From contig JAPOWQ010000029.1 in the NCBI GenBank assembly GCA_026707585.1, forward strand, positions 231,362 to 295,361: 64,000 bases of DNA, in the 5' to 3' direction. The notes beneath the pieces were generated by a model. The model searched no databases and was not told the DNA's origin. It worked only from the letters and a program-made list of their open reading frames with translations. The DNA is from Chloroflexota bacterium (lineage in GTDB: Bacteria; Chloroflexota; UBA11872). Shown here piece by piece: positions 1 through 64,000 of this stretch. Numbering within the stretch: the first letter of the stretch is position 1; every line of letters starts with the position of its first letter. Made by a program: the position numbers and the translations under genes.

Positions 1-85
1 ATTCCTCGGGGTGAACTGTCTTCTTTGGCCTTTTGGTAAGTGAGCAACCGAGTTCCGTGCCATTCTCTACAGGGAGGCGCCGTTC

Positions 86-130
86 TTTCCCCTCTCCCCG
101 TGGGAGAGGGTTAGGGTGAGGGTCTTCCGG
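86..130. repeat. dispersed hairpin repeat (copy 1)
   Basis: The stretch contains the hairpin CCTCTCCCCGTGGGAGAGGG followed by TTAGGGTGAGGGTCTTCCGG. Nearly the same sequence recurs near 2010, 4240, 25775 and 27355, always between genes. The arms are CCTCTCCC and GGGAGAGG. Nothing else is recognised in the 324 bases before the first gene. Confidence 0.8.
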
Positions 131-324
131 TCGAGGCTTCATGCACCAGCTCCGTCACCTGGAGCCATCTCCCGGTTCGAGTTGGCTTCACTGAAAACCT
201 CCGAAAACCCACCACCCGAGTCGCTATTCGATCCTGTGTCGGCCTAAACCCTTCCCGGCCTGGCCGCCTCGCCCGGCGCACTAGGCCGATCTCGTAGCAT
301 CGCCGACCGTCCCAGGAGCACACG

Positions 325-1698
325 ATGAGCCAAGAACGACCATCCGCGCTGAGCCTCCGCGACCCCGGCATCCGAACGCTGTTCGCGCAGCAGGCGCGCT
401 GGCAGGCCTGGCTTGACGTCGAGGCGGCGCTGGCCCGGGCCCAGGCGGAGATCGGGATGATTCCCGAGGCGGCCGCAACGGAGATCCAGCGCAAGGCGCT
501 CCTCGAGCTATTCGACCTTGAGCGCGTCACCGAGGGGCTGCGCATCACCGGGCACGGGCTGGTGCCGCTCGTCTGAGAGCTCGACCGGCTCTGCGAGGGC
601 GACGCCGGCGGCTACGTCCACTGGGGAGCGACCACCCAGAACATCACCCAGACGGGCAACATCCTGCAGCTGCGCCAGGCGCACCGCATCCTCCTTACCG
701 AGCTTGCCGACCTGCTCGAGGCGCTCGCCTCACTCGCCGAGCGCACGAAGGACGACGCGATCGCCGGCCGCACGCACGGGCAGCACGCCGTGCCCTCGAC
801 CTTCGGGGCCAAGGTTGCGGTCTGGATCGACGAGCTCTGCCGCCACGCGGAGCGGCTGCGGCAGCTTGAGCCGCGCGCCTTCGTCGCCATGCTCGGCGGC
901 GGCGCCGGCACGGCCGCCTCGTTCCAGGGCCACGGTCCCGCGCTGCAGCAACGCATGGGCGAGCTGCTCGGGCTCGGCTCCATGCCGCTGCCCGGCCGCA
1001 CGATCTACGACCACCTGACGGAGTACGCCCTCGCCCTCGCCATGCTCGGCACGAGCTGCGGCAAAGCCGCGCGCGAGGTGCGCACGCTGATGGCGGATGA
1101 GTTCGGGGAGGTCGAGGAGCCCGTGCCCTCCGGCGCCGTCGGCAGCAGCACCATGCCCCAGAAGCGCAATCCGAAGCTCTGCATGGACATCATCGCCGAC
1201 GAGACCCACCTGCGATCGCTGGTCCCGCTCGCAATTGAGGCGATGCTCGGCGACCACGAGGCCGACGGCAGCCGCTCGATGATGATCGACCGCGCCCTGC
1301 GGCAGGCGGTCGAGCTGACTGGCGACATCCTCGTGCGGCTGCGCGACGTGGCCCAGGGGCTGCGCGTCTTCCCGGAACGGATGCGGGAGAACCTCGAACT
1401 CTCGGGCGGACTGATCATGTCGGAGAGCCTGATGCTGGAGCTGGGGCGCGAGATCGGGCGGCAGCGCGCGCACGACGTCATCTACGAGGCGGCGCAGGAA
1501 GCCGCCACCAGCGGAGCGTCCTTCGCCTCGCTGCTCGCCAGGGACGAGGAAATCGCCGCGCGCCTGGGCGCCGACCGGCTGGCCGAGATGCTGGACCCCG
1601 TCCGCTACACCGGCGACAGCGCCCGCCAGGCCTCCGAGCAGGCCGCCCGCGCCCTCCGCGTCGCCGCCGACCTGCGCCAGGCGACCGCCGCTGACTGA
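325..1698 (+). pseudogene. fumarate-lyase superfamily protein (adenylosuccinate lyase / carboxymuconate cycloisomerase-like), interrupted by in-frame TGA
   Basis: Reading from ATG 325 (AGGAG lies just upstream) gives 83 residues typical of the N-terminus of this lyase family, then TGA at 574-576. The same frame continues without further stops to TGA 1698 and carries the family motifs GGYVHWGATTQN, RTHGQHAVPSTFG and the signature GSSTMPQKRNP. Joined, the product is about 457 residues, a normal length for adenylosuccinate lyase or PcaB-like enzymes. Members catalyse beta-eliminations or cycloisomerisation; the substrate cannot be told here. A single CGA-to-TGA change would explain the stop. TGA ends many other genes in the window, so general recoding is unlikely. 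It is either a recent pseudogene or a sequencing error. An internal start such as ATG 790 would lack the N-terminal domain. Confidence 0.85.
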
Positions 1699-2374
1699 GC
1701 GCGCCCACCCCCACCGTAGTCCTCCGCAGCCACAAATACCTCCACCGCGAATATGGCCGCACCTGCGGAGGGCCTGCGCGCTGGGTATTGGGTCAGTCTG
1801 GTCGAACCCTTCACTCCGACGCGGGCAGTCGTGTTTCTCCCCTTCCTGCGACCCCGGCAAACCTCGCCAGGGCCGCCTCTTGCTCCCTCTCTTCATTGAG
1901 AGACCCTTGCAAGACGCCCCCGGTTTCTCGTACATGCGGCCGCCTACTAAACCCTCGCCTGGGAGGCCTTTGCAAGCCTCGGCTAGCCCTCGCTGGGGCC
2001 GCCTCTTTCTCCCTCTCCCTTGAGGGAGAGGGCCGGGGTGAGGGTGGCAGCCTCGGTGAAGCAGCCAAGCCGAAGTCGAGCACCTTGCGCCGGAGCCGCC
2101 CCTCTTCACCCTCTCCAAGGGGAGAGGCAGAACCTGCCCCGGACTCGATCCGGGGTTCGGGCGTCTTCGGCCGAAATCGGTGAGGGGTCTTCCGGGCACT
2201 CAAGCACGGGTTACGCAATATCCTCTGGTCGAAAGAGGCTTCGCTGCCAATAGCTCAGATGACCTACCGCCCGAGGCGACATAACAAGCTCCCACGGGCT
2301 AGACTCTCCCCGGCTTGGTCGGCTCGCCCACGCGGGCGGCGTGGGTGCAAAAGCTTCGACGCGGAGGCGCGCCC
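1699..2374. repeat. intergenic cluster of degenerate hairpin repeats
   Basis: No gene is supported here. The segment holds several partial copies of the dispersed element: TTGAGAGACCCTTGCAAGAC near 1894, GGAGGCCTTTGCAAGCC at 1962-1978, the CCCTCTCCCTTGAGGGAGAGGG hairpin near 2010-2035 (split here by description only), a second hairpin near 2107, and GGGTTACGCAATATCCTC at 2208-2225. The last matches the inverse of the element's end motif. The gap looks like nested or tandem insertions of the same small element. Confidence 0.65.
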
Positions 2375-2944
2375 ATGCACGTCCTGACACAACGCCGCAA
2401 CCTCAGCGCCACCGAACTCCTCATCGGCGCCGCCTTCATCGTCGTCGCCCTCTTCGCCTGGAACCAGCAATCGACCGTCGTCGACCCCGACGGCGTCACC
2501 GTTGAAAACTGGCGCTGGCAGCTCTGGCAGATCGGAACCCTAGTCTTCGCCGCCGCCGGTGCCGCCTGGTTCTGGTCCAACGGCCAGAGCCAGCCCCGCA
2601 TCCGAACCCTGGCGATGGTCCTGCTCACCCTCGTCATCTTCCTCAACACCTACACCGACGACATCTTTGGAGACCACGTTGGATCGGTTTGGGAGGTGGT
2701 CGATGGCCTCTTCTTCACCCTCTCCGCCGTCGTCGGGCTTTCGCTCCTTAGGTCGGGCTGCAACAGGGGCCGCTTCATGGCCGCGGCATCGGCGATCACC
2801 GGCATCCTCGTGTTCATCAACTATCTGTTCATCAATAACGAGACCCTCTGGAGCGCCCTCGACCCACTGATGATGCTGGTGGCCCTGCTCTGGGCAGTCG
2901 TCGGTCTCAGCCCGGACATCGGCGGCCCCGTAGGCGGTGATTGA
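2375..2944 (+). CDS. polytopic membrane protein, tandem paralog 1 of 3
   Basis: Encodes 189 residues from ATG 2375, chosen because GGAGG sits 7 bases upstream; the frame is open further upstream without an equally good site. About six hydrophobic segments are visible, with a conserved NWRWQLWQIGTL stretch after the first and NNETLWSALDPL before the last. The two following genes encode proteins of the same length and pattern, so this is a tandem gene family. The family is not recognised. The products should sit in the cytoplasmic membrane; no catalytic motif is obvious. This copy is the most divergent in the region after helix 4. Confidence 0.75.
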   Translation: MHVLTQRRNLSATELLIGAAFIVVALFAWNQQSTVVDPDGVTVENWRWQLWQIGTLVFAAAGAAWFWSNGQSQPRIRTLAMVLLTLVIFLNTYTDDIFGDHVGSVWEVVDGLFFTLSAVVGLSLLRSGCNRGRFMAAASAITGILVFINYLFINNETLWSALDPLMMLVALLWAVVGLSPDIGGPVGGD

Positions 2945-2978
2945 GAGCAAAGTGACGACCACATGAGGAAGCAGCGCT

Positions 2979-3554
2979 ATGCGTAACCCAATCCGCCCCC
3001 GTGATCTCGGCGCTGCCGAGGCTCTCCTCTACGCCGCCATCCTCTTCGTCGCCCTCTTCGCCTGGGGCGCCTCCACCGGCATGCTGTCCCGCGAGGGCCT
3101 CCCCAACACCTCCAACTGGGCCTGGCGCCTCTGGCAGGTCGGCGCCCTGCTCATGGCCATCCCCGGCATCTGGTGGCTCTGGCGCGGCACCCGGCGCATG
3201 GTCTGGACGCGCGGCCTGATCCTGGGCGTGGTCGCCCTGGCCGTCTTCCTCAACTCCTACGGCGACGGGCTCTTCGAAGGCAACTTCGGCAACATCTGGA
3301 AGACCGTCAACCCGGTCTTTCTTGGCTGCACGCTCATCGCCGTTCCGGTCCTCTGGACGCGCGGCGGTCTGTTGGACCGTCTGGGCGCGCTGATCCTCGC
3401 CGCTCTGGGAATTGTCCTCTTCGCAAACGCCTACTTCGTCAACAACGGCACGCTTTGGGATGCGCTCAACCCCTTGCGGGCTCTGGTTTTCTTGGTGTGG
3501 TCGGTTGTGGCGCTCAAGCCGGGCGCTCGGCCTGACACGGGAATGGGAGGGTAG
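2979..3554 (+). CDS. polytopic membrane protein, tandem paralog 2 of 3
   Basis: Encodes 191 residues from ATG 2979, with GAGGA about 9 bases upstream and 34 bases after the previous gene. It shares with its neighbours a first helix, the motif NWAWRLWQVGALL, a WWLWRG loop, FLNSYGDGLFEGNFG between helices 3 and 4, an R-GG loop, and NNGTLWDALNPL before the last helix. Six membrane segments are expected. The aromatic and NGTLW motifs are conserved in all three copies and probably mark functional loops. Function unknown; co-transcription with both neighbours is likely. Confidence 0.78.
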   Translation: MRNPIRPRDLGAAEALLYAAILFVALFAWGASTGMLSREGLPNTSNWAWRLWQVGALLMAIPGIWWLWRGTRRMVWTRGLILGVVALAVFLNSYGDGLFEGNFGNIWKTVNPVFLGCTLIAVPVLWTRGGLLDRLGALILAALGIVLFANAYFVNNGTLWDALNPLRALVFLVWSVVALKPGARPDTGMGG

Positions 3555-3558
3555 CGTC

Positions 3559-4146
3559 ATGCGGTGCTGGCTTGAACGTCACAATCTCGGATTCGCCGGT
3601 TCCCTTGCCGCGGCGGCCGTCGTGGCCGCCATGCTCTACGCCTGGATCGATGCCGGCTCCGTGGTCTCCGAAACCCGGATCAACGTCGACAGCTGGGGCT
3701 GGAAGATCTGGCAGTTCGCCGCCCTGCTCATCGCCGTCCCCGGCGTGTGGTGGGTCTGGCGCAACACCCGCAACGTCAAGTCCGCCTGGGCCCTCATCCT
3801 CGTGGGCTTCGCCGTCGTCGTCTTCGTCAACTACTACGGCGACCACTCCGACGACTTCTCGGCCTCGGCATTCGGCGAAAACACCCAGGCCGTCTGGGAG
3901 TCCATCAACGCCCTCGTCGTCGGCTTCGCCGTCGCCGGAGCCCTCACCCTCTGGGAACGCGGCGGCACCGCCTACCGCGTCGGCGCCGTCCTGGCCCTCG
4001 CCTTCGGCATCCTCGACCTGATCAACGCCACCTTCCTCCAAAACGGAACCCTCTGGCAGATCCTAGACCCCCTCATCATCCTCGCCGCCCTCTACTGGGC
4101 CGTCGACGAGGTCCGTCCGGCAGCGGCTTCGGCCGAATCCGACTGA
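3559..4146 (+). CDS. polytopic membrane protein, tandem paralog 3 of 3
   Basis: Encodes 195 residues from ATG 3559, preceded by GGGAGGG and only 4 bases after the previous stop. Conserved features are DSWGWKIWQFAALL, WWVWRNTRN, VNYYGDHSDDF, an ERGG loop and QNGTLWQILDPL; the C-terminus is acidic. The same six-segment layout as the two upstream paralogs supports two rounds of local duplication. No similarity to a transporter or enzyme family was recognised. A longer version beginning upstream would overlap the preceding gene and lacks a ribosome site, so the short start is preferred. Confidence 0.78.
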   Translation: MRCWLERHNLGFAGSLAAAAVVAAMLYAWIDAGSVVSETRINVDSWGWKIWQFAALLIAVPGVWWVWRNTRNVKSAWALILVGFAVVVFVNYYGDHSDDFSASAFGENTQAVWESINALVVGFAVAGALTLWERGGTAYRVGAVLALAFGILDLINATFLQNGTLWQILDPLIILAALYWAVDEVRPAAASAESD

Positions 4147-4205
4147 CAGGATTCGTGCTGGCAATGCAAATCTCTTCAGATCGACGGTGCGCTGTCAGTC
4201 TCCTC

Positions 4206-4400
4206 GGAGACCTTCGCAAGACCCAGTGTGCGTCCGATCTTTCTCCCTCTCCCTCGGGGAGAGGGTTGGGGTGAGGGTCTTCCGCGCAACCAACCCCCGA
4301 CTCAGCACGATCTTCACAGGCCGGCACGCTCTTTACCCTCTCCTGGGGGAGAGGCAGGTTCGGCCGTCCCCGGCCGAAACCGGTGAGGGGTCTTCCGGGC
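4206..4400. repeat. dispersed element copies with two hairpins
   Basis: Begins with GGAGACCTTCGCAAGACCC (4206-4224), the end motif of the repeat family, followed by the CCCTCTCC/GGAGAGGG hairpin near 4244 and GGTGAGGGTCTTCCG. A second hairpin with a different middle part lies at 4332-4352 and ends in GGTGAGGGGTCTTCCGGGCA. It fills nearly all of the gap between the membrane-protein genes and the fhs gene, which converge on it, so the hairpins could also help terminate transcription. Confidence 0.65.
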
Positions 4401-4440
4401 AACCAACCTCAGGTTCTAAAAGGGGGTCGGTTGAAAAGGG

Positions 4441-6123
4441 CTAAGCCAGCCCGCTAATCCTCCCGTCCGCCGTAATGTCCATATCCTCGGCAAACGGTCG
4501 CCGGGGCAGCCCCGGCATGGTCAGGATGTCCCCCGTCAGCGGCACCACGAACCCGGCCCCCGCCGACAACCGCACATCGCGCACCGTGACTCGGAACCCG
4601 CTCGGCCTCCCCAGCAACGACGGGTTGTCCGACAGCGAGTACTGCGTCTTCGCCATGCACACCGGGAATCCCCGAGCCACCCCCCGATCCAATCTCCGCA
4701 ATCGCCGCACAACACCCGCCGCGTAGTCCACCCCGTCCGCCCCGTAGATCTCCCGCGCCACCGTCTCGATCTTCTCCGTCAGCGGCGCCTCCGGCTCATA
4801 CAACGGCTTGAAATCGTCCTCGCCCTTCGCCAGCGTCGCCACCACCTGCCTCGCGAGCGCTTCGCCCCCGGCCCCGCCATCGCTGAACACCGTCGAAAGC
4901 GCCGCCGGCGCGCCCAGCCTCTCTGCCGCCGCCAACACCGCGTCCACCTCGGCATCCGTGTCGGTCGGAAACCGATTGACCGCAATGACTACCGGAACCC
5001 CGAACTTCCGCAGGTTCTCGGCATGCGCTTCAAGGTTTGGCATCCCCGCCCGCAGCGCGACCAGGTTCTCAATTGCCAGGTTTCGCCTGCTGGCCCCGCC
5101 ATGCATCTTCAGCGCCCGTACCGTCGCCACCAGCACCGCCACCCGCGGCCGCAGTCCGCCCGCCGGGCATTTGATGTTGAAGAACTTCTCCGCCCCCAGG
5201 TCGGCCCCGAATCCCGCCTCCGTCACCACCACGTCCGCCAGCTTCATCGCCAGCCGCGTGGCCACCAGCGAGTTGCACCCGTGCGCGATATTCCCGAACG
5301 GTCCGCCGTGAATCAGCGCCGGTCCGCCCTCCAGGTTCTGCACCAGGTTCGGCAGCACCGCCTCCCGCATCAGGATCGCCATGGCCGGATGCGCGACTAG
5401 GTCGGCTGCCGTCACGTAGTCGCCCGGCTTGCGCTCCGCCACCGCGATCCGCGCGAACCGCGCCTTCAGGTCCTCCAGGTCCCGCGCCAGGCACAGCACC
5501 GCCATCACTTCCGAGGCCGGCGTGATGTCGAACCCCGTCTCCCGCGGCACCCCGCGCGTCCGCCCGCCCAGGCCCGCCACGATCCCATGCAGCGCCCGGT
5601 CGTTCATGTCGATCACCCGCCGCCACAACACCCGTCGCGCGTCGATCCCCAGCGCATTCCCCTGGTGCAAATGGTTGTCCAGCATCGCCGCCAGCAGGTT
5701 GTGCGCCGCGCTGATCGCCGCGAAGTCGCCGGTGAAGTGCAGGTTGATGTCCTCCATCGGCAGCACCTGCGCGTACCCCCCGCCGGCCGCCCCGCCCTTC
5801 ACCCCGAACACCGGACCCAGCGACGGCTCCCGCGTGGCGCTGAGCGCCCGATGACCCAGCCTCTGCAACGCCTGCGTCAGCCCGATCGTTGTCGTCGTCT
5901 TACCCTCGCCTGCCGGCGTCGGCGTAATCGCCGTCACCAGGATCAGGTCCCCGTCCGGCGCGTCCTTCCGTGCATCGATCGCCGCCCTGCTGACCTTCGC
6001 CTTCGTCCGCCCGTACGGATCGATCTCATCGGCGCCCAGATCCAGGCTCCCCGCCACCTCCTCGATCGGCTTCAACACCGCGCTCTGCGCAATCTCAATA
6101 TCCGGCGGCTGCGATGGACTCAT
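4441..6123 (-). CDS. fhs: formate--tetrahydrofolate ligase
   Basis: ATP-dependent enzyme joining formate to tetrahydrofolate to give 10-formyl-THF, in the cytoplasm. The 560-residue product matches the usual length. Diagnostic stretches are the P-loop TPTPAGEGKTTTTIGL near residue 70, REPSLGPVFGVKGGAAGGGY, LHFTGDFAAI, HGGPFGNIAHGCNS and the C-terminal MPGLPRRP. ATG 6123 is a good start because the protein begins at the family's usual position. It is the last gene of a same-strand one-carbon set (metF, fchA, folD, fhs), separated from folD by 301 bases of repeat sequence, so it may have its own promoter. No unusual residue was noted. Confidence 0.96.
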   Translation of the reverse strand: MSPSQPPDIEIAQSAVLKPIEEVAGSLDLGADEIDPYGRTKAKVSRAAIDARKDAPDGDLILVTAITPTPAGEGKTTTTIGLTQALQRLGHRALSATREPSLGPVFGVKGGAAGGGYAQVLPMEDINLHFTGDFAAISAAHNLLAAMLDNHLHQGNALGIDARRVLWRRVIDMNDRALHGIVAGLGGRTRGVPRETGFDITPASEVMAVLCLARDLEDLKARFARIAVAERKPGDYVTAADLVAHPAMAILMREAVLPNLVQNLEGGPALIHGGPFGNIAHGCNSLVATRLAMKLADVVVTEAGFGADLGAEKFFNIKCPAGGLRPRVAVLVATVRALKMHGGASRRNLAIENLVALRAGMPNLEAHAENLRKFGVPVVIAVNRFPTDTDAEVDAVLAAAERLGAPAALSTVFSDGGAGGEALARQVVATLAKGEDDFKPLYEPEAPLTEKIETVAREIYGADGVDYAAGVVRRLRRLDRGVARGFPVCMAKTQYSLSDNPSLLGRPSGFRVTVRDVRLSAGAGFVVPLTGDILTMPGLPRRPFAEDMDITADGRISGLA

Positions 6124-6194
6124 GAGTTCTCCGGTGAATGACCTCGGACTGCGGCAGCAGGTCGCCTTAACCGCACTCCGTTCTCTGAAGTGAT

Positions 6195-6405
6195 CGGTTG
6201 TCTCTCTACCTGTCCTTCTGGGAGAGGCTCGGGGGGATCACCAGTGTGCGGAATCAACCTCTTAGCGGCGACGCCGATCTTTACCCTCTCCTGGGGGAGA
6301 GGCAGGTTCCGGCGTCTTCGGCGGAAACCGGTGAGGGGTCTTCCGGTCGAGGTCTCTTGAGCCAGCAACACTGCCTCTCTTTTATAGCGGGAGACCTTAC
6401 AAGAG
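6195..6405. repeat. dispersed hairpin repeat between fhs and folD
   Basis: Contains a degraded hairpin near 6207-6231, a well-preserved one (ACCCTCTCCTGGGGGAGAGG) at 6282-6301 followed by GGTGAGGGGTCTTCCGG, and GGAGACCTTACAAGAGTC near 6390. These are the same parts as in the 4206-4400 element. The copies split what would otherwise be a continuous one-carbon operon. Confidence 0.65.
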
Positions 6406-6424
6406 TCTTCGATGCTCAAAGCTG

Positions 6425-7279
6425 CTAGCAAGACACCCCTCGGCGCTCAGCCAACTCAACCAGGTTCCGCATCAGGCAATAATTCGTAATTGGCCCAATC
6501 CCCCCCGGCACCGGCGTTACCGCCCGAGCGCGCGAGGCCACGGCCTCAAAGTCCACGTCGCCCAGCACCGCGCCGTTCTGGTACGTCGTCCCCACATCCA
6601 CCACCACGGCGCCGGACCCCACATGCTCGGCTCCGATCAATCCTGGACTGCCGGTCGCCGCCACCAGGATCTCCGCCTGTGACGTCACTCCGGGCAGATC
6701 CACCGTTCGCGAGTGACACACCGTCGTCGTCGCATTCCGCGCCAGCAACATCGCCCACAACGGCTTGCCCACCACGTTGCTCCGCCCCACCACCACGACT
6801 CTTCGTCCCTCGATGGGCTCCTCGTAGTAGTCAAGCAACTCGATCACCGCCGCCGCCGTCGCCGGCCCCACAGCCGTGTGCCCCCCAAACAGCTCGCCAA
6901 CCGCCGCCGTCGTCAGCCGGTCCACGTCCTTGGCCGGATCGATTGCGGCCACGATCGCGGCCTCATCCACCTGCTCCGCCAGCGGAAACCCCAGCAGAAT
7001 CCCATGCACGCCGGCATCGGCATTCAATGCCAGCACGCGATCCACGACCTCGACGGTCGACGAATTGCCCGGCAACTCCTCCATGACTGCCTGCATACCC
7101 ACCCGCTTGCACCCGCGCTGCACCGCCCGCGCATATCCCCGCGCCGACGGATCGTCACCAACCAGGATCATGTGCAGCGCCAGCGGCCCGCTATCTTCCA
7201 GCTTGGCGACCCGCTCGCTCACAGCCGCCCGCAGCGCCCGCGCCGGCCCGCGACCCGACCAGACCTCGGCCGTGCTCAT
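6425..7279 (-). CDS. folD: FolD-family methylene-THF dehydrogenase, probably without cyclohydrolase activity
   Basis: A 284-residue protein with the FolD fold: KDVDRLT near 116, the NAD(P) loop VVVVGRSNVVGKP and PVPGGIGPIT near the C-terminus. FolD normally both dehydrogenates 5,10-methylene-THF and hydrolyses methenyl-THF. The usual catalytic lysine (Y-x3-K-x-K-x-C) is replaced: the segment reads GYARAVQRGC, putting Val53 at the lysine. The conserved glutamine of the VQLPLP motif is also gone; the segment reads ILLGFPL with Gly97. The aspartate of DVD is kept. Both changed residues are needed for cyclohydrolase chemistry in bifunctional enzymes, so I infer a dehydrogenase-only enzyme. Its ATG overlaps the stop of the FchA-type gene (ATGA), indicating translational coupling. 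Confidence 0.9.
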   Translation of the reverse strand: MSTAEVWSGRGPARALRAAVSERVAKLEDSGPLALHMILVGDDPSARGYARAVQRGCKRVGMQAVMEELPGNSSTVEVVDRVLALNADAGVHGILLGFPLAEQVDEAAIVAAIDPAKDVDRLTTAAVGELFGGHTAVGPATAAAVIELLDYYEEPIEGRRVVVVGRSNVVGKPLWAMLLARNATTTVCHSRTVDLPGVTSQAEILVAATGSPGLIGAEHVGSGAVVVDVGTTYQNGAVLGDVDFEAVASRARAVTPVPGGIGPITNYCLMRNLVELAERRGVSC

Positions 7280-7908
7280 GCCAAACCGTTCCCAAGTACG
7301 CCATCCACCACGCCGTCAGCCGCATCGCGCGCCGCCAACGCCTTGGCCAGTTCACCCGACAGTTCGTCACGCACCGCCGAATCTTCGATCGACCCAAGAT
7401 TCGCCTGCACGTTCATCTCGCAAATCCGAATCGCCGTCCGCGCCAGCGCCGCTCCCGCCCCGGCATCGCTGATCACGTTTGGATTCCCCTTCTCCGCCGT
7501 TTCAGAGGCCAACTCAATCATCTCCGCCGCCGCCGCGGCCACCCGCAACGGCACTCGGCTGGCCTGCTCACAAGCGCTCGCAATCGCCGCTTGCCGGCTT
7601 GATCGCTCATCGGCCGACCCGCGCGGCAGTCCGTACGCTGCCATCACCTGCCCATACGCTTCCGCATCCGCCTCCGCCAGCTCCAATGCCGAATCCCGAA
7701 TCGCATCGCAACGCTCGATCACCCGCTCCATGTCCGCCTGCACCGCCCGAAACTTGCGCCGCCCGGTCGTCAGCCGCGCCGTCATCGCCACCAGCGCCGC
7801 CCCCATCCCCAGCGCCACCGCCGCCCCGGCCCCACCTCCCGGCGTGGGCGCCGACGACGCCAACGCATCCAGAAACTCCCCTAGCGATCCGCCCTCGAAG
7901 TGGCTCAC
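7276..7908 (-). CDS. fchA: cyclodeaminase/cyclohydrolase family protein, probable methenyl-THF cyclohydrolase
   Basis: The 210-residue product belongs to the formiminotransferase-cyclodeaminase C-terminal family (PF04961): it opens with GGSLGEFLDALASSAPTPGGG, followed by alanine-rich helices, MTARLTTGR and EKGNPNVISDAG. The family includes formimino-THF cyclodeaminase and FchA, a methenyl-THF cyclohydrolase. I chose GTG 7908 because it lies 2 bases after the metF stop and places the GGS motif at the N-terminus; the longer open frame runs antiparallel in reading to metF and has no family similarity. There is no formiminotransferase domain or histidine-degradation gene nearby, while fhs, folD and metF are, which favours cyclohydrolase over cyclodeaminase. 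Confidence 0.88.
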   Translation of the reverse strand: MSHFEGGSLGEFLDALASSAPTPGGGAGAAVALGMGAALVAMTARLTTGRRKFRAVQADMERVIERCDAIRDSALELAEADAEAYGQVMAAYGLPRGSADERSSRQAAIASACEQASRVPLRVAAAAAEMIELASETAEKGNPNVISDAGAGAALARTAIRICEMNVQANLGSIEDSAVRDELSGELAKALAARDAADGVVDGVLGNGLA

Positions 7909-7910
7909 GA

Positions 7911-8915
7911 TCAGGCGGCGGCCGCGGGCTCGGGAACGCCGGGCGCCAGCGATGGCTCGGGCACCGGCCGCGGCAGCTTCAATCCCGCCGCCTTCACAAT
8001 CCGCGGCACCGCCCGCTCCCAGTCGATCGCCATGATGTGCACCCCGTGCACCCCCGGGATCTCCCGCACCTGCTCGATGATCTCCAGGCAAATCTTCACG
8101 CCCTCGGTCCGCGGCTTCTTCGCCGCCCGCATCCGCTCCACCACCGAGTCCGGCACTTCCATGCCCGCGATCTTGAACTTCATGAACTCCGCCATCCGCG
8201 CCGACTTCAGCGGACCCACCCCCGCGAATATGTGCACCCGCTCGTCCAGCCCCTCGTCCCGCACGTACGACATCCAGTCCGCGAACCGCTCCACGTTGAA
8301 GATCATCTGCGTCAGCGCAAACTCCTGCCCCGCCTCGGCCTTCTTGATCATCCGCAGCGGACGCCACCCGTACGGCGGCGCAAACGGATTCGCCGCCCCG
8401 CCGATGAAGTAGCCAAAGTCACCCTTGATTGGATCGCCCGCCGCTGTTTTGCCCTCGTCCCGCAGCCGCCGCAGCAGGCGCACCAGTTGCACCCCCTGCA
8501 GGTCGAATACCGGCTTCGCCATCGGATGATCGCCCAGCACCAGGGAGTCCCCGCTGATTGACATAAAGTTACGCACGCCAAACGCCTGCGCCGCGATCAC
8601 GTCCGACTGGATAGCCAGCCGGTTCCGGTCTCGGCACGACAGCTGCATGATCGGCTCCACCCCGCCCTGCGCGCACAGCAGCGCCGCCCCCCAGTTCGCC
8701 ATCTTCAGCGCCGCGCCCTGGTTATCCGTGCAACTGGCCGCATCCACGAACCCGCGGATAATCCCCACCTTCTTCCGCACGTCCGAAGCATCCGGCGCCC
8801 GCGGCGGCCCCAACTCGCACGTCACCGCAAACTCCCCCGCCGCCAGCACCGCCTGCAGGTGGCTATACGGCGGCGACGTGGCAACCGACACGCCACTGGC
8901 TTCGGCCGAAGTCAT
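7911..8915 (-). CDS. metF: methylenetetrahydrofolate reductase
   Basis: Reduces 5,10-methylene-THF to 5-methyl-THF with a flavin. The 334-residue product has the MTHFR barrel features: CELGPPRAPD with the catalytic glutamate near residue 32, the DAASCTDNQ segment, QLSCRDRNR, SISGDS, FFIGGAANPF-like FGYFIGGAANPF and FALTQMIFN. ATG 8915 is taken as start; 19 further codons upstream are open but lie in a structured repeat. A second domain of the eukaryotic type is absent. It is the first gene of the minus-strand one-carbon operon, 2 bases ahead of fchA. The proline/alanine-rich tail after residue 315 is probably unstructured. Confidence 0.93.
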   Translation of the reverse strand: MTSAEASGVSVATSPPYSHLQAVLAAGEFAVTCELGPPRAPDASDVRKKVGIIRGFVDAASCTDNQGAALKMANWGAALLCAQGGVEPIMQLSCRDRNRLAIQSDVIAAQAFGVRNFMSISGDSLVLGDHPMAKPVFDLQGVQLVRLLRRLRDEGKTAAGDPIKGDFGYFIGGAANPFAPPYGWRPLRMIKKAEAGQEFALTQMIFNVERFADWMSYVRDEGLDERVHIFAGVGPLKSARMAEFMKFKIAGMEVPDSVVERMRAAKKPRTEGVKICLEIIEQVREIPGVHGVHIMAIDWERAVPRIVKAAGLKLPRPVPEPSLAPGVPEPAAAA

Positions 8916-8923
8916 GCGAATAA

Positions 8924-9042
8924 AGGGACCTGCCTGAAGTCGGGGGCGCCGCCCATGGTATCGCGGGAACACTCCGGGATGCCGTGTGGCCCAGGCTGCG
9001 CGCAGCCTGGGACCTCCCGCACCAACCTGCCGACAGGTCCCT
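8924..9042. repeat. 119-bp palindromic element with inverted ends
   Basis: AGGGACCTG at 8924-8932 is matched by its reverse complement CAGGTCCCT at 9034-9042. Midway lies a perfect 22-bp palindrome, CCCAGGCTGCG at 8990-9000 and CGCAGCCTGGG at 9001-9011. It occupies the gap between vapC and metF, so it lies in the metF leader if that gene is transcribed from upstream. It could be a small non-autonomous mobile element or a folded leader RNA; no known riboswitch was recognised. Confidence 0.6.
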
Positions 9043-9061
9043 ATTGGAAGAAGTGCGGCTG

Positions 9062-9490
9062 CTAGTTCAGCGTCTCCACCCGCAAGCCGTCGAACCGTTC
9101 AAAGTCGCGGTCGTTCGTGAGTACGGTGTCGATGCCGTGCTCCTGGCACAGCGCTGCAATCTGCGCGTCGAACATCAGGTTGCCGCGTGCATCGGACTGG
9201 CGCGCCGTTTCCATTAAAAGATCGAGAAACTCGGTGCCCGGCCGGACCAATTCACAGGTCGGTGCGGCCACAAGGTTCTCGATGAACCCAGCCGCCTGCG
9301 AGACCGAGGAGGGCGGGTTGAACACGCGCCCATGCGTCACGACTCGCATGAACTCCGCCACGCAGAACACCGGAAGCCCCCAGCGCGCCGGCCCCTCGGC
9401 CAGACTAACGAGCCGAGCCCGTGCCGCCATATGCCACGCGCTCTCGCTGCGATGGGCATGAATCAGAACGTTGGTATCCACCGCGATCAC
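9062..9490 (-). CDS. vapC: PIN-domain toxin, VapC-type
   Basis: A 142-residue PIN-domain protein, expected to be a metal-dependent ribonuclease. The acidic residues are visible as MIAVDTNVLIHAHR at the N-terminus, CVAEFMRV in the middle, MFDAQIAALC and TNDRDFERF near the end. Length and layout match VapC toxins. It starts at GTG 9490, which overlaps the stop of the upstream antitoxin gene, as is usual for such pairs. The RNA target cannot be predicted from the sequence. Confidence 0.9.
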   Translation of the reverse strand: MIAVDTNVLIHAHRSESAWHMAARARLVSLAEGPARWGLPVFCVAEFMRVVTHGRVFNPPSSVSQAAGFIENLVAAPTCELVRPGTEFLDLLMETARQSDARGNLMFDAQIAALCQEHGIDTVLTNDRDFERFDGLRVETLN

Positions 9491-9723
9491 GAACGGTCAA
9501 TCACCTCGTAGAGCGCATTTCGATCGTCAATATCGACGTTCGGCGGCGCGTTGCCGGTGACCGTCTCGAGTCTCAGCCGGAACGGAGGCCTCCGCCTTCC
9601 CGTTCCCGCCAGCCGCGCGCGCAGGGCGTCCTCAACGAACCTCGTAAGCGTTATTCCGTCGCGGGCCGCCCGCTGCTTCGCCTGCCGCAGCACCTGGTCA
9701 TTCAGATTCAGCGTCGTCTTCAT
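9487..9723 (-). CDS. vapB: ribbon-helix-helix antitoxin, VapB-type
   Basis: A 78-residue protein beginning MKTTLNLNDQVLRQAKQRAA, the classical ribbon-helix-helix DNA-binding start, followed by a TRFVEDALRARL helix and a short acidic tail that would bind the toxin. ATG 9723 is preferred to a start 13 codons upstream because the family begins at this methionine. Expected to neutralise the VapC product and to repress the operon. An operator should lie in 9724-9884, but no clear palindrome was noted there. Confidence 0.88.
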   Translation of the reverse strand: MKTTLNLNDQVLRQAKQRAARDGITLTRFVEDALRARLAGTGRRRPPFRLRLETVTGNAPPNVDIDDRNALYEVIDRS

Positions 9724-9884
9724 GCAAGCGTCCGCCATCCCGCAGGCGTATGGCTCAACCATATCATTCAGTCGGATGCCTCAGCCCCCGCCAACGGCTA
9801 CCTTTGCTTGACTTGGCATTGTGTCTGAGTGACGCCACTGGACGGCTTGCGCACCGAGCGCCAGCTGCGTAGAGAAGGAACTCA

Positions 9885-10379
9885 ATGCTTCGACGAACGA
9901 GGCTTGCGCTGGTCGCGACCGTGCTCGGGGCCTTCATGTTGCCGGCCGTTGCCGGCGCCCACGAGCCAGGGATTCCTCCTGCAATCCCCGGACGGTCACC
10001 CGACTATTCGGCTGTGTATCACGAAGCCGTACGTCGCTCGGGCGACTCCGAGCTCTCCCACAGGATCGCGGCGGACGTAACCGGCCGCGGCACGGTCTGG
10101 CTCTTCATGACCGGACGCGACACGGGCGTGCTCTGGGGCACGTGTGACGTCTTCCATCACGATACGGGGTGCGGATACTCCGGCTTGTCCGCCTTGGTCG
10201 TGCCCACCGCCGGCCTCAATGTGCGCACGGCCGCTGACCCCAATGCCTCGGTGGCCCACGTGGCGCCCGGCGGGTCGAGACTTGAACTCACCGGCGAAAC
10301 CCGGATTGTAAACGGCGTCACCTGGTGGCAAGTAGCCGACGGCAACTGGGTCCAGGGCCAGTTCCTGAAGTTCAGCTAG
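9885..10379 (+). CDS. secreted SH3-domain protein
   Basis: A 164-residue protein with a Sec signal peptide (residues 1 to about 25, ending AVAGAHE). The C-terminal 60 residues form a bacterial SH3 domain: GLNVRTAADPNASVAHVAPG, then VNGVTWWQVADGNWVQGQFL. Such domains often bind cell-wall peptides or serve as generic extracellular modules. The central part has several histidines and a cysteine pair (CDVFHHDTGC) and is not recognised. AGAAGGAA 6 to 13 bases upstream supports ATG 9885. Single gene, not in an obvious operon. Confidence 0.85.
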   Translation: MLRRTRLALVATVLGAFMLPAVAGAHEPGIPPAIPGRSPDYSAVYHEAVRRSGDSELSHRIAADVTGRGTVWLFMTGRDTGVLWGTCDVFHHDTGCGYSGLSALVVPTAGLNVRTAADPNASVAHVAPGGSRLELTGETRIVNGVTWWQVADGNWVQGQFLKFS

Positions 10380-10560
10380 GTTTTCTGACCACAGCCGTGT
10401 GAGATTCGACTAACGGATGGATAGCCGCTGCCTACCGCAGCCAGGCACCAATCCCACTTCGGCCGCGTCCGAACCCGGAACCCTTTCCTTCTCGACATGA
10501 ACACCCCGGCAGCCGGCGACACCGAATCCTGGCCCGTCACTACAGCCTGGTGACCCGCAC

Positions 10561-11361
10561 ATGACACTTTTCGAAGGCACCGCGTGGTACTACGCGCGGT
10601 ACCGTCCTGGACATAGTCCCGACCTTGCGCCAGCGTTCGCCGAGCTGTTCCAGCTTGACGGCGGCGGCCAACTGCTCGATTTGGGCACGGGCACCGGAGC
10701 GATTGCGTTGGCTCTGGCAAACCACTTCGATGCCGTGGCTGCCGTAGATCCCGATGCATCCATGCTCAGCGAAGCGGCTCGTGCTGCCAGGGGGCGTGGA
10801 TTGGCCAACGTGCAGTTCATTCACGCCCGAGCCGAGGAACTTGGGGACTCCCTTGGAAAGTTTCGACTCATCACCGTCGGGTCGGCGTTCCACTGGATGG
10901 ATCGGGACCAGGTCCTCAACATCGCCCACCGCGCCCTGGTCCCATCAGGCGTCTTCGCGATTATTGAGAGTCCTGGCAAGGCGACTGATACGTCGGGATC
11001 GGCGCTACCTCCTGTCCCATGGGATCGTGTCCACGCGGTCGTCAGCCGCTACCTTGGTCCGAAGCGCCGGGCGGGCCGCGGGTTCTACGCGGCGCCCGAC
11101 GAGAGCTACCAGGACATGATGGACCGCTCCCTGTTTGGCGGGCATCACACGCTTACGCTTCCAGGGGTGCCGGCGACGCGTTCGGTTGAAGACGTGATCG
11201 GGTATCTCTTCTCCACGTCCTATGCGTCGCGTCAGCTGTTTGGCGACCGTGTCGCGGCATTCGAGGACAGGCTAAGACGGGAGTTGCTAGAAGCCTCGCC
11301 GAGCGGCGAGTTCTTTGAGCCTGCGCGGCCTACCGAGGTGATCTACAGCCAGAGGAATTGA
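10561..11361 (+). CDS. class I SAM-dependent methyltransferase
   Basis: A 266-residue protein with a methyltransferase domain in its first half: motif I is LLDLGTGTGAIALAL near residue 40, the acidic end of strand 2 is AAVDPDASML, and FIHARAEELG and FRLITVGSAFHWMD follow. The start resembles methyltransferase family 11 proteins (EGTAWYYARYRPGH). The C-terminal half is typical of small-molecule methyltransferases. Substrate unknown. It stands alone between two intergenic stretches. Confidence 0.87.
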   Translation: MTLFEGTAWYYARYRPGHSPDLAPAFAELFQLDGGGQLLDLGTGTGAIALALANHFDAVAAVDPDASMLSEAARAARGRGLANVQFIHARAEELGDSLGKFRLITVGSAFHWMDRDQVLNIAHRALVPSGVFAIIESPGKATDTSGSALPPVPWDRVHAVVSRYLGPKRRAGRGFYAAPDESYQDMMDRSLFGGHHTLTLPGVPATRSVEDVIGYLFSTSYASRQLFGDRVAAFEDRLRRELLEASPSGEFFEPARPTEVIYSQRN

Positions 11362-12093
11362 GCCTATGCAATGACGCAATACACCGGCACGACGAGCTGA
11401 TCAAGGATCTGAACGCCGGGACCCACCTAACCACCGCGCCATTGCCGACCACGTCGTCCGCACCGTTGATCTGTCCGATTCGTTCCTACGAGACCGACCG
11501 GCGGCAGAATCACCCAACGCCGCAGCCCCGTTCGCCTCCCTTGTATGTGTTCGGAGCTTAGAAACGCTCAGTAGCCGGGAGGTCGGTCTCTGCTAACCGA
11601 AACTCGAGAAACACCCCGTCCCCCCTCCTCGTCATCGCCGGCCCCACCGCCATCGGCAAACCCGCCTCGCCTTCGAAGTGGCCAACCACGCCCCCATCGA
11701 AGTCACCTCGGCCGACTCCCGCCGGATCTGCCGCGGCCTCGCTATCCCCTCCAGCCGCATCGCCGATCACCCATATCGAAATGGCTGAATTTGCGACTCT
11801 GCGCTGTCGCCAGATACCGTGGAGGTCTGTTCATATGTCTCGGGCGGGCCAGGGGGCATGGTGCAGGTGCTGCACCAAATCACGATTCCTTGGCGCATTG
11901 GGCTCAGGCTAGCCCGGGAGAAGCGAGGCGCCTGGCGCATTGAGCCTCGGCGCCGATTCCCGGCGTTTCGAGCCGCATCGGCCGGCAGAGCCACCCCATA
12001 CGTACCTCTACGCGTGCCGCGGCCGGGACGAATCGGTCCCACCAGCGAGATGCCGGCGTCACGGCTCGAAAACCACAACCGGCCACGCCAGCC
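11362..12093. other. gene-free stretch with a decayed miaA piece
   Basis: No gene is supported across these 732 bases. Apart from the miaA-like piece at 11621-11757, the sequence shows no coding signature or strong repeat. Its base composition is a little more even than the neighbouring genes. The promoter of the large GLUG-repeat gene should lie in the last 300 bases, but no convincing box was identified. Confidence 0.6.
11621..11757 (+). pseudogene. degenerate 5' fragment of miaA
   Basis: About 135 bases match the 5' part of the intact miaA gene at 16893-17025, including two blocks of roughly 26 to 28 identical bases: one covers the P-loop region encoding LLVIAGPTA, the other the part encoding ANHAPIEV. 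Small deletions break the frame between the blocks and the lysine of the P-loop is followed by a shifted frame. It is a non-functional relic. With the intact gene it brackets the 4.6-kb GLUG-repeat gene. Confidence 0.85.
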
Positions 12094-15000
12094 GTGATTC
12101 CCAGCCGGACCAAGAACCTGCTGGCACCAGGCGTTCTCTGGCTCATCGTGCTCTTCGCTGTTCTCGCTTGTAGTGCGGCCACCAGTGTCCGAGCGGCCAG
12201 CGGTGATCACGATCTGGACGACGACGGCCTCATTGAGATCAATCACCTCGAACAGCTGGACGCCGTTCGGCATGACCTCAATGGCGACGGACAGCCCGAC
12301 GCGTCTGGTATCGAGGACGCCTACTACGGCGCCTTTTCGCAGGACTCGCTACGTGTTGCCTGCGCACCCACCTGCCGGGGATATGAGCTAGCCACGAATC
12401 TGGATTTCAGCGACCCGAATAGCTACGCGTCAGGCGCGACGAACACAGCGTGGACAACTGGTGAGGGCTGGCTGCCTATCGGCACGGAAGCCAGTCCCTT
12501 TACGGCAACGATCGAGGGCAACGAGCACGCCGTCGCCAACCTGTACATTCTTCGACTTGAAGACAACGCCGATCCACAACCAGCGGGCCTCTTCGGCTAC
12601 TTGGACAGTGCGGCGGCTGTCGTGGGCCTCGGTGTAGTGAAGGCAGATGTCACAGGCTTTCTAGTGGTCGGCGCCTTGGCCGGTTTCAGCCAGGGAATGA
12701 TCGAGCACAGCCATTCCTCCGGCAATGTCGACGGAATCGACCAGATTGGAGGCCTTGTCGGAGAGAACCACGGTGTCATTCGGCATAGTTGGTCGTCGGC
12801 ACGGGTCCTGGGCTGGTCCCAGATTGGGAGTCTTGTTGGAATCAACTATGGTTCGATCCTGGACAGTCATGCGAAAGGCGGCGCTTCTGGGGAGTACGAA
12901 ATTGGAGCCCTGGTCGGCTTCAACCCTGGAAACGTCTCAGGCAGCTATGCTACGGGCAGTGTAGCCTGCGCCTACGATCGCTGTGGGGGGCTGATAGGAG
13001 GCAATTACGGGGAAATTGTCGAAAGCTACGCTAACGGGAACGTGTTGGGAATTTGGCGGATCGGTGGCTTGACTGGATCAAATGAAGGATCAATATCCAA
13101 GAGCTATGCCACCGGAAGGATCGTCGGAGCCGAGGATGTCGGCGGTCTGGTCGGCTATAATAATGGCATCGTAACAATAAGCTACGCTTATGGCTCCGTG
13201 CGGGCTAGGCTTGATTCAGCTGGTGGTCTGGTTGGGTTGAACACTGGAGATATAGTCGCCGCTTACGCCATCGGCAACGTTTCAGGAAGCACAATTGTCG
13301 GAGGCCTGATAGGATCAATTGAGTCTGGTACGGTGCGGGCTACCTTTGGTGTCGGAAACGTTGAGAGTAACGGCACAGTCGGTGCTCTGATTGGAAGAAT
13401 CCATCCGTATAGTGAATGGGAGACAGTGGTCGTCCAGGATAGCGTCTGGGACACAGACGTCTCAGGTCTATTGAATGATGTAGGCGAAGGCAATCCTTCC
13501 GGCATTCGCGGTCTTGCAACCTCCGTGCTCCAGCAAACAACTGATTACACTGGTCCTTTCGAGAACTGGCACCTGGATGTCGACAACGCGGACGCGGATG
13601 ACAATCCCAGGACCGGTGCTGACGACGTCTGGGACTTTGGTCGATCAGACCAGTATCCGGCACTGCAAGTCGACACCAACCGGGATGGGGTTGCTACATG
13701 GGAGGAGTTCGGGCCGCAGGGGCGATCGGCTGGACTCCAGAGCGATAACAGCAAATACGACAAGGATGGCGATGGCCTCATTGAGGTATCCAATCTAGAA
13801 CAATTGGCCGCAATGGGTATGGACGTGACCGGTAACGGACGCCCGGACTATGCGGCGGTGCGAAGATTGTTCTATGCAGCGTTCCCCGTTCTGGATAGTG
13901 AGGAAGTCTGCGAGTTCTGCTTCGGATATGAGCTGACGCGCTCCTTGGACTTTGCAGATCCCGGCAGCTACGCGACGGAAGTCGTGAACCAGGATTGGCG
14001 CACTGGCATCGGTTGGCGACCAATGATCATCGGCGACTATCGTTCTCCGACCACATTCGACGGCAACGGGCATGTCATTAGCAACCTCTACTCCAACGTA
14101 TCGAATCTCGACAATCGCACCAGTGAGGCAGCGGGGCTTTTCGCGCATGTGCAAGAAGACAGCGTCGTGCGCAACATCGGCGTTACAAGCGTAGACATCA
14201 CCGGCGACCACAATGTGGGCGGATTGGCAGCTACAAACGAGGGTGAAGTCCTCAACGCCTTTGCTAGCGGTCGAGTCAGCGGCAAGGACAATGTAGGTGG
14301 GTTGGTTGGGGCCAACCGTCGCATCATCAGATTCAGCCATTCGGCGACCGAGACATCAGGCGAGTCACGCGTTGGTGGCCTGGTCGGATGGAACACCGCC
14401 GGTAGCCGTGGACAAGAGGCGTCGGTCGCCGCCAGCTTTGCCGTGGCTGACGTGTCCGGCGTCTCTGACGTTGGCGGACTTATCGGCCGTAACGAAGAAG
14501 GTCATGTGGCCTTTGCGTATGCAAAGGGGTCCGTGACTGGGAGCTTAAGGGTGGGCGGTCTCCTCGGAGTCAATGCCGCCGGTTTCTATCCATCCAACGT
14601 CACGGCCAGCTATGCCACCGGGGATGTGTCGGGACACGAGGCCGCAGGCGGAATCGCCGGAGCCAATTCAGGATCGATCATTGCCACCTACGCAACCGGA
14701 AGCGTGTCGGGATCAGCGGTCGTGGGAGGTCTCGTCGGTGATAACTCAATGCCGTGGGTCGACCGCTGGGATGAAGGTGGCTCAGGGACGGTAATCGCAA
14801 GCTACGCCGCAGCCGTCGTGAGCGGCGAAAGTTCCCTCGGCGGACTCGCCGGACGAAATCCTGGGCGGCTACTCATCAGCTTCTGGGACATCGACGCATC
14901 CGGTCAGTCGAACGGCGCTGGCGATGGCAATGTTCCTGCGAATTCTGGTAAGGCGACTGCCGAGCTTCAATCGCCGGATGGATTTACGGGAGTCTTCGGT

Positions 15001-16692
15001 GTCTGGAACATTGATCTGGATAATGCTGACGGTGACTATACCTTGGAAACGGGAGCTGGTGACTTTTGGGACTTTGGTACCAGCCAGGAATACCCGGCGC
15101 TCAAAGCCGATGTCAATGGGGACGGCGTTGCAACCTGGCAGGAATTCGGTGATCAAGGACGGGACCCGTCGTCAATAGCCCAGCCCCCCACGCCCCTGGA
15201 AACGCCTGGGCCCGTCGCAACCCCGACTGCGACGGTGACAGGTAACCAGCCTCTTGATAGTGACTCGGACGGATTGATCGAGGTTTCGAATCTGGAGCAG
15301 CTGAATGCCATTCGCTACGACTTGGATGGCAACGGGATTCCCGACAGCGCCGGGACCACGGCTTACGCCACGGCTTTTCCCGCTGCGGGATCCACTCCTT
15401 GCACAGGGTGCGAAGGATACGAATTGACCCGACCTCTCGATTTTCGGGATCTCGCGAGCTATTCGTCCGGCGCGCTGAATCCTCTGTGGACCGCGGGTAG
15501 TGGTTGGTTACCCATAGGAGTGGGATCCAGCGACACGTCCTTTACGGCCACGTTTGAAGGCAACGGACATACCATTCGAAATCTCTTCATCAACAGAACG
15601 ACGTTTCTGGAAGATCCCGGGGCGGCCGGACTCTTCGGCTTCACAGGTCCCTCCGCCGTCATTCGCGGTATTGGCCTCAATGATGTGCGCGTCTCTGGCC
15701 TGGCGTCGGTAGGCGCGTTGGTCGGAGAGAATCGGGGCATCATCAGCAATAGCTATGCCACCGGCCAGGTGTCTGGAACGACTCACGTCGGCGGACTGGT
15801 GGGATACAACCAGGACTCGGAGAATGATACGCAGGGATGGCAAATAGAGTTAAGTTACGCGGAGGTGGACGTCAAAGGCACGGACTACGTGGGAGGTCTC
15901 ATTGGACTGCTGTATGGAACCGCCCGCGCATCATACGCTTCCGGAATCGTCACTGGAGACGAAGTAGTCGGCGGCCTCATCGGCGGGAATTCAGGCAAGG
16001 TGCACGCCAGCTACGCGACCGGCCAGGTGATGGGTAGAGGGTCAGTTGGCGGACTGGTTGGATACAATTTCGACACGATAGATTCAAGCTACGCGATTGT
16101 CGAAGTTTCAGGTGGCGACGAAGTCGGTGGGCTGGTAGGAAACAATGAGTACGATGTCCTTGCCAGCTACTCAATGGGTCGCGTCTCCGGCCACCAGCAT
16201 GTCGGCGGGCTTGTTGGTTGGAATGGAGGAGCTCAAAGTCCCGCCGCGATCATCAACTCCTATACCACCGCCTATGTGGTCGGCGACGAACGAGCGGGAG
16301 GCCTGGTAGGAGTGAATCGGAGCGCTGTGATTTACAGTTTCTGGGACACGCAAGCGACCGGTCAGTCAACCGGGTTCGGCCAGAATGAGCCGTCCAACGC
16401 TGCCCATTTTCCCAGGCGGTGGTGGGACGGAGAAGTGCAGATCATCGGGCAGACCAGCGCGCAGTTGCAGGAGCCCGCCGACGACCCGGGGATATATGCA
16501 CCGTGGAACGAGCCAGACGGCTCCAGGGGGCCGCTCTTCGCGCACCCAATGGTCGCTGAACTGACGGAAGTGTGGGACTTTGGCTCGGCCAGCCAGTACC
16601 CGGCGCTCACCGTGGACTTTGATGGAGACGGACAGCCGAGCTGGGAGGAATTCGGCACGCAGGTCAGAAGCAGCGTCCAGGGACAACGCTAG
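12094..16692 (+). CDS. giant secreted GLUG-repeat surface protein
   Basis: A 1532-residue protein with a signal sequence (about residues 8 to 34, with a possible lipobox VLAC). It is built from three similar modules. Each opens with an acidic D-x-D-x-DGLIE-[IV]-x-[HN]-LEQL segment (residues about 40, 560 and 1055) and closes with WDFG-x(3,4)-YPAL followed by an EF-hand-like DxNxDG-type loop and W-[EQ]-EFG. Between these lie many copies of the GLUG motif (GGLVG-x-N-x-G-x-I-x2-SYATG), known from bacterial surface proteins such as IgA-peptidase-like proteins and adhesins. The repeats probably fold as a beta-helix that binds host or particle surfaces with calcium. No sorting signal or protease motif was seen. 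Start GTG 12094 is uncertain. Confidence 0.88.
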   Translation: MIPSRTKNLLAPGVLWLIVLFAVLACSAATSVRAASGDHDLDDDGLIEINHLEQLDAVRHDLNGDGQPDASGIEDAYYGAFSQDSLRVACAPTCRGYELATNLDFSDPNSYASGATNTAWTTGEGWLPIGTEASPFTATIEGNEHAVANLYILRLEDNADPQPAGLFGYLDSAAAVVGLGVVKADVTGFLVVGALAGFSQGMIEHSHSSGNVDGIDQIGGLVGENHGVIRHSWSSARVLGWSQIGSLVGINYGSILDSHAKGGASGEYEIGALVGFNPGNVSGSYATGSVACAYDRCGGLIGGNYGEIVESYANGNVLGIWRIGGLTGSNEGSISKSYATGRIVGAEDVGGLVGYNNGIVTISYAYGSVRARLDSAGGLVGLNTGDIVAAYAIGNVSGSTIVGGLIGSIESGTVRATFGVGNVESNGTVGALIGRIHPYSEWETVVVQDSVWDTDVSGLLNDVGEGNPSGIRGLATSVLQQTTDYTGPFENWHLDVDNADADDNPRTGADDVWDFGRSDQYPALQVDTNRDGVATWEEFGPQGRSAGLQSDNSKYDKDGDGLIEVSNLEQLAAMGMDVTGNGRPDYAAVRRLFYAAFPVLDSEEVCEFCFGYELTRSLDFADPGSYATEVVNQDWRTGIGWRPMIIGDYRSPTTFDGNGHVISNLYSNVSNLDNRTSEAAGLFAHVQEDSVVRNIGVTSVDITGDHNVGGLAATNEGEVLNAFASGRVSGKDNVGGLVGANRRIIRFSHSATETSGESRVGGLVGWNTAGSRGQEASVAASFAVADVSGVSDVGGLIGRNEEGHVAFAYAKGSVTGSLRVGGLLGVNAAGFYPSNVTASYATGDVSGHEAAGGIAGANSGSIIATYATGSVSGSAVVGGLVGDNSMPWVDRWDEGGSGTVIASYAAAVVSGESSLGGLAGRNPGRLLISFWDIDASGQSNGAGDGNVPANSGKATAELQSPDGFTGVFGVWNIDLDNADGDYTLETGAGDFWDFGTSQEYPALKADVNGDGVATWQEFGDQGRDPSSIAQPPTPLETPGPVATPTATVTGNQPLDSDSDGLIEVSNLEQLNAIRYDLDGNGIPDSAGTTAYATAFPAAGSTPCTGCEGYELTRPLDFRDLASYSSGALNPLWTAGSGWLPIGVGSSDTSFTATFEGNGHTIRNLFINRTTFLEDPGAAGLFGFTGPSAVIRGIGLNDVRVSGLASVGALVGENRGIISNSYATGQVSGTTHVGGLVGYNQDSENDTQGWQIELSYAEVDVKGTDYVGGLIGLLYGTARASYASGIVTGDEVVGGLIGGNSGKVHASYATGQVMGRGSVGGLVGYNFDTIDSSYAIVEVSGGDEVGGLVGNNEYDVLASYSMGRVSGHQHVGGLVGWNGGAQSPAAIINSYTTAYVVGDERAGGLVGVNRSAVIYSFWDTQATGQSTGFGQNEPSNAAHFPRRWWDGEVQIIGQTSAQLQEPADDPGIYAPWNEPDGSRGPLFAHPMVAELTEVWDFGSASQYPALTVDFDGDGQPSWEEFGTQVRSSVQGQR

Positions 16693-16861
16693 GCGTCATG
16701 TGCTCCATCCGGCGGGTCCAATCCGGTTTTGCAGTCCCTTCCCCGCTCGCCACGACACCCCGAACTCTTCGCGCCGGCGTTTCCCTCATCGGATGTCTCG
16801 AAGCCGTGCGAACATCCGGAATCTGACTCCTACCGGGGACTCGACAAGAGGTCGAGGTGCC

Positions 16862-17797
16862 TTGCACGCAACTCAGGAAGACCCAAAACGGCCCCTCCTC
16901 GTCATCGCCGGCCCCACCGCCACCGGCAAGACGGCCCTTGCCCTGGAGCTGGCCAACCACGCCCCCATCGAAGTCATCTCCGCCGACTCCCGCCAGGTCT
17001 ACCGCCGCCTCGACATCGGCACCGCCAAGCCAACCCTCGCCGAACGGAAACGCGTACCCCACCACCTTGTTGACATAATTGACCCAGACGAAGTCTTCAA
17101 CGCCCACCGCTTCGCCCACTTGGCCCGCGCCGCCATCGTCGACATCGAGACGCGCGGCGCTCGCCCGGTCGTCGTCGGCGGCACCGGCTTCTACATCCAG
17201 GCCCTGCTCACAGCCTCCCCGCTCGGCGCCACGCCCCCCGACCCCGACCTACGCAACCGCCTGACCCGCGAACTAGAAACCCACGGACCCGCCCCCCTCA
17301 TCCGCCGCCTGCACCACCTCGCCCCCGACCGCGCCGCCGCTATCGACCTCAACAACCCCCGCCGCCTCATCCGCGCCCTCGAAATCGCCGAATCCCAGGC
17401 CCACGACGCCACGCGCCCGGTACAACCCAGGACCACCACCCCAATCCCGGCCCACGTCCTCGGCCTCGAAGTCAAACCCGAGATCCTCGCCGAGCGCATC
17501 GCCCAACGCACCGAGCAAATCTTCCAAAACGGCCTCCTGGACGAAGCCCGCCGCCTCCGCGACCGCGGCTACGACCGAACCCTCCCTGCCCTCACCGGCG
17601 TCGGCTACGCCGAAGCCCTCGCCCACCTCGACGGCCAGCTATCCCTCGCCGAAGCCATCCAACGCACCACCATCCGCACCCGCCAATACGCCCGCCGCCA
17701 GCGCACCTGGTTCCGCCACCAACTCCCCACCGTCTGGCGCCCCCCCAACACCGCCCTCAAAGCCGCCCTCAACCACCTCACCGCCGTTTCTTCGTAG
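16862..17797 (+). CDS. miaA: tRNA dimethylallyltransferase
   Basis: Transfers a dimethylallyl group to A37 of tRNAs reading UNN codons. The product is 311 residues from TTG 16862, matching the usual length. Visible are the P-loop IAGPTATGKTALALELA, SADSRQVYRRLDIGTAKP, VPHHLVDIIDPDE, VVGGTGFYIQALL, LDEARRLRDRGYD and the C-terminal TRQYARRQRTWFR. The frame stays open far upstream into the GLUG gene, but that part has no family similarity and lacks a ribosome site; GAGGT just ahead of TTG supports the chosen start. A decayed copy of its 5' end lies upstream of the GLUG gene. Confidence 0.93.
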   Translation: MHATQEDPKRPLLVIAGPTATGKTALALELANHAPIEVISADSRQVYRRLDIGTAKPTLAERKRVPHHLVDIIDPDEVFNAHRFAHLARAAIVDIETRGARPVVVGGTGFYIQALLTASPLGATPPDPDLRNRLTRELETHGPAPLIRRLHHLAPDRAAAIDLNNPRRLIRALEIAESQAHDATRPVQPRTTTPIPAHVLGLEVKPEILAERIAQRTEQIFQNGLLDEARRLRDRGYDRTLPALTGVGYAEALAHLDGQLSLAEAIQRTTIRTRQYARRQRTWFRHQLPTVWRPPNTALKAALNHLTAVSS

Positions 17798-17798
17798 C

Positions 17799-17964
17799 GG
17801 CGGGTCCCCGACCCGCCCGTCTTCCGCGCACCCCCGTTCGTCGTGAGCCGCGCCGCCGTCCCTGGCGTCCCGGGCGCATCTTTTGTAGGGGCCGGTCCCC
17901 GACCGGCCTCTTCCGGTCGTGGGCCCGAACGTGCGCAGAACCGGCCCTGAGCTTGTCGAAGGGA
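17799..17964. repeat. hairpin repeats between convergent genes
   Basis: Two related hairpins, GGCGGGT-CCCCG-ACCCGCC at 17799-17817 and GGCCGGT-CCCCG-ACCGGCC at 17890-17908, lie 91 bases apart. GCCCTGAGCTTGTCGAAGGG near 17944 is a palindromic repeat common in many bacterial genomes. The genes on both sides converge here, so the hairpins may also end transcription, although no T-run follows them. Confidence 0.6.
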
Positions 17965-17983
17965 ACCACGTCCCCCGCCAGGT

Positions 17984-20900
17984 CTAGCCCGCGCTCGTCA
18001 CCGTAATGGTCACCGTCGTCGTGGCCGACGGCCCGCCCGCCAGGCTGCCGGCGCGCACCGTCAGGCTGTAGGTCGGCGTCGCCGCCTGGTTCAGCCGCGC
18101 GCCCACCACCACTGCGCCCTGCAGTGCATCGACCGCCCACGTCAACGCCGCATTCCCCGCCGTGATGTCGTACACCACCTGCCCGCCTTCCGGATCGCTC
18201 GCCGTCACCGTGCCGATCGTCGTACCCAGCGCCGCGTCCTCCGCCACGCTGAAGCTGTATGAGGCCGCCCCAAATACCGGCGCCTCGTCCACGTTCGTCA
18301 CCGTCACGATCACCGCCACCGTCGCCGTGGCCGAGGCCGTCCCGCCGCCGCTCGTGGCCTCCACCGTCAGGCTGACGCTGGTCGCCGTCTCATAATCCAG
18401 CGCCCCCGCCACCGTCAGCGCCCCGGTTGCGGCGTCGATCGCGAGGAGGCCCGCGTCATTGCCCGCCGTGATCTGGTAACTCACCGCCCCGCCCTCCGGG
18501 TCCGTCGCGCTCACCGTGCCCAGCGCCGCGCCCATCGCCGCGTCCTCCGCCACGCTGAAGCTATAGCTGGCCTCGGCGAACACCGGCGGGAACGCCACGT
18601 CCGTGACCGTAATCGCCACGTCCGCCGTGGCCGTGTGGCCCGCCGCGTCGCTGGCGGTCACCGTCAGGTTGTAGTCATCCGCCGTCTCGTAATCCAGCGT
18701 GCCCGCCACCGTCAGCGCCCCCGTGCTGGCATCAAGGGCGAACGCCCCCGCCGCGTTGCCCGCCGTGATGGCATAGGTCAGGTCGCCGTCCTCCGGGTCG
18801 GTCGCGCTGACCGTGCCCACGGCCGCGTCGGTCGTGGCGTCCTCGGCCACGCTGAACGCGTAGTCGGCCGTCCCGAACGCCGGCGCCTCGTCCACGTCGG
18901 TCACCGTGACGGTGGCCGTGACCGTGGCCTGGCTGCCGCCCGCGCGGGCCTCGACGGTCAGGCTGTGACGGGCGCTGCTCTCGTGATCCAGCGCGCCCGC
19001 CACCGTCAGCGCGCCGCTGCCGGCGTCCAGCGCGAACGCCCCGGCGTTATTGCCCGCGGTGATGGCGTAGGTCACCGCCCCCGCCCCCGTGGTGGTGGCC
19101 GAGACCGAGCCCACGGCGGCGCCGGTGGCGCTGTTCTCGGCCACGCTGAACGCATAGGACTCCGCCCCAAAGACTGGCGGCGGACACGCTCCGGTGGTGG
19201 CCGCCAGCGCCGCCGAGGGCGCGCTCCAGGCGTTGGTGTAGCCGGCGCCGCTGCCGTAGGCCCGCACCCGCACCTCGTAGGCCGTCGCACAGGTCAAGTC
19301 GGCCAGCGTGGTCGAAGCGGTGGTCAGGTCGTTCGCCGCCGTCGTCCAGCCCTCGGCCCCGCTGATCCGGTAGTCCACCTGGTATGTCGTGGCCCCGGGC
19401 ACCGCGTCCCAGCTCAGCGCCAGGCTGGTCGCCGCCGGCGTGGCCGCCAGGTTGGCCGGCGCCGGCGGCGCATCGTCCACGTCAGTGACCGTGATCGTCA
19501 CTGTCGTCGTGGACGTCAGGCGGCTGCCGTCCAGCACGCCGGCCCGCACCGTCAGGGTGTAAGCCGCCGTGGTCTCGTAGTCCAGCCACCGGGCCACCAC
19601 CAGCCGCCCGGCCAGCGCATCCACCGCCCATTGGCTGGCCGCGTCGCCCGCCGTGATGTCATAGATCACCGTGCCGCCTTCCGGATCACTGGCCGTGACC
19701 GTCCCGACCGTGGTGGTCACCGTCGCGTCCTCCGCCACGCTGAAGCTGTACGACTCGGCTCCAAACACCGGCGGCTCGTCCACGTTCGTGACGGTGATCG
19801 TGACCGGCACGACGGTCGCCGCGGCCGGGCCGCTGCGGGCTTCGACCGTCAGCTGGTAGCTGGGCACAGTCTCGTAATCCAGCGCCCCCACCACCTTCAA
19901 CTCGCCCGTCGTCGCGTCCAGCGCCCACACGTCGCCCGTGTTCCCCGCCGTCAGCGTGTGCATCACCGCCGCGCCGCCCGCCACCGTGGCCCGGATCGCC
20001 CCGACCTGGATGGCGACCGCCGTGTCTTCGGCGACCGTGAAGGCGTAGCTGGCCGCCCCGAAGACCGGCTGCGGGGGCACGTCGAGCACCGTCACCGTCA
20101 CCGTGGTGGTGGCCGTGCCGCCGTGGGCGTCGGTGGCCGTCAGGGTCAGCGTGTAGCTGGGTGTCGTCGCGTAGTCCAGCGGGGCCGCCACCGTCAGTTG
20201 GCCGGAGCCGGCGTCCAGGGCGAAGGCGCCGCCGGTGGTGCCGGCCGTCAGGGCGTAGGTCAGCGGGCCGCCGTCCAGGTCGCGGGCCGCGGCCGTGCCC
20301 ACCAGCGTGCCAACCGCCGCGTCCTCCGCCACCCGAAAACTCCAGCCGGCCGCCGGGAACAGCGGCGGCGCCCGTTGCCGGACCGCGTCGGCCACCCCCA
20401 CCGCCACGGGCACCCGGCTGGCGCCCCCTCGCGCGTCCGTGGCCGTCACCGTCAATGCGGCCCCGCCCGCCGGCAGCGGCCCCGCTACCGACAGCACCCC
20501 GGTGCTCGCATCCACCTTGAACACCCCCGCGTCGTTGCCCGCCGTGATGGCGTAGCTGACCGTCCCGCCGCCCGGATCGACGGCCTGCACCTGGCCGATG
20601 GCCGCGCCCACCGGCAGCCCGGCCGGCACGATCCAGTCGTAGCGCGGCGCCCCGAAGGCCGGCCCCGCCTGGCAGGCGGCCAGCCCCTGCGCCGCCGCGT
20701 CCGTAGTCGTCACCGCCGCTAAGGTCCCCGGCAGGCAACCCGTCAGCCGGGTGTCGCCCAGCCGCAGCTCGGTCAGCCGCGTCAGGGTCCCCAGGGCCTC
20801 GGGCACGTCGCCGGTCAGCGTGTTGCCGCGCAGGTCCAGCGCCGTCAGCTGCGTCAGCCGGCCCAGCGCCGCCGGCACGGGTCCGCTCAGGCCTTGCGCG

Positions 20901-22978
20901 CCCAGCCGCAGCCCGGTCACCCGCTGCGGCGTGCCGCCGACGGTCACCCCGGTCCAGCTGGTCAGCGCTCGCGTGCCGTCCCAGTTCAGGCGGCCCGGCC
21001 CGGCCAACGCGTCGCGCGCCGCCAGCAACGCCGCGCAGTCCTGCACCAGGCCGGTATTGGTGGTGGGGTTGGGGACGGTGACCCCGTTGCTGCAGGGGGC
21101 CGTGGCCGCCGCCGGCCAGCTCAGCGTCACCGGCGCCGAGTGGGCCAGGGCCCCCGTGGCGTAGCGGGCCTGGACCCGCCAGGTGCCCGAGGTGGCGCTG
21201 AAGGCGCGCGCCGGGTACGCGGCCCCTGCCGCCCCCACCGACGTCCAGACCCCGCCCACGTCGCGCTGCCACTGGTAGGTCGCCGCGCCCGCGGCGGCGG
21301 GCACCGCCGCCGTCAGGGTCGCGGTGGCGCCGGCCGCCGGGGTGGCCGCGTCGACCGTCACCGTGGGCAGGGCCGGCGCGCTCGGGCAGGCCGGGGCGGC
21401 CGGCGGGTCGCCCGCGGGGGCGGCACGGATCCGCAGCATCAGGCGCTCGCCCGGTTGCCAGGGTTGCGTACAGACCGGCCAGCGCAGCTCGTGGCCGCCC
21501 GCGGTGGCGGTGCGCGTGGCGGCGTCCCCGCGCAGCGTCAGCCCCACCGTCCCGTCCAGCCGGATCAGCTCCAGCTGCTGCCCGGCCAGGGTGGTGCCGG
21601 CCACATCCAGCCGCAGCTGCCCCGCGTCCCAGGTCAGCCGCCGCAGGGCAGCGGACGTCGTACTGGCCCCGCTGGCCCCGCGGCTGGCCGCGGCGTCGCC
21701 CGCGACGCCCACCGCCGCCGGCGCCAGCACCCCCTGCGCCGCATCCCGCCCGACCACCCCGTGCCCCAGCGCCGCCGGATCGAAGAACGCCTCGTGCACC
21801 GTCCCCGCCGGCGCCGTGACCGTGACGGTGAAATGACCGTAAGCGTCGTCGGGTACGAAATCACAGACAAAGCGCGTATAGCGCTGGGAGTTGTAGAAGA
21901 CGTCGTACTCGCCGGCCGGCAATGGCCGCGCAGCGACCAATAGGTGGTCGTAGCCGGTGCTGGCTTGGCCGTCGTCGTCGCTGATTTGCACCTCGAATTG
22001 CGCCGCGTTCGGGCCGCTGAGCCAGTAGCGGCTGTACTGGAGATCGTCATGCGCATTGGTTCCGCGACTCACCTCTGTCGCCGCCGCCGACCCAGAGGCA
22101 AGTGTCACGTCTTCCTGTAATGGCGTCCACGGGTCGGCACGGTTATATCGTTCACGGAGGATTCTCCCGTAGAGGCAGCCTGCGTACCCATCAATGCCTT
22201 CCCCGGCCTTCAGTTCCGCCGCCAGCTTCGCGATCCGGGCCCGCAGGTCGACCAGGGTAATGGTGGGCGGCGGCGATTGCGCCCCGTCCGTGATGAAGGC
22301 CGCCGGCGCCTCTCCGTCGGCCGCCGTGTCCTGCGACGGCAACCAGGCTCGGCTCAGCGTGTCCACGCTGTAGGCCCACGGCGGTTGGTCGTAGTTCGAT
22401 AACACGAACTGCCAGGCGGTCGGGGTGTACGGCCGCGACGGCGTCTCCAGGAAGAGCACCGCCTGCCGCGCGTCCCAGGTCGTCACCCGCGCCTGCACGG
22501 CCCACTCCGCGAAGTCGCGGGCCTCGGCCTCCACCGGGTTTGCGTGCCGGCTGCGCACCACCACCAGCAGGTCGGTTGGGCCGCTCCCCTTCAGGTACTC
22601 GTGCACCGTGAAGCGCAACTCCTGCACCGCGAGGTAAGTGGGCGCGACGCCGGGGTTGCTGGGCAGCGTCTCCACCGCCGCCGTCGCCGACTGCAGCGTC
22701 GCCCGCGCGATCACGTCGGCGAGGAAGATCTGCTGCTCGATCGACGGCGCGACTCGCCAGGTGAGGTTCGATGATCGATGTATCTGCGGCGTTGGGGTGG
22801 GGGCCACCAGGACCTCGGGCTCGCTGGGTGCCCGCTGACCCTGCGGCGGCGGCGTGGACGCTCCTGGGTGCGCTGAATCGCGTGGCCCGCAGGCGGGACT
22901 CGCGACCAGCAACAGGCCCAACACCATGCCCAGGATCCGCCAGGTGCAACGCTGGGGTAGGCGGGCCAGGGCTCGCAT
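17984..22978 (-). CDS. giant lipoprotein with LRR, cadherin-like and fibronectin III domains
   Basis: A 1664-residue protein from ATG 22978 with a signal peptide and a probable lipobox (VASPAC). After a unique N-terminal part (residues about 60 to 520) comes a plant-type leucine-rich segment (LTALDLRGNTLTGDVPEALG), then eight cadherin-like repeats of about 95 residues with the pattern FG-x-[AE]-SY-x-FSVAEDA and YAITAGN. A fibronectin type III domain (LSWDAVPGATTYQVDYR) separates repeats 4 and 5. Such domains mediate adhesion or protein contacts outside the cell. It starts 10 bases after the secreted protease gene and is probably co-transcribed. The C-terminus has no anchor, so the lipid would be the only attachment. 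Confidence 0.87.
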   Translation of the reverse strand: MRALARLPQRCTWRILGMVLGLLLVASPACGPRDSAHPGASTPPPQGQRAPSEPEVLVAPTPTPQIHRSSNLTWRVAPSIEQQIFLADVIARATLQSATAAVETLPSNPGVAPTYLAVQELRFTVHEYLKGSGPTDLLVVVRSRHANPVEAEARDFAEWAVQARVTTWDARQAVLFLETPSRPYTPTAWQFVLSNYDQPPWAYSVDTLSRAWLPSQDTAADGEAPAAFITDGAQSPPPTITLVDLRARIAKLAAELKAGEGIDGYAGCLYGRILRERYNRADPWTPLQEDVTLASGSAAATEVSRGTNAHDDLQYSRYWLSGPNAAQFEVQISDDDGQASTGYDHLLVAARPLPAGEYDVFYNSQRYTRFVCDFVPDDAYGHFTVTVTAPAGTVHEAFFDPAALGHGVVGRDAAQGVLAPAAVGVAGDAAASRGASGASTTSAALRRLTWDAGQLRLDVAGTTLAGQQLELIRLDGTVGLTLRGDAATRTATAGGHELRWPVCTQPWQPGERLMLRIRAAPAGDPPAAPACPSAPALPTVTVDAATPAAGATATLTAAVPAAAGAATYQWQRDVGGVWTSVGAAGAAYPARAFSATSGTWRVQARYATGALAHSAPVTLSWPAAATAPCSNGVTVPNPTTNTGLVQDCAALLAARDALAGPGRLNWDGTRALTSWTGVTVGGTPQRVTGLRLGAQGLSGPVPAALGRLTQLTALDLRGNTLTGDVPEALGTLTRLTELRLGDTRLTGCLPGTLAAVTTTDAAAQGLAACQAGPAFGAPRYDWIVPAGLPVGAAIGQVQAVDPGGGTVSYAITAGNDAGVFKVDASTGVLSVAGPLPAGGAALTVTATDARGGASRVPVAVGVADAVRQRAPPLFPAAGWSFRVAEDAAVGTLVGTAAARDLDGGPLTYALTAGTTGGAFALDAGSGQLTVAAPLDYATTPSYTLTLTATDAHGGTATTTVTVTVLDVPPQPVFGAASYAFTVAEDTAVAIQVGAIRATVAGGAAVMHTLTAGNTGDVWALDATTGELKVVGALDYETVPSYQLTVEARSGPAAATVVPVTITVTNVDEPPVFGAESYSFSVAEDATVTTTVGTVTASDPEGGTVIYDITAGDAASQWAVDALAGRLVVARWLDYETTAAYTLTVRAGVLDGSRLTSTTTVTITVTDVDDAPPAPANLAATPAATSLALSWDAVPGATTYQVDYRISGAEGWTTAANDLTTASTTLADLTCATAYEVRVRAYGSGAGYTNAWSAPSAALAATTGACPPPVFGAESYAFSVAENSATGAAVGSVSATTTGAGAVTYAITAGNNAGAFALDAGSGALTVAGALDHESSARHSLTVEARAGGSQATVTATVTVTDVDEAPAFGTADYAFSVAEDATTDAAVGTVSATDPEDGDLTYAITAGNAAGAFALDASTGALTVAGTLDYETADDYNLTVTASDAAGHTATADVAITVTDVAFPPVFAEASYSFSVAEDAAMGAALGTVSATDPEGGAVSYQITAGNDAGLLAIDAATGALTVAGALDYETATSVSLTVEATSGGGTASATATVAVIVTVTNVDEAPVFGAASYSFSVAEDAALGTTIGTVTASDPEGGQVVYDITAGNAALTWAVDALQGAVVVGARLNQAATPTYSLTVRAGSLAGGPSATTTVTITVTSAG

Positions 22979-22988
22979 CGTGGCCGCC

Positions 22989-25460
22989 CTAGTGATCGTC
23001 ACGGTGGTGGGCATACGTGGCCTTCAGGCCATTCATGTCCGTGTCGCCGAGGTCAGTCCGCTTGGCGCCGCCCATGATGGCGTCGCCGTCTGTGCTGTGA
23101 CCCAGGCCCAGCGTGTGCCCGAACTCATGCATCAAGACCCAGGGCAAGTATTCGAATTCGTCTTTGTTCGAATTCCACTCAGAGAAGCTAGTCGTCCATT
23201 TCCTTTCTGGTTTTAAGTCGTCTCTGGGCCAACGCGGCGGGTCTTCGATCTCAAAGACCTGGCCATTGCCGAGGTGCGGGTAGGTGCCCGCCGCACGGAC
23301 GCAGGCCACGCTCCCGCCGCACCGGTCGTCTTCGCCGGCGCCGGGGTCCCAGTAGCCGGAGATCACCACGTCGGCGCTGGAGTCGGCGTTAGTCGGGGTT
23401 GGCGTAAGCGTCACGCCGCCGTTGCGCACGTTCTGCCAGGCCTCTGCCGCGTTCTGATAGTTGGCCGGATTGGTCAGTGCCTTGTTCGGCGTCATGCCGG
23501 CCTTGGCCGGAAACAACTGGCCGCCGTCGATCGTGCCGTTCGCGCGGGTCCCTTCAATGAAATAGACCACCCGCCGGTCATGTCGGTGCCACGACCGCTC
23601 AATTGTCGTAGTTGCGGTGTAGAGCGACTCGGTACTTCCGCCCCGCTGCACCTCAACCTCGAAGCTGACTTCCGCGCCGGCGCCCAAGCCGCAGCGGACC
23701 AGGTACAGCCCGCGATTCGAGTCCTCCCACGGCGACTGCACCACCGTCGAGTCCGTGGGCGCGGGGTAACTCGGGCACGCCCAGCCAACCTGGAAGCCCG
23801 TGCTCGCGGGCAGCCGCAGCCGGAACTGGTGGCCGTCCGTGCGGGTGAATCCGGCCTCCCGGAACATCACCACGCCGTAGTCGAGGACCCCCCATTTTGA
23901 GTTCGCCAGGGGCTTGAAGGCGTCGCTCTGTACCACCCGCACCCGCACGTCGAAGACCGTGAGGTGCAAGGGAATCTGGGCCGTCTTCTTGGCCGCGTCG
24001 GTCACCGTATACGTGTAGGTGGCGAGATTGGTCGCGGCCAGCGGCGTGCCGGCCAGCGTGCGCGTGGCCGCGTCGAACGTCAGGCCGTTGCCCACCGCCG
24101 GCGCGAGCTGGTACGTCAGCGCACCGCTCCCGCCGCTGGCCGCGGGCAGGGTCAGGGACTCCCCATGCCCCACCAGCAGGGTAGATGTGAGGGAGCCCGT
24201 GCTCCCGAAGCTGGGCGCCCCGGGAGCCGGAGTTGGCGCCGGGTTCGTCGTAAACCGGTGGTCGGCCGACCAGCGGGAGCAGTTGGTGTTGTTCGCCTGA
24301 TTGCAGGCGCGCATCTTCAACTCGTACGTCGTGCTGGCCGCCAACCCGCGCAGGGTTTCGCTCCGGTCGCCCCCGCCGTCGGCCCGCTGCGTCGTGGCGC
24401 CGGCTTCCGCGTTGGGGTTCTTGGCGTCGTAGGGCCAATACTTGAGGTCGAAGCCGGTCAGCGGCGCCCCGCCCGTGGTGCCCGGCGCGCGCCACGTCAC
24501 CCGCACGGAGGTCGACGTCGTGTCCTCGAACTTGATCGTATGCGGGCGATGCGGGACGGCGATGGTTGGGATCGGCGTCGGGGAGGTGGGCGACGGCGCC
24601 GCCGTGGGCGCGGTACCCGTGGTCATGACCTGTTTGGCCGGGTAGCTCCAATGCCCGCAGATGGTCTGGTTGCAGGCGTGCATCAGGTAGTGATACGTCG
24701 TGCCGGCCGTCAGCCCGCTCAACGTCTGCGCCTGTTTCTTGATCCCGTTCTCCTCAAACGTCGGCGGCACGCCAATGGTGGTGGCGTCGCCATAGCCCGG
24801 CTTGTCGTTCTGCACGTGGCCCGTCCACCACAGGAGGCCGTAGCCGGTCAGGGGCATCCCGCCGTCGCTGGGCGGGCTCCACTTCGCCCGAAACTTCGTG
24901 TCCTTGATCTCGTCGAAGTGGATTCCCGACACGATGCCGGGCCGGCCCGCCCGCGCCACCGAGTCTGAGTCTCGGCGCGCTATCCGCTGGTCCGCCGGCA
25001 CCCAGTCGGGGATGGCCAGCACCGACAGCGCCTGGCTGACCGTGGCCGCCGCGGCGGCGGCCCCGGCCTCCCGCACCTCGGCTCGGACCGTGCCGTCGAC
25101 CACCCGGCAGGCGTACAGCACGTACGTGACGGTGTGCGCGGCCGCGCCGCTCACCGTCTGCGTCTGCGACGCAGTGCCGCAGGCGCCGAACCCCAGGCCC
25201 GTGGGCCGGTCGCTGGACACGCGGACCTCGTACGTGGCCGCGGCGCTGAGACCGGTGATCTGGACGTGAAACCGGTCGACGGTGGTGTGGGTGGGGACGC
25301 TGCTCAGGTCCTCAAACGCGATGCCGACGCCGTCCTGCGCCAGCAGGGGCGCGATCTGCCCCAGCCACGCCGCGCTGAGCAGCAAGCTGCCCACCACCGC
25401 CGCCAGCCCCATCCGCCGCGCCAGCCACCCGCAAACCCGTCGAACCACCCGCCCGGCCAT
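22989..25460 (-). CDS. secreted metzincin-type zinc metalloprotease with FN3 domains
   Basis: An 823-residue protein with a signal peptide (ending near PLLAQDG). Two fibronectin III-like domains (about 160-280 and 300-410; SPPSDGGMPLTGYGLLWW and RAPGTTGGAPLTGFDLKYW) are followed by an Ig-like domain (about 420-510) and a C-terminal catalytic domain. The zinc site HEFGHTLGLGH begins near residue 778 and a methionine follows 18 residues after the first histidine (GDAIMGG), as in matrixin or reprolysin-like metzincins. It should cleave extracellular proteins. ATG 25460 is chosen over the GTG one codon earlier. It is the first gene of a two-gene unit with the cadherin-like lipoprotein. Confidence 0.9.
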   Translation of the reverse strand: MAGRVVRRVCGWLARRMGLAAVVGSLLLSAAWLGQIAPLLAQDGVGIAFEDLSSVPTHTTVDRFHVQITGLSAAATYEVRVSSDRPTGLGFGACGTASQTQTVSGAAAHTVTYVLYACRVVDGTVRAEVREAGAAAAAATVSQALSVLAIPDWVPADQRIARRDSDSVARAGRPGIVSGIHFDEIKDTKFRAKWSPPSDGGMPLTGYGLLWWTGHVQNDKPGYGDATTIGVPPTFEENGIKKQAQTLSGLTAGTTYHYLMHACNQTICGHWSYPAKQVMTTGTAPTAAPSPTSPTPIPTIAVPHRPHTIKFEDTTSTSVRVTWRAPGTTGGAPLTGFDLKYWPYDAKNPNAEAGATTQRADGGGDRSETLRGLAASTTYELKMRACNQANNTNCSRWSADHRFTTNPAPTPAPGAPSFGSTGSLTSTLLVGHGESLTLPAASGGSGALTYQLAPAVGNGLTFDAATRTLAGTPLAATNLATYTYTVTDAAKKTAQIPLHLTVFDVRVRVVQSDAFKPLANSKWGVLDYGVVMFREAGFTRTDGHQFRLRLPASTGFQVGWACPSYPAPTDSTVVQSPWEDSNRGLYLVRCGLGAGAEVSFEVEVQRGGSTESLYTATTTIERSWHRHDRRVVYFIEGTRANGTIDGGQLFPAKAGMTPNKALTNPANYQNAAEAWQNVRNGGVTLTPTPTNADSSADVVISGYWDPGAGEDDRCGGSVACVRAAGTYPHLGNGQVFEIEDPPRWPRDDLKPERKWTTSFSEWNSNKDEFEYLPWVLMHEFGHTLGLGHSTDGDAIMGGAKRTDLGDTDMNGLKATYAHHRDDH

Positions 25461-25660
25461 CACGTATGGCCCGGCCCCACCGCGGCTGCCGGGCGCGCCG
25501 CGCCGACGCCACGCGCCACCGTCGGGGCCTCACCCGCGCGTCCGTCCCCACACCAAACCAAAATGGGCGACCTCCGCCGGCCGCCCACCGGTGCATGTAC
25601 GTCACGGCACTGATTCGACGAAGTATGAACACGAATCCACGCCAGTGTCCATCCCCCGCC

Positions 25661-25849
25661 GCGGACCTTTGCGTAACCCCGTCACGACCTCGAAAGCGGG
25701 GCCGCTCCTGCTCCCTCTCCCCGTGGAGACCTTTGCGAAACCGCGCCCCGACCTCGAACGCGGGGCCGCTCTTTCTCACTCTCCCCGTGGGAGAGGGTTG
25801 GGATGAGGGTCTTCCGGGCAACCATACCTGGGGTTAGGCAAACGTCTCC
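25661..25849. repeat. MITE-like element, nested pair
   Basis: The left end GCGGACCTTTGCGTAACCCC (25661-25680) pairs with the right end GGGGTTAGGCAAACGTCTCC (25830-25849), 16 of 20 positions in inverted orientation. A second left end, GGAGACCTTTGCGAAA, begins at 25725, so a 125-bp copy (25725-25849) seems to interrupt or follow an earlier copy. The hairpin CTCTCCCC/GGGGAGAG-like core lies near 25780. The rest of the gap 25464-26077 shows no gene. Confidence 0.72.
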
Positions 25850-26077
25850 GACGGAAGATCCTCGTCCAGTACCAGAACGCCCCGTCCGGGGCCACCCCCC
25901 ATCCTTGCCGCCGCTGCCGCCACGGACGGCACGGCATGCGCTGATTGCATGGCTGTCAATGTTGGCGCTCGTCATCCCCGGCCCTGGCTCACCCACTCCC
26001 CCTGGCCAACCCCGCACCTGACGTCGCGACCTGCGGATCGCCAGGCCAATGTCCCGCCGTCCCATCACGCGAGGAAA

Positions 26078-26668
26078 CTAAACGGCCGGAGTCCCGGGCG
26101 GCCCACGTCGCCCCGACGCCAGCCGTCGCGCCCACGCCAGCACCACCACCGCCGCTACTGATGTCGTACCCGCCAGGAAATTGAACAACATGTCGACCGG
26201 GTCAAAGACTCGATTCGGCAATAGCCACTGAATCCCCTCGTCCGCGACCCCCAGGAGCGTGGTCAAGACGACAGCCACCACCGGAGGAACCGGAACGCGC
26301 CGCCCCTGGCTCACTCGCTCGGTCAGTGCCTCGTGAATGAATACCCCCAGGACGCCGTACTCCATCAGATGCGTGCGCTCCGCCGGACCCACGGTCGTGC
26401 GCAGGAACAGCAGCAAGTACACGAATGTGATGCCGAGGAGCACGGCAATCTCCGCCCCCCGGGGCCGCAACCTGATGCCCGACGTGAAGATCGTTGCCCC
26501 CAGCAGAAACATGGCAAACATGACGAGGCTCGAGGCTTCCAGCAGCTCGTACTCGCGCAGCACCTCGGCCAGCGTTCCCGCCAGCCCCAGCGTGGCGTAG
26601 ATCGCCACCACCACGGCGCCGCTCCACAGCCACAACCGCCGCTCCCGCGCTGACGAAAACAGGGGCAT
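26078..26668 (-). CDS. VanZ-like membrane protein, paralog 1
   Basis: A 196-residue protein with four to five membrane helices and VanZ-family residues: ERTHLMEYGVLGVFIHEAL and DEGIQWLLPNRVFDPVDMLFN. VanZ proteins influence teicoplanin resistance in some Gram-positives, but most family members have no known role. It follows its paralog after 3 bases and is probably co-transcribed. The N-terminus (FSSARERRLWLW) is nearly the same in both, indicating a tandem duplication. Confidence 0.85.
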   Translation of the reverse strand: MPLFSSARERRLWLWSGAVVVAIYATLGLAGTLAEVLREYELLEASSLVMFAMFLLGATIFTSGIRLRPRGAEIAVLLGITFVYLLLFLRTTVGPAERTHLMEYGVLGVFIHEALTERVSQGRRVPVPPVVAVVLTTLLGVADEGIQWLLPNRVFDPVDMLFNFLAGTTSVAAVVVLAWARRLASGRRGPPGTPAV

Positions 26669-26671
26669 CGC

Positions 26672-27244
26672 TTACCCGCCGTCCCTGGCGCGACTCGTCC
26701 GCCGCCGCGCCCAGGCCAGCGCCATCACCGAGCCGATCGCCATCGTGCCCGCCAGCAGGTTGAACAGGATGTCCTGCGGGTCGAACACCCTGGTCGGCAG
26801 GAACCACTGGATGCCCTCGTCCACCACGCCCAGCGCCGCCGTGATTAGCGCCGCCAACAGCGGCGGCAGTGGAACCCGACGCCCCCGCCGCGCCCGCTCG
26901 GCCAGCGCCTCATAGACAAACACGCCCAGCACCCCGTACTCGATCAGGTGCGAGCGCTCCTCCAGGATCGCCATCCGCGTGAACACCATCAAATACGCCG
27001 CCACCACCCCCATCGCCACGGCTACCTCGGTCCTGCCGATCCGAACCCTCACCCCTTGCGTCACGATCGTGGCGCCCACCAGGAACATCCCCAGCAGAAA
27101 GAACACCGCCGCGTCCAGAAACCCATACTCCCGCAGCCACTCCGCCAGCGTCCCTGTCAACCCCAGCGTCGAATAAATCGCCGCCGCTACCGCCAGCGTC
27201 CACAACCACAACCGCCGCTCCCGCCTCGACGAAAACAGGCTCAT
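26672..27244 (-). CDS. VanZ-like membrane protein, paralog 2
   Basis: A 190-residue paralog of the next gene downstream. Shared features include LFSSRRERRLWLW at the start, ERSHLIEYGVLGVFVYEALAE in the middle and DEGIQWFLPTRVFDPQDILFN before the last helix. The conserved acidic and aromatic loop (DEGIQW-x-LP) is the family hallmark. It is the first gene of the pair, and a MITE-like element lies just upstream at 27303-27425, where its promoter would be expected. Confidence 0.85.
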   Translation of the reverse strand: MSLFSSRRERRLWLWTLAVAAAIYSTLGLTGTLAEWLREYGFLDAAVFFLLGMFLVGATIVTQGVRVRIGRTEVAVAMGVVAAYLMVFTRMAILEERSHLIEYGVLGVFVYEALAERARRGRRVPLPPLLAALITAALGVVDEGIQWFLPTRVFDPQDILFNLLAGTMAIGSVMALAWARRRTSRARDGG

Positions 27245-27302
27245 GGCGTGACTCCACCCCGGCTGCCCTCAGCAGCCGCGATCCGGGAAACCCCGTCCGA
27301 TC

Positions 27303-27425
27303 GGAGACCTTTACATAACGTATCTCGTTTGCAAATGAGCGGCTGCTCTTGCTCCCTCTCCCCGTGGGAGAGGGTTGGGGTGAGGGTCTTCCGGGCAACC
27401 GCCCTCGGGTTACGCAAGGGTCTCC
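27303..27425. repeat. MITE-like element, 123 bp
   Basis: The most complete copy. Left end GGAGACCTTTACATAAC (27303-27319); right end GTTACGCAAGGGTCTCC (27409-27425), whose reverse complement matches the left at 14 of 17 positions. Between them is the hairpin CCTCTCCCCGTGGGAGAGGG (27354-27373) followed by GGTGAGGGTCTTCCGGGCAA. Size, ends and core agree with the 125-bp copy at 25725-25849. No reading frame is present. Confidence 0.75.
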
Positions 27426-27755
27426 ACCGGCAGCCCTCGCCGACTGCCCGCGGGTACGGTGATTGCCATATGTCTACGCTTAGTGTACAATAGACCCGAC
27501 ATCTCCGCAAGCTCAATTCTGGATGCCTCCTAACCGCTCCATGACGGATGCCGGCGCCCCCTCGCCCGCCGACGCCTCGCTGTGCCCCCGGAGGTCTCCT
27601 GGAAAGGACCATCATCGATTCATGCTCGCCTCGCTCCACCGCTCACACTTGCCCTATCGCTCCCCCGTCGTTGCCGTGACGCCCCGTCCCTCGCAGGCGG
27701 CCGTTCCAAGTCGCGTTTTCCCGGCCGAAACGCACCCCGCCGCACCCCGTTCGTC

Positions 27756-27778
27756 ATTCCGGCGTCTTCAGCCGGAAT
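27756..27778. repeat. short palindromic repeat (VIPA-type)
   Basis: ATTCCGGC and GCCGGAAT flank the 7-base loop GTCTTCA. Read through, the sequence gives FVIPASSAGIQ, the mark of a palindromic repeat found between genes of many bacteria. It sits in the 700-base gap upstream of dapF, which otherwise shows no gene. Confidence 0.65.
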
Positions 27779-27835
27779 CCAGTCCTCGCCTCCGACGCCC
27801 CTCGGACACGCCACAAAACGGCCCCGCCGCGCCTC

Positions 27836-27859
27836 AAGAGTTTTTTGGAAAAAACTCTT
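27836..27859. promoter_or_regulatory. AT-rich perfect hairpin upstream of dapF
   Basis: AAGAGTTTTTT and AAAAAACTCTT are perfect inverted arms around GG. The AT-rich arms stand out in this GC-rich sequence. The site lies about 84 bases before the dapF start, so it could be a transcription terminator for upstream transcripts, an operator, or a repeat. The data do not decide. Confidence 0.5.
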
Positions 27860-27942
27860 ACGTGCGCGAAGCCCCCCACGCCCGCCCCGCCACCAAGTAC
27901 GCTGACACGGTCCCAGCCGAATCCCACCCGCACCCGCCCGAC

Positions 27943-28803
27943 ATGACCCTCCCCTTCACCAAGATGCACGGCGCCGGCAACGACTTCGTCCTCCTCGACG
28001 GCCGCCGCGACCTGCCCGCCGACCTCGGCCCCGTCGCCCGCGCCATCGGCGATCGCCACCTCGGCGTCGGCTTCGACCAACTCCTCGTCGTCCGCGACGG
28101 CGCATCCCACCCCTACCACATGGAAATCTGGAACTCCGACGGCTCCCTCGCCCAGATGTGCGGCAACGGCATCCGCTGCTTCGCCAAGTGGCTCTACGAC
28201 CACGGCGAACTCTCCTCCGGCCCCGTCACCGTCGAAACCGCCGGCGGCCCTCGCCCCCTCGAGGTTGCCGGCTACGTCAACGGCGCTTTCCAGGCCGCCG
28301 TCGGCATGGGCGTCCCCGACTTCCACCCACCCAACATCCCCATGCACGCCAACGGCCCCGGCAGCCGCACCACCCTCAACCCGAACGGCATGCAACTCAC
28401 CGTCACCGGCGTCTCCATGGGCAACCCCCACGCCGTCTCCTTCCAGGACTCCGTCGACGACTTCCCCCTCGAACACATCGGCCCCCTCGTCGAGCACGAC
28501 CCGGCCTTCCCCGAGCGAGTCAACTTCGAGATCGTCCAGATCCTCGCCCCCGGACACCTCAAGGTACGCGTCTGGGAACGCGGCGCGGGCATCACCCTGG
28601 CCTGCGGCACCGGCGCCTCGGCCTCGGTGGCCGTGGCCGTGCTCGAGGGCCGCATCGATCCCGGCGCGGTCGATCTGGACATGCCGGGCGGTAGGCTGCG
28701 GGTCGTTTGGGACGGTCCGGGCCACGAACTGATCCTGCGTGGACCGGCGGCCACCGTCTTCGAAGGCGCGTGGCCCACTAGCAACGCTGCGGAGGCCCTC
28801 TGA
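27943..28803 (+). CDS. dapF: diaminopimelate epimerase
   Basis: Converts LL-diaminopimelate to the meso form used for peptidoglycan and lysine. The 286-residue product begins with the family's usual FTKMHGAGNDFV; both catalytic cysteines are visible, in MCGNGIRC (near residue 74) and ACGTGASA (near residue 221). SMGNPHAV and ERGAG are also conserved. The frame is open for 140 codons upstream, but that part lies over intergenic repeats and has no similarity, so ATG 27943 is chosen. The dapL start follows 1 base after the stop, which fits one operon for the two consecutive steps. Confidence 0.95.
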   Translation: MTLPFTKMHGAGNDFVLLDGRRDLPADLGPVARAIGDRHLGVGFDQLLVVRDGASHPYHMEIWNSDGSLAQMCGNGIRCFAKWLYDHGELSSGPVTVETAGGPRPLEVAGYVNGAFQAAVGMGVPDFHPPNIPMHANGPGSRTTLNPNGMQLTVTGVSMGNPHAVSFQDSVDDFPLEHIGPLVEHDPAFPERVNFEIVQILAPGHLKVRVWERGAGITLACGTGASASVAVAVLEGRIDPGAVDLDMPGGRLRVVWDGPGHELILRGPAATVFEGAWPTSNAAEAL

Positions 28804-28804
28804 C

Positions 28805-29971
28805 GTGAGCATCCAGTTCGCCGACCGAATCTCCAACCTCCCGCCCTACCTCTTCGCGGAGCTCGACAAACTGCGCGACGCAAGGCGGGCCGAAGGCGTT
28901 GACGTCATCAGCCTCGGCATCGGCGACCCGGATCTCCCCACTCCCGATCCCATCCTAGATGCCCTGGACCGCGCCGCCCGCGACCCGGTCAATCACCGCT
29001 ACCCCGAGTACTACGGCCTCGACGAGCTCCGCGAGGCCATCGCCGCCTGGTACGCGCTCCGCTTCCAGGTCGACCTGGATCCCGCCACCGAAATCGTCCC
29101 CCTCATCGGCTCCAAGGAGGGCATCGCCCACCTGCCCCTGGCCCTCGTCAACCCCGGCGACACCGTCCTGATGACCGACCCCGGCTATCCCGTCTACGCC
29201 ATCGGCACCATGCTGGCCGGCGGCGTCTCCCACTCCCTCCCGCTCACCTCCGAGCGCGGTTGGATTCCCGACCTGAACGACGTGCCTGCCGACGCGCTCG
29301 CCAACGCCCGCTTGCTCTGGCTCTGCTACCCCGGCAACCCCACCGCCGCCGTGGCCCCCTTCGAGTTTTTCGAAGAAGCCGTCGACTTTGCCCGTACCAA
29401 CAACGTCGTCCTGGCCCAGGACGCCGCCTACTCCGAGGTCGTTTTCGACGGCTACCGCTGCCGCAGCATCCTCGAGATCCCCGAAGCCCGCGACGTCGCG
29501 GTTGAATTCCACTCTCTCTCGAAGACTTACAACATGACCGGCTGGCGGATCGGCTGGATGGCCGGCAACGCCGAGGTGGTCGAAGCCCTGGGCCGCGTCA
29601 AGACCAACGTCGACTCCGGCATCTTCCAGGCCGTCCAGCACGCTGGTATCGCGGCCCTGGATGTCGACCAGGACTGGATCGACGCTCGTAACGCTCACCT
29701 CCAGGACCGCCGCGACCGCGTCGTCAGCGCCCTGCGCAACGTGGGCGTGGCGCCGGAAGTCCCCAAGGCCAGCCTCTACCTCTGGAGCCCCACCCCCGGC
29801 GGTATGTCCTCCGTCGACTTCGCAACCCGCCTGATCGACGAAGTCGGCGTGATTGTCACGCCCGGCGTCGGCTTCGGGACCTACGGCGAGGGCCATTTCC
29901 GCATCTCGCTCACCACCCCCGACGACCGGCTCGACGAAGCGCTGGAGCGCATTGCCACTGTCAGCTTCTAA
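28805..29971 (+). CDS. dapL: LL-diaminopimelate aminotransferase
   Basis: A pyridoxal-phosphate class I/II aminotransferase of 388 residues that makes LL-diaminopimelate directly from tetrahydrodipicolinate, bypassing the acyl-DAP route. Visible are ISLGIGDPDLPTP, GSKEGIAHLPLAL, DPGYPVY, YPGNPTAA and the lysine that binds the cofactor in SLSKTYNMTGWRIGW; RISL near the end carries the carboxylate-binding arginine. Adjacency to dapF strengthens the assignment over other aspartate-type aminotransferases. The DapL route is known from plants, chlamydiae, cyanobacteria and Chloroflexota. Start is GTG 28805; the frame is open upstream inside dapF. Confidence 0.92.
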   Translation: MSIQFADRISNLPPYLFAELDKLRDARRAEGVDVISLGIGDPDLPTPDPILDALDRAARDPVNHRYPEYYGLDELREAIAAWYALRFQVDLDPATEIVPLIGSKEGIAHLPLALVNPGDTVLMTDPGYPVYAIGTMLAGGVSHSLPLTSERGWIPDLNDVPADALANARLLWLCYPGNPTAAVAPFEFFEEAVDFARTNNVVLAQDAAYSEVVFDGYRCRSILEIPEARDVAVEFHSLSKTYNMTGWRIGWMAGNAEVVEALGRVKTNVDSGIFQAVQHAGIAALDVDQDWIDARNAHLQDRRDRVVSALRNVGVAPEVPKASLYLWSPTPGGMSSVDFATRLIDEVGVIVTPGVGFGTYGEGHFRISLTTPDDRLDEALERIATVSF

Positions 29972-31283
29972 CGGCCGCCCGCTGACCGGGCCGTCCGATA
30001 CCGATGTCACCGGGCGGCTGCTCGATGCGCGCCCTGAACGCGCCTTCCTGGTCGGCCTCGAAGGCCTCCCCGAACTCGGCGACTGGCCCGCCGATGCGTC
30101 TCTCGACGAACTCGCCCAACTCGTCGAAACCGCCGGCGCCGATGTCGTCGCGCGCACCCTGCTACGCATCCGCCGACCCGTGGCCGCCACCCTCATGGGC
30201 AGTGGCCAACTCGAAGATGCCATTGCCCTCGCCCGCGCCCACGATGCCGACGTCCTGGTAATCGACGCCGACCTCAGGCCCCGCCAGCAGCGCAACCTGG
30301 AAAACGCCTTCAAGGGCAAGGTTCTCGACCGCACCGGCGTCATCCTCGATATCTTCGCCGCCCGCGCCCGCACCGTGGAAGGCCACCTCCAGGTCGAACG
30401 AGCCCAACTGGAATACCTCTTGCCCCGGCTGTCGGAGCTCTGGGTCCAGTTCTCGCGACAGCGCGGTGGCGTCGGACCATTCCGCGGCCCGGGCGAAACT
30501 CAGATCGAAACCGACCGCCGCCTCTATCGCGGCCGCATGGCCATGCTGGACAAGCGGCTGGATGCTGTACGCGCTCGCCGTGCCAGGGGCCGCGCCCGTC
30601 GGCGCGAGTCCGGATTCCTCACGGCGGCCCTGGTCGGCTACACCAACGCAGGCAAGAGCAGCCTCCTGAACGCCCTCACCGGCGCCGGCGTCCTCACCGA
30701 AGACCGACTCTTCGCCACGCTGGACCCCACCACCCGCAGCGTCGACCTGCCGGGCGGCGGCCCAATCCTGGTCACCGATACGGTCGGATTCATCCAGCGC
30801 CTGCCCACTCGTCTGGTCCAGGCCTTCCGCGGAACGCTCGAAGAGGCGCTTGAGGCCGACGTCCTGATCCACGTCGTCGACCTGGCCAACCCCGCCTTCG
30901 ACCGCCAGGTCGAGGTCGTCCACGACACGCTCCGCGAAATCGGGGCCGGCCGCCGTCCGATCGTCACGGCGCTCAACAAGGTCGATATGGCGCCAGCACC
31001 CGACCTTGCCGAGTACCCCAACGCCGTGGCCGTCTCGGCGACCACCGGCGAAGGAATCGACGGCCTTCTCCAGCGGCTGGCCGACATCCACAAGGTCAGC
31101 ACGGTCGAGATTGAGGTCGAAATCCCTTACGACGACAGCCGTCTTGTGGCCCTCTTCCACGAGCACGGAAACGTCCAGGACGAGTCCTTCGGCCAATCCG
31201 GAACCCGACTTCGTGGCGCCGTGCCGGCCGCCCTGGCCGGGCGCTTCGATTCCTACCGGGTTGAACCGGCGACCTCGCCATGA
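29952..31283 (+). CDS. hflX: GTPase HflX
   Basis: Ribosome-associated GTPase of about 443 residues. The N-terminal HflX domain shows GSGQLEDAIALA, DRTGVILDIFAARA, and the glycine-rich GGVGPFRGPGETQIETDRR. The GTPase domain has G1 GYTNAGKSS, G3 DTVGFIQRLP and G4 NKVD, followed by VSATTGEG. HflX splits stalled 70S ribosomes under stress. The start is uncertain: no ATG is in position, and TTG 29952, inside the end of dapL, is the first plausible one. Its stop overlaps the ATG of the next gene, so dapF, dapL, hflX and the ceramidase-like gene form one operon. Confidence 0.93.
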   Translation: MPLSASNGRPLTGPSDTDVTGRLLDARPERAFLVGLEGLPELGDWPADASLDELAQLVETAGADVVARTLLRIRRPVAATLMGSGQLEDAIALARAHDADVLVIDADLRPRQQRNLENAFKGKVLDRTGVILDIFAARARTVEGHLQVERAQLEYLLPRLSELWVQFSRQRGGVGPFRGPGETQIETDRRLYRGRMAMLDKRLDAVRARRARGRARRRESGFLTAALVGYTNAGKSSLLNALTGAGVLTEDRLFATLDPTTRSVDLPGGGPILVTDTVGFIQRLPTRLVQAFRGTLEEALEADVLIHVVDLANPAFDRQVEVVHDTLREIGAGRRPIVTALNKVDMAPAPDLAEYPNAVAVSATTGEGIDGLLQRLADIHKVSTVEIEVEIPYDDSRLVALFHEHGNVQDESFGQSGTRLRGAVPAALAGRFDSYRVEPATSP

Positions 31284-32596
31284 CCAGCCAGCTCCGGGTC
31301 GGATTCGCCCGCCGTGACATCACCCCACCGCCCGGCATCGACCTCAGCGGCTTCGGCTTCCGCTTCGGCGCCAGCCTTGGCTCTCTTGAACCGCTGGAGG
31401 TCGGCGTCCTCGCCGCCTCCGACGGCGATCGGACATTGCTGCTCTTCAGCTTCGACCTGATCGGTTTCACCACCGAGCACCTGGCCGACCTCCGCGCCAG
31501 TACGACGGCAGCCACCGGCGTGCCGGGTGCGAACCAGATGTGGACCTGCACCCACACCCACGGCGGTCCCGAAACCGGCGTTCTCCCGGGTATGGGCGAG
31601 AAGGATCCCGACTATCTGGACTCGGTCGAAGAAGCTGCCGTTGACGCCGCCGTCGACGCGCTGGACCGCATGGTCACGGCCGACCTGTGGTTGGCCCGCG
31701 GCGAGTCATACGTCGGCGCCAACCGACGCTCCGCCGCCTTCCGTCCCGGCGGACCCGAGGACGGCCACATCGACGACATCGACGCGGCCGTCGTCGTGGC
31801 CGAGTTTCGTGGGGCCGACGGTAGCCCCGTCGTCACCCTCGTGAACTACAGCTGCCACCCAACCGGCTCACGCGAAAGCGTCAGTACCTCCGACTACCCC
31901 GGCCACCTGCGACGCACCATCAGCGAGGTCACCGGCGCGCCCTGCCTGTATGTCAACGGAGCCGGCGGCGACGTCAATCAGCGCTTCGACGGCGCCGGCT
32001 ACCGCAGCGTCTCCAACGCCCGCCATCACGGCGTCGCCCTCGGCCGCACGGTCCTGCAACTCCGTTCGCAGCTGCGCCAGTCCTCCACGACGTGCGCGGG
32101 CAGTGCGGCTACGCCAGCCAACCTCCACTACGCCGAACCAGTCAGCCAGGCCGAAGCCCGCCGAATCCTCGCCGAAGGCCAGCGCACTCTGGAGTCCACA
32201 ACCGGAACCGCCCAACGCCTTCGCATCCAGTGGCACCAGGTCGACTTCGCCCGCCGCGTCCTCGACTGGCAGCCATCCGACGGCCCGGATCTCACCGTCG
32301 ACATCCAGGCCCTGCGAATCGGCGACCTCGCGCTCGTCGCCATCCCCTCGGAGTTCTTTTCCGAGGACGGCCGTGCCCTACGGACCCAGACTCCATCACC
32401 AGAACTGATGGTCGCCGGCTGGAGCAACGGCCTCGTTGGTTACACCCCCACCCGCCGCGCCACGGCCAGCGGTGGCTACGAAGTCGACGACGCCCACCGC
32501 TGGTACGGTCACCACGCACCCTGGCATCCCGTCAGCGGCGATAACCTGCGCGCGGCCGCGCTGAACTCGATAAGCCTGTTGTTCGGCGACAACTAG
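31280..32596 (+). CDS. neutral/alkaline ceramidase-like protein (N-terminal domain family)
   Basis: A 438-residue protein similar to the N-terminal catalytic domain of neutral ceramidases: RVGFARRDITPPPG at the start, TCTHTHGGPETG near residue 92 (zinc-binding histidines), NYSCHPTG near 190 and NGAGGDVNQRF near 220. Classical ceramidases are secreted and about 650 residues; this protein has no signal peptide and lacks the C-terminal domain. Such short relatives are common in bacteria and their substrates are unknown, so an amide hydrolase role is only inferred. ATG 31280 overlaps the hflX stop. Confidence 0.8.
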   Translation: MTSQLRVGFARRDITPPPGIDLSGFGFRFGASLGSLEPLEVGVLAASDGDRTLLLFSFDLIGFTTEHLADLRASTTAATGVPGANQMWTCTHTHGGPETGVLPGMGEKDPDYLDSVEEAAVDAAVDALDRMVTADLWLARGESYVGANRRSAAFRPGGPEDGHIDDIDAAVVVAEFRGADGSPVVTLVNYSCHPTGSRESVSTSDYPGHLRRTISEVTGAPCLYVNGAGGDVNQRFDGAGYRSVSNARHHGVALGRTVLQLRSQLRQSSTTCAGSAATPANLHYAEPVSQAEARRILAEGQRTLESTTGTAQRLRIQWHQVDFARRVLDWQPSDGPDLTVDIQALRIGDLALVAIPSEFFSEDGRALRTQTPSPELMVAGWSNGLVGYTPTRRATASGGYEVDDAHRWYGHHAPWHPVSGDNLRAAALNSISLLFGDN

Positions 32597-32949
32597 CCGC
32601 CGCTCAACGCCCGCCTCATCCACAAAACGACCAGGGCTGCCATACATCCCAGCACCCAGATTGCAATGGCCGGAACCACCCAAGGCCCGCTGACCACCGC
32701 TCCCCAAGCACTCAATACCACCACCCCAACAGCCACGCCAACGAGCGCCGTCAGCAGAAACGCCACCGAACGAAAGGCCCTCGTCTTCATCCAAGCGTGA
32801 CGCGCCGGACGCTCCGCGCCGCATAACCGGCACACCTGCCACCCCCGCGCGTTGGTTCGGTGACACGCCCGGCACAACCAGATCGCCCCGGGCGACACCC
32901 GGGCCGTCGCAGTCAGGCCGCTGACGTGGCGCTGAGGCTCGGTGGCCAT
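32593..32949 (-). CDS. small zinc-ribbon membrane protein
   Basis: A 118-residue protein with a cysteine-rich N-terminal half (CRACHRTN and CRLCG, four cysteines that fit a zinc ribbon) and two hydrophobic helices (about residues 60-82 and 88-110). No function is known. It starts 6 bases after the stop of the recombinase gene on the same strand. Its 3' end overlaps the end of the convergent ceramidase-like gene by 4 bases. Confidence 0.7.
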   Translation of the reverse strand: MATEPQRHVSGLTATARVSPGAIWLCRACHRTNARGWQVCRLCGAERPARHAWMKTRAFRSVAFLLTALVGVAVGVVVLSAWGAVVSGPWVVPAIAIWVLGCMAALVVLWMRRALSGG

Positions 32950-32955
32950 CGCGCC

Positions 32956-33963
32956 TTACCGTGACCCCGCCAGCGACCGGCCCTTACGTGCCGCCGCCGC
33001 GGCCTCTTCCACCGACGGGCTATATCGATCGAACGCCTCGCGCAACCTGGCGGTCTCGTAGTGGGCGTAGATGCGCTTGGTCGTATCCGGCGAGGCATGC
33101 CCCAGGATGTCCTGGACTTCGGAGAGATTCGCTCCCCGGTTCAGCAGCGACGTGGCTTTCAGATGCCGGAAGTCGTGTGTCGTGGCCGGCACGCCCACGG
33201 CCGCGGCATAGATTTTCACGATCTTCCAGATCGATTGCGGCGACAAACGCAGCCGCTCGCCCGCCCGCCCCGGGTTCTTCGGCTTTCCGTGGTGCCGAAT
33301 GAACAGCGGCGCATGCGCGTCGTGCCGTGCCTCCACGTAGGCGCGAATCGCCTCGCGCGTGTCATCGTCAAAGAACACCACCCGCTCGCGGTCGCCCTTC
33401 CCCGTGATCAGCGCCTGCTGCGCCCGCCCATCGTCCACGTCGCTGCGGTCCAGCCGAGCCGCCTCGCGCCGCCGCATGCCGGTGGTAAACAGCAGCAGCA
33501 GCAAGGCGCGGTCCCGGTAGACCCGGAGCCGGGAATCTTTGGAAGCTGAATCGGCAATCAGCCCCGGCAGTTCGTTCTTGACATAATCAACAATCAGCGC
33601 AAGCCCGTTCTCAACCCGCGGCGTCCGATACCCGGGCTTGTCGCGAACCGCACGCAATCGCTCGACCGCCCGTTCGAGTTCCACCCCATCCAATTCGCCG
33701 GAGCGCAGGCAATGCCTCAGAAAGGCGCGAACCGCCGCCAGGTACGTCGAGATCGTGGCTTGCCGCTCGCGTCCGAACTCGTCCACCAGCTCCAGGTAAA
33801 ACCCCTCGAGCACGCCGTCGTCCAACTCGTCCAGCGACGTCTCGGTACCCCGCCAGGCCACAAAGCGCCGCAACCCCGTCCCATAGGTCGCCCTGGTGCT
33901 CGGGGACTTGGCACGCATGGCGCCCAGAAAGTCCGCCGTTGCGGCTTGCAAGGTCTGGCTCAT
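32956..33963 (-). CDS. tyrosine recombinase (XerC/D-like integrase)
   Basis: A 335-residue protein with an N-terminal SAM-like core-binding domain (STRATYGTGLRRFVAW) and a catalytic domain. The active-site residues are visible: arginine in TTGMRRREAARL, lysine in GKGDRERVV, HDFRH, histidine in LGHASPDTT and tyrosine in RIYAHYE. It cuts and rejoins DNA. Length and sequence fit either a chromosomal Xer protein or an integrase of a small mobile element. The following zinc-ribbon gene and the gene-free region upstream give no phage or conjugation context. Confidence 0.9.
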   Translation of the reverse strand: MSQTLQAATADFLGAMRAKSPSTRATYGTGLRRFVAWRGTETSLDELDDGVLEGFYLELVDEFGRERQATISTYLAAVRAFLRHCLRSGELDGVELERAVERLRAVRDKPGYRTPRVENGLALIVDYVKNELPGLIADSASKDSRLRVYRDRALLLLLFTTGMRRREAARLDRSDVDDGRAQQALITGKGDRERVVFFDDDTREAIRAYVEARHDAHAPLFIRHHGKPKNPGRAGERLRLSPQSIWKIVKIYAAAVGVPATTHDFRHLKATSLLNRGANLSEVQDILGHASPDTTKRIYAHYETARLREAFDRYSPSVEEAAAAARKGRSLAGSR

Positions 33964-34360
33964 GGACTCCTACCTGGAATCACCTATGCACCATAGGTAC
34001 TCCCACGACACAGTGGGAACTTTGAATCTAGCGCGCCACGTCAACTCTGTCACGGGACTTTTCGAACCTGTACGACCGCTCGGTGCCTCGCGGCACTTCG
34101 CGAATTCGCTCGGAATTCAGGCTCGTCGGCCATGAGGAAGCCTCATACGACGCATGGACCATCTCGAGCGTGCAGGCAGGACAGGAGATTGGCGTGTGGA
34201 AGCCCCTTGGCCGATGGCTGGTCACGCAATCCTTACCGGGGTGCCGACGACTCGCCGTGTCCACGGCAGTTTGGAGAGCGCCGAAACACGCCGTGCACGT
34301 CAGCGCTCCTGAGGCTCGTCGCGAACTCCGCGCCCTGCGCCCCCCGGGCGCTTCAAGGTC

Positions 34361-34396
34361 CATTAGTAGAACTAATGAATATTAGTTCTACTAATG
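34361..34396. promoter_or_regulatory. double palindromic operator-like site
   Basis: CATTAGTAGAACTAAT (34361-34376) and ATTAGTTCTACTAATG (34381-34396) are perfect inverted copies around GAAT. Each arm is itself a palindrome, ATTAGT-3 bases-ACTAAT. Two identical dyads with centres 19 bases apart suggest binding of two regulator dimers, and the AT-rich sequence contrasts with the GC-rich surroundings. The regulator and target gene are not evident. A hairpin transcript is the alternative. Confidence 0.65.
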
Positions 34397-34775
34397 AGCT
34401 CAACGTCCAGCCACTCGGGGCGGCAACAAGCGCTGACCGACCGTGCGTCTTCCAGCCGTCGCGCTACCGGGTCCGGATCTCGACGCTGATCTGGAACTCG
34501 GCGCGAGCTCAGGCAGCACCCGGCGCTCCGCACAGGCGGTTACGTCATCGCGCCTCGGCGCCGCCGCCTGGATTGCAAGGAATGTCGCCGCCAACAGGCG
34601 GCGACGGCATCGGATGCTCTGGCGCGGATCAAGTCGGGGACGTGCCAACCGCCACCGCCAGCAACACACTCGGATTTGTGACTCCTCTCAGGGCCTTGGA
34701 CGCGGCTGCCCGGTCACACTCCGATGCCTCGCGCGTCCGCCGAAGGCGTGCCGAGCCTCCGGTCCTACGCCCTGT

Positions 34776-34788
34776 GCGTTATGTAAAG
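34776..34788. repeat. 13-bp direct repeat, left copy
   Basis: GCGTTATGTAAAG occurs here and again at 36662-36674, on either side of the DUF2089/DUF4097-like gene pair. Its last 12 bases are the reverse complement of the left end of the MITE-like element at 27303-27425 (CTTTACATAACG). Confidence 0.55.
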
Positions 34789-34881
34789 AACTGATTGGAA
34801 GAGTTATTCTGTTAGATGATACTTGAAGTAATGCGTCCACAATATTAATATCCGTAAGTCTGAATCAATAAAATCAATCCG

Positions 34882-35235
34882 ATGCCACATCAACTTCCCT
34901 CCGCCTGCCCGCTGTGTGCGCAACCTCCGGTCGTAACTCGTATCGAGTGTCCGTCCTGCGCCATCGCCATAGAGGGGCGCTTTGTGCCGGGTGGCCTGGC
35001 GGAGCTCGATGCGGACCAACTGGCCTTCGTTGAGATCTTTGTCCGTAACCGCGGCGTCATACGCGACGTGGAAGCCGAACTGGGCGTCTCCTATCCCACC
35101 GTCCGCGGACGGCTGGACGCCGTTGCCGAAGCCCTGGCTCGTCAGCGGTCAGGCGACCCGCAAGACCGCCGGCGCACCCTCGAAGCGCTCCGGCGCGGCG
35201 AGATCGACATCGATGAAGCGGCCCGTCATGTGTAG
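34882..35235 (+). CDS. DUF2089-family protein
   Basis: A 117-residue protein with an N-terminal cysteine cluster (CPLCAQPP and CPSCAIAIEG, a likely zinc ribbon) and a helix-turn-helix-like part, VIRDVEAELGVSYPTVRGRL, as in DUF2089 proteins, which are thought to be transcription regulators. The C-terminus LRRGEIDIDEAARHV resembles the C-terminus of the downstream protein. DUF2089 genes often precede genes for beta-helical DUF4097-like proteins, as here. No ribosome site is clear ahead of ATG 34882. Confidence 0.8.
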   Translation: MPHQLPSACPLCAQPPVVTRIECPSCAIAIEGRFVPGGLAELDADQLAFVEIFVRNRGVIRDVEAELGVSYPTVRGRLDAVAEALARQRSGDPQDRRRTLEALRRGEIDIDEAARHV

Positions 35236-35370
35236 TCCGGCAGGGCGGGGAACGAACGCGCCAAGGCCGCCCGCGCAAACGCAGGCTGAAGACATGCCGA
35301 ATGACCCCGCGCTCCTTCTCTCCCTTGAAAGCCGACCGAAGGCGGCGCTCGCCACGAGCGAGGAGTTCTG

Positions 35371-36603
35371 ATGGACAGCGTGCAGTTCGATGGAACCGGA
35401 ACAATCATTCTCAAGGGTGCGCGTGGGCCGCTTGAGGTTCGAGGCTCCGCATCCGCCTTCGGGGTCGTGGAAAGCCTCGGTGGGATTGGCATCGCCAGGC
35501 ACGACGAGGCCACGACGATAAGCCTGAGCGAAATGTCGACGGTCCAGGTTCCCGCTGGCGGACGCCTCGAAGTCGGCGATGTGAATGGGCCGCTGCGCCT
35601 GCTAGGAATCAAGCGCGACCTCCTGCTCGGCGCCGTCAACGGTCCGCTGCAGACGCGAGACGTGGCCGGTGATATTGACCTGACCGGACCGATCAACGGC
35701 CCGCTACGTGCCCAGGGAGCGCGAAAGCTCTCCGCCACCGGCGGCTCGCTGCTCCGCGGGGAAGTGAAGCTTGCCGACCTTGAGGAAGTGGACATCGCGC
35801 AGGTCAACGGCAATCTCGCCATCAGGCAAGTGTCGGGTGCTGTCCGGTTAGGCGAAGTGAATGGCCACACCCGCGCCGCCAACCTGACCGGGGGGTTCTG
35901 CGCCACGTCAGTCCAGGGAAATTTGGTGCTGCAGGGGAAACTCGGGGGTGACTCCGAGTGGGAGGCTCAGGTCGAAGGCCGGGTCAGGATCCGCCTCCAC
36001 CCCGAGTCCTCGGTCCGTGTGGACCTTGAGTCCAACAACCATCCCCCCTCGCTTGACCCTGAGTTTCAGATCGTCGAACGTTCCGACCGGCGCGTCGTCG
36101 CAACGCTGGGTTCAGGCCAGGGACACATGTGCATTCGCGCCGAGGGACCGGTCACCGCAAAGGTCAGCACGTCCTTTGACGCACACGAAGAGTTCGATGA
36201 CGCCTTTGCCAGGGCCGGCGTCGCCGTTGAGCGCGCAATGGCCGAGATGACCTCGGCTGTGGATGGCGCGTTCGACGAGGTTGGGGCTGAGCTGTCGGGA
36301 ATCGGTGCTGACCTCGATCTCGGCGATCTGGGTGAGCGCGTCTCGTCTCGGGTCAGACGCGAGGTCGATCGACACACGCGCCATGTCGCGCGGCGGATTC
36401 GTCGTGCCCGCCGCCAGAGTCATCGGCGCACCCGCCGGCATCCCGCTGCGGCTCGTCGCGCTCCAGCCCCGTCAGCCCAAATCACGCCAGACGAGCGCGA
36501 AGCCCGCGTGCGCGAAATCCTGCGCCGTGTCCAGGACGGATCGCTGGACGTGGACGAAGCCGACCGTCAATTGGGCGAACTGCCACTGCCGAAGCGGTCA
36601 TAG
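35371..36603 (+). CDS. DUF4097-like beta-helical protein with SHOCT-like tail
   Basis: A 410-residue protein. Residues 1 to about 260 form short repeats such as VGDVNGPLRLLG, GAVNGPLQTRDV and GPINGPLRAQG, a beta-helix pattern seen in DUF4097 proteins. The middle is alpha-helical, a basic stretch (RRIRRARRQSHRRTRR) follows, and the tail REILRRVQDGSLDVDEADRQLGE resembles the tail of the DUF2089 protein. No signal peptide. Similar pairs exist in Bacillus (YvlB-like) and are linked to envelope stress. The shared tail suggests both proteins meet the same partner. Confidence 0.75.
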   Translation: MDSVQFDGTGTIILKGARGPLEVRGSASAFGVVESLGGIGIARHDEATTISLSEMSTVQVPAGGRLEVGDVNGPLRLLGIKRDLLLGAVNGPLQTRDVAGDIDLTGPINGPLRAQGARKLSATGGSLLRGEVKLADLEEVDIAQVNGNLAIRQVSGAVRLGEVNGHTRAANLTGGFCATSVQGNLVLQGKLGGDSEWEAQVEGRVRIRLHPESSVRVDLESNNHPPSLDPEFQIVERSDRRVVATLGSGQGHMCIRAEGPVTAKVSTSFDAHEEFDDAFARAGVAVERAMAEMTSAVDGAFDEVGAELSGIGADLDLGDLGERVSSRVRREVDRHTRHVARRIRRARRQSHRRTRRHPAAARRAPAPSAQITPDEREARVREILRRVQDGSLDVDEADRQLGELPLPKRS

Positions 36604-36661
36604 CTTCATCCCCTGCCGCAGGCTCTTGCCACGCCATTGGACTCTCCGACTCAACATTGCA

Positions 36662-36674
36662 GCGTTATGTAAAG
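36662..36674. repeat. 13-bp direct repeat, right copy
   Basis: GCGTTATGTAAAG, identical to 34776-34788. With the left copy it brackets the DUF2089/DUF4097-like pair in a 1.9-kb interval. It could be an insertion remnant or a regulatory site. Confidence 0.55.
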
Positions 36675-36681
36675 TTTCGGT

Positions 36682-37932
36682 TCACCTATACCGCGTCAGG
36701 ATTCCGGCCTGCCGCACCTGCTGCCATTGCTCATTGAACGCCGGGCTTCCGTCGTCCTCGTCGGTCGTCAGGGACACGCCCCGTTCAAATCCGGGCCGGC
36801 TGCCCGCCAGGAAGTCGGCTTCCATGTCGTCGTGTTCCGTGTACGCCGCCGACGATCCGTCCGCCCACCGCACGGTGTGAAGCATCCGCGGCAACTCGTG
36901 CGGCGAAACGTCCGGCCGTCGCAGCCGTTCCAACGCCTCCTCGTGCACCTCGATCCCGAGCCCTGGAGCTTCGGGAACCCGCATGTGTCCGCGCCGGATC
37001 TCCAACGTCTCTCGAATCAGGTCGTCCCGGTAGGTGTTCAGGCACGTTATGGCTGGCCATTGGGCCGCCGGCAGCACCGCGCCCAGGTGAGCGGTGAACG
37101 CCGTTGTGATCCCGGTACCCACAAGCTGTAGCCACAGCGGCATGTTCGCCTCATCTGCCATCGCCGCCTGATGCACAGTGCGCGCCGCACCCTGATTCAG
37201 CACCCACCCGTCGCAGACGCCCTCCTTGACGGCCGTAAGAAACGGCGGGTTGTCAAAGTGCATCGCAACCGGGCGGCGTAGCTTGGCCCGCAGCGAGCGG
37301 TTGCCTTCCACGTCATGCTGCGGAATCGGTGTCTCAAAAAAGTGCACCTTCGGAAACGCTTCCAGATCCTCTAGCACGTGCTGCGCCTGCCCCGCCGACA
37401 CCAGCAGGCTGTTGAAGTCCAGGTCGAACACGCAATGGTCCGGCGTTGCCTCGCTGATCGCCTGCGTCGCCGCGCGCAGGTCGTGCCAGGGCCGCGCCTT
37501 CAGCTTGAAGCTGGCGTACCCGGCCGCTACGGCGTCCTGCGTCTCACCCACCCACTCGTTCGCCGGCATGTCCCAGCACCACCAGGCGATCGGGCACCAG
37601 TCCCGCATCTTGTGGCCAAGCAGGCGATACGCGGGCACCCCGAGCGCCTTGCCGGCCAGGTCAAAGAGCGCCTGCTGCAATCCGGCCCCCATGCTGTCGT
37701 CCCACATCAGTTCGGCCGGGTTGCGCCCGATCGCCCGGTCGGCAGCCTCGTCCGAAACACGACCCCACGTGTAATGCGGAACCGTCTCGCCCCAACCAGT
37801 CAGGGCGTTGTCGGTCGTGACCTTGCACACCTCGATGATCGACCAGTCCGCGCACTTGCGCCGCATATGCCGACCGGGGCGCTGAGTGTGCCCGGCGTCG
37901 ACCGGAATCCGTTCAACCGAAACAATCTTCAT
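36682..37932 (-). CDS. enolase-superfamily protein (mandelate racemase / muconate lactonizing enzyme family)
   Basis: A 416-residue protein from ATG 37932 (MKIVSVERIPVD, the usual start of the family). The N-terminal capping domain includes GWGETVPHYTWG; the barrel has the catalytic K-x-K in FKLKARPW and metal-ligand candidates in FDLDFNSLL, FFETPIP and MHFDNPP. Members abstract a proton next to a carboxylate and dehydrate or racemise sugar acids; the substrate cannot be read from the sequence. Nearby sugar-related genes make a sugar-acid dehydratase plausible. The frame is open upstream, but that part has no similarity. Confidence 0.88.
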   Translation of the reverse strand: MKIVSVERIPVDAGHTQRPGRHMRRKCADWSIIEVCKVTTDNALTGWGETVPHYTWGRVSDEAADRAIGRNPAELMWDDSMGAGLQQALFDLAGKALGVPAYRLLGHKMRDWCPIAWWCWDMPANEWVGETQDAVAAGYASFKLKARPWHDLRAATQAISEATPDHCVFDLDFNSLLVSAGQAQHVLEDLEAFPKVHFFETPIPQHDVEGNRSLRAKLRRPVAMHFDNPPFLTAVKEGVCDGWVLNQGAARTVHQAAMADEANMPLWLQLVGTGITTAFTAHLGAVLPAAQWPAITCLNTYRDDLIRETLEIRRGHMRVPEAPGLGIEVHEEALERLRRPDVSPHELPRMLHTVRWADGSSAAYTEHDDMEADFLAGSRPGFERGVSLTTDEDDGSPAFNEQWQQVRQAGILTRYR

Positions 37933-38646
37933 GGCAGCAGCCCCACTCGCGCTCACCCGCGGGAGTCTCGCATGCGCGGCCGGCAGCGGAAACCTGCCCG
38001 GCAGCCGCCGTATCCCCCGCCGACAGTGCCAATGCAGTTGCGGGCGCCCGCGTATCTGCCCCTGGCTACCACTGTCTACCGGGCGACCCGCGTTCCGTGC
38101 GGCCACCTGGGATCTTCGAATCGCGGCCCTCTCTGATTTTGTTACCCCTGCTCCCAGCGCTTCTAAGTCGCCATCTTCGTGGACTGGATGCTGTCATGAG
38201 CCAACATCGGGTTGGGCGAACGAAGGCGTTTGATCCTTCGGCGGTCTACGGCTTCGTTCCTGGCCCTGGTGGCGTCCTTCTCGGTGACCCAGAACGACCG
38301 GTCGTATCGGGCTAGCTGCTCTTTCCGCCAAGACCGGCGGAGGCGGCTAGCGGGACGACGAGGGCGCGGGAAGGTGGTTGGATTCGGTTGGGTGCTGCTG
38401 GGTCACAGTGATGCCTCCGCCGCCCAGTGGCCGCGGGTCAGGGTGGCGGGACGGTGGGCCGGTCTCGGGATAGGGACAGGGTGGGCCTCAGCGCGGTTGG
38501 CCGGCGGTTGGTGGCTTTTTGTATTACGGGCGGGGGGCGGGTGGGGTGTTGCGGATGCGATCCGGGCGGGACATTCGGCTTCACTACGATGGCAGGGACC
38601 TCCTCGCGCATGAGCCCCTGCATCTGTCGGCGGGTTGCGAGTAGTG
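37933..38646. other. gene-free stretch
   Basis: No gene or strong repeat is supported in these 714 bases between the divergent enolase-superfamily gene and the first broken solute-binding protein gene. The second half (from about 38350) is strongly G-rich on the plus strand and frames there look like low-complexity shadows. Promoters for both flanking genes should lie here. Confidence 0.5.
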
Positions 38647-40270
38647 GTGAGCGAACCACGGATGGTGGGTGCGGGACGGTTGCCGGGTTTGGGGCGGCGG
38701 GTTTCGCGGCGGCGGGTGCTTGGGTTGGCTGGAGTGCTTGGCCTGGGAACCGCCGGAGTGGCGGCGTTGGCGGGGTGTGAGGAGCTGCGGGCCACTCAAC
38801 AGGTTGCAACGCCGGCGGCGAACGAGGTGACGGCGCCGCCGGCTGAGCGAGTCGTCGAAGAGTCGGCCGGTCAAGTCGTCACCAGAAGAGCGAAGGTCGA
38901 AGTTGAGCAACGTGAGACAGGGCACTTTTGCGAGTTGGTGCCTGCTGCCGTGCGGCCAGAGACAAGACCGTTGTCAAGTTGGGTTGACGTCCGATTCGCG
39001 ACCAACCACACAGCGGGCCCACGCCGTGCGGCGATGCGGTGGGGGTTGGCAGAGTTCGCCAAGCATTACCCGGAAATCATCGTCACGTTGGTACCGGCCG
39101 CCAGCCTGACCGGCAGTGCTGCCGCCCAGTTTTTTGAGGATTCGGCGCCGAACTTGACGACGCTCTCGCAGGCGGACTTCCATCGGTTACACGAAGCGGG
39201 CGCGTTCACGGAAATCACCAATGAGTTGGCCAAGCGGGACGACTTCCAGCCGGAGGACTATTACTTCATCCCGGACGCGTACACGTTCAACCACATGGAC
39301 CACTCGTTCCCACCGCCGTCTGAAATGTTGGGTGCCCAGTTCGGTATGCCGTTCCAGATCGACATCAGCGGCTTTATTGGGCAACACTTCTTTGGCCGAG
39401 GCAGCGGGCGTGACCCTACCGGACAGCGAAGGGGGATGGACCTGGGAGAGTTGGACCGAGTGGGACGCCATGATGACGGACCCCGAAATCGGGGCATACG
39501 GCACCCTGGCGCCAAACGACTTCGCGTCTCAGTACATGCCGCAGATGTATTCAAATGGCGTGGCCAAGCCGTTTAACGACCGGCTTACACGAACGATGTT
39601 CGATCTGCCGGAGGCCGGCGAGGCCTGGGAGTACATGACCGGAAAGATCTTCGAACATAAGGCGTCGCCCCCTGCCGGTCTGATCAGGGAGCTTAGCGGC
39701 GAGTACAGCGACCCGTTTACCGCGGGCAAAATCGGAATCTGGCCGTCGGATCGCGCGTCCTCGACCGGATTCGCGACTCCGCAGATCAAGAATCGGTTCG
39801 CCTGGACGCTGCTACCGGAAGTGATCGCGGCCAGAGGCGGTCCGCCGGGACATACCTGGCGCGAACACGCCAACCTCGCGACGATCCAGGCCGAACGAGA
39901 GGGAGTGATCGAGGGGTCTACATCTCTCGCGGTGTACCTGGCTGGTGAGGAGTTTCAGTGCCGTGTCGGCATTGACCGTGGCCACATGTCGGTGCAGAGG
40001 GCTGAGCTTGGCTCGCCTGCGTCCGTGGCTCCGCCGCCGGAAGGAATGAAGTGGCTGAAGGTCTACGCCGACCGTCCCACCAACCGGGGTCTCTTTCCGT
40101 TCAGAACCTGGAGGGACTGGTATGAAAAGCACCGGGAGCTCGCCCGGATGGCTTGGACGGGGCAGCAGACGCCGGCGAAGTCGCTGGAGGCGTGCCAAGC
40201 GTGGGGGTTTGAGCACTTTTCGACGTATGAGGGTCCGCGCCCGTTTGTGGCTGAGCCGGTGTATCCGTAG
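38647..40270 (+). pseudogene. extracellular solute-binding protein, paralog 1, frameshifted
   Basis: The first 245 residues (Tat-type start GLGRRVSRRRVLGL, lipobox LAGC, then VDVRFATNHTAGPR) read in one frame up to FQIDISGFIG near 39378. The match to the intact paralog (47724-49238) then continues in the +1 frame with NTSLAEAAGVTLPDSEGGW and runs to GPRPFVAEPVYP at 40270. An extra base in the GGG at 39379-39381 explains the shift. The gene would bind an oligosaccharide or similar solute for an ABC importer (family 1). It is either a pseudogene or carries a sequencing error. GTG 38647 parallels the start of paralog 2. Confidence 0.88.
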
Positions 40271-40288
40271 GTGGGAGTGGGAAGAGCG

Positions 40289-41815
40289 GTGAGCGAGGGA
40301 CGGTTGCCGGGGTTGGGGCGGCGGGTTTCGCGGCGGGGGGTGGTGGGGTTGGTGGGGCGGTTGGGATTGGGGGTTGGTGGAGCGGCGCTAGCCGGTCTGC
40401 GGCTAGCGCCCCCCAAGAAGGTCAACGCGGCGGATGACGGATCGGCAGCAGACGGCGCCCATGGGGTTAGTGCCGACGAACGTCCAATCTCGCCGGAGAG
40501 TGTTGAAGTCCGGTATTGGACGGACCACCTTTCGGGACCGCGTGGCGCCGCGTTGCAGTGGGGCCTCGATAGATTCGCGCAGTTGAACCCGCGAATCAAT
40601 CTCAGGCTCGAGACTGCCACCGCGGGCGCTCCCACGCCGCCATCGCGACTGAACGCGGTGCCCCATGCGAACGTGGCATTGGTCTCGCAGACTGGCTTTG
40701 TGCGTCATCGCGAGATTGGGCACTTCATGCGAATCAATGACCTGCTGCTCAAGCTCGGAAGCGAACGGTTGCTTCAGGAGCCCGTCGCAGCGCAGTACTT
40801 CGTTCCCGACGCGTTCACCGACGACGAACTCGATCACTCGTTCCCGCCGTCGCCGGCGCCGGAAGGCCTGGCGTATCCGGATCAGTTTGGGATGCCCTTC
40901 GAGCTGTCAATCAGCGGGTTCCTGGCCAACACTTCGCTGGCCGAGGACGCCGGGGTGCGTCTGCCGGACAGCGAGAACTCGTGGACCTGGGACGACTGGT
41001 CCGAATGGGACGCGATGATGACAGATCCGGAGACCGGGACGTTTGGCACATGGGCGCGGGATGACTACGCGGGTCAGTACATGCCGCAGATGTACACAAA
41101 CGGACTGAAGAAGCCGTTCGACGACGGCTTGACCAAGACGATGTACGACCAGCCGGAAGCCCTGGAGGCGTGGACTTACCTGATCGACAAGGTCATTGAG
41201 CACCAGACTGCGCCCACGGTCGGTCAGACCAAATCGCTAGCCGGCGAATACGGCGATCCGTTTTCCGCCGGCACGATCGGCATCTGGCCGACCGACCAGG
41301 TCTCGATCACCGGCCACTACAGTCCCCAGATCAGAGACCGGTTCGAGTGGACACTGCTGCCGGAAGTCGTCGCGCCTGGCGGCGGTCCACCGGGGCATTC
41401 GTGGTCAATGCGGGCAAATCTGGTGTTAGCGAACGCGCACCGGGCTCATGAACCCGAAGCTGCGGTGGAGTTCGTTCAGTTTCTCGCGGGGCCGGAATAC
41501 CAGGGCCGAGTTGGAATCGATCGCGGCCACGTGCCGGTGCACAGGGCAGTCTTTGACGCGCCGGAGTCGCTCGCGCGGCCACCGTACGGTATGAAGTGGC
41601 TGCAGGTGTATGCGGAACGGCCGGACAACCGGAGTCCGTAGTCGTTTGAGGGCTGGGAGCGGTGGTGGCGGCATCACAAGGGGCTGGCCTGGAAGGGATG
41701 GTTTGGGACGCAGTCGGCCGAGGAGTCGCTGGCAGCGTGCCAGGCGTGGGGCGAGAGGTTCTTCGCGTTCTACGACGGGCCGCGGCCGTATGTGCGTGAG
41801 CCGGTGTATGCGTAG
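40289..41815 (+). pseudogene. extracellular solute-binding protein, paralog 2, interrupted by in-frame TAG
   Basis: Encodes 450 residues similar to paralogs 1 and 3 (SVEVRYWTDHLSGPR, DQFGMPFELSISGFLANTS, ENSWTWDDWSEWD, MPQMYTNGLKKPFDD), then TAG at 41639-41641. The same frame continues for 57 codons and ends GPRPYVREPVYA, the family's usual C-terminus. The twin-arginine start (RRVSRRGVVGL) is kept, but the lipobox cysteine is gone: ALAGL replaces ALAGC. Loss of both the anchor and the C-terminus indicates decay. It follows paralog 1 after 18 bases, so a tandem duplication is likely. Confidence 0.88.
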
Positions 41816-42163
41816 GTGGGGTCTCGGAGCGAGCTGATGGCGAGGGGGTTCTTGGGCACAGGGCGGTGGGGCAAGGCTCGCCGGCAGTCGAAGTTCGGGG
41901 TTCAGCTGACTTCCGGCGCCGTTTACCGGAGGTTGGAGTTTGTACTTAACGGCGAGGCGGGAGTTGGTGGTGTGTGGCGGCGCAAGGACTCGGTGGGCTG
42001 CTGACGGAGGCGCAGCGGAGTTTCAGGCGGCATCACTTGCGATCAGCGCTTGATAGTTCGGCAACGTCGCCTCGCGTTGCGCACCAGACACCCGCTGATT
42101 ACGACCGGACCGGATCTGCCTGGGACCTGGGCGCGGCCCCAATGCACGCAGATATACAGCCAC
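41816..42163. other. gene-free stretch
   Basis: These 348 bases lie between the end of the second broken solute-binding protein gene and the end of the RES toxin gene, which converge. No gene is supported. A short frame near 42145 reads CTQIYSHL, reminiscent of the end of tyrosine recombinases, but too little surrounds it to call a relic. Confidence 0.5.
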
Positions 42164-42715
42164 CTACGGGGACTCTGTCACCCCAAGTCGGGGAAGCGCC
42201 GTCCAGGCCTCGAAGTGTTGAGGCACAAGCCGTGAATCGGGCTGCAGCCGGTCGGCGAAGACGGCGATCGTGGCCCCGACGCTTGTGGCGGACGGGGCAA
42301 GCACGCTCTCGAACCCGAGATGGTGGGCCGCCATTGCGACCTCCTGACATCGCCTCGGATCGTCGCTACGGATCGCATCCAGGCTCAGTCCCACCGCCGC
42401 ACGGGTTGCCGGATCATGGAGGTCGAGGCACATCGAAAGTTTCAAGTCGAAGCGATAGACGGCCCTCGGGAGCATGTCCTCGGGCTGGATCGCGAACCGA
42501 CGAGCCGTTCGCCGGAGTTCGGCCAGCACCGTCGGTAGATCAATCGCCAGATAGAGCGTCGGAAAGCTCAGTGGCGGATTCCAGCGTCCCCCGTGGACTC
42601 GGGCTCCTTCGCCCGCGATGGGTGACTGCGTCACCGACAGATGGCGATAGGCACGTCCACGAAAGGCAACGGGGTCAAGGGCACCAATGGACTCGACGGT
42701 CGCGGGATCCAGCAC
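42164..42715 (-). CDS. RES-domain toxin
   Basis: A 183-residue RES-family protein. Conserved features are the arginine in FRGRAYRHLS near residue 20, GGRWNPPLSFPTLYLA (the RES core) near 43 and ALAELRR-like VLAELRRTARR. RES toxins of type II systems degrade NAD+ (for example MbcT). The gene follows the Xre antitoxin gene after 5 bases on the same strand, as expected for the pair. The C-terminus is slightly extended compared with typical members. Confidence 0.88.
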   Translation of the reverse strand: MLDPATVESIGALDPVAFRGRAYRHLSVTQSPIAGEGARVHGGRWNPPLSFPTLYLAIDLPTVLAELRRTARRFAIQPEDMLPRAVYRFDLKLSMCLDLHDPATRAAVGLSLDAIRSDDPRRCQEVAMAAHHLGFESVLAPSATSVGATIAVFADRLQPDSRLVPQHFEAWTALPRLGVTESP

Positions 42716-42720
42716 GGTCG

Positions 42721-43176
42721 CTAGACGAAGACACCCTCGGCGAGCGCGTCGATTGCCCCCAGCACCTCGCGATAGCGGCCTTCGGCAAGCAACTCGGCCG
42801 GCTTTCGATGCTCGAGGGCTGGAATTGGGGAGTAGAGCCAGTCGTAGGCGCTCTGACCGTGAACGGTCCTGGACAAGGCGTCGAGTACCGCGACGAGTTC
42901 AAGAATGCGCTCGCGCGTATCACGCCGGGGGGCCGTCTCGGCCTGGAGCCAGCGCGCCACGGTGCGCGGGCTGGCCCCGAGGATGCGGGCCAGGTCCGCC
43001 TGATCAAGACGTACATCGGTCGCCACCTGGCCAAGACGTTCTGCAAGAAGCATCGCCGTCACCAACTCTGTCGGGATTCTGTCGCTAATTATGGCATGAG
43101 AATGACCACGGTTGCGACGGAAAGCAGCCGACCGCCAGCCACTAGGCAACGCAGTAGCTGACCGAACTGTAGGCAC
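42721..43176 (-). CDS. Xre/MbcA/ParS-type antitoxin
   Basis: A 151-residue protein with a central helix-turn-helix (LDQADLARILGASPRTVARW, near residues 58-77) and a C-terminal toxin-binding domain ending YDWLYSPIPALEHRKPAELL and a short helix. This is the arrangement of antitoxins paired with RES toxins. The C-terminal tail would block the toxin's active site. The start is uncertain: the first 35 residues are not similar to the family, and an internal start such as the methionine near residue 42 is possible. Confidence 0.85.
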   Translation of the reverse strand: MPTVRSATALPSGWRSAAFRRNRGHSHAIISDRIPTELVTAMLLAERLGQVATDVRLDQADLARILGASPRTVARWLQAETAPRRDTRERILELVAVLDALSRTVHGQSAYDWLYSPIPALEHRKPAELLAEGRYREVLGAIDALAEGVFV

Positions 43177-43352
43177 GAGACGCGCAAGAACGTGATGGGA
43201 CTCGTAGGTCGGCGGTTTCGAAGTTGCCGCGTGGCTGCCGAGGTCAGATGGCGGCCGCGGGCGACCGCGTCGTACAGGTGTGATCCGTGGTTCCGATCGG
43301 GTCAGAGGCTGGCGCGGCCTTGGTCAGGCGGGGATTGCCGGTCGGTTGGTGG

Positions 43353-44999
43353 CTAGTTGACGATGAAGCCGGGGTAGCCGTTGTCGGCCACTTCGTTGCA
43401 TCTTTTGCGGTAGGGGCCGACGCCGCCGGGGTAGGGCATGAAGACGCGGGGTTTGCCGGGGATGTTGGCGCCGAGGTACCAGGAGTTGGCGTGGACGTAG
43501 AGGGTGGTGTTGGCGACTTCGGTGACGTGGGCGACCCATCGTTCCTCGGCCTGGGGATTGGCTTCGGCGGTCTCGACATCCCGCTCGCGCATCCAGGTGA
43601 TGAAGTCGGCGATGAAGTCGATGTGCTGCTCGATGCTGACGGGCATATTGCTGAGGACGGAGGGGCTGCCGGGGCCGGTGATCATGAACATGTTGGGGAA
43701 GCCGGCGACCTGGAGGCCGAGGTAGGTCTTTGGTCCTTCCGACCATTTCCGGCGTAGCGCCAGGCCTTTGCGGCCGCGGATGTCGATCTTGAAGAAGGTG
43801 CCAGTCATGGCGTCGAAGCCGGTGGCGAAGACGATGACGTCGAGCCGAATGTCCTGCTCGGTGGTGCGGATGCCGGTGGGCGTGATTTGCCGGATGGGGG
43901 TTTGGCGCAGGTCGACGAGGTGGACGTTGTCGCGGTTGTAGGTGGCGTAGTAGCCGGTGTCTAGCAGGCCGCGCTTGGCGCCAAAGGGGTGGTCGTGGGG
44001 GAGGAGCTTTTGGCAGGTTTCGGGGTCCTTGACGATCTGACGGATCTTGTTGCGGATGAAGTCGGCGGCGGTGTCGTTGGCGGCCCGGTTAGTCATGATG
44101 TCGGCGAATGAGCCGCCGCTGAATTCGTAGCCGCCCTTTTCCCACTGCTCCTCGAAGATCCGATTGCGCTCGGCTTCGGTGACGGCCAGGGCGGATTGCT
44201 CGATGGGTGCGCGCCCGCCGCCGCCCTGGCTCCAGCGGGCTTTCTCGAGGATCTCCTCGTAGTTGGGCTTGACCTCTTCCTCGATGAACCGGCGGTCGGC
44301 GGCGCGGTGGCGGGCGGGGACGGTGAATTGGGGCGTGCGCTGGAAGACGGTGAGGCTGCTGGCCTGTTTGGCGATGACGGGGATGGACTGGACGCCGCTG
44401 GAGCCGGTGCCGATGACGCCGACGCGCTTGCCGGTGAAGTCCACGGGGTCGTGGGGCCAGGCGCCGGTGTGGTACCAGTCGCCCTGGAAGTCGTCCAAGC
44501 CCTCGATCGGCGGGACGTTGCTGGTGGAGATGCAGCCGATGGCGGTGATGAGGTACCGGGCCGTGACGCGGTCGCCCCGGTCGGTGGTGATCTCCCAGCG
44601 ATTGGCATCTTCGTGGAATGTCGCGGCGGTGACGCGGGTGTCGAATTGGATGTTGCGGCGAAGGTCAAAGCGGTCGGCGACGTGCTCGAGGTAGGAGAGG
44701 ATTTCGGGCTGCTCGGGGTACTTGCCGCTCCACGTCCAGTCCTGGAGCAGTTCCTTGGAGAACGAGTAGCAGTAGATGTAGCTCTCGGAGTCGCAGCGGG
44801 CGCCGGGGTAGCGGTTCCAGTACCAGGTGCCGCCGACGCCGCTGCCGGTCTCGTAGACTTGGACGGCGAGGCCCATGACGTCGCGCAGGCGGTGGAGCAT
44901 GCCCAGGCCGGAGAAGCCGGCGCCGATGACGACGGCGTCGAAGTCAGGGCCGTTCCCTAGGCCAGCCACTTGATTGCCTCGGCGGTTGCACGCATCCAA
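43353..44999 (-). CDS. Baeyer-Villiger-type flavin monooxygenase
   Basis: A 548-residue FAD- and NADPH-binding protein. The first Rossmann motif is VVIGAGFSGLG near residue 24, the second VGVIGTGSSGVQ near residue 185. The Baeyer-Villiger signature F-x-G-x3-H-x3-W-P is present as FQGDWYHTGAWP, with GGTWYWNRYPGARCD upstream, as in cyclohexanone or phenylacetone monooxygenases. It inserts oxygen next to a ketone; the substrate is unknown. Its start lies close to the cluster of tiny lipoprotein genes on the same strand. GTG ten codons downstream is an alternative start. Confidence 0.92.
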   Translation of the reverse strand: MDACNRRGNQVAGLGNGPDFDAVVIGAGFSGLGMLHRLRDVMGLAVQVYETGSGVGGTWYWNRYPGARCDSESYIYCYSFSKELLQDWTWSGKYPEQPEILSYLEHVADRFDLRRNIQFDTRVTAATFHEDANRWEITTDRGDRVTARYLITAIGCISTSNVPPIEGLDDFQGDWYHTGAWPHDPVDFTGKRVGVIGTGSSGVQSIPVIAKQASSLTVFQRTPQFTVPARHRAADRRFIEEEVKPNYEEILEKARWSQGGGGRAPIEQSALAVTEAERNRIFEEQWEKGGYEFSGGSFADIMTNRAANDTAADFIRNKIRQIVKDPETCQKLLPHDHPFGAKRGLLDTGYYATYNRDNVHLVDLRQTPIRQITPTGIRTTEQDIRLDVIVFATGFDAMTGTFFKIDIRGRKGLALRRKWSEGPKTYLGLQVAGFPNMFMITGPGSPSVLSNMPVSIEQHIDFIADFITWMRERDVETAEANPQAEERWVAHVTEVANTTLYVHANSWYLGANIPGKPRVFMPYPGGVGPYRKRCNEVADNGYPGFIVN

Positions 45000-45097
45000 C
45001 CGGCTCGCACGACTCAGCCCCGCGCGGTCTTACTGTACGCGCAATCGCCTGTCCATGAGGCCGGAGTATTGGATGCGGTAGGCAGGGGCTCCTGGGT

Positions 45098-45310
45098 CTA
45101 GCGGAAGGTCTGCATCTTGTAGTTGCCGCTGGCGTCCTTTTCGGCACCGGGGAAGTTGTACTTGTCGCGGGTTAGCTTCTCTTCCTCGCCGCAAGCGGCC
45201 AGGGCGGCAAGGACACCACCGGACGCGGCGAGGAGGAGGCCCAGACGGCGGCGGGAGAGCTGGCCGGTGGGGCGGCGGGTGGATTCATGGCGGGGAGCCA
45301 GGTCGTTCAT
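45098..45310 (-). CDS. tiny Tat-type lipoprotein, family member A
   Basis: A 70-residue protein: a basic start with LSRRRLGLLLAAS, a hydrophobic segment and a lipobox LAAC. After the cysteine only about 31 residues remain, rich in charged residues, with KYNFPGAEKDASGNYK. That core matches six other small proteins nearby (Y-x-FPG-x2-KD-x2-G-x-Y). The product should be a lipid-anchored, largely extended peptide on the outer face of the membrane. No known family was recognised. Confidence 0.72.
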   Translation of the reverse strand: MNDLAPRHESTRRPTGQLSRRRLGLLLAASGGVLAALAACGEEEKLTRDKYNFPGAEKDASGNYKMQTFR

Positions 45311-45438
45311 TTCGTGTCTCTCGTGCGGGTGGGCGTCGGTGCATCCGGCGGCGGGTTCGCTCCCTAATTTACAAGCCCCAGACCGGGGCGGGGTTGGCGT
45401 TGAGGCCGCCGGCTTCAGTTCAGCGCCGGGCGAATGCG

Positions 45439-45723
45439 CTATTGGGCGTTGCGCATCTGGTAGTTGCCGGTGCTGTCCTTCCTGGCGCCGGGGAAATCGT
45501 AGTTATCGCGGGTGAGTTTCTGCTCGCCGCAGGCGGCCAGGGTGGCAAGCGCACCGGCGGAGACGGCGAGCAGGGCAACGAGCCGGCGGCGGGGGAGTTG
45601 GGCGGCAGGGTGGGGACTGGCGTGAGGATTGGACTCGTTGCGGAGGTCAAGTACTTTCGTGCCCCGACTCCCGTGCGTCGTGGCGGCGACGCGGCCTACG
45701 GCTGGTGCGATTTTGTCCGCCAA
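45439..45723 (-). CDS. tiny Tat-type lipoprotein, family member B
   Basis: A frame of 94 residues; start TTG 45723 is uncertain and the true start may lie closer to LPRRRLVALL. The signal segment ends in LAAC and the mature part is about 30 residues with KLTRDNYDFPGARKDSTGNY, most similar to member A (shared KLTRD and NYxFPG). The two are probably a recent duplication. No enzymatic motif. Confidence 0.65.
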   Translation of the reverse strand: MADKIAPAVGRVAATTHGSRGTKVLDLRNESNPHASPHPAAQLPRRRLVALLAVSAGALATLAACGEQKLTRDNYDFPGARKDSTGNYQMRNAQ

Positions 45724-45744
45724 TCCGCGAGCTGGTGGTGGCTT

Positions 45745-45969
45745 CTAGACGCGGCTGCCGCCGCCGAAGCCTTTGCCGTCGCGGTTCTTGCCCGGGAACG
45801 TATAGCCGCCGCCCGGCTTGTACCTGTCATCGTCACCACATCCCGCCAGGGCCGCGAGGGCCCCGGCCCCGATCACGAGCAGGAGGCCGAGCGAACGCCG
45901 GGATAGGGTTCCAGCCGACAGCGGGTTGGCGCGGGTGGCGACGGCTTGTGGCGTCTTCGCGGTTGGCAT
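45745..45969 (-). CDS. tiny Tat-type lipoprotein, family member C
   Basis: A 74-residue protein with LSRRSLGLLLVIG, lipobox LAGC and a mature part of about 31 residues: an acidic start, then YKPGGGYTFPGKNRDGKG and a glycine-rich end. It differs from A and B by the KPGGG before the tyrosine, as in D and F. AAGGG lies upstream of ATG 45969. Confidence 0.7.
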   Translation of the reverse strand: MPTAKTPQAVATRANPLSAGTLSRRSLGLLLVIGAGALAALAGCGDDDRYKPGGGYTFPGKNRDGKGFGGGSRV

Positions 45970-46008
45970 TTTGGCGAATCCCTTCGGTTCAGCGGCGCAC
46001 GAACGCCG

Positions 46009-46233
46009 CTAGATGTTGCGCATGCGGTAGTTGCCGGTTTCGTCTTTCTTGGCGCCGGGGAACTTGTAGCCGCCGCCCGGCTTGAGGGTTTCATCCTCGC
46101 CGCATCCGGCCAGCACTGTGAGGGCGGCAGCCGATGCGGCAAGCAGGAGAACAAGGCGGCGGCGCGACAATTTGTCAGCGAGACGCCGGTCGGCATGAAG
46201 GGCCGACGGGCGTCGTCGCGCAGGCGCCTTCAT
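46009..46233 (-). CDS. tiny Tat-type lipoprotein, family member D
   Basis: A 74-residue protein from ATG 46233, which has AGGAG about 9 bases upstream; a longer frame upstream overlaps the Gfo/Idh gene and is not supported. KLSRRRLVLLLAAS precedes the lipobox LAGC. The mature part carries LKPGGGYKFPGAKKDETG, the best example of the family motif, and ends YRMRNI, similar to member B's YQMRNA. Confidence 0.75.
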   Translation of the reverse strand: MKAPARRRPSALHADRRLADKLSRRRLVLLLAASAAALTVLAGCGEDETLKPGGGYKFPGAKKDETGNYRMRNI

Positions 46234-46286
46234 TGTTTCACTCCTGTTCGTGCGCGGGGATGCGGCTGGCGGTCGGTGCATTGATG

Positions 46287-47333
46287 TCAGACCCAGCCAT
46301 GTTCCTGCGAAATGACCTGGCCGGCGGTCTGGACGCTGTACTGAGTTCCGCTGGCGAGCGTGACCTGCTGGCCGCTGATGGATGAGCGTTCGGCGGCGAA
46401 AAGAATCTCCATGATGTGGCGGCCCCACTGGCCGGAGGTGGGCGGTTCGAGGTCTTCCTCGATGGAGCGAGCGAAGGCGCGCCATTCCGCGGTCATGCCG
46501 GCGGGTGGGTCCTCGAAGGGGACGCGAGTCCATTCATTGCCCCGGCCGATGGCGACGAAGCGGTCGCCCGAGCCGCTGAAGCGGACGCCACCGTTGGCGC
46601 AGATGATCTCGGACTGGTAGTTGGGAGCGCCATCGCGGTAGCCGATGGCGATGGCGATACCAGGGACGCTGTTCTTGTAGTCGACGAATGCGACGCCGTA
46701 GTCGTCGCCGGCCTGGTAGTGGCTCTTGGTGCCGATGCGGGCCTTGACGCGGGCGGCCTGGGAGCCGACGAGCCAGGTGAGGCGGTCGACCATGTGGACG
46801 CCGTTGGTCATCCAGTAGCCGCCGCCGTGGAAGCGGCTGCGGTACTGGGGCCGACGGTTGGCAAAGCCCCAGTTCTTGACCGAGTAGCAGACGGCGGTGA
46901 TGAGGGGGCCAAGCTCGCCGGAGTCGAGGATCTGCTTGGCCTTCATGTTGGGGCCAAGGAAGTGCTGGGTGAGACCGATCATGAGCTTGACGTTGTTGCG
47001 CCGGGCGGCCTCGATCATGTCGTCGCACTGCTGGAGGGAGAGGGCCATGGGCTTCTCGACTAGGACGTGTTTGCCGGCGTTGAGGGCGTCGACGCTGAGG
47101 CGGTGGTGGAGCTGATGGCCGAGGGTGACGGCGACGGCTTCGACCTCCTCGTCCTTCAGCAACTCGGTGTGATTGGGGTAGGCGCGGGGGACCTCGTAGC
47201 GGTCGCAGAAGGCCTGACGCGGTGCCTTGAGAAGGTCGGCGGCGGCGACGATTTCGACGTTGGGCAGGGTCTCGATGGCGTCGCCGTGAGACCTGGAAAT
47301 GCCGCCGAGTCCGACGATTCCGACGCGGAGCAT
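46287..47333 (-). CDS. Gfo/Idh/MocA-family oxidoreductase
   Basis: A 348-residue NAD(P)-dependent oxidoreductase: Rossmann start MLRVGIVGLGGISRSHGDAI, HVLVEKPMALS with the catalytic lysine near residue 95, then the C-terminal sheet domain with YWMTNGVHMVDRLTW carrying the usual active-site aspartate and histidine. Members act on sugars, inositol or related polyols. It lies among sugar-uptake and glycosidase-like genes, consistent with catabolism of an imported sugar derivative. It is followed by lipoprotein D and preceded by lipoprotein E on the same strand. Confidence 0.9.
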   Translation of the reverse strand: MLRVGIVGLGGISRSHGDAIETLPNVEIVAAADLLKAPRQAFCDRYEVPRAYPNHTELLKDEEVEAVAVTLGHQLHHRLSVDALNAGKHVLVEKPMALSLQQCDDMIEAARRNNVKLMIGLTQHFLGPNMKAKQILDSGELGPLITAVCYSVKNWGFANRRPQYRSRFHGGGYWMTNGVHMVDRLTWLVGSQAARVKARIGTKSHYQAGDDYGVAFVDYKNSVPGIAIAIGYRDGAPNYQSEIICANGGVRFSGSGDRFVAIGRGNEWTRVPFEDPPAGMTAEWRAFARSIEEDLEPPTSGQWGRHIMEILFAAERSSISGQQVTLASGTQYSVQTAGQVISQEHGWV

Positions 47334-47421
47334 GCCTATGACTCCCTGCAGCGGGCTCTTTGGGTTGGAAGGATAACGGCCAACGGCGCATTGTTCGCCG
47401 CTACCGGATGCGGACTGATGT

Positions 47422-47631
47422 TTATCCGCCGCTCATCTTCGATTTGTAGGCCTCCTGGAGTTTCGCGCGATCCTCGTCCGTCAGGCGGTAGTTGTGGCCT
47501 TCGCGCGTCTGGGTGAATGGGTAGGGGGTAGTGTCGGGCTGGCCGCAGGCGGCCACCAGAACTGCAAGAGCCGCGCCAGAAGCCAGGCAGAAGAAGCGCC
47601 GCCCAATCGGCCGGGCTTTCGCAACCCCCAT
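47422..47631 (-). CDS. tiny lipoprotein, divergent family member E
   Basis: A 69-residue protein from ATG 47631 with a basic start (RPIGRRFFCLAS), a hydrophobic segment and lipobox VAAC. The mature part of about 41 residues lacks the FPG core but has TREGHNYRLTDEDRAKL and a lysine-rich helix. Membership in the family is based on size, signal and position between the Gfo/Idh and solute-binding protein genes, so it is less certain than for the others. Confidence 0.62.
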   Translation of the reverse strand: MGVAKARPIGRRFFCLASGAALAVLVAACGQPDTTPYPFTQTREGHNYRLTDEDRAKLQEAYKSKMSGG

Positions 47632-47723
47632 AGGATCGCTGGCTTGGATGGTCGCCTCCCCGCCCGCGCCGGGTGGCCGGCGCGGGCGGGGACGAATTGC
47701 GCCACGCGATCGATGCCTCGGGC

Positions 47724-49238
47724 CTATGGGTAGACCGGCGAGCTGACGAAGGGCTTGGGCCCGGTGTAGTTCCTCAGGAGTCGTGCACTTTGATCCTGCA
47801 CGTCCTGCAACGCCTCGGTGACCGTGGATTCGCCGACGAAGGCCTTCGCGGTCAGGGGCCGAATCTGCTGGTTCCACGCGGGCCACTCATTGAAGGTGTA
47901 GAGGTGGCGCGTATCGGGCCGATCGGCATAGACCTTGAGCCACTGCATGCCTTCGGGTGGCGGGGCGATCGACTCGGCCTTCCCGATCGACTTCCGGTGC
48001 GCGGGCATATGGCCGCGGTCGATGCCCACCCGATCAGAGACTTCCTCGCCCGCCATAAACATCACGAACAGTGTGGAGGCCTCTTCGGTGCCGTTCTTGC
48101 GCGCGGTGGCGGTAACCATGTTGGCCTGGTCGTTCCAGCCGTGGCCGGGGGTCATTCCGTCGCGCACGACAACTTCCGGCAGCAGAGTCCAGCGGAAGCG
48201 GTCCTTAATGCGGGGAATCGCATACCCGGTGGAATAGACCCGGCCAGACGGCCAGAGACCAATCTTGCCGGCGGCGAACGGGTTGCCAAACTCCCCGCCA
48301 AGTTCCTTGGTCAGTTCTGCCGGCGGCGAGGTCTCGTGGAGGAAAACCTTGTCCACCAGGTATTGCAGCGCCTCGTGGACCTCGGGCAGGTCGTACATGG
48401 CCTTGGTCAGGGCGTCGTTGAAGGGCTTCTTCAGCCCGTTGGAGTACATCTGCGGCATGTACTGGAATTCGTAGTCGTTGCGAGCCCAGGTCCCGAACGT
48501 GTCCTCGTCGGGATCCGTCATTTGGCTGTCCATCTGGGTCCAGTCGTCCCAGGTCCAGCTGTTCTCGCTCGTTGGCAGCTCGACGCCGTTCTCCTCGGCG
48601 AGCGAGATGTTGCCCACAAAGCCGCTGATGGCGACCTGGAAGGGCATGCCGAACTGTGGCCCGTTCATGACCTGCGGCGGCGGGAACGAATGGTCGACCT
48701 TGTTGTCGGTGTAGTCGTCGGGCACGAAGTAGAAGTCCTCGCGGACTAGGCCGTGCTTGTCCAGCAGTTCAGTGACTTCGAGCCAATTGTCACCTTCCTG
48801 GAAATGCAGAAACAGCGATTGTGACGAGAGCGTGGTGTCGGGGGCAGTTCCGGCTGCGAACTGAACGCCCAGGATGTCGCTGAGGCGGCCGGCCGGCTCG
48901 AACCGGACGTGAATGTTGGGCTGGACTTGCGCGAAGCGCTCAAGCGCCCACTGGTTGGCCTTCGCTCGCGGACCGGACGTGTGGTTGGACACGTAGCGGA
49001 TGAAGGAGACTTCCTGCTGCGGGGCCTGGACCTCGACGACTTTCTCAACTTCCCTGGTGACGATCTTCTCGATCTCAACCGCGACTTCCTTGGTTACGAC
49101 TTTCTCTACCGGCACTTCCTTCGTGACGATGCGTTCGACTTCGACAATCTGCGTCTCCCCGCAGGCGGCCAGCGCAGCCGCTCCCGCGGCTCCAGCAGCA
49201 GTCGCCAGCAACCGACGACGCGAAATCAGTGGCCTCAT
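47724..49238 (-). CDS. extracellular solute-binding protein (family 1), intact paralog 3
   Basis: A 504-residue lipoprotein: Tat-type start LISRRRLLATAAG, lipobox LAAC, then a stalk of valine/glutamate repeats (EKVVTKEVAVEIEKIV) and the binding domain with SNHTSGPRAKANQWALERF, PQFGMPFQVAISGFVGN, ENSWTWDDW and MPQMYSNGLKKPFND. It ends GPKPFVSSPVYP. It should capture a carbohydrate for an ABC importer; no permease or ATPase gene is in the window. GGGAGGG upstream supports ATG 49238. It is the only intact member of a three-gene family here. Confidence 0.92.
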   Translation of the reverse strand: MRPLISRRRLLATAAGAAGAAALAACGETQIVEVERIVTKEVPVEKVVTKEVAVEIEKIVTREVEKVVEVQAPQQEVSFIRYVSNHTSGPRAKANQWALERFAQVQPNIHVRFEPAGRLSDILGVQFAAGTAPDTTLSSQSLFLHFQEGDNWLEVTELLDKHGLVREDFYFVPDDYTDNKVDHSFPPPQVMNGPQFGMPFQVAISGFVGNISLAEENGVELPTSENSWTWDDWTQMDSQMTDPDEDTFGTWARNDYEFQYMPQMYSNGLKKPFNDALTKAMYDLPEVHEALQYLVDKVFLHETSPPAELTKELGGEFGNPFAAGKIGLWPSGRVYSTGYAIPRIKDRFRWTLLPEVVVRDGMTPGHGWNDQANMVTATARKNGTEEASTLFVMFMAGEEVSDRVGIDRGHMPAHRKSIGKAESIAPPPEGMQWLKVYADRPDTRHLYTFNEWPAWNQQIRPLTAKAFVGESTVTEALQDVQDQSARLLRNYTGPKPFVSSPVYP

Positions 49239-49559
49239 GGCACCCTCCCTGGTTCGGAGCACGGTCATTAGTGGCCGAATTGCCCGATGGCTAACTATTA
49301 ATACTCTAAGGGTCTGCCCTGTCAAGCGAGGGACCAATGAACTCGAGGCACGAGGTTCCCGGCGAGGGAAGACAGATCACGTGTCGCGCGGGGGGACGCG
49401 AGCACGGTGACGCTCGGAACCAGCGGTTGCCGGCGCAAGGACTACGTGTGGGTTGCCGATCCAGTCGTCGGGCACGCAGAAGCGAATATCCTGGCCGAGA
49501 GTCGCGGATCAGGCCGACGTGCGGTCTCAAGACTCAGCGGCTGCCGTGGTGACGTCGGT

Positions 49560-49760
49560 CTAGATCGGGTTGCCCTGGGTGTACTGGCCCTTCTCGTCCT
49601 GCTTGCCGCCGGGGAACTGATAGCCGCCGCCCGGCTTGTATTTGTCCTCGTCTTCGCGACAGCAGGCGAGCAGAAGGCTGGACGCACCGACTAGCGCCGC
49701 GAGGAATCTTCGTCGCCTGGTGATTCCGCCTGCGGGCGGCCGACGCGTACCTGCCGGCAT
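49560..49760 (-). CDS. tiny Tat-type lipoprotein, family member F
   Basis: A 66-residue protein from ATG 49760, preferred because AGGAGG lies 6 bases upstream. ITRRRRFLAALVG precedes the lipobox LLAC, directly followed by a second cysteine. The mature part has DKYKPGGGYQFPGGKQDEKG, close to members C and D. It is the last minus-strand member; the next copy is on the other strand. Confidence 0.72.
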   Translation of the reverse strand: MPAGTRRPPAGGITRRRRFLAALVGASSLLLACCREDEDKYKPGGGYQFPGGKQDEKGQYTQGNPI

Positions 49761-50120
49761 GCCTGCCTCCTGCCGTCGCGCAGGGATGCGCACCGGCGCG
49801 CCGCGTCATCCCACTCCGAAGTATTCGGCCCCTGACCATATACTATATCCGGCTCGATGGTCGGCACTGCGCGATTGCCGCGACTGTTGCCAGGGGGCTC
49901 GCAGGGCGTGGTGAAGTCCAGGGCAGGCCGTAGCCCACTCCCTCAGCGAACACCGCGCTCGACGTCAACGATTGCGGCGCCGTAGCTGCGCCGCATCGAG
50001 CGGCGTACGCTGTACGACGTACCGCCCCCGGTCGGGACACCGCCGGGAGATATGGATTGGCCCGATGTGCATGCACCGAACGCCGCCCTCATTGCCACGC
50101 ATTCGCACAGGAGGGGAGCG
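49761..50120. other. divergent promoter region between lipoprotein genes F and G
   Basis: A 360-base gap between divergently read family members. An AT-rich patch, CCATATACTATATCC near 49834, could be part of a promoter. No gene is supported here. Confidence 0.45.
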
Positions 50121-50330
50121 ATGACGGGACGTGACCGGTGCCAGAAATCCGGCCTTCACGCCAGCCAGCTCTCGCGTCGCCGGCTGGTGGCGCTGCTGGC
50201 CGTCTCCGCCGGCGCCGTTGGCACGCTGGCCGCCTGCGGTGAGCCTGAGAAGCGCAAGCCGGGCGGGTACGACTTCCCCGGCGCGGAGAAGGACGAAAAG
50301 GGCCGTTTCAAGTCGTCGCAGACGTTTTAG
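50121..50330 (+). CDS. tiny Tat-type lipoprotein, family member G
   Basis: A 69-residue protein from ATG 50121, with AGGAGGGG about 5 bases upstream. QLSRRRLVALLAVSAG is nearly identical to member B; the lipobox is LAAC and the mature part of 31 residues carries RKPGGYDFPGAEKDEKGRF. It precedes the GH42-like gene by 32 bases on the same strand, so it is probably co-transcribed with a carbohydrate-active operon. Confidence 0.75.
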   Translation: MTGRDRCQKSGLHASQLSRRRLVALLAVSAGAVGTLAACGEPEKRKPGGYDFPGAEKDEKGRFKSSQTF

Positions 50331-50362
50331 CGATTCCTAGCCTGGCGGAAGCGGGTCGTCTG

Positions 50363-52465
50363 ATGGCTGCCGACGAGGGTTTTGGGATTCCCGGGGTTCC
50401 GTTTCCGGTGGGGGTGGAGTACTACCGGGCGCCGGCGCCGAAGCCGGAGGTCTGGGACGAGGACCTGGCGCGGATCCGGTCGGGCGGGTTTCGGATCGTG
50501 CGCAGTTTCACAATGTGGAACTGGATGGAGCCGCGGCCGGGGCAGTACGAACTGGACGAGTTCGACCGGCTGTTCGACCTGGCCGAGAAGCACGACCTGT
50601 ACATATGGCTGGACATGGCGCTGGCGACGCATGGGGCGGGCCCGGAGTGGATGACGCGAGACTTTCCGGACATGCGGGTGGTGAACCAGCAGGGTCGAGC
50701 AGCCACGCCGGTGGCCAGCGCGGCGATGCCGCAGGGGTCGCAGATTCACTGTTACGACCATCCGCTGTGGCGGCGGTTCGGCGGGGCGCTGATCGAGCAC
50801 GTGGTGACGCGCTACCGGGACCGGCCGAGCCTGCTGATCTGGGGGTTGTGGGACGGGATTGCGATCTCGTCGGCGTTCAGCCGGCAGACGGACGGGCTGC
50901 CGTGCTACTGCCCGCACACGCTGGCTCGGTACGAGGCGTGGCTGCGCGAGCGGTTCACGCTGGACGAGCTGAACGAGCGGCTGCTGCGTCGCTTCCGGCG
51001 CTGGGAGGACGTTGAGCCGCCGCGTTCGAAGGCGAGCCCGGTGGAGATGCTGCTGTACCGGCAGTTCCACTATGAGAACCTGGCCGGCCACCTGGAATGG
51101 ATGATCGGCGAGACGAAGCGGCTGGACCCGGTGCACGAAACGCGGACGCACGGCGCCTGGTATCCGCGGCCCTGGGACGAGCGGTGCGCGGCGGTGGCGG
51201 ATAGCTGGGGCATGTCGATGCCGTCGAGCAGCCTGCTGACGGTGGAGGACCCGTACCAGGTCGCGGACCGGGCGTTCAGCTTCGACTGGTCGCGCAGCGC
51301 GGGGAAACACGGGCGCTGGTGGAACGAGGAGATCTACGCGGGCATGTCGCCGGGGGGCGTGACCTGGAAGAAGCAGGCCGACCCGCGGGAAGTCACCACG
51401 CTGCTGTGGATGACGCTGGCGTGCGGGGCGGCGGGGGCGATGTTCTGGCAGTACCGACCGGAGTACATGAGCTTCGAGTCGCCGGGCTACAACCTGGCGG
51501 CATTGGACGGGACGCCGAATGCGCGGTTCGAGGCGGCGGCGCGAGCGATCGAGCAGATCGACGGGCTGAGCGAGCACCTGCCGCTGGAGTGCCCGCGGGC
51601 CGAGGTGGGCGTGGTTTACCACCCGGAGTCGCAGGAGCTGTTCGGGTACAACGACGAGGACGATCGCTTCCTGGCGGATATGCGGGGAACGTACCGGGCG
51701 CTGTGGACGGAGGGATTCACCCCGGATGTGGTGTCGCCGCGGATGGATTGGTCGGGGTACCGGCAGCTGTTTCTGCCGAACGTGGCGCTGATGGACGAGG
51801 CGGCGCTGCAGAGCGTGCGGCGGACGCTGCGGGATTCGGCGGGGGCTCGGCTGGTGGCCGAGGGCAGCTTTGGGATGTATTCGGCTGACGGGCAGTCGAG
51901 CTATGGGCCGCCGGACGGGTTGGCCGAGGAGTTGGGCGTGCGGGTGGCGGACTTCTCGGCGGTGACTGCGTACGACATCGAGCAGGGGCGGAACATGCTG
52001 GAGACGTCGTATGGGCCGGTGGCGATTACTTCGCCGTGCGGGTACGCGGTGCTGGAGCCGCGGGGGGAGATGCAGGGAATCGCATCAATCGAGGGGCAGA
52101 CGGTAGGAGTGCAGTCCGCGGACGGGCGGTTTACGTGGTACGGGTTGACGCTGTCGGCGGGGTTCGGGGATGTGGGGCAGCCGGACCTGGTGCGGGGGTT
52201 GACACGAGAAGCGGCGATAGCACCGCCGGTGGCGGTGGATGGCGACCGCGTAGTGCCGATCGTGCGGCGGTCGCGGCAGGGTGGGCTGTTGCTGTTCGTG
52301 TTCAACCTGGAGGGTGGAACGGCGAGTAGCCGGTTGCGGCCGCGTGAGCGGATTCTTGGGGCGCGGGACTTGTTGGCTGGCCGAGACCTCGATATTCGGG
52401 ACAACGGGTTTGACCTAGAGATTCCGCAGTGGGACGTGGCGGTGGTTCATTGCGCGGAGGGATGA
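50363..52465 (+). CDS. GH42-like beta-galactosidase-family protein
   Basis: A 700-residue protein of the glycoside hydrolase 42 / beta-galactosidase type: GVEYYRAPAPKPEVWDEDLARI near the start, FTMWNWMEPRPGQYE, and a later EEIYAGMSPGGVTW, then AGAMFWQYR and a trimerisation-like domain. The likely nucleophile is in RWWNEEIYAG. The usual acid/base glutamate (a W-x2-[DN]NE motif) is not seen; the position reads IWGLWDG. The protein may be inactive, use another residue, or have altered activity. No signal peptide, so it would act in the cytoplasm on an imported sugar. Confidence 0.8.
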   Translation: MAADEGFGIPGVPFPVGVEYYRAPAPKPEVWDEDLARIRSGGFRIVRSFTMWNWMEPRPGQYELDEFDRLFDLAEKHDLYIWLDMALATHGAGPEWMTRDFPDMRVVNQQGRAATPVASAAMPQGSQIHCYDHPLWRRFGGALIEHVVTRYRDRPSLLIWGLWDGIAISSAFSRQTDGLPCYCPHTLARYEAWLRERFTLDELNERLLRRFRRWEDVEPPRSKASPVEMLLYRQFHYENLAGHLEWMIGETKRLDPVHETRTHGAWYPRPWDERCAAVADSWGMSMPSSSLLTVEDPYQVADRAFSFDWSRSAGKHGRWWNEEIYAGMSPGGVTWKKQADPREVTTLLWMTLACGAAGAMFWQYRPEYMSFESPGYNLAALDGTPNARFEAAARAIEQIDGLSEHLPLECPRAEVGVVYHPESQELFGYNDEDDRFLADMRGTYRALWTEGFTPDVVSPRMDWSGYRQLFLPNVALMDEAALQSVRRTLRDSAGARLVAEGSFGMYSADGQSSYGPPDGLAEELGVRVADFSAVTAYDIEQGRNMLETSYGPVAITSPCGYAVLEPRGEMQGIASIEGQTVGVQSADGRFTWYGLTLSAGFGDVGQPDLVRGLTREAAIAPPVAVDGDRVVPIVRRSRQGGLLLFVFNLEGGTASSRLRPRERILGARDLLAGRDLDIRDNGFDLEIPQWDVAVVHCAEG

Positions 52466-52475
52466 GACGTTGCCT

Positions 52476-53723
52476 GTGAGCACGCCGGACCTTTCGTCGT
52501 ATGGCGAGGACGTGCTGCGGACGTCGCCGGATTTCGTGGCGTACGTGCCAAAGGGCGGGGCGGCGAAGGACTGGACGAACCAGCATTTCCTCGTGGTGCC
52601 GTCGTGGAGCGGGGCGTTTCTGGCGGTGTGGACGATGGCGACGTTTGAGGGAAAGCCGGACCAGCGCGTGGTGTTTGCGCGCAGCGACGACGCCGGGGTG
52701 ACGTGGAGCGCGCCCGCGGTGGTGGACGGACCGTCGGCCGACGACGAGCGGATTGCTTCGTGGGGGTTCCCGGTGCTGGCGCCGGAGTTGCGGCGGGTGT
52801 ACGTGTTCTACACCAAGAACATGGGCGTCGTGGACGTGCGGGAGGACACGACGGGGCTGCTGGCGTACAAGTACTCGGACGACGAGGGGACGACCTGGAG
52901 CGAGCAGCTAAGCCTGCCGATGGAGCGCTCCGCGATCAGCCCTACGGACCCGGAGACCCCGGAGAATTGGATCTGCTACCAGACGCCCATCCTGAATCCG
53001 CGGGGCGAGATGGTGTGCGGGTTCACGCGCTGGGCAAGCACCGAGTACCACGTCGAGCCGCACCTGTTTCAGCGGCACTCGGAGTGCTGGTTCCTGCGGT
53101 TCGAGAACATCCTGACGGAGCCCGATCCGAAGCGGCTGCAGGTGAGCACCTGGCCGAAGGCGCTGCACGGGATCCGGGTGCCGAAGCCGGGGGATCCGGA
53201 GCACAGCATCGCGCAGGAGCCGTCGATCCAGAACCTGCCGGACGGGCGAATGATCTGCCTGCTGCGGACGTTGACGGGGTATGCCTGGTGGTCGGTGTCG
53301 GAGGACGCGGGGGAGTCGTGGTCGGAGGCAAAGGTGTTGCGGTTCGCGTCGGACGGGCGGCCGGTACCGCATCCGATTTCGCCGTGTCCGCTTTACCGGC
53401 TGAGCGACGGCCGATACCTGCTGATATTCCACAACAACGTCGGGACGGCGCACGGGGGCGAGGGCCCGCATGACTCGAAGCGGAACCGGCGGCCGGCGTG
53501 GTTCAGCATCGGGACGGTGCGGGATTCGGCGGAGGGGCAGCCGTTGGCGTTCAGCGAGCCGCGGGTGCTGACGGATAACGACGGGGTGGAGCTGCCGCCG
53601 GAAGGCCACACCCAGGTCGCGACCTACGGCAGCCTCTTCGAGCACGAGGGCCGGACCATCTGGTGGTATCCGGACCGGAAGCACTACCTGGTGGGCAAAA
53701 TCTTGAACGACCTGCTCGCGTGA
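52476..53723 (+). CDS. sialidase-fold (BNR/Asp-box) protein
   Basis: A 415-residue protein with a six-bladed propeller pattern. Asp-box motifs are visible as SDDAGVTW, SDDEGTTW and SEDAGESW. It resembles exo-alpha-sialidase-like proteins of bacteria, many of which act on sugars other than sialic acid. No signal peptide. It follows the GH42-like gene after about 10 bases. GTG 52476 is chosen; TTG two codons upstream is an alternative. Confidence 0.82.
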   Translation: MSTPDLSSYGEDVLRTSPDFVAYVPKGGAAKDWTNQHFLVVPSWSGAFLAVWTMATFEGKPDQRVVFARSDDAGVTWSAPAVVDGPSADDERIASWGFPVLAPELRRVYVFYTKNMGVVDVREDTTGLLAYKYSDDEGTTWSEQLSLPMERSAISPTDPETPENWICYQTPILNPRGEMVCGFTRWASTEYHVEPHLFQRHSECWFLRFENILTEPDPKRLQVSTWPKALHGIRVPKPGDPEHSIAQEPSIQNLPDGRMICLLRTLTGYAWWSVSEDAGESWSEAKVLRFASDGRPVPHPISPCPLYRLSDGRYLLIFHNNVGTAHGGEGPHDSKRNRRPAWFSIGTVRDSAEGQPLAFSEPRVLTDNDGVELPPEGHTQVATYGSLFEHEGRTIWWYPDRKHYLVGKILNDLLA

Positions 53724-53753
53724 CCAGCGACGGATTCAGGAGCAACTGACCAA

Positions 53754-54878
53754 ATGGCAAATCCTGAGCCGAGCGGATCGACGCCGCTTTTACCACTGAA
53801 TTGGAAGCGGCTGCTGCAGGGGTTCGTGGACATCCTCAGCGTGGACAGCTACTGGGGGAACGAGGACCGGGTCGTGGCGATCATCCAGCCGCGGCTGGAA
53901 GCGGCGGGGGTGGTTTGCCGGCGGGACCAGATTGGGAACCTGATCTGCCACTGGCCGGCGAAGGGCAAGGACTCGCCGCCGATCATGCTGAACGCGCACA
54001 TGGACACGGTGCTGCCGACACCCGAGATGACGCCGGTGGTAAAGGCTGACGCGGTGTATTCGGACGGCTCAAGCGTGCTGGGGGCGGACGACAAGGCGGG
54101 GGTGGCGGCGATCGTGGAAGCGGTGGCGATGGTGGACGAGGCCAGGTTGCCGCACGGGCCGATCGACCTGGTATTCACGGTAGGCGAGGACGTGGGCCAG
54201 TTTGGGGCGGCAGCGTTCGATGCGAACGACGTGGAGTCGCGGGTGGCGCTGGTGCTGGACTTTGGCGGTCCGGTGGGCGTGATCTGCGACCGGCAGGCGG
54301 CCTCGTGCAATTTCGACGTGACGTTTTACGGCAACGCGGCGGCGGCGGCGCACCCCGAGACCGGCAAGAGCGCCTTGAGCATGATGGCGCGGGCGATCGA
54401 CCGGATGCCGCTCGGACCGGTGGACGAGCTGACGGTGGCCAACGTGGGGATCGCGTCGGGCGGGGAAGCGCGCAACATCATTCCGCCGCAGGCGAAGCTG
54501 GTGGCGCAGGCGCGGGCGCTGACGCAGGACGCGCTGGACCGGCAGGTGGCGGCGATGCGCGCGGCGCTGGAAGAGGGGGCCGCGGCGTTTGGGGGTCGGG
54601 TGGAGATCGAGACGGTACAGCGGTTCAAGCCGACCCGGTTTGGGCACGGCCACCCGGCGCTGCAGGTGGCGTATGCGGGGGTCCAGGCGGCCGGTCTGAA
54701 ACCTCGATTCGTGCACACGTTCGGCGGGAGCGACGCGCAGAATTTCAACGAGAAGGGGATCGATTCGGCAATCCTGGCCACGGGGTACCAGGACATTCAC
54801 TCGATCAACGAGTGGATGCCGCACGCGGAGCTGCGCAAGCTGACGCAGGTGACGGCGCAGGTCATCCTGAACACCTGA
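53754..54878 (+). CDS. M20-family metallopeptidase
   Basis: A 374-residue protein of the M20 (peptidase T / ArgE-like) family: the metal motifs are NAHMDTVLP, SSVLGADDKAGVAAI, a glutamate in TVGEDVGQFGA, and HSINEW near the C-terminus. The usual E-E pair is here E-D (GEDVG), a small deviation. It should hydrolyse a small peptide or amide. AGGAG lies about 10 bases upstream of ATG 53754. Third gene of the GH42-like operon. Confidence 0.88.
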   Translation: MANPEPSGSTPLLPLNWKRLLQGFVDILSVDSYWGNEDRVVAIIQPRLEAAGVVCRRDQIGNLICHWPAKGKDSPPIMLNAHMDTVLPTPEMTPVVKADAVYSDGSSVLGADDKAGVAAIVEAVAMVDEARLPHGPIDLVFTVGEDVGQFGAAAFDANDVESRVALVLDFGGPVGVICDRQAASCNFDVTFYGNAAAAAHPETGKSALSMMARAIDRMPLGPVDELTVANVGIASGGEARNIIPPQAKLVAQARALTQDALDRQVAAMRAALEEGAAAFGGRVEIETVQRFKPTRFGHGHPALQVAYAGVQAAGLKPRFVHTFGGSDAQNFNEKGIDSAILATGYQDIHSINEWMPHAELRKLTQVTAQVILNT

Positions 54879-54951
54879 GCGGCAAGCCGCTCTTGCTGAG
54901 GCTTGTAGCTTCGGCCGCGCCGCAGGGTGAGTGCGGCGCGGCCGCGTCGGA

Positions 54952-55839
54952 CTACTGGTCGACGGCAGTGGCTACAAACTTGATGCCGAGGAGGACTTCC
55001 TCGCTGACGTCGGCGACGAAGGGTGGAGTGGCCACGGCCAGGTCGTAGGTGGTGCGCAGGATCGTGGCCTCGGCCGTGCCTTCCAGGCGGTCCTCAGCCA
55101 CCACGGTGACCGTGGCTGCAAACCGCTCCTCGGCGGTGATGTCGCGGATTTTGAGATCTCCGATGATTGTGAAGGTGGCCGTGTCGCCGACGAATACCGA
55201 GTCGGGCATACCTTCGAGCGAGGTGGGCGTGAAGTCCACGAACTCGTAGCGGTCCTCGGCGGAATTCAGGATGCGGGAGCGGGTGGCGCGGTCGCGGCGT
55301 TCCTCGTCGGTCGCGAGAGTGCGCACGTTGATGCGGATGACTCCGACCTGTGAAGCCGCGGTGTTGGCGAAGTCCAGGATGATGTCGCCGGCGACCTGGT
55401 CCGTGCGTCCGACCACGCGGAACGGCTCGCCACGCAGGATCTCGTCGATTTCGTACCGGGCCTCCGACTCCTCGGAAACGATGCGGAAGAGGGTGGCGTC
55501 GCCGGTGGGCTGTGCGGCGGCGGGCGCCTGGGTGGCCTCGGCCTGCGGCGCCGCAGTGGTTGGCGCGGCGGTCGCAGGGGCAGCCGTAGCCGGCGCGGCG
55601 GTTGCCGGAGCGGCCGTGGCCGGCGCAGCGGTTGCCGGAGCGGCTGTGGCCGGGGCAGCGGTTGCCGGGGCGGCGGTGGCCGGCGGGAGCGTGAGTTGGG
55701 GCGCGGAGATGGGCTGGCTGGCCTCGCCGGTGCCGCCGGTGAAAAAGATGAACAGCCAGGCAATGCCGGCGACGGCGATGCCCAGCAGGATGGCGACGGC
55801 CGCCGCCCGGACCAAACGGTTGTTCATGAGCTCGCCCAT
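54952..55839 (-). CDS. membrane-anchored YceI-family protein with Pro/Ala/Thr repeat linker
   Basis: A 295-residue protein with one N-terminal membrane helix (about residues 10-34), a linker of roughly nine PATAA pentads (about 52-98) and a C-terminal YceI domain (ARYEIDEILRG, RINVRTLATDEERRD, LKIRDITAEERF). YceI proteins bind isoprenoids or other lipids in a lipocalin-like barrel. The linker is encoded by a 15-base tandem repeat and may vary in length. The start could be the second methionine (residue 5). Confidence 0.87.
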   Translation of the reverse strand: MGELMNNRLVRAAAVAILLGIAVAGIAWLFIFFTGGTGEASQPISAPQLTLPPATAAPATAAPATAAPATAAPATAAPATAAPATAAPATAAPTTAAPQAEATQAPAAAQPTGDATLFRIVSEESEARYEIDEILRGEPFRVVGRTDQVAGDIILDFANTAASQVGVIRINVRTLATDEERRDRATRSRILNSAEDRYEFVDFTPTSLEGMPDSVFVGDTATFTIIGDLKIRDITAEERFAATVTVVAEDRLEGTAEATILRTTYDLAVATPPFVADVSEEVLLGIKFVATAVDQ

Positions 55840-56331
55840 CGGGATGACCCGTCCTCAATGCGACGAAGGATTGCGCACGCCGCGATGGTTTTCTGTGGTG
55901 ATTACTCCCATCATCGCAGGCTGCTGACCGGGTTGGACAATCGGCCTCGCTTGACGGGGAGTTTCCCGCCATAGCTGAGGAGAAGGCGGAGGACGCTGAG
56001 GCTTACTGGGTGGCAGACCGGAGCTGTTGGCGTCAGCGCCCGAACCGCGGCCGGCGGCGGTGCAGGCGCTGGAGGATCTCGGGTTTGAGGCCGCGGGAGC
56101 TGCGGGTTGCGCGGCGTCGTCGGTAGCCCGGATCGATAAAGCCGACAAAGGCTACTGACCCGCGTGACCTGGCGGCCGCTGTGGTGCGTTCGACAGGGAC
56201 CGCAGTCGCCTACGCATCGACAAATTCGAAGCGACCATCTAACGTGCCATCCTACCTGGAGGGTAGTGCCATCCTATCGGGATGGTAGTGCCGTCCTACC
56301 GGGAGGGTAGTTCGTCCCCTTGCTTGAGCGC
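55840..56331. other. gap upstream of secreted repeat protein
   Basis: No gene is supported. Apart from the three 22-bp repeats at 56244-56309, directly before the next gene, no structure was found. The first 150 bases should hold the promoter of the YceI gene. Confidence 0.5.
56244..56309. repeat. three tandem 22-bp repeats upstream of a secreted protein gene
   Basis: Three head-to-tail imperfect 22-base units (56244-56265, 56266-56287, 56288-56309) of the pattern GTGCC[AG]TCCTA-C-GGA-GGTA. Each holds a small dyad (CTACC/GGTAG or CCATC/GATGG). The 22-base period is about two helical turns, placing sites on one face of the DNA. The array ends 22 bases before ATG 56332, so it is probably a regulator-binding array. 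Confidence 0.65.
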
Positions 56332-58413
56332 ATGAGCCGGGCTTCCGCCGCGTGGCGCAAGTACCGCATCGTCCTGGCGTCGATGGTAGCTCTGACCGCC
56401 GTGGTCGCCGTGTCGGCAAGTGTCAGCGCGCAGTGGCCAACGGCATGCGTGGCGCTGAACGACATTGTTGAGCAGCACCTGGGTAACGACGGGAACGTGG
56501 GCATCTACCAGCGCACGTTCGGCGAGCAGGCGGAAGAAGCGTGCCGGCGCGACCACGTCGACGACCTGCGAGCGGTGTTCGGATGGGCCTTTGGCCCATC
56601 GCCGACGCCCGGCTCCGCCGACGACCAGGCGATTTCCGACATCGGCGGATGGCCGACGACCTGCGTCGAGCTCAACGACATTGTCGAACGCCACCTGGGG
56701 AATGACCACAACGTCGGGATCTACCAGCGAGCGTGGCAAGACCGAGCAGAGAGTGGGTGTCAAACTGATCACAGGGCTGATGTGCGCTCCACCTTCGCCT
56801 GGGCGCAGCCGCGCACAGAACCCGGCCCGCCACCGAGGACTCCAACCGATCCGCTCCTGCCGACGGTCGGGGACCTCGCCGGCGATTCTCCAGTCCTCCG
56901 AGCCTTCCTATCGGATCTCCCATGGCTGGCCGACTATGTCTATCCCTGGCTCACCGATGGCGTAACCCAGGACGAGATCGACTTTCTCTCGACTCTGCGA
57001 CCTACGGCCGAGGTGAACGAAGCCCTGGCGATGTTCATAGCCGGCACCGCATGGTTTGAGAGTGGGATCGACCATTCGGACGACTTTCGTAATGAGGAGT
57101 TTGCTCCCGAGTTACTGCGGACCATTTACCAGACAAGCCCGCAATACCTCGACATCGCCACCACGTACTATTGGGTCTCGGACGACATCACCGCTCGCGA
57201 GCTATCGGCGCTCAAGGACATCAACGAACTCGCCAAGCGAGACCACGACCTGGCGCTACGCTTAGCAGGTGCCCCCTGGGTGCAGGACGGAATCCGGCCG
57301 TTCGAAATCTACGCGCTTGATTCGCTACCGATCTTGTACGACCGCAATCCTAGCCTGACGCGCCAACTGGCTGAACCTGCGACGGCTGATGTCGTGTGGG
57401 CCAGCGACATCCGGCTTATCGACATTATGACCAACATGTTCACGAATTACGGGGAAGACGACCAACCGAAGGAATCCTCACGATTCCACCGGCTCGCCAC
57501 CCAGCCCTGGTTTGCGGATGGACTGGATGCCGAGGAACGTGCGTTCATCAACGCGCTGGACATGGTGTTCGACGACGACGCGCTCTTTGACCGCCTGCTG
57601 CGCGAGCGATATGCACAGACGGCGACGCTCTCTCTTCCGTTAGCCGGACCGGTGAGGCTTTGGGCCTTCCAGGCCGAGCCATTTCCGGAGGGGGAAAACG
57701 TGCTAAGCCAGGTCGCGGCCGGCCTGATTGGATTTGAGCGGATTATGCAGGCGGCGCCGCCTGCCAACGACATTGTGGTCCTCCTGCGTGGGCACACCAG
57801 CGGCATGGGACACGATGGCCGAATGCGACTTCCAAGACATCCGCTAGTCCCTTTAACAACAGATCTGATTCTAGACGCGATCGGCGAGGCCTATTTTACG
57901 TTCAAAATGGGACCCCGTTATCCAGAACCCCGTCATGGCCAGTTTGCATTACCGTGGATGCAGGTGGGTGGCCATGAGTTCGCCAAGGCATACGTCCACA
58001 ATTGGCTCGGTACTCGCGACCTTTATGCTCAGAACCATACGTGGTCAATCGACGCCCGGAACGATTGCGCCAGCAAGGGCCTGAGGAACATTTATTCGGT
58101 ATCGATCCAACCCTATCCCAAGGAACGCGAAGCGGCACGGGAATTGGAACGGTGCGGAAGCTTATACGGGAGCATGTTGCTCTTCAGTCTGTTCGTAACT
58201 CTTGGAGAGAGGGCCGTATCGCTTGCCCTGCGGGACTTGTACATTCCGACAGTACATGATGAGGTACGAAGGAATCCCGAGGGTCACCTCACGCCGACCA
58301 ATCTGGATATCTTACGCGCATTTATGAGGCACGCTCCTGCCCACCAGCATGATCAGATTCGACACTGGTTCCGGCAGTTGCACGGCGGGCCGTTTGTCGA
58401 CGCGGTGACCTGA
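56332..58413 (+). CDS. secreted protein with two cysteine-containing repeats, function unknown
   Basis: A 693-residue protein from ATG 56332 (a TTG four codons earlier is possible). A signal peptide ends near SVSAQWP. Two similar segments of about 60 residues follow: WPTACVALNDIVEQHLGND and WPTTCVELNDIVERHLGND, each with NVGIYQR and a second cysteine, suggesting a disulfide in each. The rest contains helical repeats and PW-x-[AQ]-DG-[IL]-style motifs (PWLTDGV, PWVQDGI, PWFADGL). No HExxH or other catalytic motif. Family not recognised. Confidence 0.75.
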   Translation: MSRASAAWRKYRIVLASMVALTAVVAVSASVSAQWPTACVALNDIVEQHLGNDGNVGIYQRTFGEQAEEACRRDHVDDLRAVFGWAFGPSPTPGSADDQAISDIGGWPTTCVELNDIVERHLGNDHNVGIYQRAWQDRAESGCQTDHRADVRSTFAWAQPRTEPGPPPRTPTDPLLPTVGDLAGDSPVLRAFLSDLPWLADYVYPWLTDGVTQDEIDFLSTLRPTAEVNEALAMFIAGTAWFESGIDHSDDFRNEEFAPELLRTIYQTSPQYLDIATTYYWVSDDITARELSALKDINELAKRDHDLALRLAGAPWVQDGIRPFEIYALDSLPILYDRNPSLTRQLAEPATADVVWASDIRLIDIMTNMFTNYGEDDQPKESSRFHRLATQPWFADGLDAEERAFINALDMVFDDDALFDRLLRERYAQTATLSLPLAGPVRLWAFQAEPFPEGENVLSQVAAGLIGFERIMQAAPPANDIVVLLRGHTSGMGHDGRMRLPRHPLVPLTTDLILDAIGEAYFTFKMGPRYPEPRHGQFALPWMQVGGHEFAKAYVHNWLGTRDLYAQNHTWSIDARNDCASKGLRNIYSVSIQPYPKEREAARELERCGSLYGSMLLFSLFVTLGERAVSLALRDLYIPTVHDEVRRNPEGHLTPTNLDILRAFMRHAPAHQHDQIRHWFRQLHGGPFVDAVT

Positions 58414-58465
58414 GACCGACGATACCGGCCGATATAAGGCCGCTTGGGACACGCCCTACTGGCGC

Positions 58466-59194
58466 CTACGGCTCACCCAGGGCGTCGGCGTCGAGCGGGC
58501 TGCTGGGCAGGGTGTTGTAGCGGAAAGCGGCATCGAGGACGCCGTTGAGTTGGCGGCGACGGGTTCCGGAATCGACGGTGTCCGCAGTAGGCCGCAGCGT
58601 GGCCTGCCAGTACTGGTGAGCGGCGATGGCATAGCTGCCGAGCACATTGAGCAGTTTCAGGTGGTAAGTGGTGGCGATTCCGGGCGGAGTGAGCGACTGT
58701 AGGTCTTCCTCCGTCGCCTTGGCCAGATCGGCCAGCGCCAGCAGCGCCACGAGGCGTCGTTCATTGCTTATCGTCTCCCGCCGATGGGCCACGTTGATGA
58801 GGCTGACGTACGCGGCGCCGCTTTCGAACCGGCGGCGCAGCCCGTCGGTGGCATTCGTATAGACCGAGAGCCTGGTGTTCCTGGCCGGCTGGGCTACCGG
58901 AGGCCGGGTGGTCACGCCTAACGCCCGACTCGCGCGGCGGACAACGGTTGCGTCGATCGGCGGCAGGGCGGACGACGATGCAGTGGTCGCAGGCGCTGGG
59001 CTCTGTTGAACGGGACGTGGTGGGGACGGGCGGCGCTCAGCGGACGGCGAGCCGGGAGCCGTCGTGCCAAGAACCGCAAGTAGCGCAACGGCCACCGCCA
59101 CGGTTCCAAAGCCCGCCAGGGCGGCCACGGTGCCGACGGGGAGCGACAGGCGACGGAGGACGCCCTGCCGCGCCGCGTCCGCGCGCCGGAGCAC
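58466..59194 (-). CDS. single-helix anchored protein, function unknown
   Basis: A 242-residue protein with one membrane helix (about residues 17-43), a proline/serine-rich linker and an alpha-helical outer domain (residues about 105-240). It starts at GTG 59194, 6 bases after trxB on the same strand, so it is probably co-transcribed. No motif allows a function to be named. Confidence 0.65.
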   Translation of the reverse strand: MLRRADAARQGVLRRLSLPVGTVAALAGFGTVAVAVALLAVLGTTAPGSPSAERRPSPPRPVQQSPAPATTASSSALPPIDATVVRRASRALGVTTRPPVAQPARNTRLSVYTNATDGLRRRFESGAAYVSLINVAHRRETISNERRLVALLALADLAKATEEDLQSLTPPGIATTYHLKLLNVLGSYAIAAHQYWQATLRPTADTVDSGTRRRQLNGVLDAAFRYNTLPSSPLDADALGEP

Positions 59195-59200
59195 GTGGGG

Positions 59201-60151
59201 CTAACCGCTCGCGGCGCCGGCTGCGGCGGCTGGCTGCCGGCTTTCGAGCCGGGCGATGAACTTCTCGGCTTCCATGGCGGCCTGGCAGCCCTCGCCGGCG
59301 GAGGTAATGGCCTGGCGGAAGTAATGATCCTGCGCCTCGCCGGCCACAAACACACCCTCCACGTTGGTGTGCATGTAGCGGTTGGAAATGATGTAGCCGT
59401 CCTCGTCCATCTCCAGCTTGCCCTTGAAGATCTCGGTATTCGGGTCGTGCCCGATAAAGATGAAGAGGCCCTCGGTGGGGAAGTCGGACTCTTCGCCCGT
59501 GTGGACGTTCCGTAGGCGGAGCGACTGCACGGCTTGATCGCCCTGGACGCCGGCCACGACGGTGTCCCAGATGAAGTTGATCTTGGGTTCGGCACCGGCG
59601 CGATCCCGCAGGTAGGGTCCGGCACGCAGCTGATCACGTCTGTGGATGACCGTGACCTCGGACGCGAAGCGGGTGAGGAAGAGTCCTTCCTGGAGGGCGC
59701 TATCGCCACCGCCGACCACGGCCACGGGCTGGTCCTTGAAAAACGCGCCGTCGCACGTGGCGCACACCGAGACGCCGCGGCCCCAGAGCTCCTGCTCGCC
59801 GGGAATGCCTAGGAGGCGGGGACTGGCGCCGGTGGCGACGATGACGGAGCGCGCCGCGTATGTGGCGGCCCGACCGGTAAGGGTGAACGGCGGGCCGCCG
59901 AAGTCGACCTCGATAATCTGGTCGTAGACGATTTCAGCACCGAAGCGCTCGGCCTGACCCTGCATGCGTGCGGTGAGGTCGGGCCCGGTGATTTCCTCGA
60001 AACCGGGGTAATTCTCCACGTCATAGGTGGTGGCGATCTGTCCGCCGAGGGCGTCCCCGGTGAAGACCAGCGTGGAGAGGTTGGCGCGCGCCGCATAGAT
60101 GGCGGCGGTCAGCCCGGCCGGCCCCGAACCCATTATCGCGACATCATGCAT
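59201..60151 (-). CDS. trxB: thioredoxin reductase
   Basis: A 316-residue FAD/NADPH flavoprotein reducing thioredoxin. Visible are MGSGPAGLTAAIYAARANL at the start, the redox pair VCATCDG near residue 134, the NADPH loop VVGGGDSALQEGLFL and a C-terminal GVFVAGEAQDHYFRQA. GGGGAGGA upstream supports ATG 60151 over an ATG 29 codons further upstream. Length is typical. The divergent solute-binding protein gene starts 118 bases away. Confidence 0.94.
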   Translation of the reverse strand: MHDVAIMGSGPAGLTAAIYAARANLSTLVFTGDALGGQIATTYDVENYPGFEEITGPDLTARMQGQAERFGAEIVYDQIIEVDFGGPPFTLTGRAATYAARSVIVATGASPRLLGIPGEQELWGRGVSVCATCDGAFFKDQPVAVVGGGDSALQEGLFLTRFASEVTVIHRRDQLRAGPYLRDRAGAEPKINFIWDTVVAGVQGDQAVQSLRLRNVHTGEESDFPTEGLFIFIGHDPNTEIFKGKLEMDEDGYIISNRYMHTNVEGVFVAGEAQDHYFRQAITSAGEGCQAAMEAEKFIARLESRQPAAAAGAASG

Positions 60152-60268
60152 CGGGTCCTCCCCTACCTGACGCTCGAGCAATGCCTCGCACCTGCTCACG
60201 TAGCATCGTCGCATGATGACGGAGCAGATTCCGCGCAAATCCTGACATACCGGGCGGATTCAACTCGC

Positions 60269-61672
60269 ATGGTGGCCCAACCGCGAGGTCGCGGCGTGAG
60301 CCGACGGGACGTTCTTCAGGTTGGAATGGCGACCGGGGCCGCGCTGTCCCTGGCCGCCTGCGGCGCGCCGACCGTAGTCGAGCGCGTAGTAGTCATCCCC
60401 AGGTTGGTCGAGCGCGAAGTGGTGGTGGAACGCCCGGTCTTCACCGATCGCGTGGTGATTGTCGAAAAGCCGGTCATCGTGGAACGCGAGGTTGTCGTGA
60501 CGCGTTTCGTCACCCCCCCGCCGACGCCCGCGGCGCGGACCGAACCGGCGCCGGAACCGGTGAGAGCGGCACTGCGCGCGCTCATCAGTCCCGCCCTGGC
60601 TCGTGGAGGCCCGCCGGACCTTGGCGCCATCAGTGCGAGTGCCGATCTGAAGATGGAGGTGCTGGACCACGGTGGTGACGGCCCCGGCCGGCTGCTGGCG
60701 CGGGCGGCGGCTGGAGATCTGCCGGACTTGCTGGTCGGGGTGCCCGGCGGCCTCATGACGGCGCTGGATGCGTTGGAGGCCTTGGCCCCGATGGATGCGG
60801 CGCTGGGCGGGGAGCATGGGTTCCTGGCGGAGATGCTGGATTTGGGCCGGCGCGAGCGTGGGCTGGTCGGCTTGCCCGTGAACGCGCATTCCACGTACCT
60901 GCTGGCCAGTCGGGGGCGACTGGAGCTGGGAGGGATAGACGAGGTGGGCTCCACCTACGAGGCCCTGGGGGAGACCGCGCGTCGGCTGACCGACCCCGAG
61001 ACGTACACCTACGGGTTTGGTGTGATCGCCGGACTGCCCGAACTGGAGACGGTGGCAGGGTCGGCCGGGACGTTTCCGACGGACGAGGCGGCCGTGGAGG
61101 CCTGGCAGTGGTACGCCGATCAGTGGCTGCGCGAGCGCGTCTCGCCGCCGCCAAGCGCCTGGGACGGCCAGGGCGCCGCGGCGGAGGCCGTGCTGAGCGG
61201 ACGCATAGCCCTCACGGTTGCCCATGGTCGGGCGTTGTCGCGGCTGGCCGCGCTGCCGCCGGAGCGGCCTTCCGAGTGGGAAGCGCTGCCCCTGCCTTCC
61301 TGGCCTGAGGCTGAGCGTCGGGTCCCCATGGCGGCGGCGTTCATTGCGGCGGCACAGGGTGACGACGGGACAGCCGCGGACACGGCGGTTGCCCTTGCCG
61401 GTTGGGCATCGTCGTTCGACGCTGTCCCGGCGACCCCGGCGTTGACGCCGGCGCTGATCGATGAGGCGGCACGGCTGGGGCTGGCGTTGGGCAGCCTGCT
61501 GGAGGCTCGCGACGCCTGGCGGATGCCAATCGTCGAAACTCCCGACTGGCATACCCGCGCAACGGCACTGGACATCGCTGTGCACCACAGCCTGACGCTG
61601 GGTAGTCCGGCGTCCGAGGTACTGGCCGACTTGCGGGCTCGCCAGGCGGAGACGAGTTCGACTTCCGGCTAG
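60269..61672 (+). CDS. solute-binding lipoprotein, divergent
   Basis: A 467-residue protein with a Tat-type start (RGVSRRDVLQVGMATG), lipobox LAAC and a stalk of valine/glutamate repeats (VERVVVIPRLVEREVVVE) like that of the 47724-49238 protein. The rest resembles extracellular solute-binding proteins of family 1 (DLPDLLVGVPGG, WYADQWLRERVSPPP, LSGRIALTVAHGR) but is shorter and weakly conserved. No transport genes adjoin it. Confidence 0.82.
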   Translation: MVAQPRGRGVSRRDVLQVGMATGAALSLAACGAPTVVERVVVIPRLVEREVVVERPVFTDRVVIVEKPVIVEREVVVTRFVTPPPTPAARTEPAPEPVRAALRALISPALARGGPPDLGAISASADLKMEVLDHGGDGPGRLLARAAAGDLPDLLVGVPGGLMTALDALEALAPMDAALGGEHGFLAEMLDLGRRERGLVGLPVNAHSTYLLASRGRLELGGIDEVGSTYEALGETARRLTDPETYTYGFGVIAGLPELETVAGSAGTFPTDEAAVEAWQWYADQWLRERVSPPPSAWDGQGAAAEAVLSGRIALTVAHGRALSRLAALPPERPSEWEALPLPSWPEAERRVPMAAAFIAAAQGDDGTAADTAVALAGWASSFDAVPATPALTPALIDEAARLGLALGSLLEARDAWRMPIVETPDWHTRATALDIAVHHSLTLGSPASEVLADLRARQAETSSTSG

Positions 61673-61756
61673 CGCTCCCGAGACGCAGGCCGCGCCTTCA
61701 GCAGGGCAGATCGGCCAGTACCATGGCCTGGACGCTGTTTGTGGGGATATTGACCC

Positions 61757-62542
61757 GTGCCCGCCATCGCCATTCCCTGGGATCCCGATCTATTCCAGAT
61801 CGGAGCCTTCCGTTTTACCTGGCACTCGCTGTTCTCTGTCCTGGGCATCCTGGCAGGGATCTGGGTCTCGCGACGCCTGGGCCGCCGCACAACGATCTCG
61901 GACGACCAGGTCATCACCCTGGCACTGTGGGCCGTGGGGGCTGGCATTGTGGCGGCGCGCTTTTTGTTCGTGATCGACAACCTGGATCTGTTTTCGAGCG
62001 ACTGGGGTCGGATCTTTGCGCTGAACGATGGCGGCATTACCGTGTGGGGCGCGCCGCTGGGCGGCGCCGTTGGGGTGTCGCTGGCGGCGTGGTGGATGAA
62101 GCTGGATGCCCCGACGGCCGTGGACATAGGGGCGCCGGGCTTGATCCTGGGCATGGGGATCGGCCGCATCGGCGACCTGATCAACGGCGAGCACCACGCG
62201 CTGGCGACCGACCTGCCCTGGGCCGTCTACTACACGCACGCGAACGCCATTGGCCAGACAACGCCGGTGCATCCGGCTACGACCTACGAAATGCTGGGCG
62301 ACTTTGCAATTTTCGGGATCACGATGTGGCTGGCCAGCCGCTACATCGGACGGCTATACATCTTCTGGACGGTGCTGGCGGGCTATGGCGCCATGCGGCT
62401 GGGACTACAGTTTCTGCGGATCGATCAGCCGGAGCATCTGTGGGGACTGCAGCAATCCCAGATCATCGGCGTTCTGGTGTTGCTGGCCTTCGCAGCGTGG
62501 GTGGCGAATCGGGCGCGGGTTCGGTGGGCAGGTCGGTCATAG
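61757..62542 (+). CDS. lgt: prolipoprotein diacylglyceryl transferase
   Basis: A 261-residue, multi-helix membrane enzyme that adds diacylglycerol to the lipobox cysteine of lipoproteins. Signature stretches are RWHS-like FTWHSLFSVLGI, GGITVWGAPLGG, the arginine and asparagine of GRIGDLINGEHHA, and HPATTYEML. GTG 61757 gives a start at the usual position. The window has at least twelve predicted substrates, including the tiny lipoproteins and solute-binding proteins. Confidence 0.95.
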   Translation: MPAIAIPWDPDLFQIGAFRFTWHSLFSVLGILAGIWVSRRLGRRTTISDDQVITLALWAVGAGIVAARFLFVIDNLDLFSSDWGRIFALNDGGITVWGAPLGGAVGVSLAAWWMKLDAPTAVDIGAPGLILGMGIGRIGDLINGEHHALATDLPWAVYYTHANAIGQTTPVHPATTYEMLGDFAIFGITMWLASRYIGRLYIFWTVLAGYGAMRLGLQFLRIDQPEHLWGLQQSQIIGVLVLLAFAAWVANRARVRWAGRS

Positions 62543-62600
62543 CGGGGATTGACGCCCCACCGACTCGATCTTGGTCTTGTTGCCCGAATCGGCAGGCGCG

Positions 62601-64000
62601 GTGTTGAGTCGGCCGGCGGCGCTCATTCTTGGAGGCTGGCTGGGTCTGAGCATGCTGCTGCTCGTCGCCTGCGAGGCGCAGCCGGCGCCAACGACGGTCC
62701 AGGGTCGGACGCCGCAGACGCCTCAATCCTCGTTGAGGCCGCGGGTGACTACGCCGGCGCCAACGCCGATTCCACCCACGCCGCAACCCGCACCCGGGCC
62801 GCGAGCGACCACGCCCGCGCCAATATCGAGGCCTGAGCCGACCCGGAGCGGCGCGCCTGATGCTCCCCCGGCACCCGATCAAGCGTCCTACGTCCAGGTG
62901 GCTGTTGGCGAAAACCACTCGTGTGTCCTGCAGGACAATGGCCGTGTTCACTGCGTCGGCGCGAACGACGACGGACAGTTGGATGTACCGGAAGGCGTCA
63001 GGTTCACGCGGATTACCGCCGGGTTCCGATTCTCCTGCGGCATCCGGGCCGATGGCGGCGTCTCCTGCTGGGGAAAGAACGATCATCACCAGGTTGAAGC
63101 GCCGGACGGGCAGTTCACGGCTATCGACGCGGGCTGGGACCACGTCTGCGCGCTCAGCGAAGGCACGGCCACGTGCTGGGGATGGAACGCGAACGAGCGG
63201 GCGACGCCGCCGCAGGGCGTCCCGCTCGCGGCGATTGGGGCCGGGGCGGAGCATAGTTGTGGCCTGACCCTTCGCGCTGACCTGGTCTGCTGGGGGAAAA
63301 ACGATGACGGACGGGCGGCGTCGCGCAGCGGACCGTTTCTCGCCCTCGCCGTCGGCGCGGCACACACGTGCGTGCTGCGACAGGACGGCATGGTTGCTTG
63401 CCAGGGAATGAACGACGCCGGCCAAGCGAGTCCGCCGGCAACCGAATTCACTCAGATAACGAGCGGATCCACGCATGGATGTGGCATCGCCAGTGACAAG
63501 AGCCTGCGGTGTTGGGGCCTGAACACCAACCCGGCTGACAGCACCGTACTTCCGGTGCCGCCCGGCGAGTTCACATCATTGACCGCTGGCTGGAATACCA
63601 CATGTGGCGTACCTCCAGGCGGCCTGGCGCAGTGCTGGGACTACGGCTCATGGAGCGCTCCGGAATCTCCCTATCGTGGCTTGACCTTTGTCTACGACTT
63701 ACCGTCAACCGCCTTTGCGGAACCCGTCGACATCGCGCCGTGGCCGTACGGCGGCATCCTGGTCGCTGAAAGACATGGAGTAGTCAATCTTGTCGAAAAC
63801 GGAACAAGCTCGCGGATTCTATTGGATTTGAAAGACGAACTGTTCCTCGAAGGTGGTTTCACCGGCCTGCTGAGCGTCGCTGTCGACCCCGAATTTGAAA
63901 AGCTCCCATACCTTTATGCGTACTTCACAGCTATACAAAGGCACTCCGACGCAGATCGGCCCAGCGTCAGACTCGCGCGATTTCCGATTGTCGACGGTCG
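62601..64000 (+). CDS. lipoprotein fusing RCC1-like repeats to a glucose/sorbosone dehydrogenase-like domain (3' end beyond window)
   Basis: Open from GTG 62601 to the window end (466 codons, no stop); TTG 62577 is an alternative start. A signal with lipobox LVAC is followed by a proline/threonine-rich linker (about residues 25-90). Residues about 95-350 form RCC1-like repeats of some 37 residues with G-x-[HF]-[ST]-C-x-[LI] and CWG-x-N (CWGKNDHHQ, CWGWNANER, CWGKNDDGR, CWGLNTN). From about residue 365 the sequence changes to LTFVYDLPSTAFAEPVDIAPWP, GGILVAERHG and GGFTGLLSVAVDPEF, typical of PQQ-dependent aldose dehydrogenase propellers. Two beta-propellers in one lipoprotein is unusual. Confidence 0.85.
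   Translation, partial: MLSRPAALILGGWLGLSMLLLVACEAQPAPTTVQGRTPQTPQSSLRPRVTTPAPTPIPPTPQPAPGPRATTPAPISRPEPTRSGAPDAPPAPDQASYVQVAVGENHSCVLQDNGRVHCVGANDDGQLDVPEGVRFTRITAGFRFSCGIRADGGVSCWGKNDHHQVEAPDGQFTAIDAGWDHVCALSEGTATCWGWNANERATPPQGVPLAAIGAGAEHSCGLTLRADLVCWGKNDDGRAASRSGPFLALAVGAAHTCVLRQDGMVACQGMNDAGQASPPATEFTQITSGSTHGCGIASDKSLRCWGLNTNPADSTVLPVPPGEFTSLTAGWNTTCGVPPGGLAQCWDYGSWSAPESPYRGLTFVYDLPSTAFAEPVDIAPWPYGGILVAERHGVVNLVENGTSSRILLDLKDELFLEGGFTGLLSVAVDPEFEKLPYLYAYFTAIQRHSDADRPSVRLARFPIVDG

Follow-up and report, generated by a model that had tools for sequence, protein, structure and literature searches.

A FolD-family protein without the catalytic lysine is encoded beside an FchA-type gene in a Chloroflexota bacterium

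How is methenyl-tetrahydrofolate (methenyl-THF) hydrolyzed when the FolD protein of a folate gene cluster lacks the residues that serve this reaction in bifunctional FolD enzymes? The question is raised by a metF-fchA-folD-fhs cluster of a Chloroflexota bacterium. The cluster lies in the window, i.e., the whole 64,000-nucleotide stretch of contig JAPOWQ010000029.1 that was analyzed. Its features are as follows:

7911..8972, minus strand: metF (methylene-THF reductase), which opens the cluster (PF02219, 2.9e-32), 2 nt from fchA
7276..7908, minus strand: fchA-type gene of the stand-alone cyclodeaminase/cyclohydrolase family, 210 aa, GTG start at 7908 (PF04961, 7.5e-58)
7276..7279, minus strand: 4 nt shared by the end of fchA (stop) and the beginning of folD (start)
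6425..7279, minus strand: folD, FolD-family methylene-THF dehydrogenase without the catalytic Lys/Gln, 284 aa (PF02882, 1.2e-54; PF00763, 4.3e-26)
7121..7123, minus strand: codon of Val53 in folD, at the position of E. coli Lys54 (alignment)
6989..6991, minus strand: codon of Gly97 in folD, at the position of E. coli Gln98 (alignment)
6124..6424, no strand: folD-fhs spacer of 301 nt, with a dispersed repeat that recurs at 2124-2195 and 4327-4398
4441..6123, minus strand: fhs (formate-THF ligase; PF01268, 5.7e-249)

The TGA stop of fchA overlaps the ATG of folD by 4 nt, and fchA starts 2 nt past the metF stop. The overlap and the Pfam matches bear out the first-pass annotation, which had placed an overlapping upstream FchA-family gene within an fhs/metF cluster. 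The fchA/folD gap was -4 in six of seven same-genus relatives and -7 in the remaining one. Within the genus, dN/dS was 0.12–0.27 for folD (7 pairs) and 0.16–0.21 for fchA, indicating that both genes are under purifying selection. The metF value of 1.26 for one relative (G012) was set aside because its metF (L086) carries an in-frame TAA, which is either an assembly error or the mark of a pseudogene.

In the alignment with E. coli FolD (sequence from NC_000913.3), Val53 and Gly97 of the window FolD took the positions of Lys54 and Gln98. The catalytic lysine of the YxxxK motif of bifunctional FolD (Val53 in the window protein) and the glutamine that positions it (Gly97) are therefore absent, as the first-pass annotation had claimed. 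Both Lys and Gln were present in 5/5 solved FolD chains with alignments shown (5 of the 27 listed). Val53 was invariant in 8/8 same-genus FolDs, and because folD is also under purifying selection, this residue is not a chance substitution. Both FolD Pfam domains (PF02882 and PF00763) exceeded their cut-offs, and the protein retained Tyr50, Lys118-Asp119, Asp121, Gly-Arg-Ser 166–168, His190, and the Pro-Gly-Gly motif (E. coli numbers, as used hereafter). Besides positions 54 and 98, the pocket of the window's family has changed at Gly122 (to Arg), Pro143 (to Ala), and Gly145 (to Ala). All NCBIfam models listed for this protein (25 of 30) are named "bifunctional", and none of them reached its cut-off (best score 254 bits vs a cut-off of 421).

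According to PMC3338484, the lysine is the general acid/base of the FolD cyclohydrolase, and the glutamine positions this lysine. Published mutant data for E. coli FolD (PMC5688156) give no detectable cyclohydrolase and ~19% dehydrogenase activity for K54N, and ~1% cyclohydrolase and ~8% dehydrogenase activity for Q98H. The corresponding human pair, Lys56/Gln100, also has a dehydrogenase role, as stated in a paper on the Leishmania enzyme (PMC3368264). The earlier claim that both residues are needed for cyclohydrolase activity thus agrees with these papers, but both residues serve the dehydrogenase as well. The loss of the catalytic lysine strongly suggests that the window FolD has no cyclohydrolase activity. 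In both the window protein and the FchA-adjacent FolDs described below, the dehydrogenase motifs are kept and the cyclohydrolase base is lost. To call FolD a "pure" dehydrogenase assumes compensating changes elsewhere in the protein, because the dehydrogenase reaction, too, draws on Lys54 and Gln98.

The job presumably lost by FolD most likely falls to the fchA product, a predicted methenyl-THF cyclohydrolase. This protein is a stand-alone FTCD_C domain of 210 aa that scored above the PF04961 cut-off and fitted the family consensus at 15/15 columns that are >90% conserved (134 sequences). Its closest solved structure was the methenyl-THF cyclohydrolase 7vg4 (3.9e-40), followed by the cyclodeaminase-type structures 1o5h from Thermotoga (~1e-21) and 1tt9 of FTCD (~1e-20). 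The FchA model NF045657, the only NCBIfam family among the matches listed, gave 195 bits, below its cut-off of 275. In the genome of the window (G000; 3.92 Mb, 95.6% complete), one FolD and one FTCD_C protein were found, with FchA the only cyclohydrolase-type protein. A second complete FolD, which would have spoken against the first-pass reading, was sought in this genome and none was found; the other, weak PF02882 match (C5:99386-99622) overlaps a short-chain-dehydrogenase ORF and was rejected. Acetyl-CoA synthase (CdhC/AcsB, PF03598) had no match in G000 either, and Wood-Ljungdahl autotrophy, with the cluster as an acetogen cluster, was therefore rejected.

We consider it highly probable, judging from sequence, that this FolD is a dehydrogenase without cyclohydrolase activity, that the coupled and unrelated FchA is the cyclohydrolase, that the cluster encodes a four-protein chain, and that the pair was inherited. 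The folD product would act as an NAD(P)+-dependent methylene-THF dehydrogenase without methenyl-THF hydrolysis; the cofactor is likely NADP+, given the kept Arg-Ser...His motif. Hydrolysis would have been lost because Val stands in place of the general base, Lys54 of the E. coli enzyme, and Gly in place of its helper, Gln98. The translationally coupled fchA would encode an enzyme, unrelated to FolD, for the interconversion of methenyl-THF and 10-formyl-THF. Together with Fhs and MetF, the predicted chain would run formate – 10-formyl-THF – methenyl-THF – methylene-THF – methyl-THF on four separate proteins. The activities of FolD and FchA, as well as the physiological direction of this chain, are what we infer. 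The pair would descend from an old lysine-less FolD clade that spans Chloroflexota and occurs once in an actinomycete.

The first-pass annotation had proposed a survey of whether genomes with this FolD variant always carry the FchA-type gene. Among 400 Chloroflexota genomes, PF00763 was found in 368 and PF04961 in 282, and 243 FolD copies from 229 of the 400 genomes were scored. This sample was not random: FolDs were taken from the best ~155 matches by score, from the surroundings of FTCD_C genes (a source biased towards adjacent pairs), from 17 genomes that scored low and had no FTCD_C, and from another 80 that had FTCD_C but whose FolD lay outside the listed matches. Duplicate rows of one gene and two copies gapped at position 54 (G033 and G316_2) were left out before counting, and G308 and G180 yielded no FolD in sampling. 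An FchA gene within 1.5 kb on the same strand was counted as adjacent.

Lys54 was present in 0/128 FchA-adjacent FolDs (Ile in 73, Leu in 38, Val in 17), and FchA lay upstream of folD in 127 of these 128 pairs. Among FolDs without adjacent FchA, 58 of the 113 scored had Lys54. Where FTCD_C occurred elsewhere in the genome, the lysine was found in 8 of the 45 scored FolDs (other residues in 37; gap in 1); with fused FTCD only, in 8/8; and in genomes without FTCD_C, in 42 of the 60 scored (other residues in 18; gap in 1). The loss was selective for this position. When the 61 positions that are ≥93% conserved in the 58 Lys-type FolDs were compared with the 128 FchA-adjacent FolDs, position 54 alone dropped to 0%, the next-lowest positions being 51 (23%), 145 (37%), and 143 (38%). 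Tyr50, Lys118, Asp119, Asp121, Gly166-Arg167-Ser168, His190, Asp229, Gly242-Asp243, and Pro260-Gly261-Gly262 were kept in 91–100% of the FchA-adjacent FolDs.

No Lys-type FolD was found in 171 of the 229 sampled genomes (154 with FTCD_C, 16 without it, and 1 with an unscorable fragment only). The survey agrees strongly with the expected association among adjacent pairs, but "always" does not hold, as 16 of the 58 FTCD_C-less sampled genomes contain lysine-less FolD only. Some of these exceptions come from less complete assemblies (G316, 58%; G190, 74%; G228, 76%; G029, 77%; others, 84–89%), and five belong to family f45. As far as the data go, G305 (96% complete), G372 (94%), and G344 (91%) are real exceptions, and at least G305 is neither incomplete nor very divergent.

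The five f45 genomes without an FTCD_C match (L218-L222) encode very divergent FolD-like proteins with Phe50, Leu54, Val98, and Glu121, whose function may be other than that of a methylene-THF dehydrogenase. Of note, many Chloroflexota genomes contain a second lysine-less FolD away from FchA, with Val/Leu at position 54, Leu98, and the motif KDVDGLG (e.g., L294, L303, L304, and similar loci in families f14, f21, and f39).

The named relatives were Chloroflexota metagenome assemblies. In the class of the window genome (41 genomes), FolD was found in 36/41 and FTCD_C in 35/41. Position 54 was Val, Ile, or Leu in 35/35 scorable class FolDs (36 aligned, one of them a fragment). Gln98 was found in 0/19 FolDs of families f1 and f2, 0/6 of f5, 2/2 of f3, and 7/8 scored of f4. 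This pattern suggests an earlier or wider loss of the lysine and a later or rarer loss of the glutamine. The folD and fchA genes adjoined in 25/25 FolD-bearing genomes of f1, f2, and f5, but not in f3 and f4. Five same-genus genomes lack both FolD and FTCD_C. This joint absence was not counted as support, since in two of them a gap in the assembly is more probable than true loss: in G009, metF and a fragment of fhs lie at the ends of contigs, and in G008, fhs is partial.

Residues, gene order, single copy, conservation, and co-distribution are direct observations; how many separate events the co-distribution represents was read from FolD trees. The tree of 239 rows, built with columns 54 and 98 removed, required three changes of the Lys state, and the tree of 87 rows, which included 10 named non-Chloroflexota FolDs, required four. 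In the latter, one branch (support 99) united 52 FolDs that lack the lysine with a single FolD that has it. This Lys-type FolD (G154, L248), which has Glu98, is nested within the lysine-less clade and may reflect either regain of the lysine or a transfer. The clade also included a FolD with Ile54 from Embleya sp. (Streptomycetaceae), whose FchA gene lies directly upstream of folD. The Embleya protein had been picked as the highest-identity plasmid match before its residue 54 or its neighbours were known. At least two or three losses of the lysine are likely, because the FolD of Acetoanaerobium noterae fell outside the lysine-less branch, as did a pair of copies from G372 and G092. The remaining eight named non-Chloroflexota FolDs had Lys and Gln in 8/8.

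Because the trees contain so few loss events, the 128 FchA-adjacent cases are not independent. The result of 0/128 is mostly inheritance and not 128 separate events; it shows that the pairing is stable. A test of independent pairs had just two supported independent pairs and hence no power. The association of lysine-less FolD with FchA rests on descent and a few separate losses. Loss of the lysine extends over the whole class and goes back largely to a single old event on the FolD tree; it is no innovation at this locus and not special to this genome.

Could the fchA product instead act as a cyclodeaminase on formimino-THF in the breakdown of histidine or purines, with methenyl-THF hydrolyzed spontaneously or by residual FolD activity? 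FTCD_C proteins do include cyclodeaminases, and the matches to 1o5h and 1tt9 are of this type. A homologue in Peptoclostridium sits in a hut operon, and methenyl-THF hydrolysis can be spontaneous according to PMC5688156. However, the formiminotransferase domain (FTCD_N, PF07837) had no match in G000, so there is no sign that FchA serves histidine breakdown there. In addition, fchA lies within metF-fchA-folD-fhs, its best solved match is a cyclohydrolase (3.9e-40 vs 1e-21 and 1e-20), and lysine loss follows FchA adjacency. We regard the cyclodeaminase explanation as improbable. Retention of cyclohydrolase activity by FolD through another residue, such as a basic position 56, which would make FchA redundant, is less probable still. 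Position 56 is often Arg or Lys in lysine-less FolDs, but these residues are also common there in Lys-type FolDs, which argues against compensation, and position 56 was rejected as a substitute base. Moreover, E. coli K54N retains K56 and yet has no detectable cyclohydrolase (PMC5688156), and purifying selection on fchA (dN/dS 0.16–0.21) does not fit a redundant gene.

In the least probable explanation, FolD is in decay or now serves another reaction, and the cluster no longer oxidizes or reduces methylene-THF. The further pocket changes at positions 122, 143, and 145 would agree with this, as would the drop of E. coli dehydrogenase activity to ~8% by Q98H alone (PMC5688156). Purifying selection, the kept dehydrogenase motifs, the status of this protein as the sole FolD in the genome, and the conserved synteny with metF and fhs all stand against it. 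The division of labour between a FolD dehydrogenase and an FchA cyclohydrolase is the preferred explanation. The first-pass annotation had called this division, in which FchA took over hydrolysis, subfunctionalisation. The predicted functions agree with that account, but because FchA is unrelated to FolD, ancient replacement by a non-homologous enzyme describes the history better. Subfunctionalisation usually means that paralogues divide one task.

The window FolD has in common with bifunctional FolD (E. coli; DC domain of the human enzyme) both domains, Tyr50, Asp121, and the nucleotide-binding motifs, but its catalytic Lys54 and Gln98 are replaced. The clostridial system of Clostridium perfringens likewise consists of a FolD-family dehydrogenase, a separate FchA cyclohydrolase, and Fhs; Aluri et al. 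2016 reportedly studied these three proteins and found FolD to be monofunctional. The clostridial FolD of Acetoanaerobium noterae has Ala54, Phe98, and Cys122, with an FchA-type gene on the same record; unlike the window pair, these two genes are not adjacent. Its lysine loss is probably separate from that of the Chloroflexota clade, since its FolD fell outside this clade on the tree. A split of this kind is already known from clostridia; what is new is its extent, as a subfamily of FolDs without the lysine, called bifunctional by the annotation models listed, reaches across Chloroflexota. No title or abstract on lysine-less FolD in Chloroflexota was found in a literature search that covered mainly papers available without subscription. 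MtdA, the dehydrogenase of Methylobacterium extorquens, belongs to a family other than FolD. In this organism, MtdA and the cyclohydrolase Fch are two proteins (PMC9618320), and the likeness lies in the split of a dehydrogenase and an Fch-type cyclohydrolase. The acetogen cluster of Acetobacterium woodii, fhs-fchA-folD-rnfC2-metVF, covers the same four steps with fchA and folD as separate genes (PMC10472528). In contrast to it, the window genome is without CdhC/acetyl-CoA synthase, and its cluster begins with metF and is not interrupted by rnfC2 or metV.

Metabolic models that follow the name "bifunctional" would assign two jobs to one protein and overlook FchA in an essential role. To tell both FolD types apart, one alignment column and the neighbouring gene suffice. 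The same distinction also predicts the bacteria expected to be insensitive to carolacton, whose action on the E. coli enzyme requires Lys54. A broader idea, which we hold only tentatively and think rather unlikely, is that FchA and lysine-less FolD form an ancient cassette, mobile or vertical, in Chloroflexota and Actinomycetota. Its two proteins would physically pair to hand over methenyl-THF, and in the window's family the pair would have become more specialised through the added loss of Gln98 and Gly122. Bearers of this cassette would be naturally insensitive to carolacton.

Downstream of folD, the distance to fhs is 301 nt here, compared with 11 nt in 5/6 and -4 nt in 1/6 same-genus relatives with both genes. 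The repeat in this spacer (6124-6424), CCCTCTCC...GGGGAGAGG...GTGAGGGGTCTTCCGG, has related copies at 90-129, 2091-2195, 4245-4284, and 4318-4398, and is apparently a recent insertion that split the operon. Three paralogous membrane-type proteins of ~190–240 aa, the first two without a Pfam match, are encoded in tandem at 2315-4146. Directly upstream of metF (9062-9762), a PIN-domain gene and an overlapping small gene resemble a VapBC toxin-antitoxin pair.

Follow-up and report, generated by a model that had tools for sequence, protein, structure and literature searches.

Tiny predicted lipoproteins of a Chloroflexota genus, enriched beside solute-binding-protein genes without permeases

Among described proteins, the closest model for how a tiny lipoprotein may act is LptM of Enterobacteriaceae (also called YifL), which assists the LPS translocon: through a short mature part this accessory lipoprotein binds and supports the larger membrane machine (PMC10567701). 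The seven proteins described here, A–G, differ from it: LptM has no YxFPG motif, forms no tandem arrays, belongs to another phylum and has other gene neighbours. One of the seven, E, was considered as an LptM and rejected, the NCBIfam model NF047847 scoring 16 bits against a cut-off of 27.7, and over the signal region only. CUT1-type solute-binding-protein (SBP) lipoproteins (SBP_bac_1) resemble the tiny proteins in their neighbourhood, in an RR-type signal and in a mature start of CGE or CGD, but they are ligand-binding proteins of about 500 residues, whereas the tiny proteins lack any domain. Small lineage-specific lipoproteins such as TrbK share with A–G the signal, the lipobox and a short tail; matches to them are all below threshold and confined to the signal region, and, unlike in TrbK-like lipoproteins, here it is the tail that is conserved, and the paralogs form arrays that are often linked to SBP genes. 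Many ABC transporters have been reported in sponge Chloroflexi, in a paper from which the word “lipoprotein” is absent (Bayer et al. 2018, PMC6306507), and our literature search found no paper on tiny lipoproteins encoded next to SBPs in Chloroflexi.

The window, the whole 64-kb stretch of DNA that was analysed, contains the seven small ORFs between positions 45098 and 50330. A sequence-only reading had called them tiny predicted lipoproteins, and all are in place, with 66–94 residues each and 30–41 from the lipobox cysteine to the C-terminus. Along the minus strand the order is SBP, E, Gfo/Idh, D, C, B, A and BVMO, with gaps of about 40–130 nt. The SBP (47724..49238; PF01547, 2e-11) is an SBP_bac_1 lipoprotein with a VEKIVTxEV stalk, and E (47422..47631), with the mature part CGQPDTTPYPFTQTREGHNYRLTDEDRAKLQEAYKSKMSGG, is of a putative helix-tailed type. 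Between E and D lies a Gfo/Idh/MocA oxidoreductase without a signal peptide (46287..47333; PF01408, 7e-29). D (46009..46233; mature part CGEDETLKPGGGYKFPGAKKDETGNYRMRNI), C (45745..45969; CGDDDRYKPGGGYTFPGKNRDGKGFGGGSRV), B (45439..45723; CGEQKLTRDNYDFPGARKDSTGNYQMRNAQ) and A (45098..45310; CGEEEKLTRDKYNFPGAEKDASGNYKMQTFR) are followed by a BVMO-like flavin monooxygenase (43353..44969; PF00743, 1.1e-15), the last gene of the run. F (49560..49760; mature part (C)CREDEDKYKPGGGYQFPGGKQDEKGQYTQGNPI), also on the minus strand, is upstream of the SBP. The plus strand carries G (50121..50330; CGEPEKRKPGGYDFPGAEKDEKGRFKSSQTF), a GH42-like gene that starts 32 nt after it (50363..52465; PF02449, 4.5e-35), and then genes for a BNR-repeat protein and an M20 peptidase. 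Promoter and terminator scans gave no more matches than chance.

Six of the mature parts (A–D, F and G) have Y-x-F-P-G in common, and their alignment shows C, Y, F-P-G, D and G as invariant positions. The sequence-only reading had assigned a longer core to all six; the full KPGGGYxFPG occurs only in C, D and F, the core being KPGGYDFPG in G and LTRDxYxFPG in A and B. E is without FPG. Its tail, YPFTQTREGHNYRLTDEDRAKLQ, can be aligned with the sequence FxFPRVRDGHQYYISEEERAKLQ of a second type, and E independently matches this EER type by tblastn at two loci (L051 and L053); by sequence it is a divergent relative of the other six, with a predicted C-terminal helix. The plan of the superfamily comprises an RR-type signal, the lipobox cysteine, a spacer that is short and either acidic or flexible, an aromatic-x-aromatic-(P/K) element, which is YxFPG in the six FPG copies of the window, and a short C-terminal tail. 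AlphaFold2 models of D and E are of low confidence (mean pLDDT 65 and 67). They place a short, low-confidence hairpin in the tail of D (61–63, 69–71) and a C-terminal helix at 52–67 of E (block pLDDT 87 and 76), so that the tail may be hairpin-like in A–D, F and G and helical in E and its relatives. In the AlphaFold2 model no confident fold is seen for the FPG region by itself. The tails likewise lack one on their own, the helix of E excepted, as would peptides that fold on a partner. They are too short for catalysis, and a Cys/His metal binder, one of the roles suggested earlier, is not supported, as alignments of paralogs and orthologs contain no conserved Cys or His in the mature parts beyond the lipobox Cys.

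As the earlier reading had supposed, the motif belongs to no described family that our searches could find. No Pfam family reaches its gathering score for the tiny lipoproteins, the Pfam and NCBIfam matches are all weak, sub-cut-off and for the most part in the signal, and no PDB chain was matched in a profile search. Because a full-length profile hit many large lipoproteins by their signal peptides alone, distribution was searched with mature-only profiles. The FPG type is present in 11 of 13 genomes of the genus and the EER type in all 13, and neither occurs in the 28 other genomes of the class. Among 301 sampled genomes of the phylum, the EER type is confined to the genus, save for one marginal 21-residue match in G280. 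The named relatives are Chloroflexota MAGs, several of them presumably from marine sponges, judging by isolate names. Further subfamilies were found: five tandem CGGDFEYKTSGDR...QEQYxAK copies adjoin two SBPs and a sulfatase and are kept in 10 genus genomes; a DGYYKFARTR...ERERLRQEYK subfamily occurs in 10 of 13; and TPFAFP copies, as well as additional single tiny lipoproteins, lie beside other genes. The window’s own genome (G000) holds at least 22 tiny lipoproteins in several subfamilies, plus a few more likely ones; the 22 are A–G, two further copies (E1 and E2), one EER copy on contig C22, the five tandem copies, two TPFAFP copies on C22, one copy on C20, three on C36 and one on C63. The seven are thus related, as had been proposed, but instead of a local family they form one cluster of a large, genus-restricted and apparently undescribed set.

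Linkage to SBP genes was assessed by listing the PF01547 genes of G000, G002 and a sister-genus genome (G013) and reading most of their surroundings. The scan rule took ORFs with a signal and lipobox, 15–80 mature residues, an early acidic residue, at most two Cys and little overlap with larger genes. An SBP was termed permease-less when no permease lay within three genes, as judged from neighbouring genes only. A tiny lipoprotein was found within 3 kb of 12 of 31 permease-less SBPs vs 0 of 9 SBPs with permeases (Fisher p 0.037), a weak contrast in which counts were edited by eye (the script counted 13, one of them a chance ORF at window position 36552) and some of the 31 loci had been fetched for their tiny genes. 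None was found near the other 19. Since some of the 31 loci were selected in this way, the 23 PF01547 genes of G000 are the cleaner test: six tiny-gene clusters lie near them vs 0.94 expected (P 4e-4, or 0.005 if the background count, too, is taken to be uncertain), with a few unread surroundings counted as empty. The expectation is based on how densely tiny genes occur in 731 kb of sequence lying away from SBPs; for this background, 40 stretches of 20 kb were sampled, 20 in G000 (mostly on the window’s contig) and 20 at even spacing along G002. The linkage is kept between distant species (locus pairs L143/L199, L198/L216 and L052/L144), and on the SBP tree the tiny-linked label is clustered, partly from near-copies, with 5 changes vs 10.6 on shuffles and 0 of 500 shuffles as low. 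The same rule found no tiny lipoprotein at four SBP loci of the sister genus. No BPD_transp_1 (PF00528) permease gene is present in the 64-kb window; one permease pair lies about 4–5 kb from the SBP of locus L191. Tiny genes are enriched beside permease-less SBP genes, so that the clustering for which the sequence-only reading had proposed a test is supported; not all of them are linked to an SBP.

Synteny in relatives divides the seven. Most relatives keep G, Gfo/Idh (92–95% identical and syntenic), B, A, BVMO, GH42, BNR and M20, and are without the SBP, C, E and F, so that G directly adjoins Gfo/Idh; orthologs of A were found at 11 loci. Orthologs of the window SBP (≥84% identity) occur only in G000, G005 and G007, exactly the genomes that hold C, E and F; thus, these three travel with the SBP (C and F have orthologs in G005 and G007 only, two genomes in which the SBP is present as well). 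D is found in the same three genomes and, at about 60% identity, in G011. As most genus genomes keep A, B and G without the window SBP, these cannot depend on it and must have another partner or role, the partner being perhaps a shared permease or another SBP. E1 and E2 have AKR, Gfo/Idh and SDR genes as neighbours and do not adjoin an SBP gene.

Our tentative preference, to which we give somewhat less than an even chance, is that the tiny lipoproteins are lipid-anchored accessory peptides in carbohydrate capture or uptake, the tail folding on an extracytoplasmic partner. It draws on their predicted export, their conservation, their paralog-specific tails and their linkage to permease-less SBPs; the accessory role and the partner are those most likely from position and anatomy. 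The functional evidence is all positional, and any physical contact with an ABC importer is a conjecture from gene linkage. A possible alternative, if on the unlikely side, is that they serve generally at the cell surface, as lipoproteins that alter the envelope or aid life in the sponge, their operon placement reflecting co-regulation and not contact with uptake proteins. Their restriction to one genus of Chloroflexota MAGs, the number of paralogs and the presence of A, B, G, E1 and E2 in gene runs without an SBP are in line with such a role. However, the tiny genes gather around SBP genes, with few in other places, and the C-terminus of each paralog is kept across species, pointing to specific partners.

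The signals of the proteins bear on another explanation. All seven, and their orthologs, have by sequence a basic n-region, a hydrophobic stretch and a lipobox ending in Cys (a double Cys, LLACC, in F), from which export and lipidation of A–G are predicted. An RR motif, SRRRL or PRRRL, is found in A, B, D and G; no TAT model match is listed for the tiny proteins, and that of the window SBP is below cut-off. The tail could bind a folded, signal-less enzyme (GH42, BNR or M20), export it via TAT and anchor it to the membrane, which would fit the RR-type signals, the lack of signal peptides on the neighbouring enzymes (by eye) and the GH42-like gene, which in most relatives is next after G on the same strand at a spacing of about 32 nt. 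This co-export is unlikely, however, since Gfo/Idh and BVMO, the most constant neighbours, depend on cytosolic NAD(P)H, the SBP carries its own signal, and TAT-like signals are common on SBPs here, so that the signal is no special hint. The best starts of F (ATG 49760) and G (ATG 50121) are both preceded by AGGAGG and that of D (ATG 46233) by AGGAG, ribosome sites already pointed out from the sequence. Shine-Dalgarno sites are weaker for A and C, and the GGGAGG of E is too far upstream. The start of B (TTG 45723 or ACG 45660) is uncertain, because no in-frame ATG exists for it in the window, the ATG of its relatives being replaced by AGT or ACG.

The mature parts are under strong purifying selection, while the signal peptides drift more. 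The dN/dS values of mature part and signal are 0.24 and 0.30 for A, 0.06 and 0.52 for B (nine sequences), 0.16 and 0.46 for G (11 sequences), 0.16 and 0.55 for E1, and 0.20 and 0.24 for E2. Variable sites at codon positions 1, 2 and 3 number 6, 7 and 18 in A, 2, 0 and 10 in B, and 4, 6 and 17 in G, and pN is well below pS in the mature parts. With the mature frame kept in many species and variation mostly at position 3, A–G are not chance ORFs, which bears out the proposal that they are real genes with a conserved mature part behind variable signals. Neither outcome named in the sequence-only reading as a refutation came about: FPG-core homologs are spread through the genus, and dN/dS lies far below 1. 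Each paralog’s own C-terminus is kept among its orthologs (up to 11 loci). A signal followed by a short tail with a paralog-specific end (GNYQMRNAQ, GRFKSSQTF, GQYTQGNPI) would also suit precursors of peptide signals, the last 8–10 residues being cut off and sensed, but this is very improbable, as the whole mature part is conserved, YxFPG included, the tails barely vary between species (those of B are 95% identical), unlike diversifying pheromones, and no receptor gene was recognised nearby. That the ORFs, short as they are and with B lacking an ATG in the window, are non-functional, as chance ORFs or attenuation leader peptides, can practically be dismissed, contradicted as it is by selection on the mature frame (dN/dS 0.06–0.24, variation mostly at codon position 3), by a signal and lipobox in every copy and by orthologs in about ten species.

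In the accessory-peptide reading that we prefer, the tiny lipoproteins, once exported and lipidated, would stay attached to the external side of the membrane. Their tails, flexible by themselves, would there fold against an extracytoplasmic partner that takes part in carbohydrate capture or uptake. This partner would be an SBP without permease genes of its own, or a shared permease that such an SBP must use. A bolder proposal, which we regard as doubtful, is a lineage-specific toolkit of more than 20 tiny lipoproteins per genome, each with a conserved tail of its own, that would be adaptors coupling many permease-less SBPs to a few shared sugar permeases. If it were true, new substrates would be gained through a cassette of an SBP and tiny lipoproteins, as with F-SBP-E between G and Gfo/Idh.

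Most gene callers and family libraries miss proteins of this size, and yet the tails of the tiny lipoproteins rank with the best-conserved parts of several carbohydrate loci in sponge-associated bacteria. The interest of the set rests on copy number, tail conservation and the link to permease-less SBPs. If the tiny lipoproteins are uptake accessories, they would provide a simple answer to how many SBPs without permease genes are used, and a marker with which to look for such systems elsewhere.

Gene B, one of the seven tiny lipoprotein genes (minus strand, 45439-45723), lacks an ATG start: comparison with relatives shows that their ATG is replaced by AGT or ACG in this gene (45640-45723), for which TTG and ACG are possible start codons, unless its translation in this strain is poor. 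In two related loci, L096 and L109, the signal peptides of gene B are almost identical, whereas the first mature residues differ (AACGEEKL and AGCGGEKKL, respectively), a pattern suggesting that paralogs have exchanged sequence where the signal meets the mature part. Gene F (minus strand, 49560-49760) reads LLAC-CRED instead of the LLAS-CGED of its relatives, and its predicted lipidated cysteine may therefore be displaced by one position.

A second kind of tiny lipoprotein (CGGDFEYKTSGDR...IQEQYKAK), kept in 10 genomes of the genus, forms a five-copy tandem array in the genome of the window (L052, contig C28, 7128-8563), flanked by two solute-binding protein (SBP) genes and a sulfatase. Very short-tailed forms occur at L216 (4216-4350, tail CGEQEVEHGKFKLRSGASW) and L198 (2335-2472, tail CGDEPEHGKFHLRSGRSWGS), each immediately upstream of an SBP gene, the two SBPs being orthologs from distant species.

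Many SBPs, including those of the window, L143, L184 and L190, carry a long VEKVVTQEV-type repeat stalk of greatly differing length after the lipidated cysteine. The adjacent SBP-like fragments at 38635-41641, one with a TAG within its match, are probably SBP copies in decay. Two permease pairs of this genome (contig C31, 17161-18704; contig C71, 9406-10941), on whose contigs no SBP domain (PF01547) was found among the matches listed, are candidates for shared permeases serving SBPs without their own.
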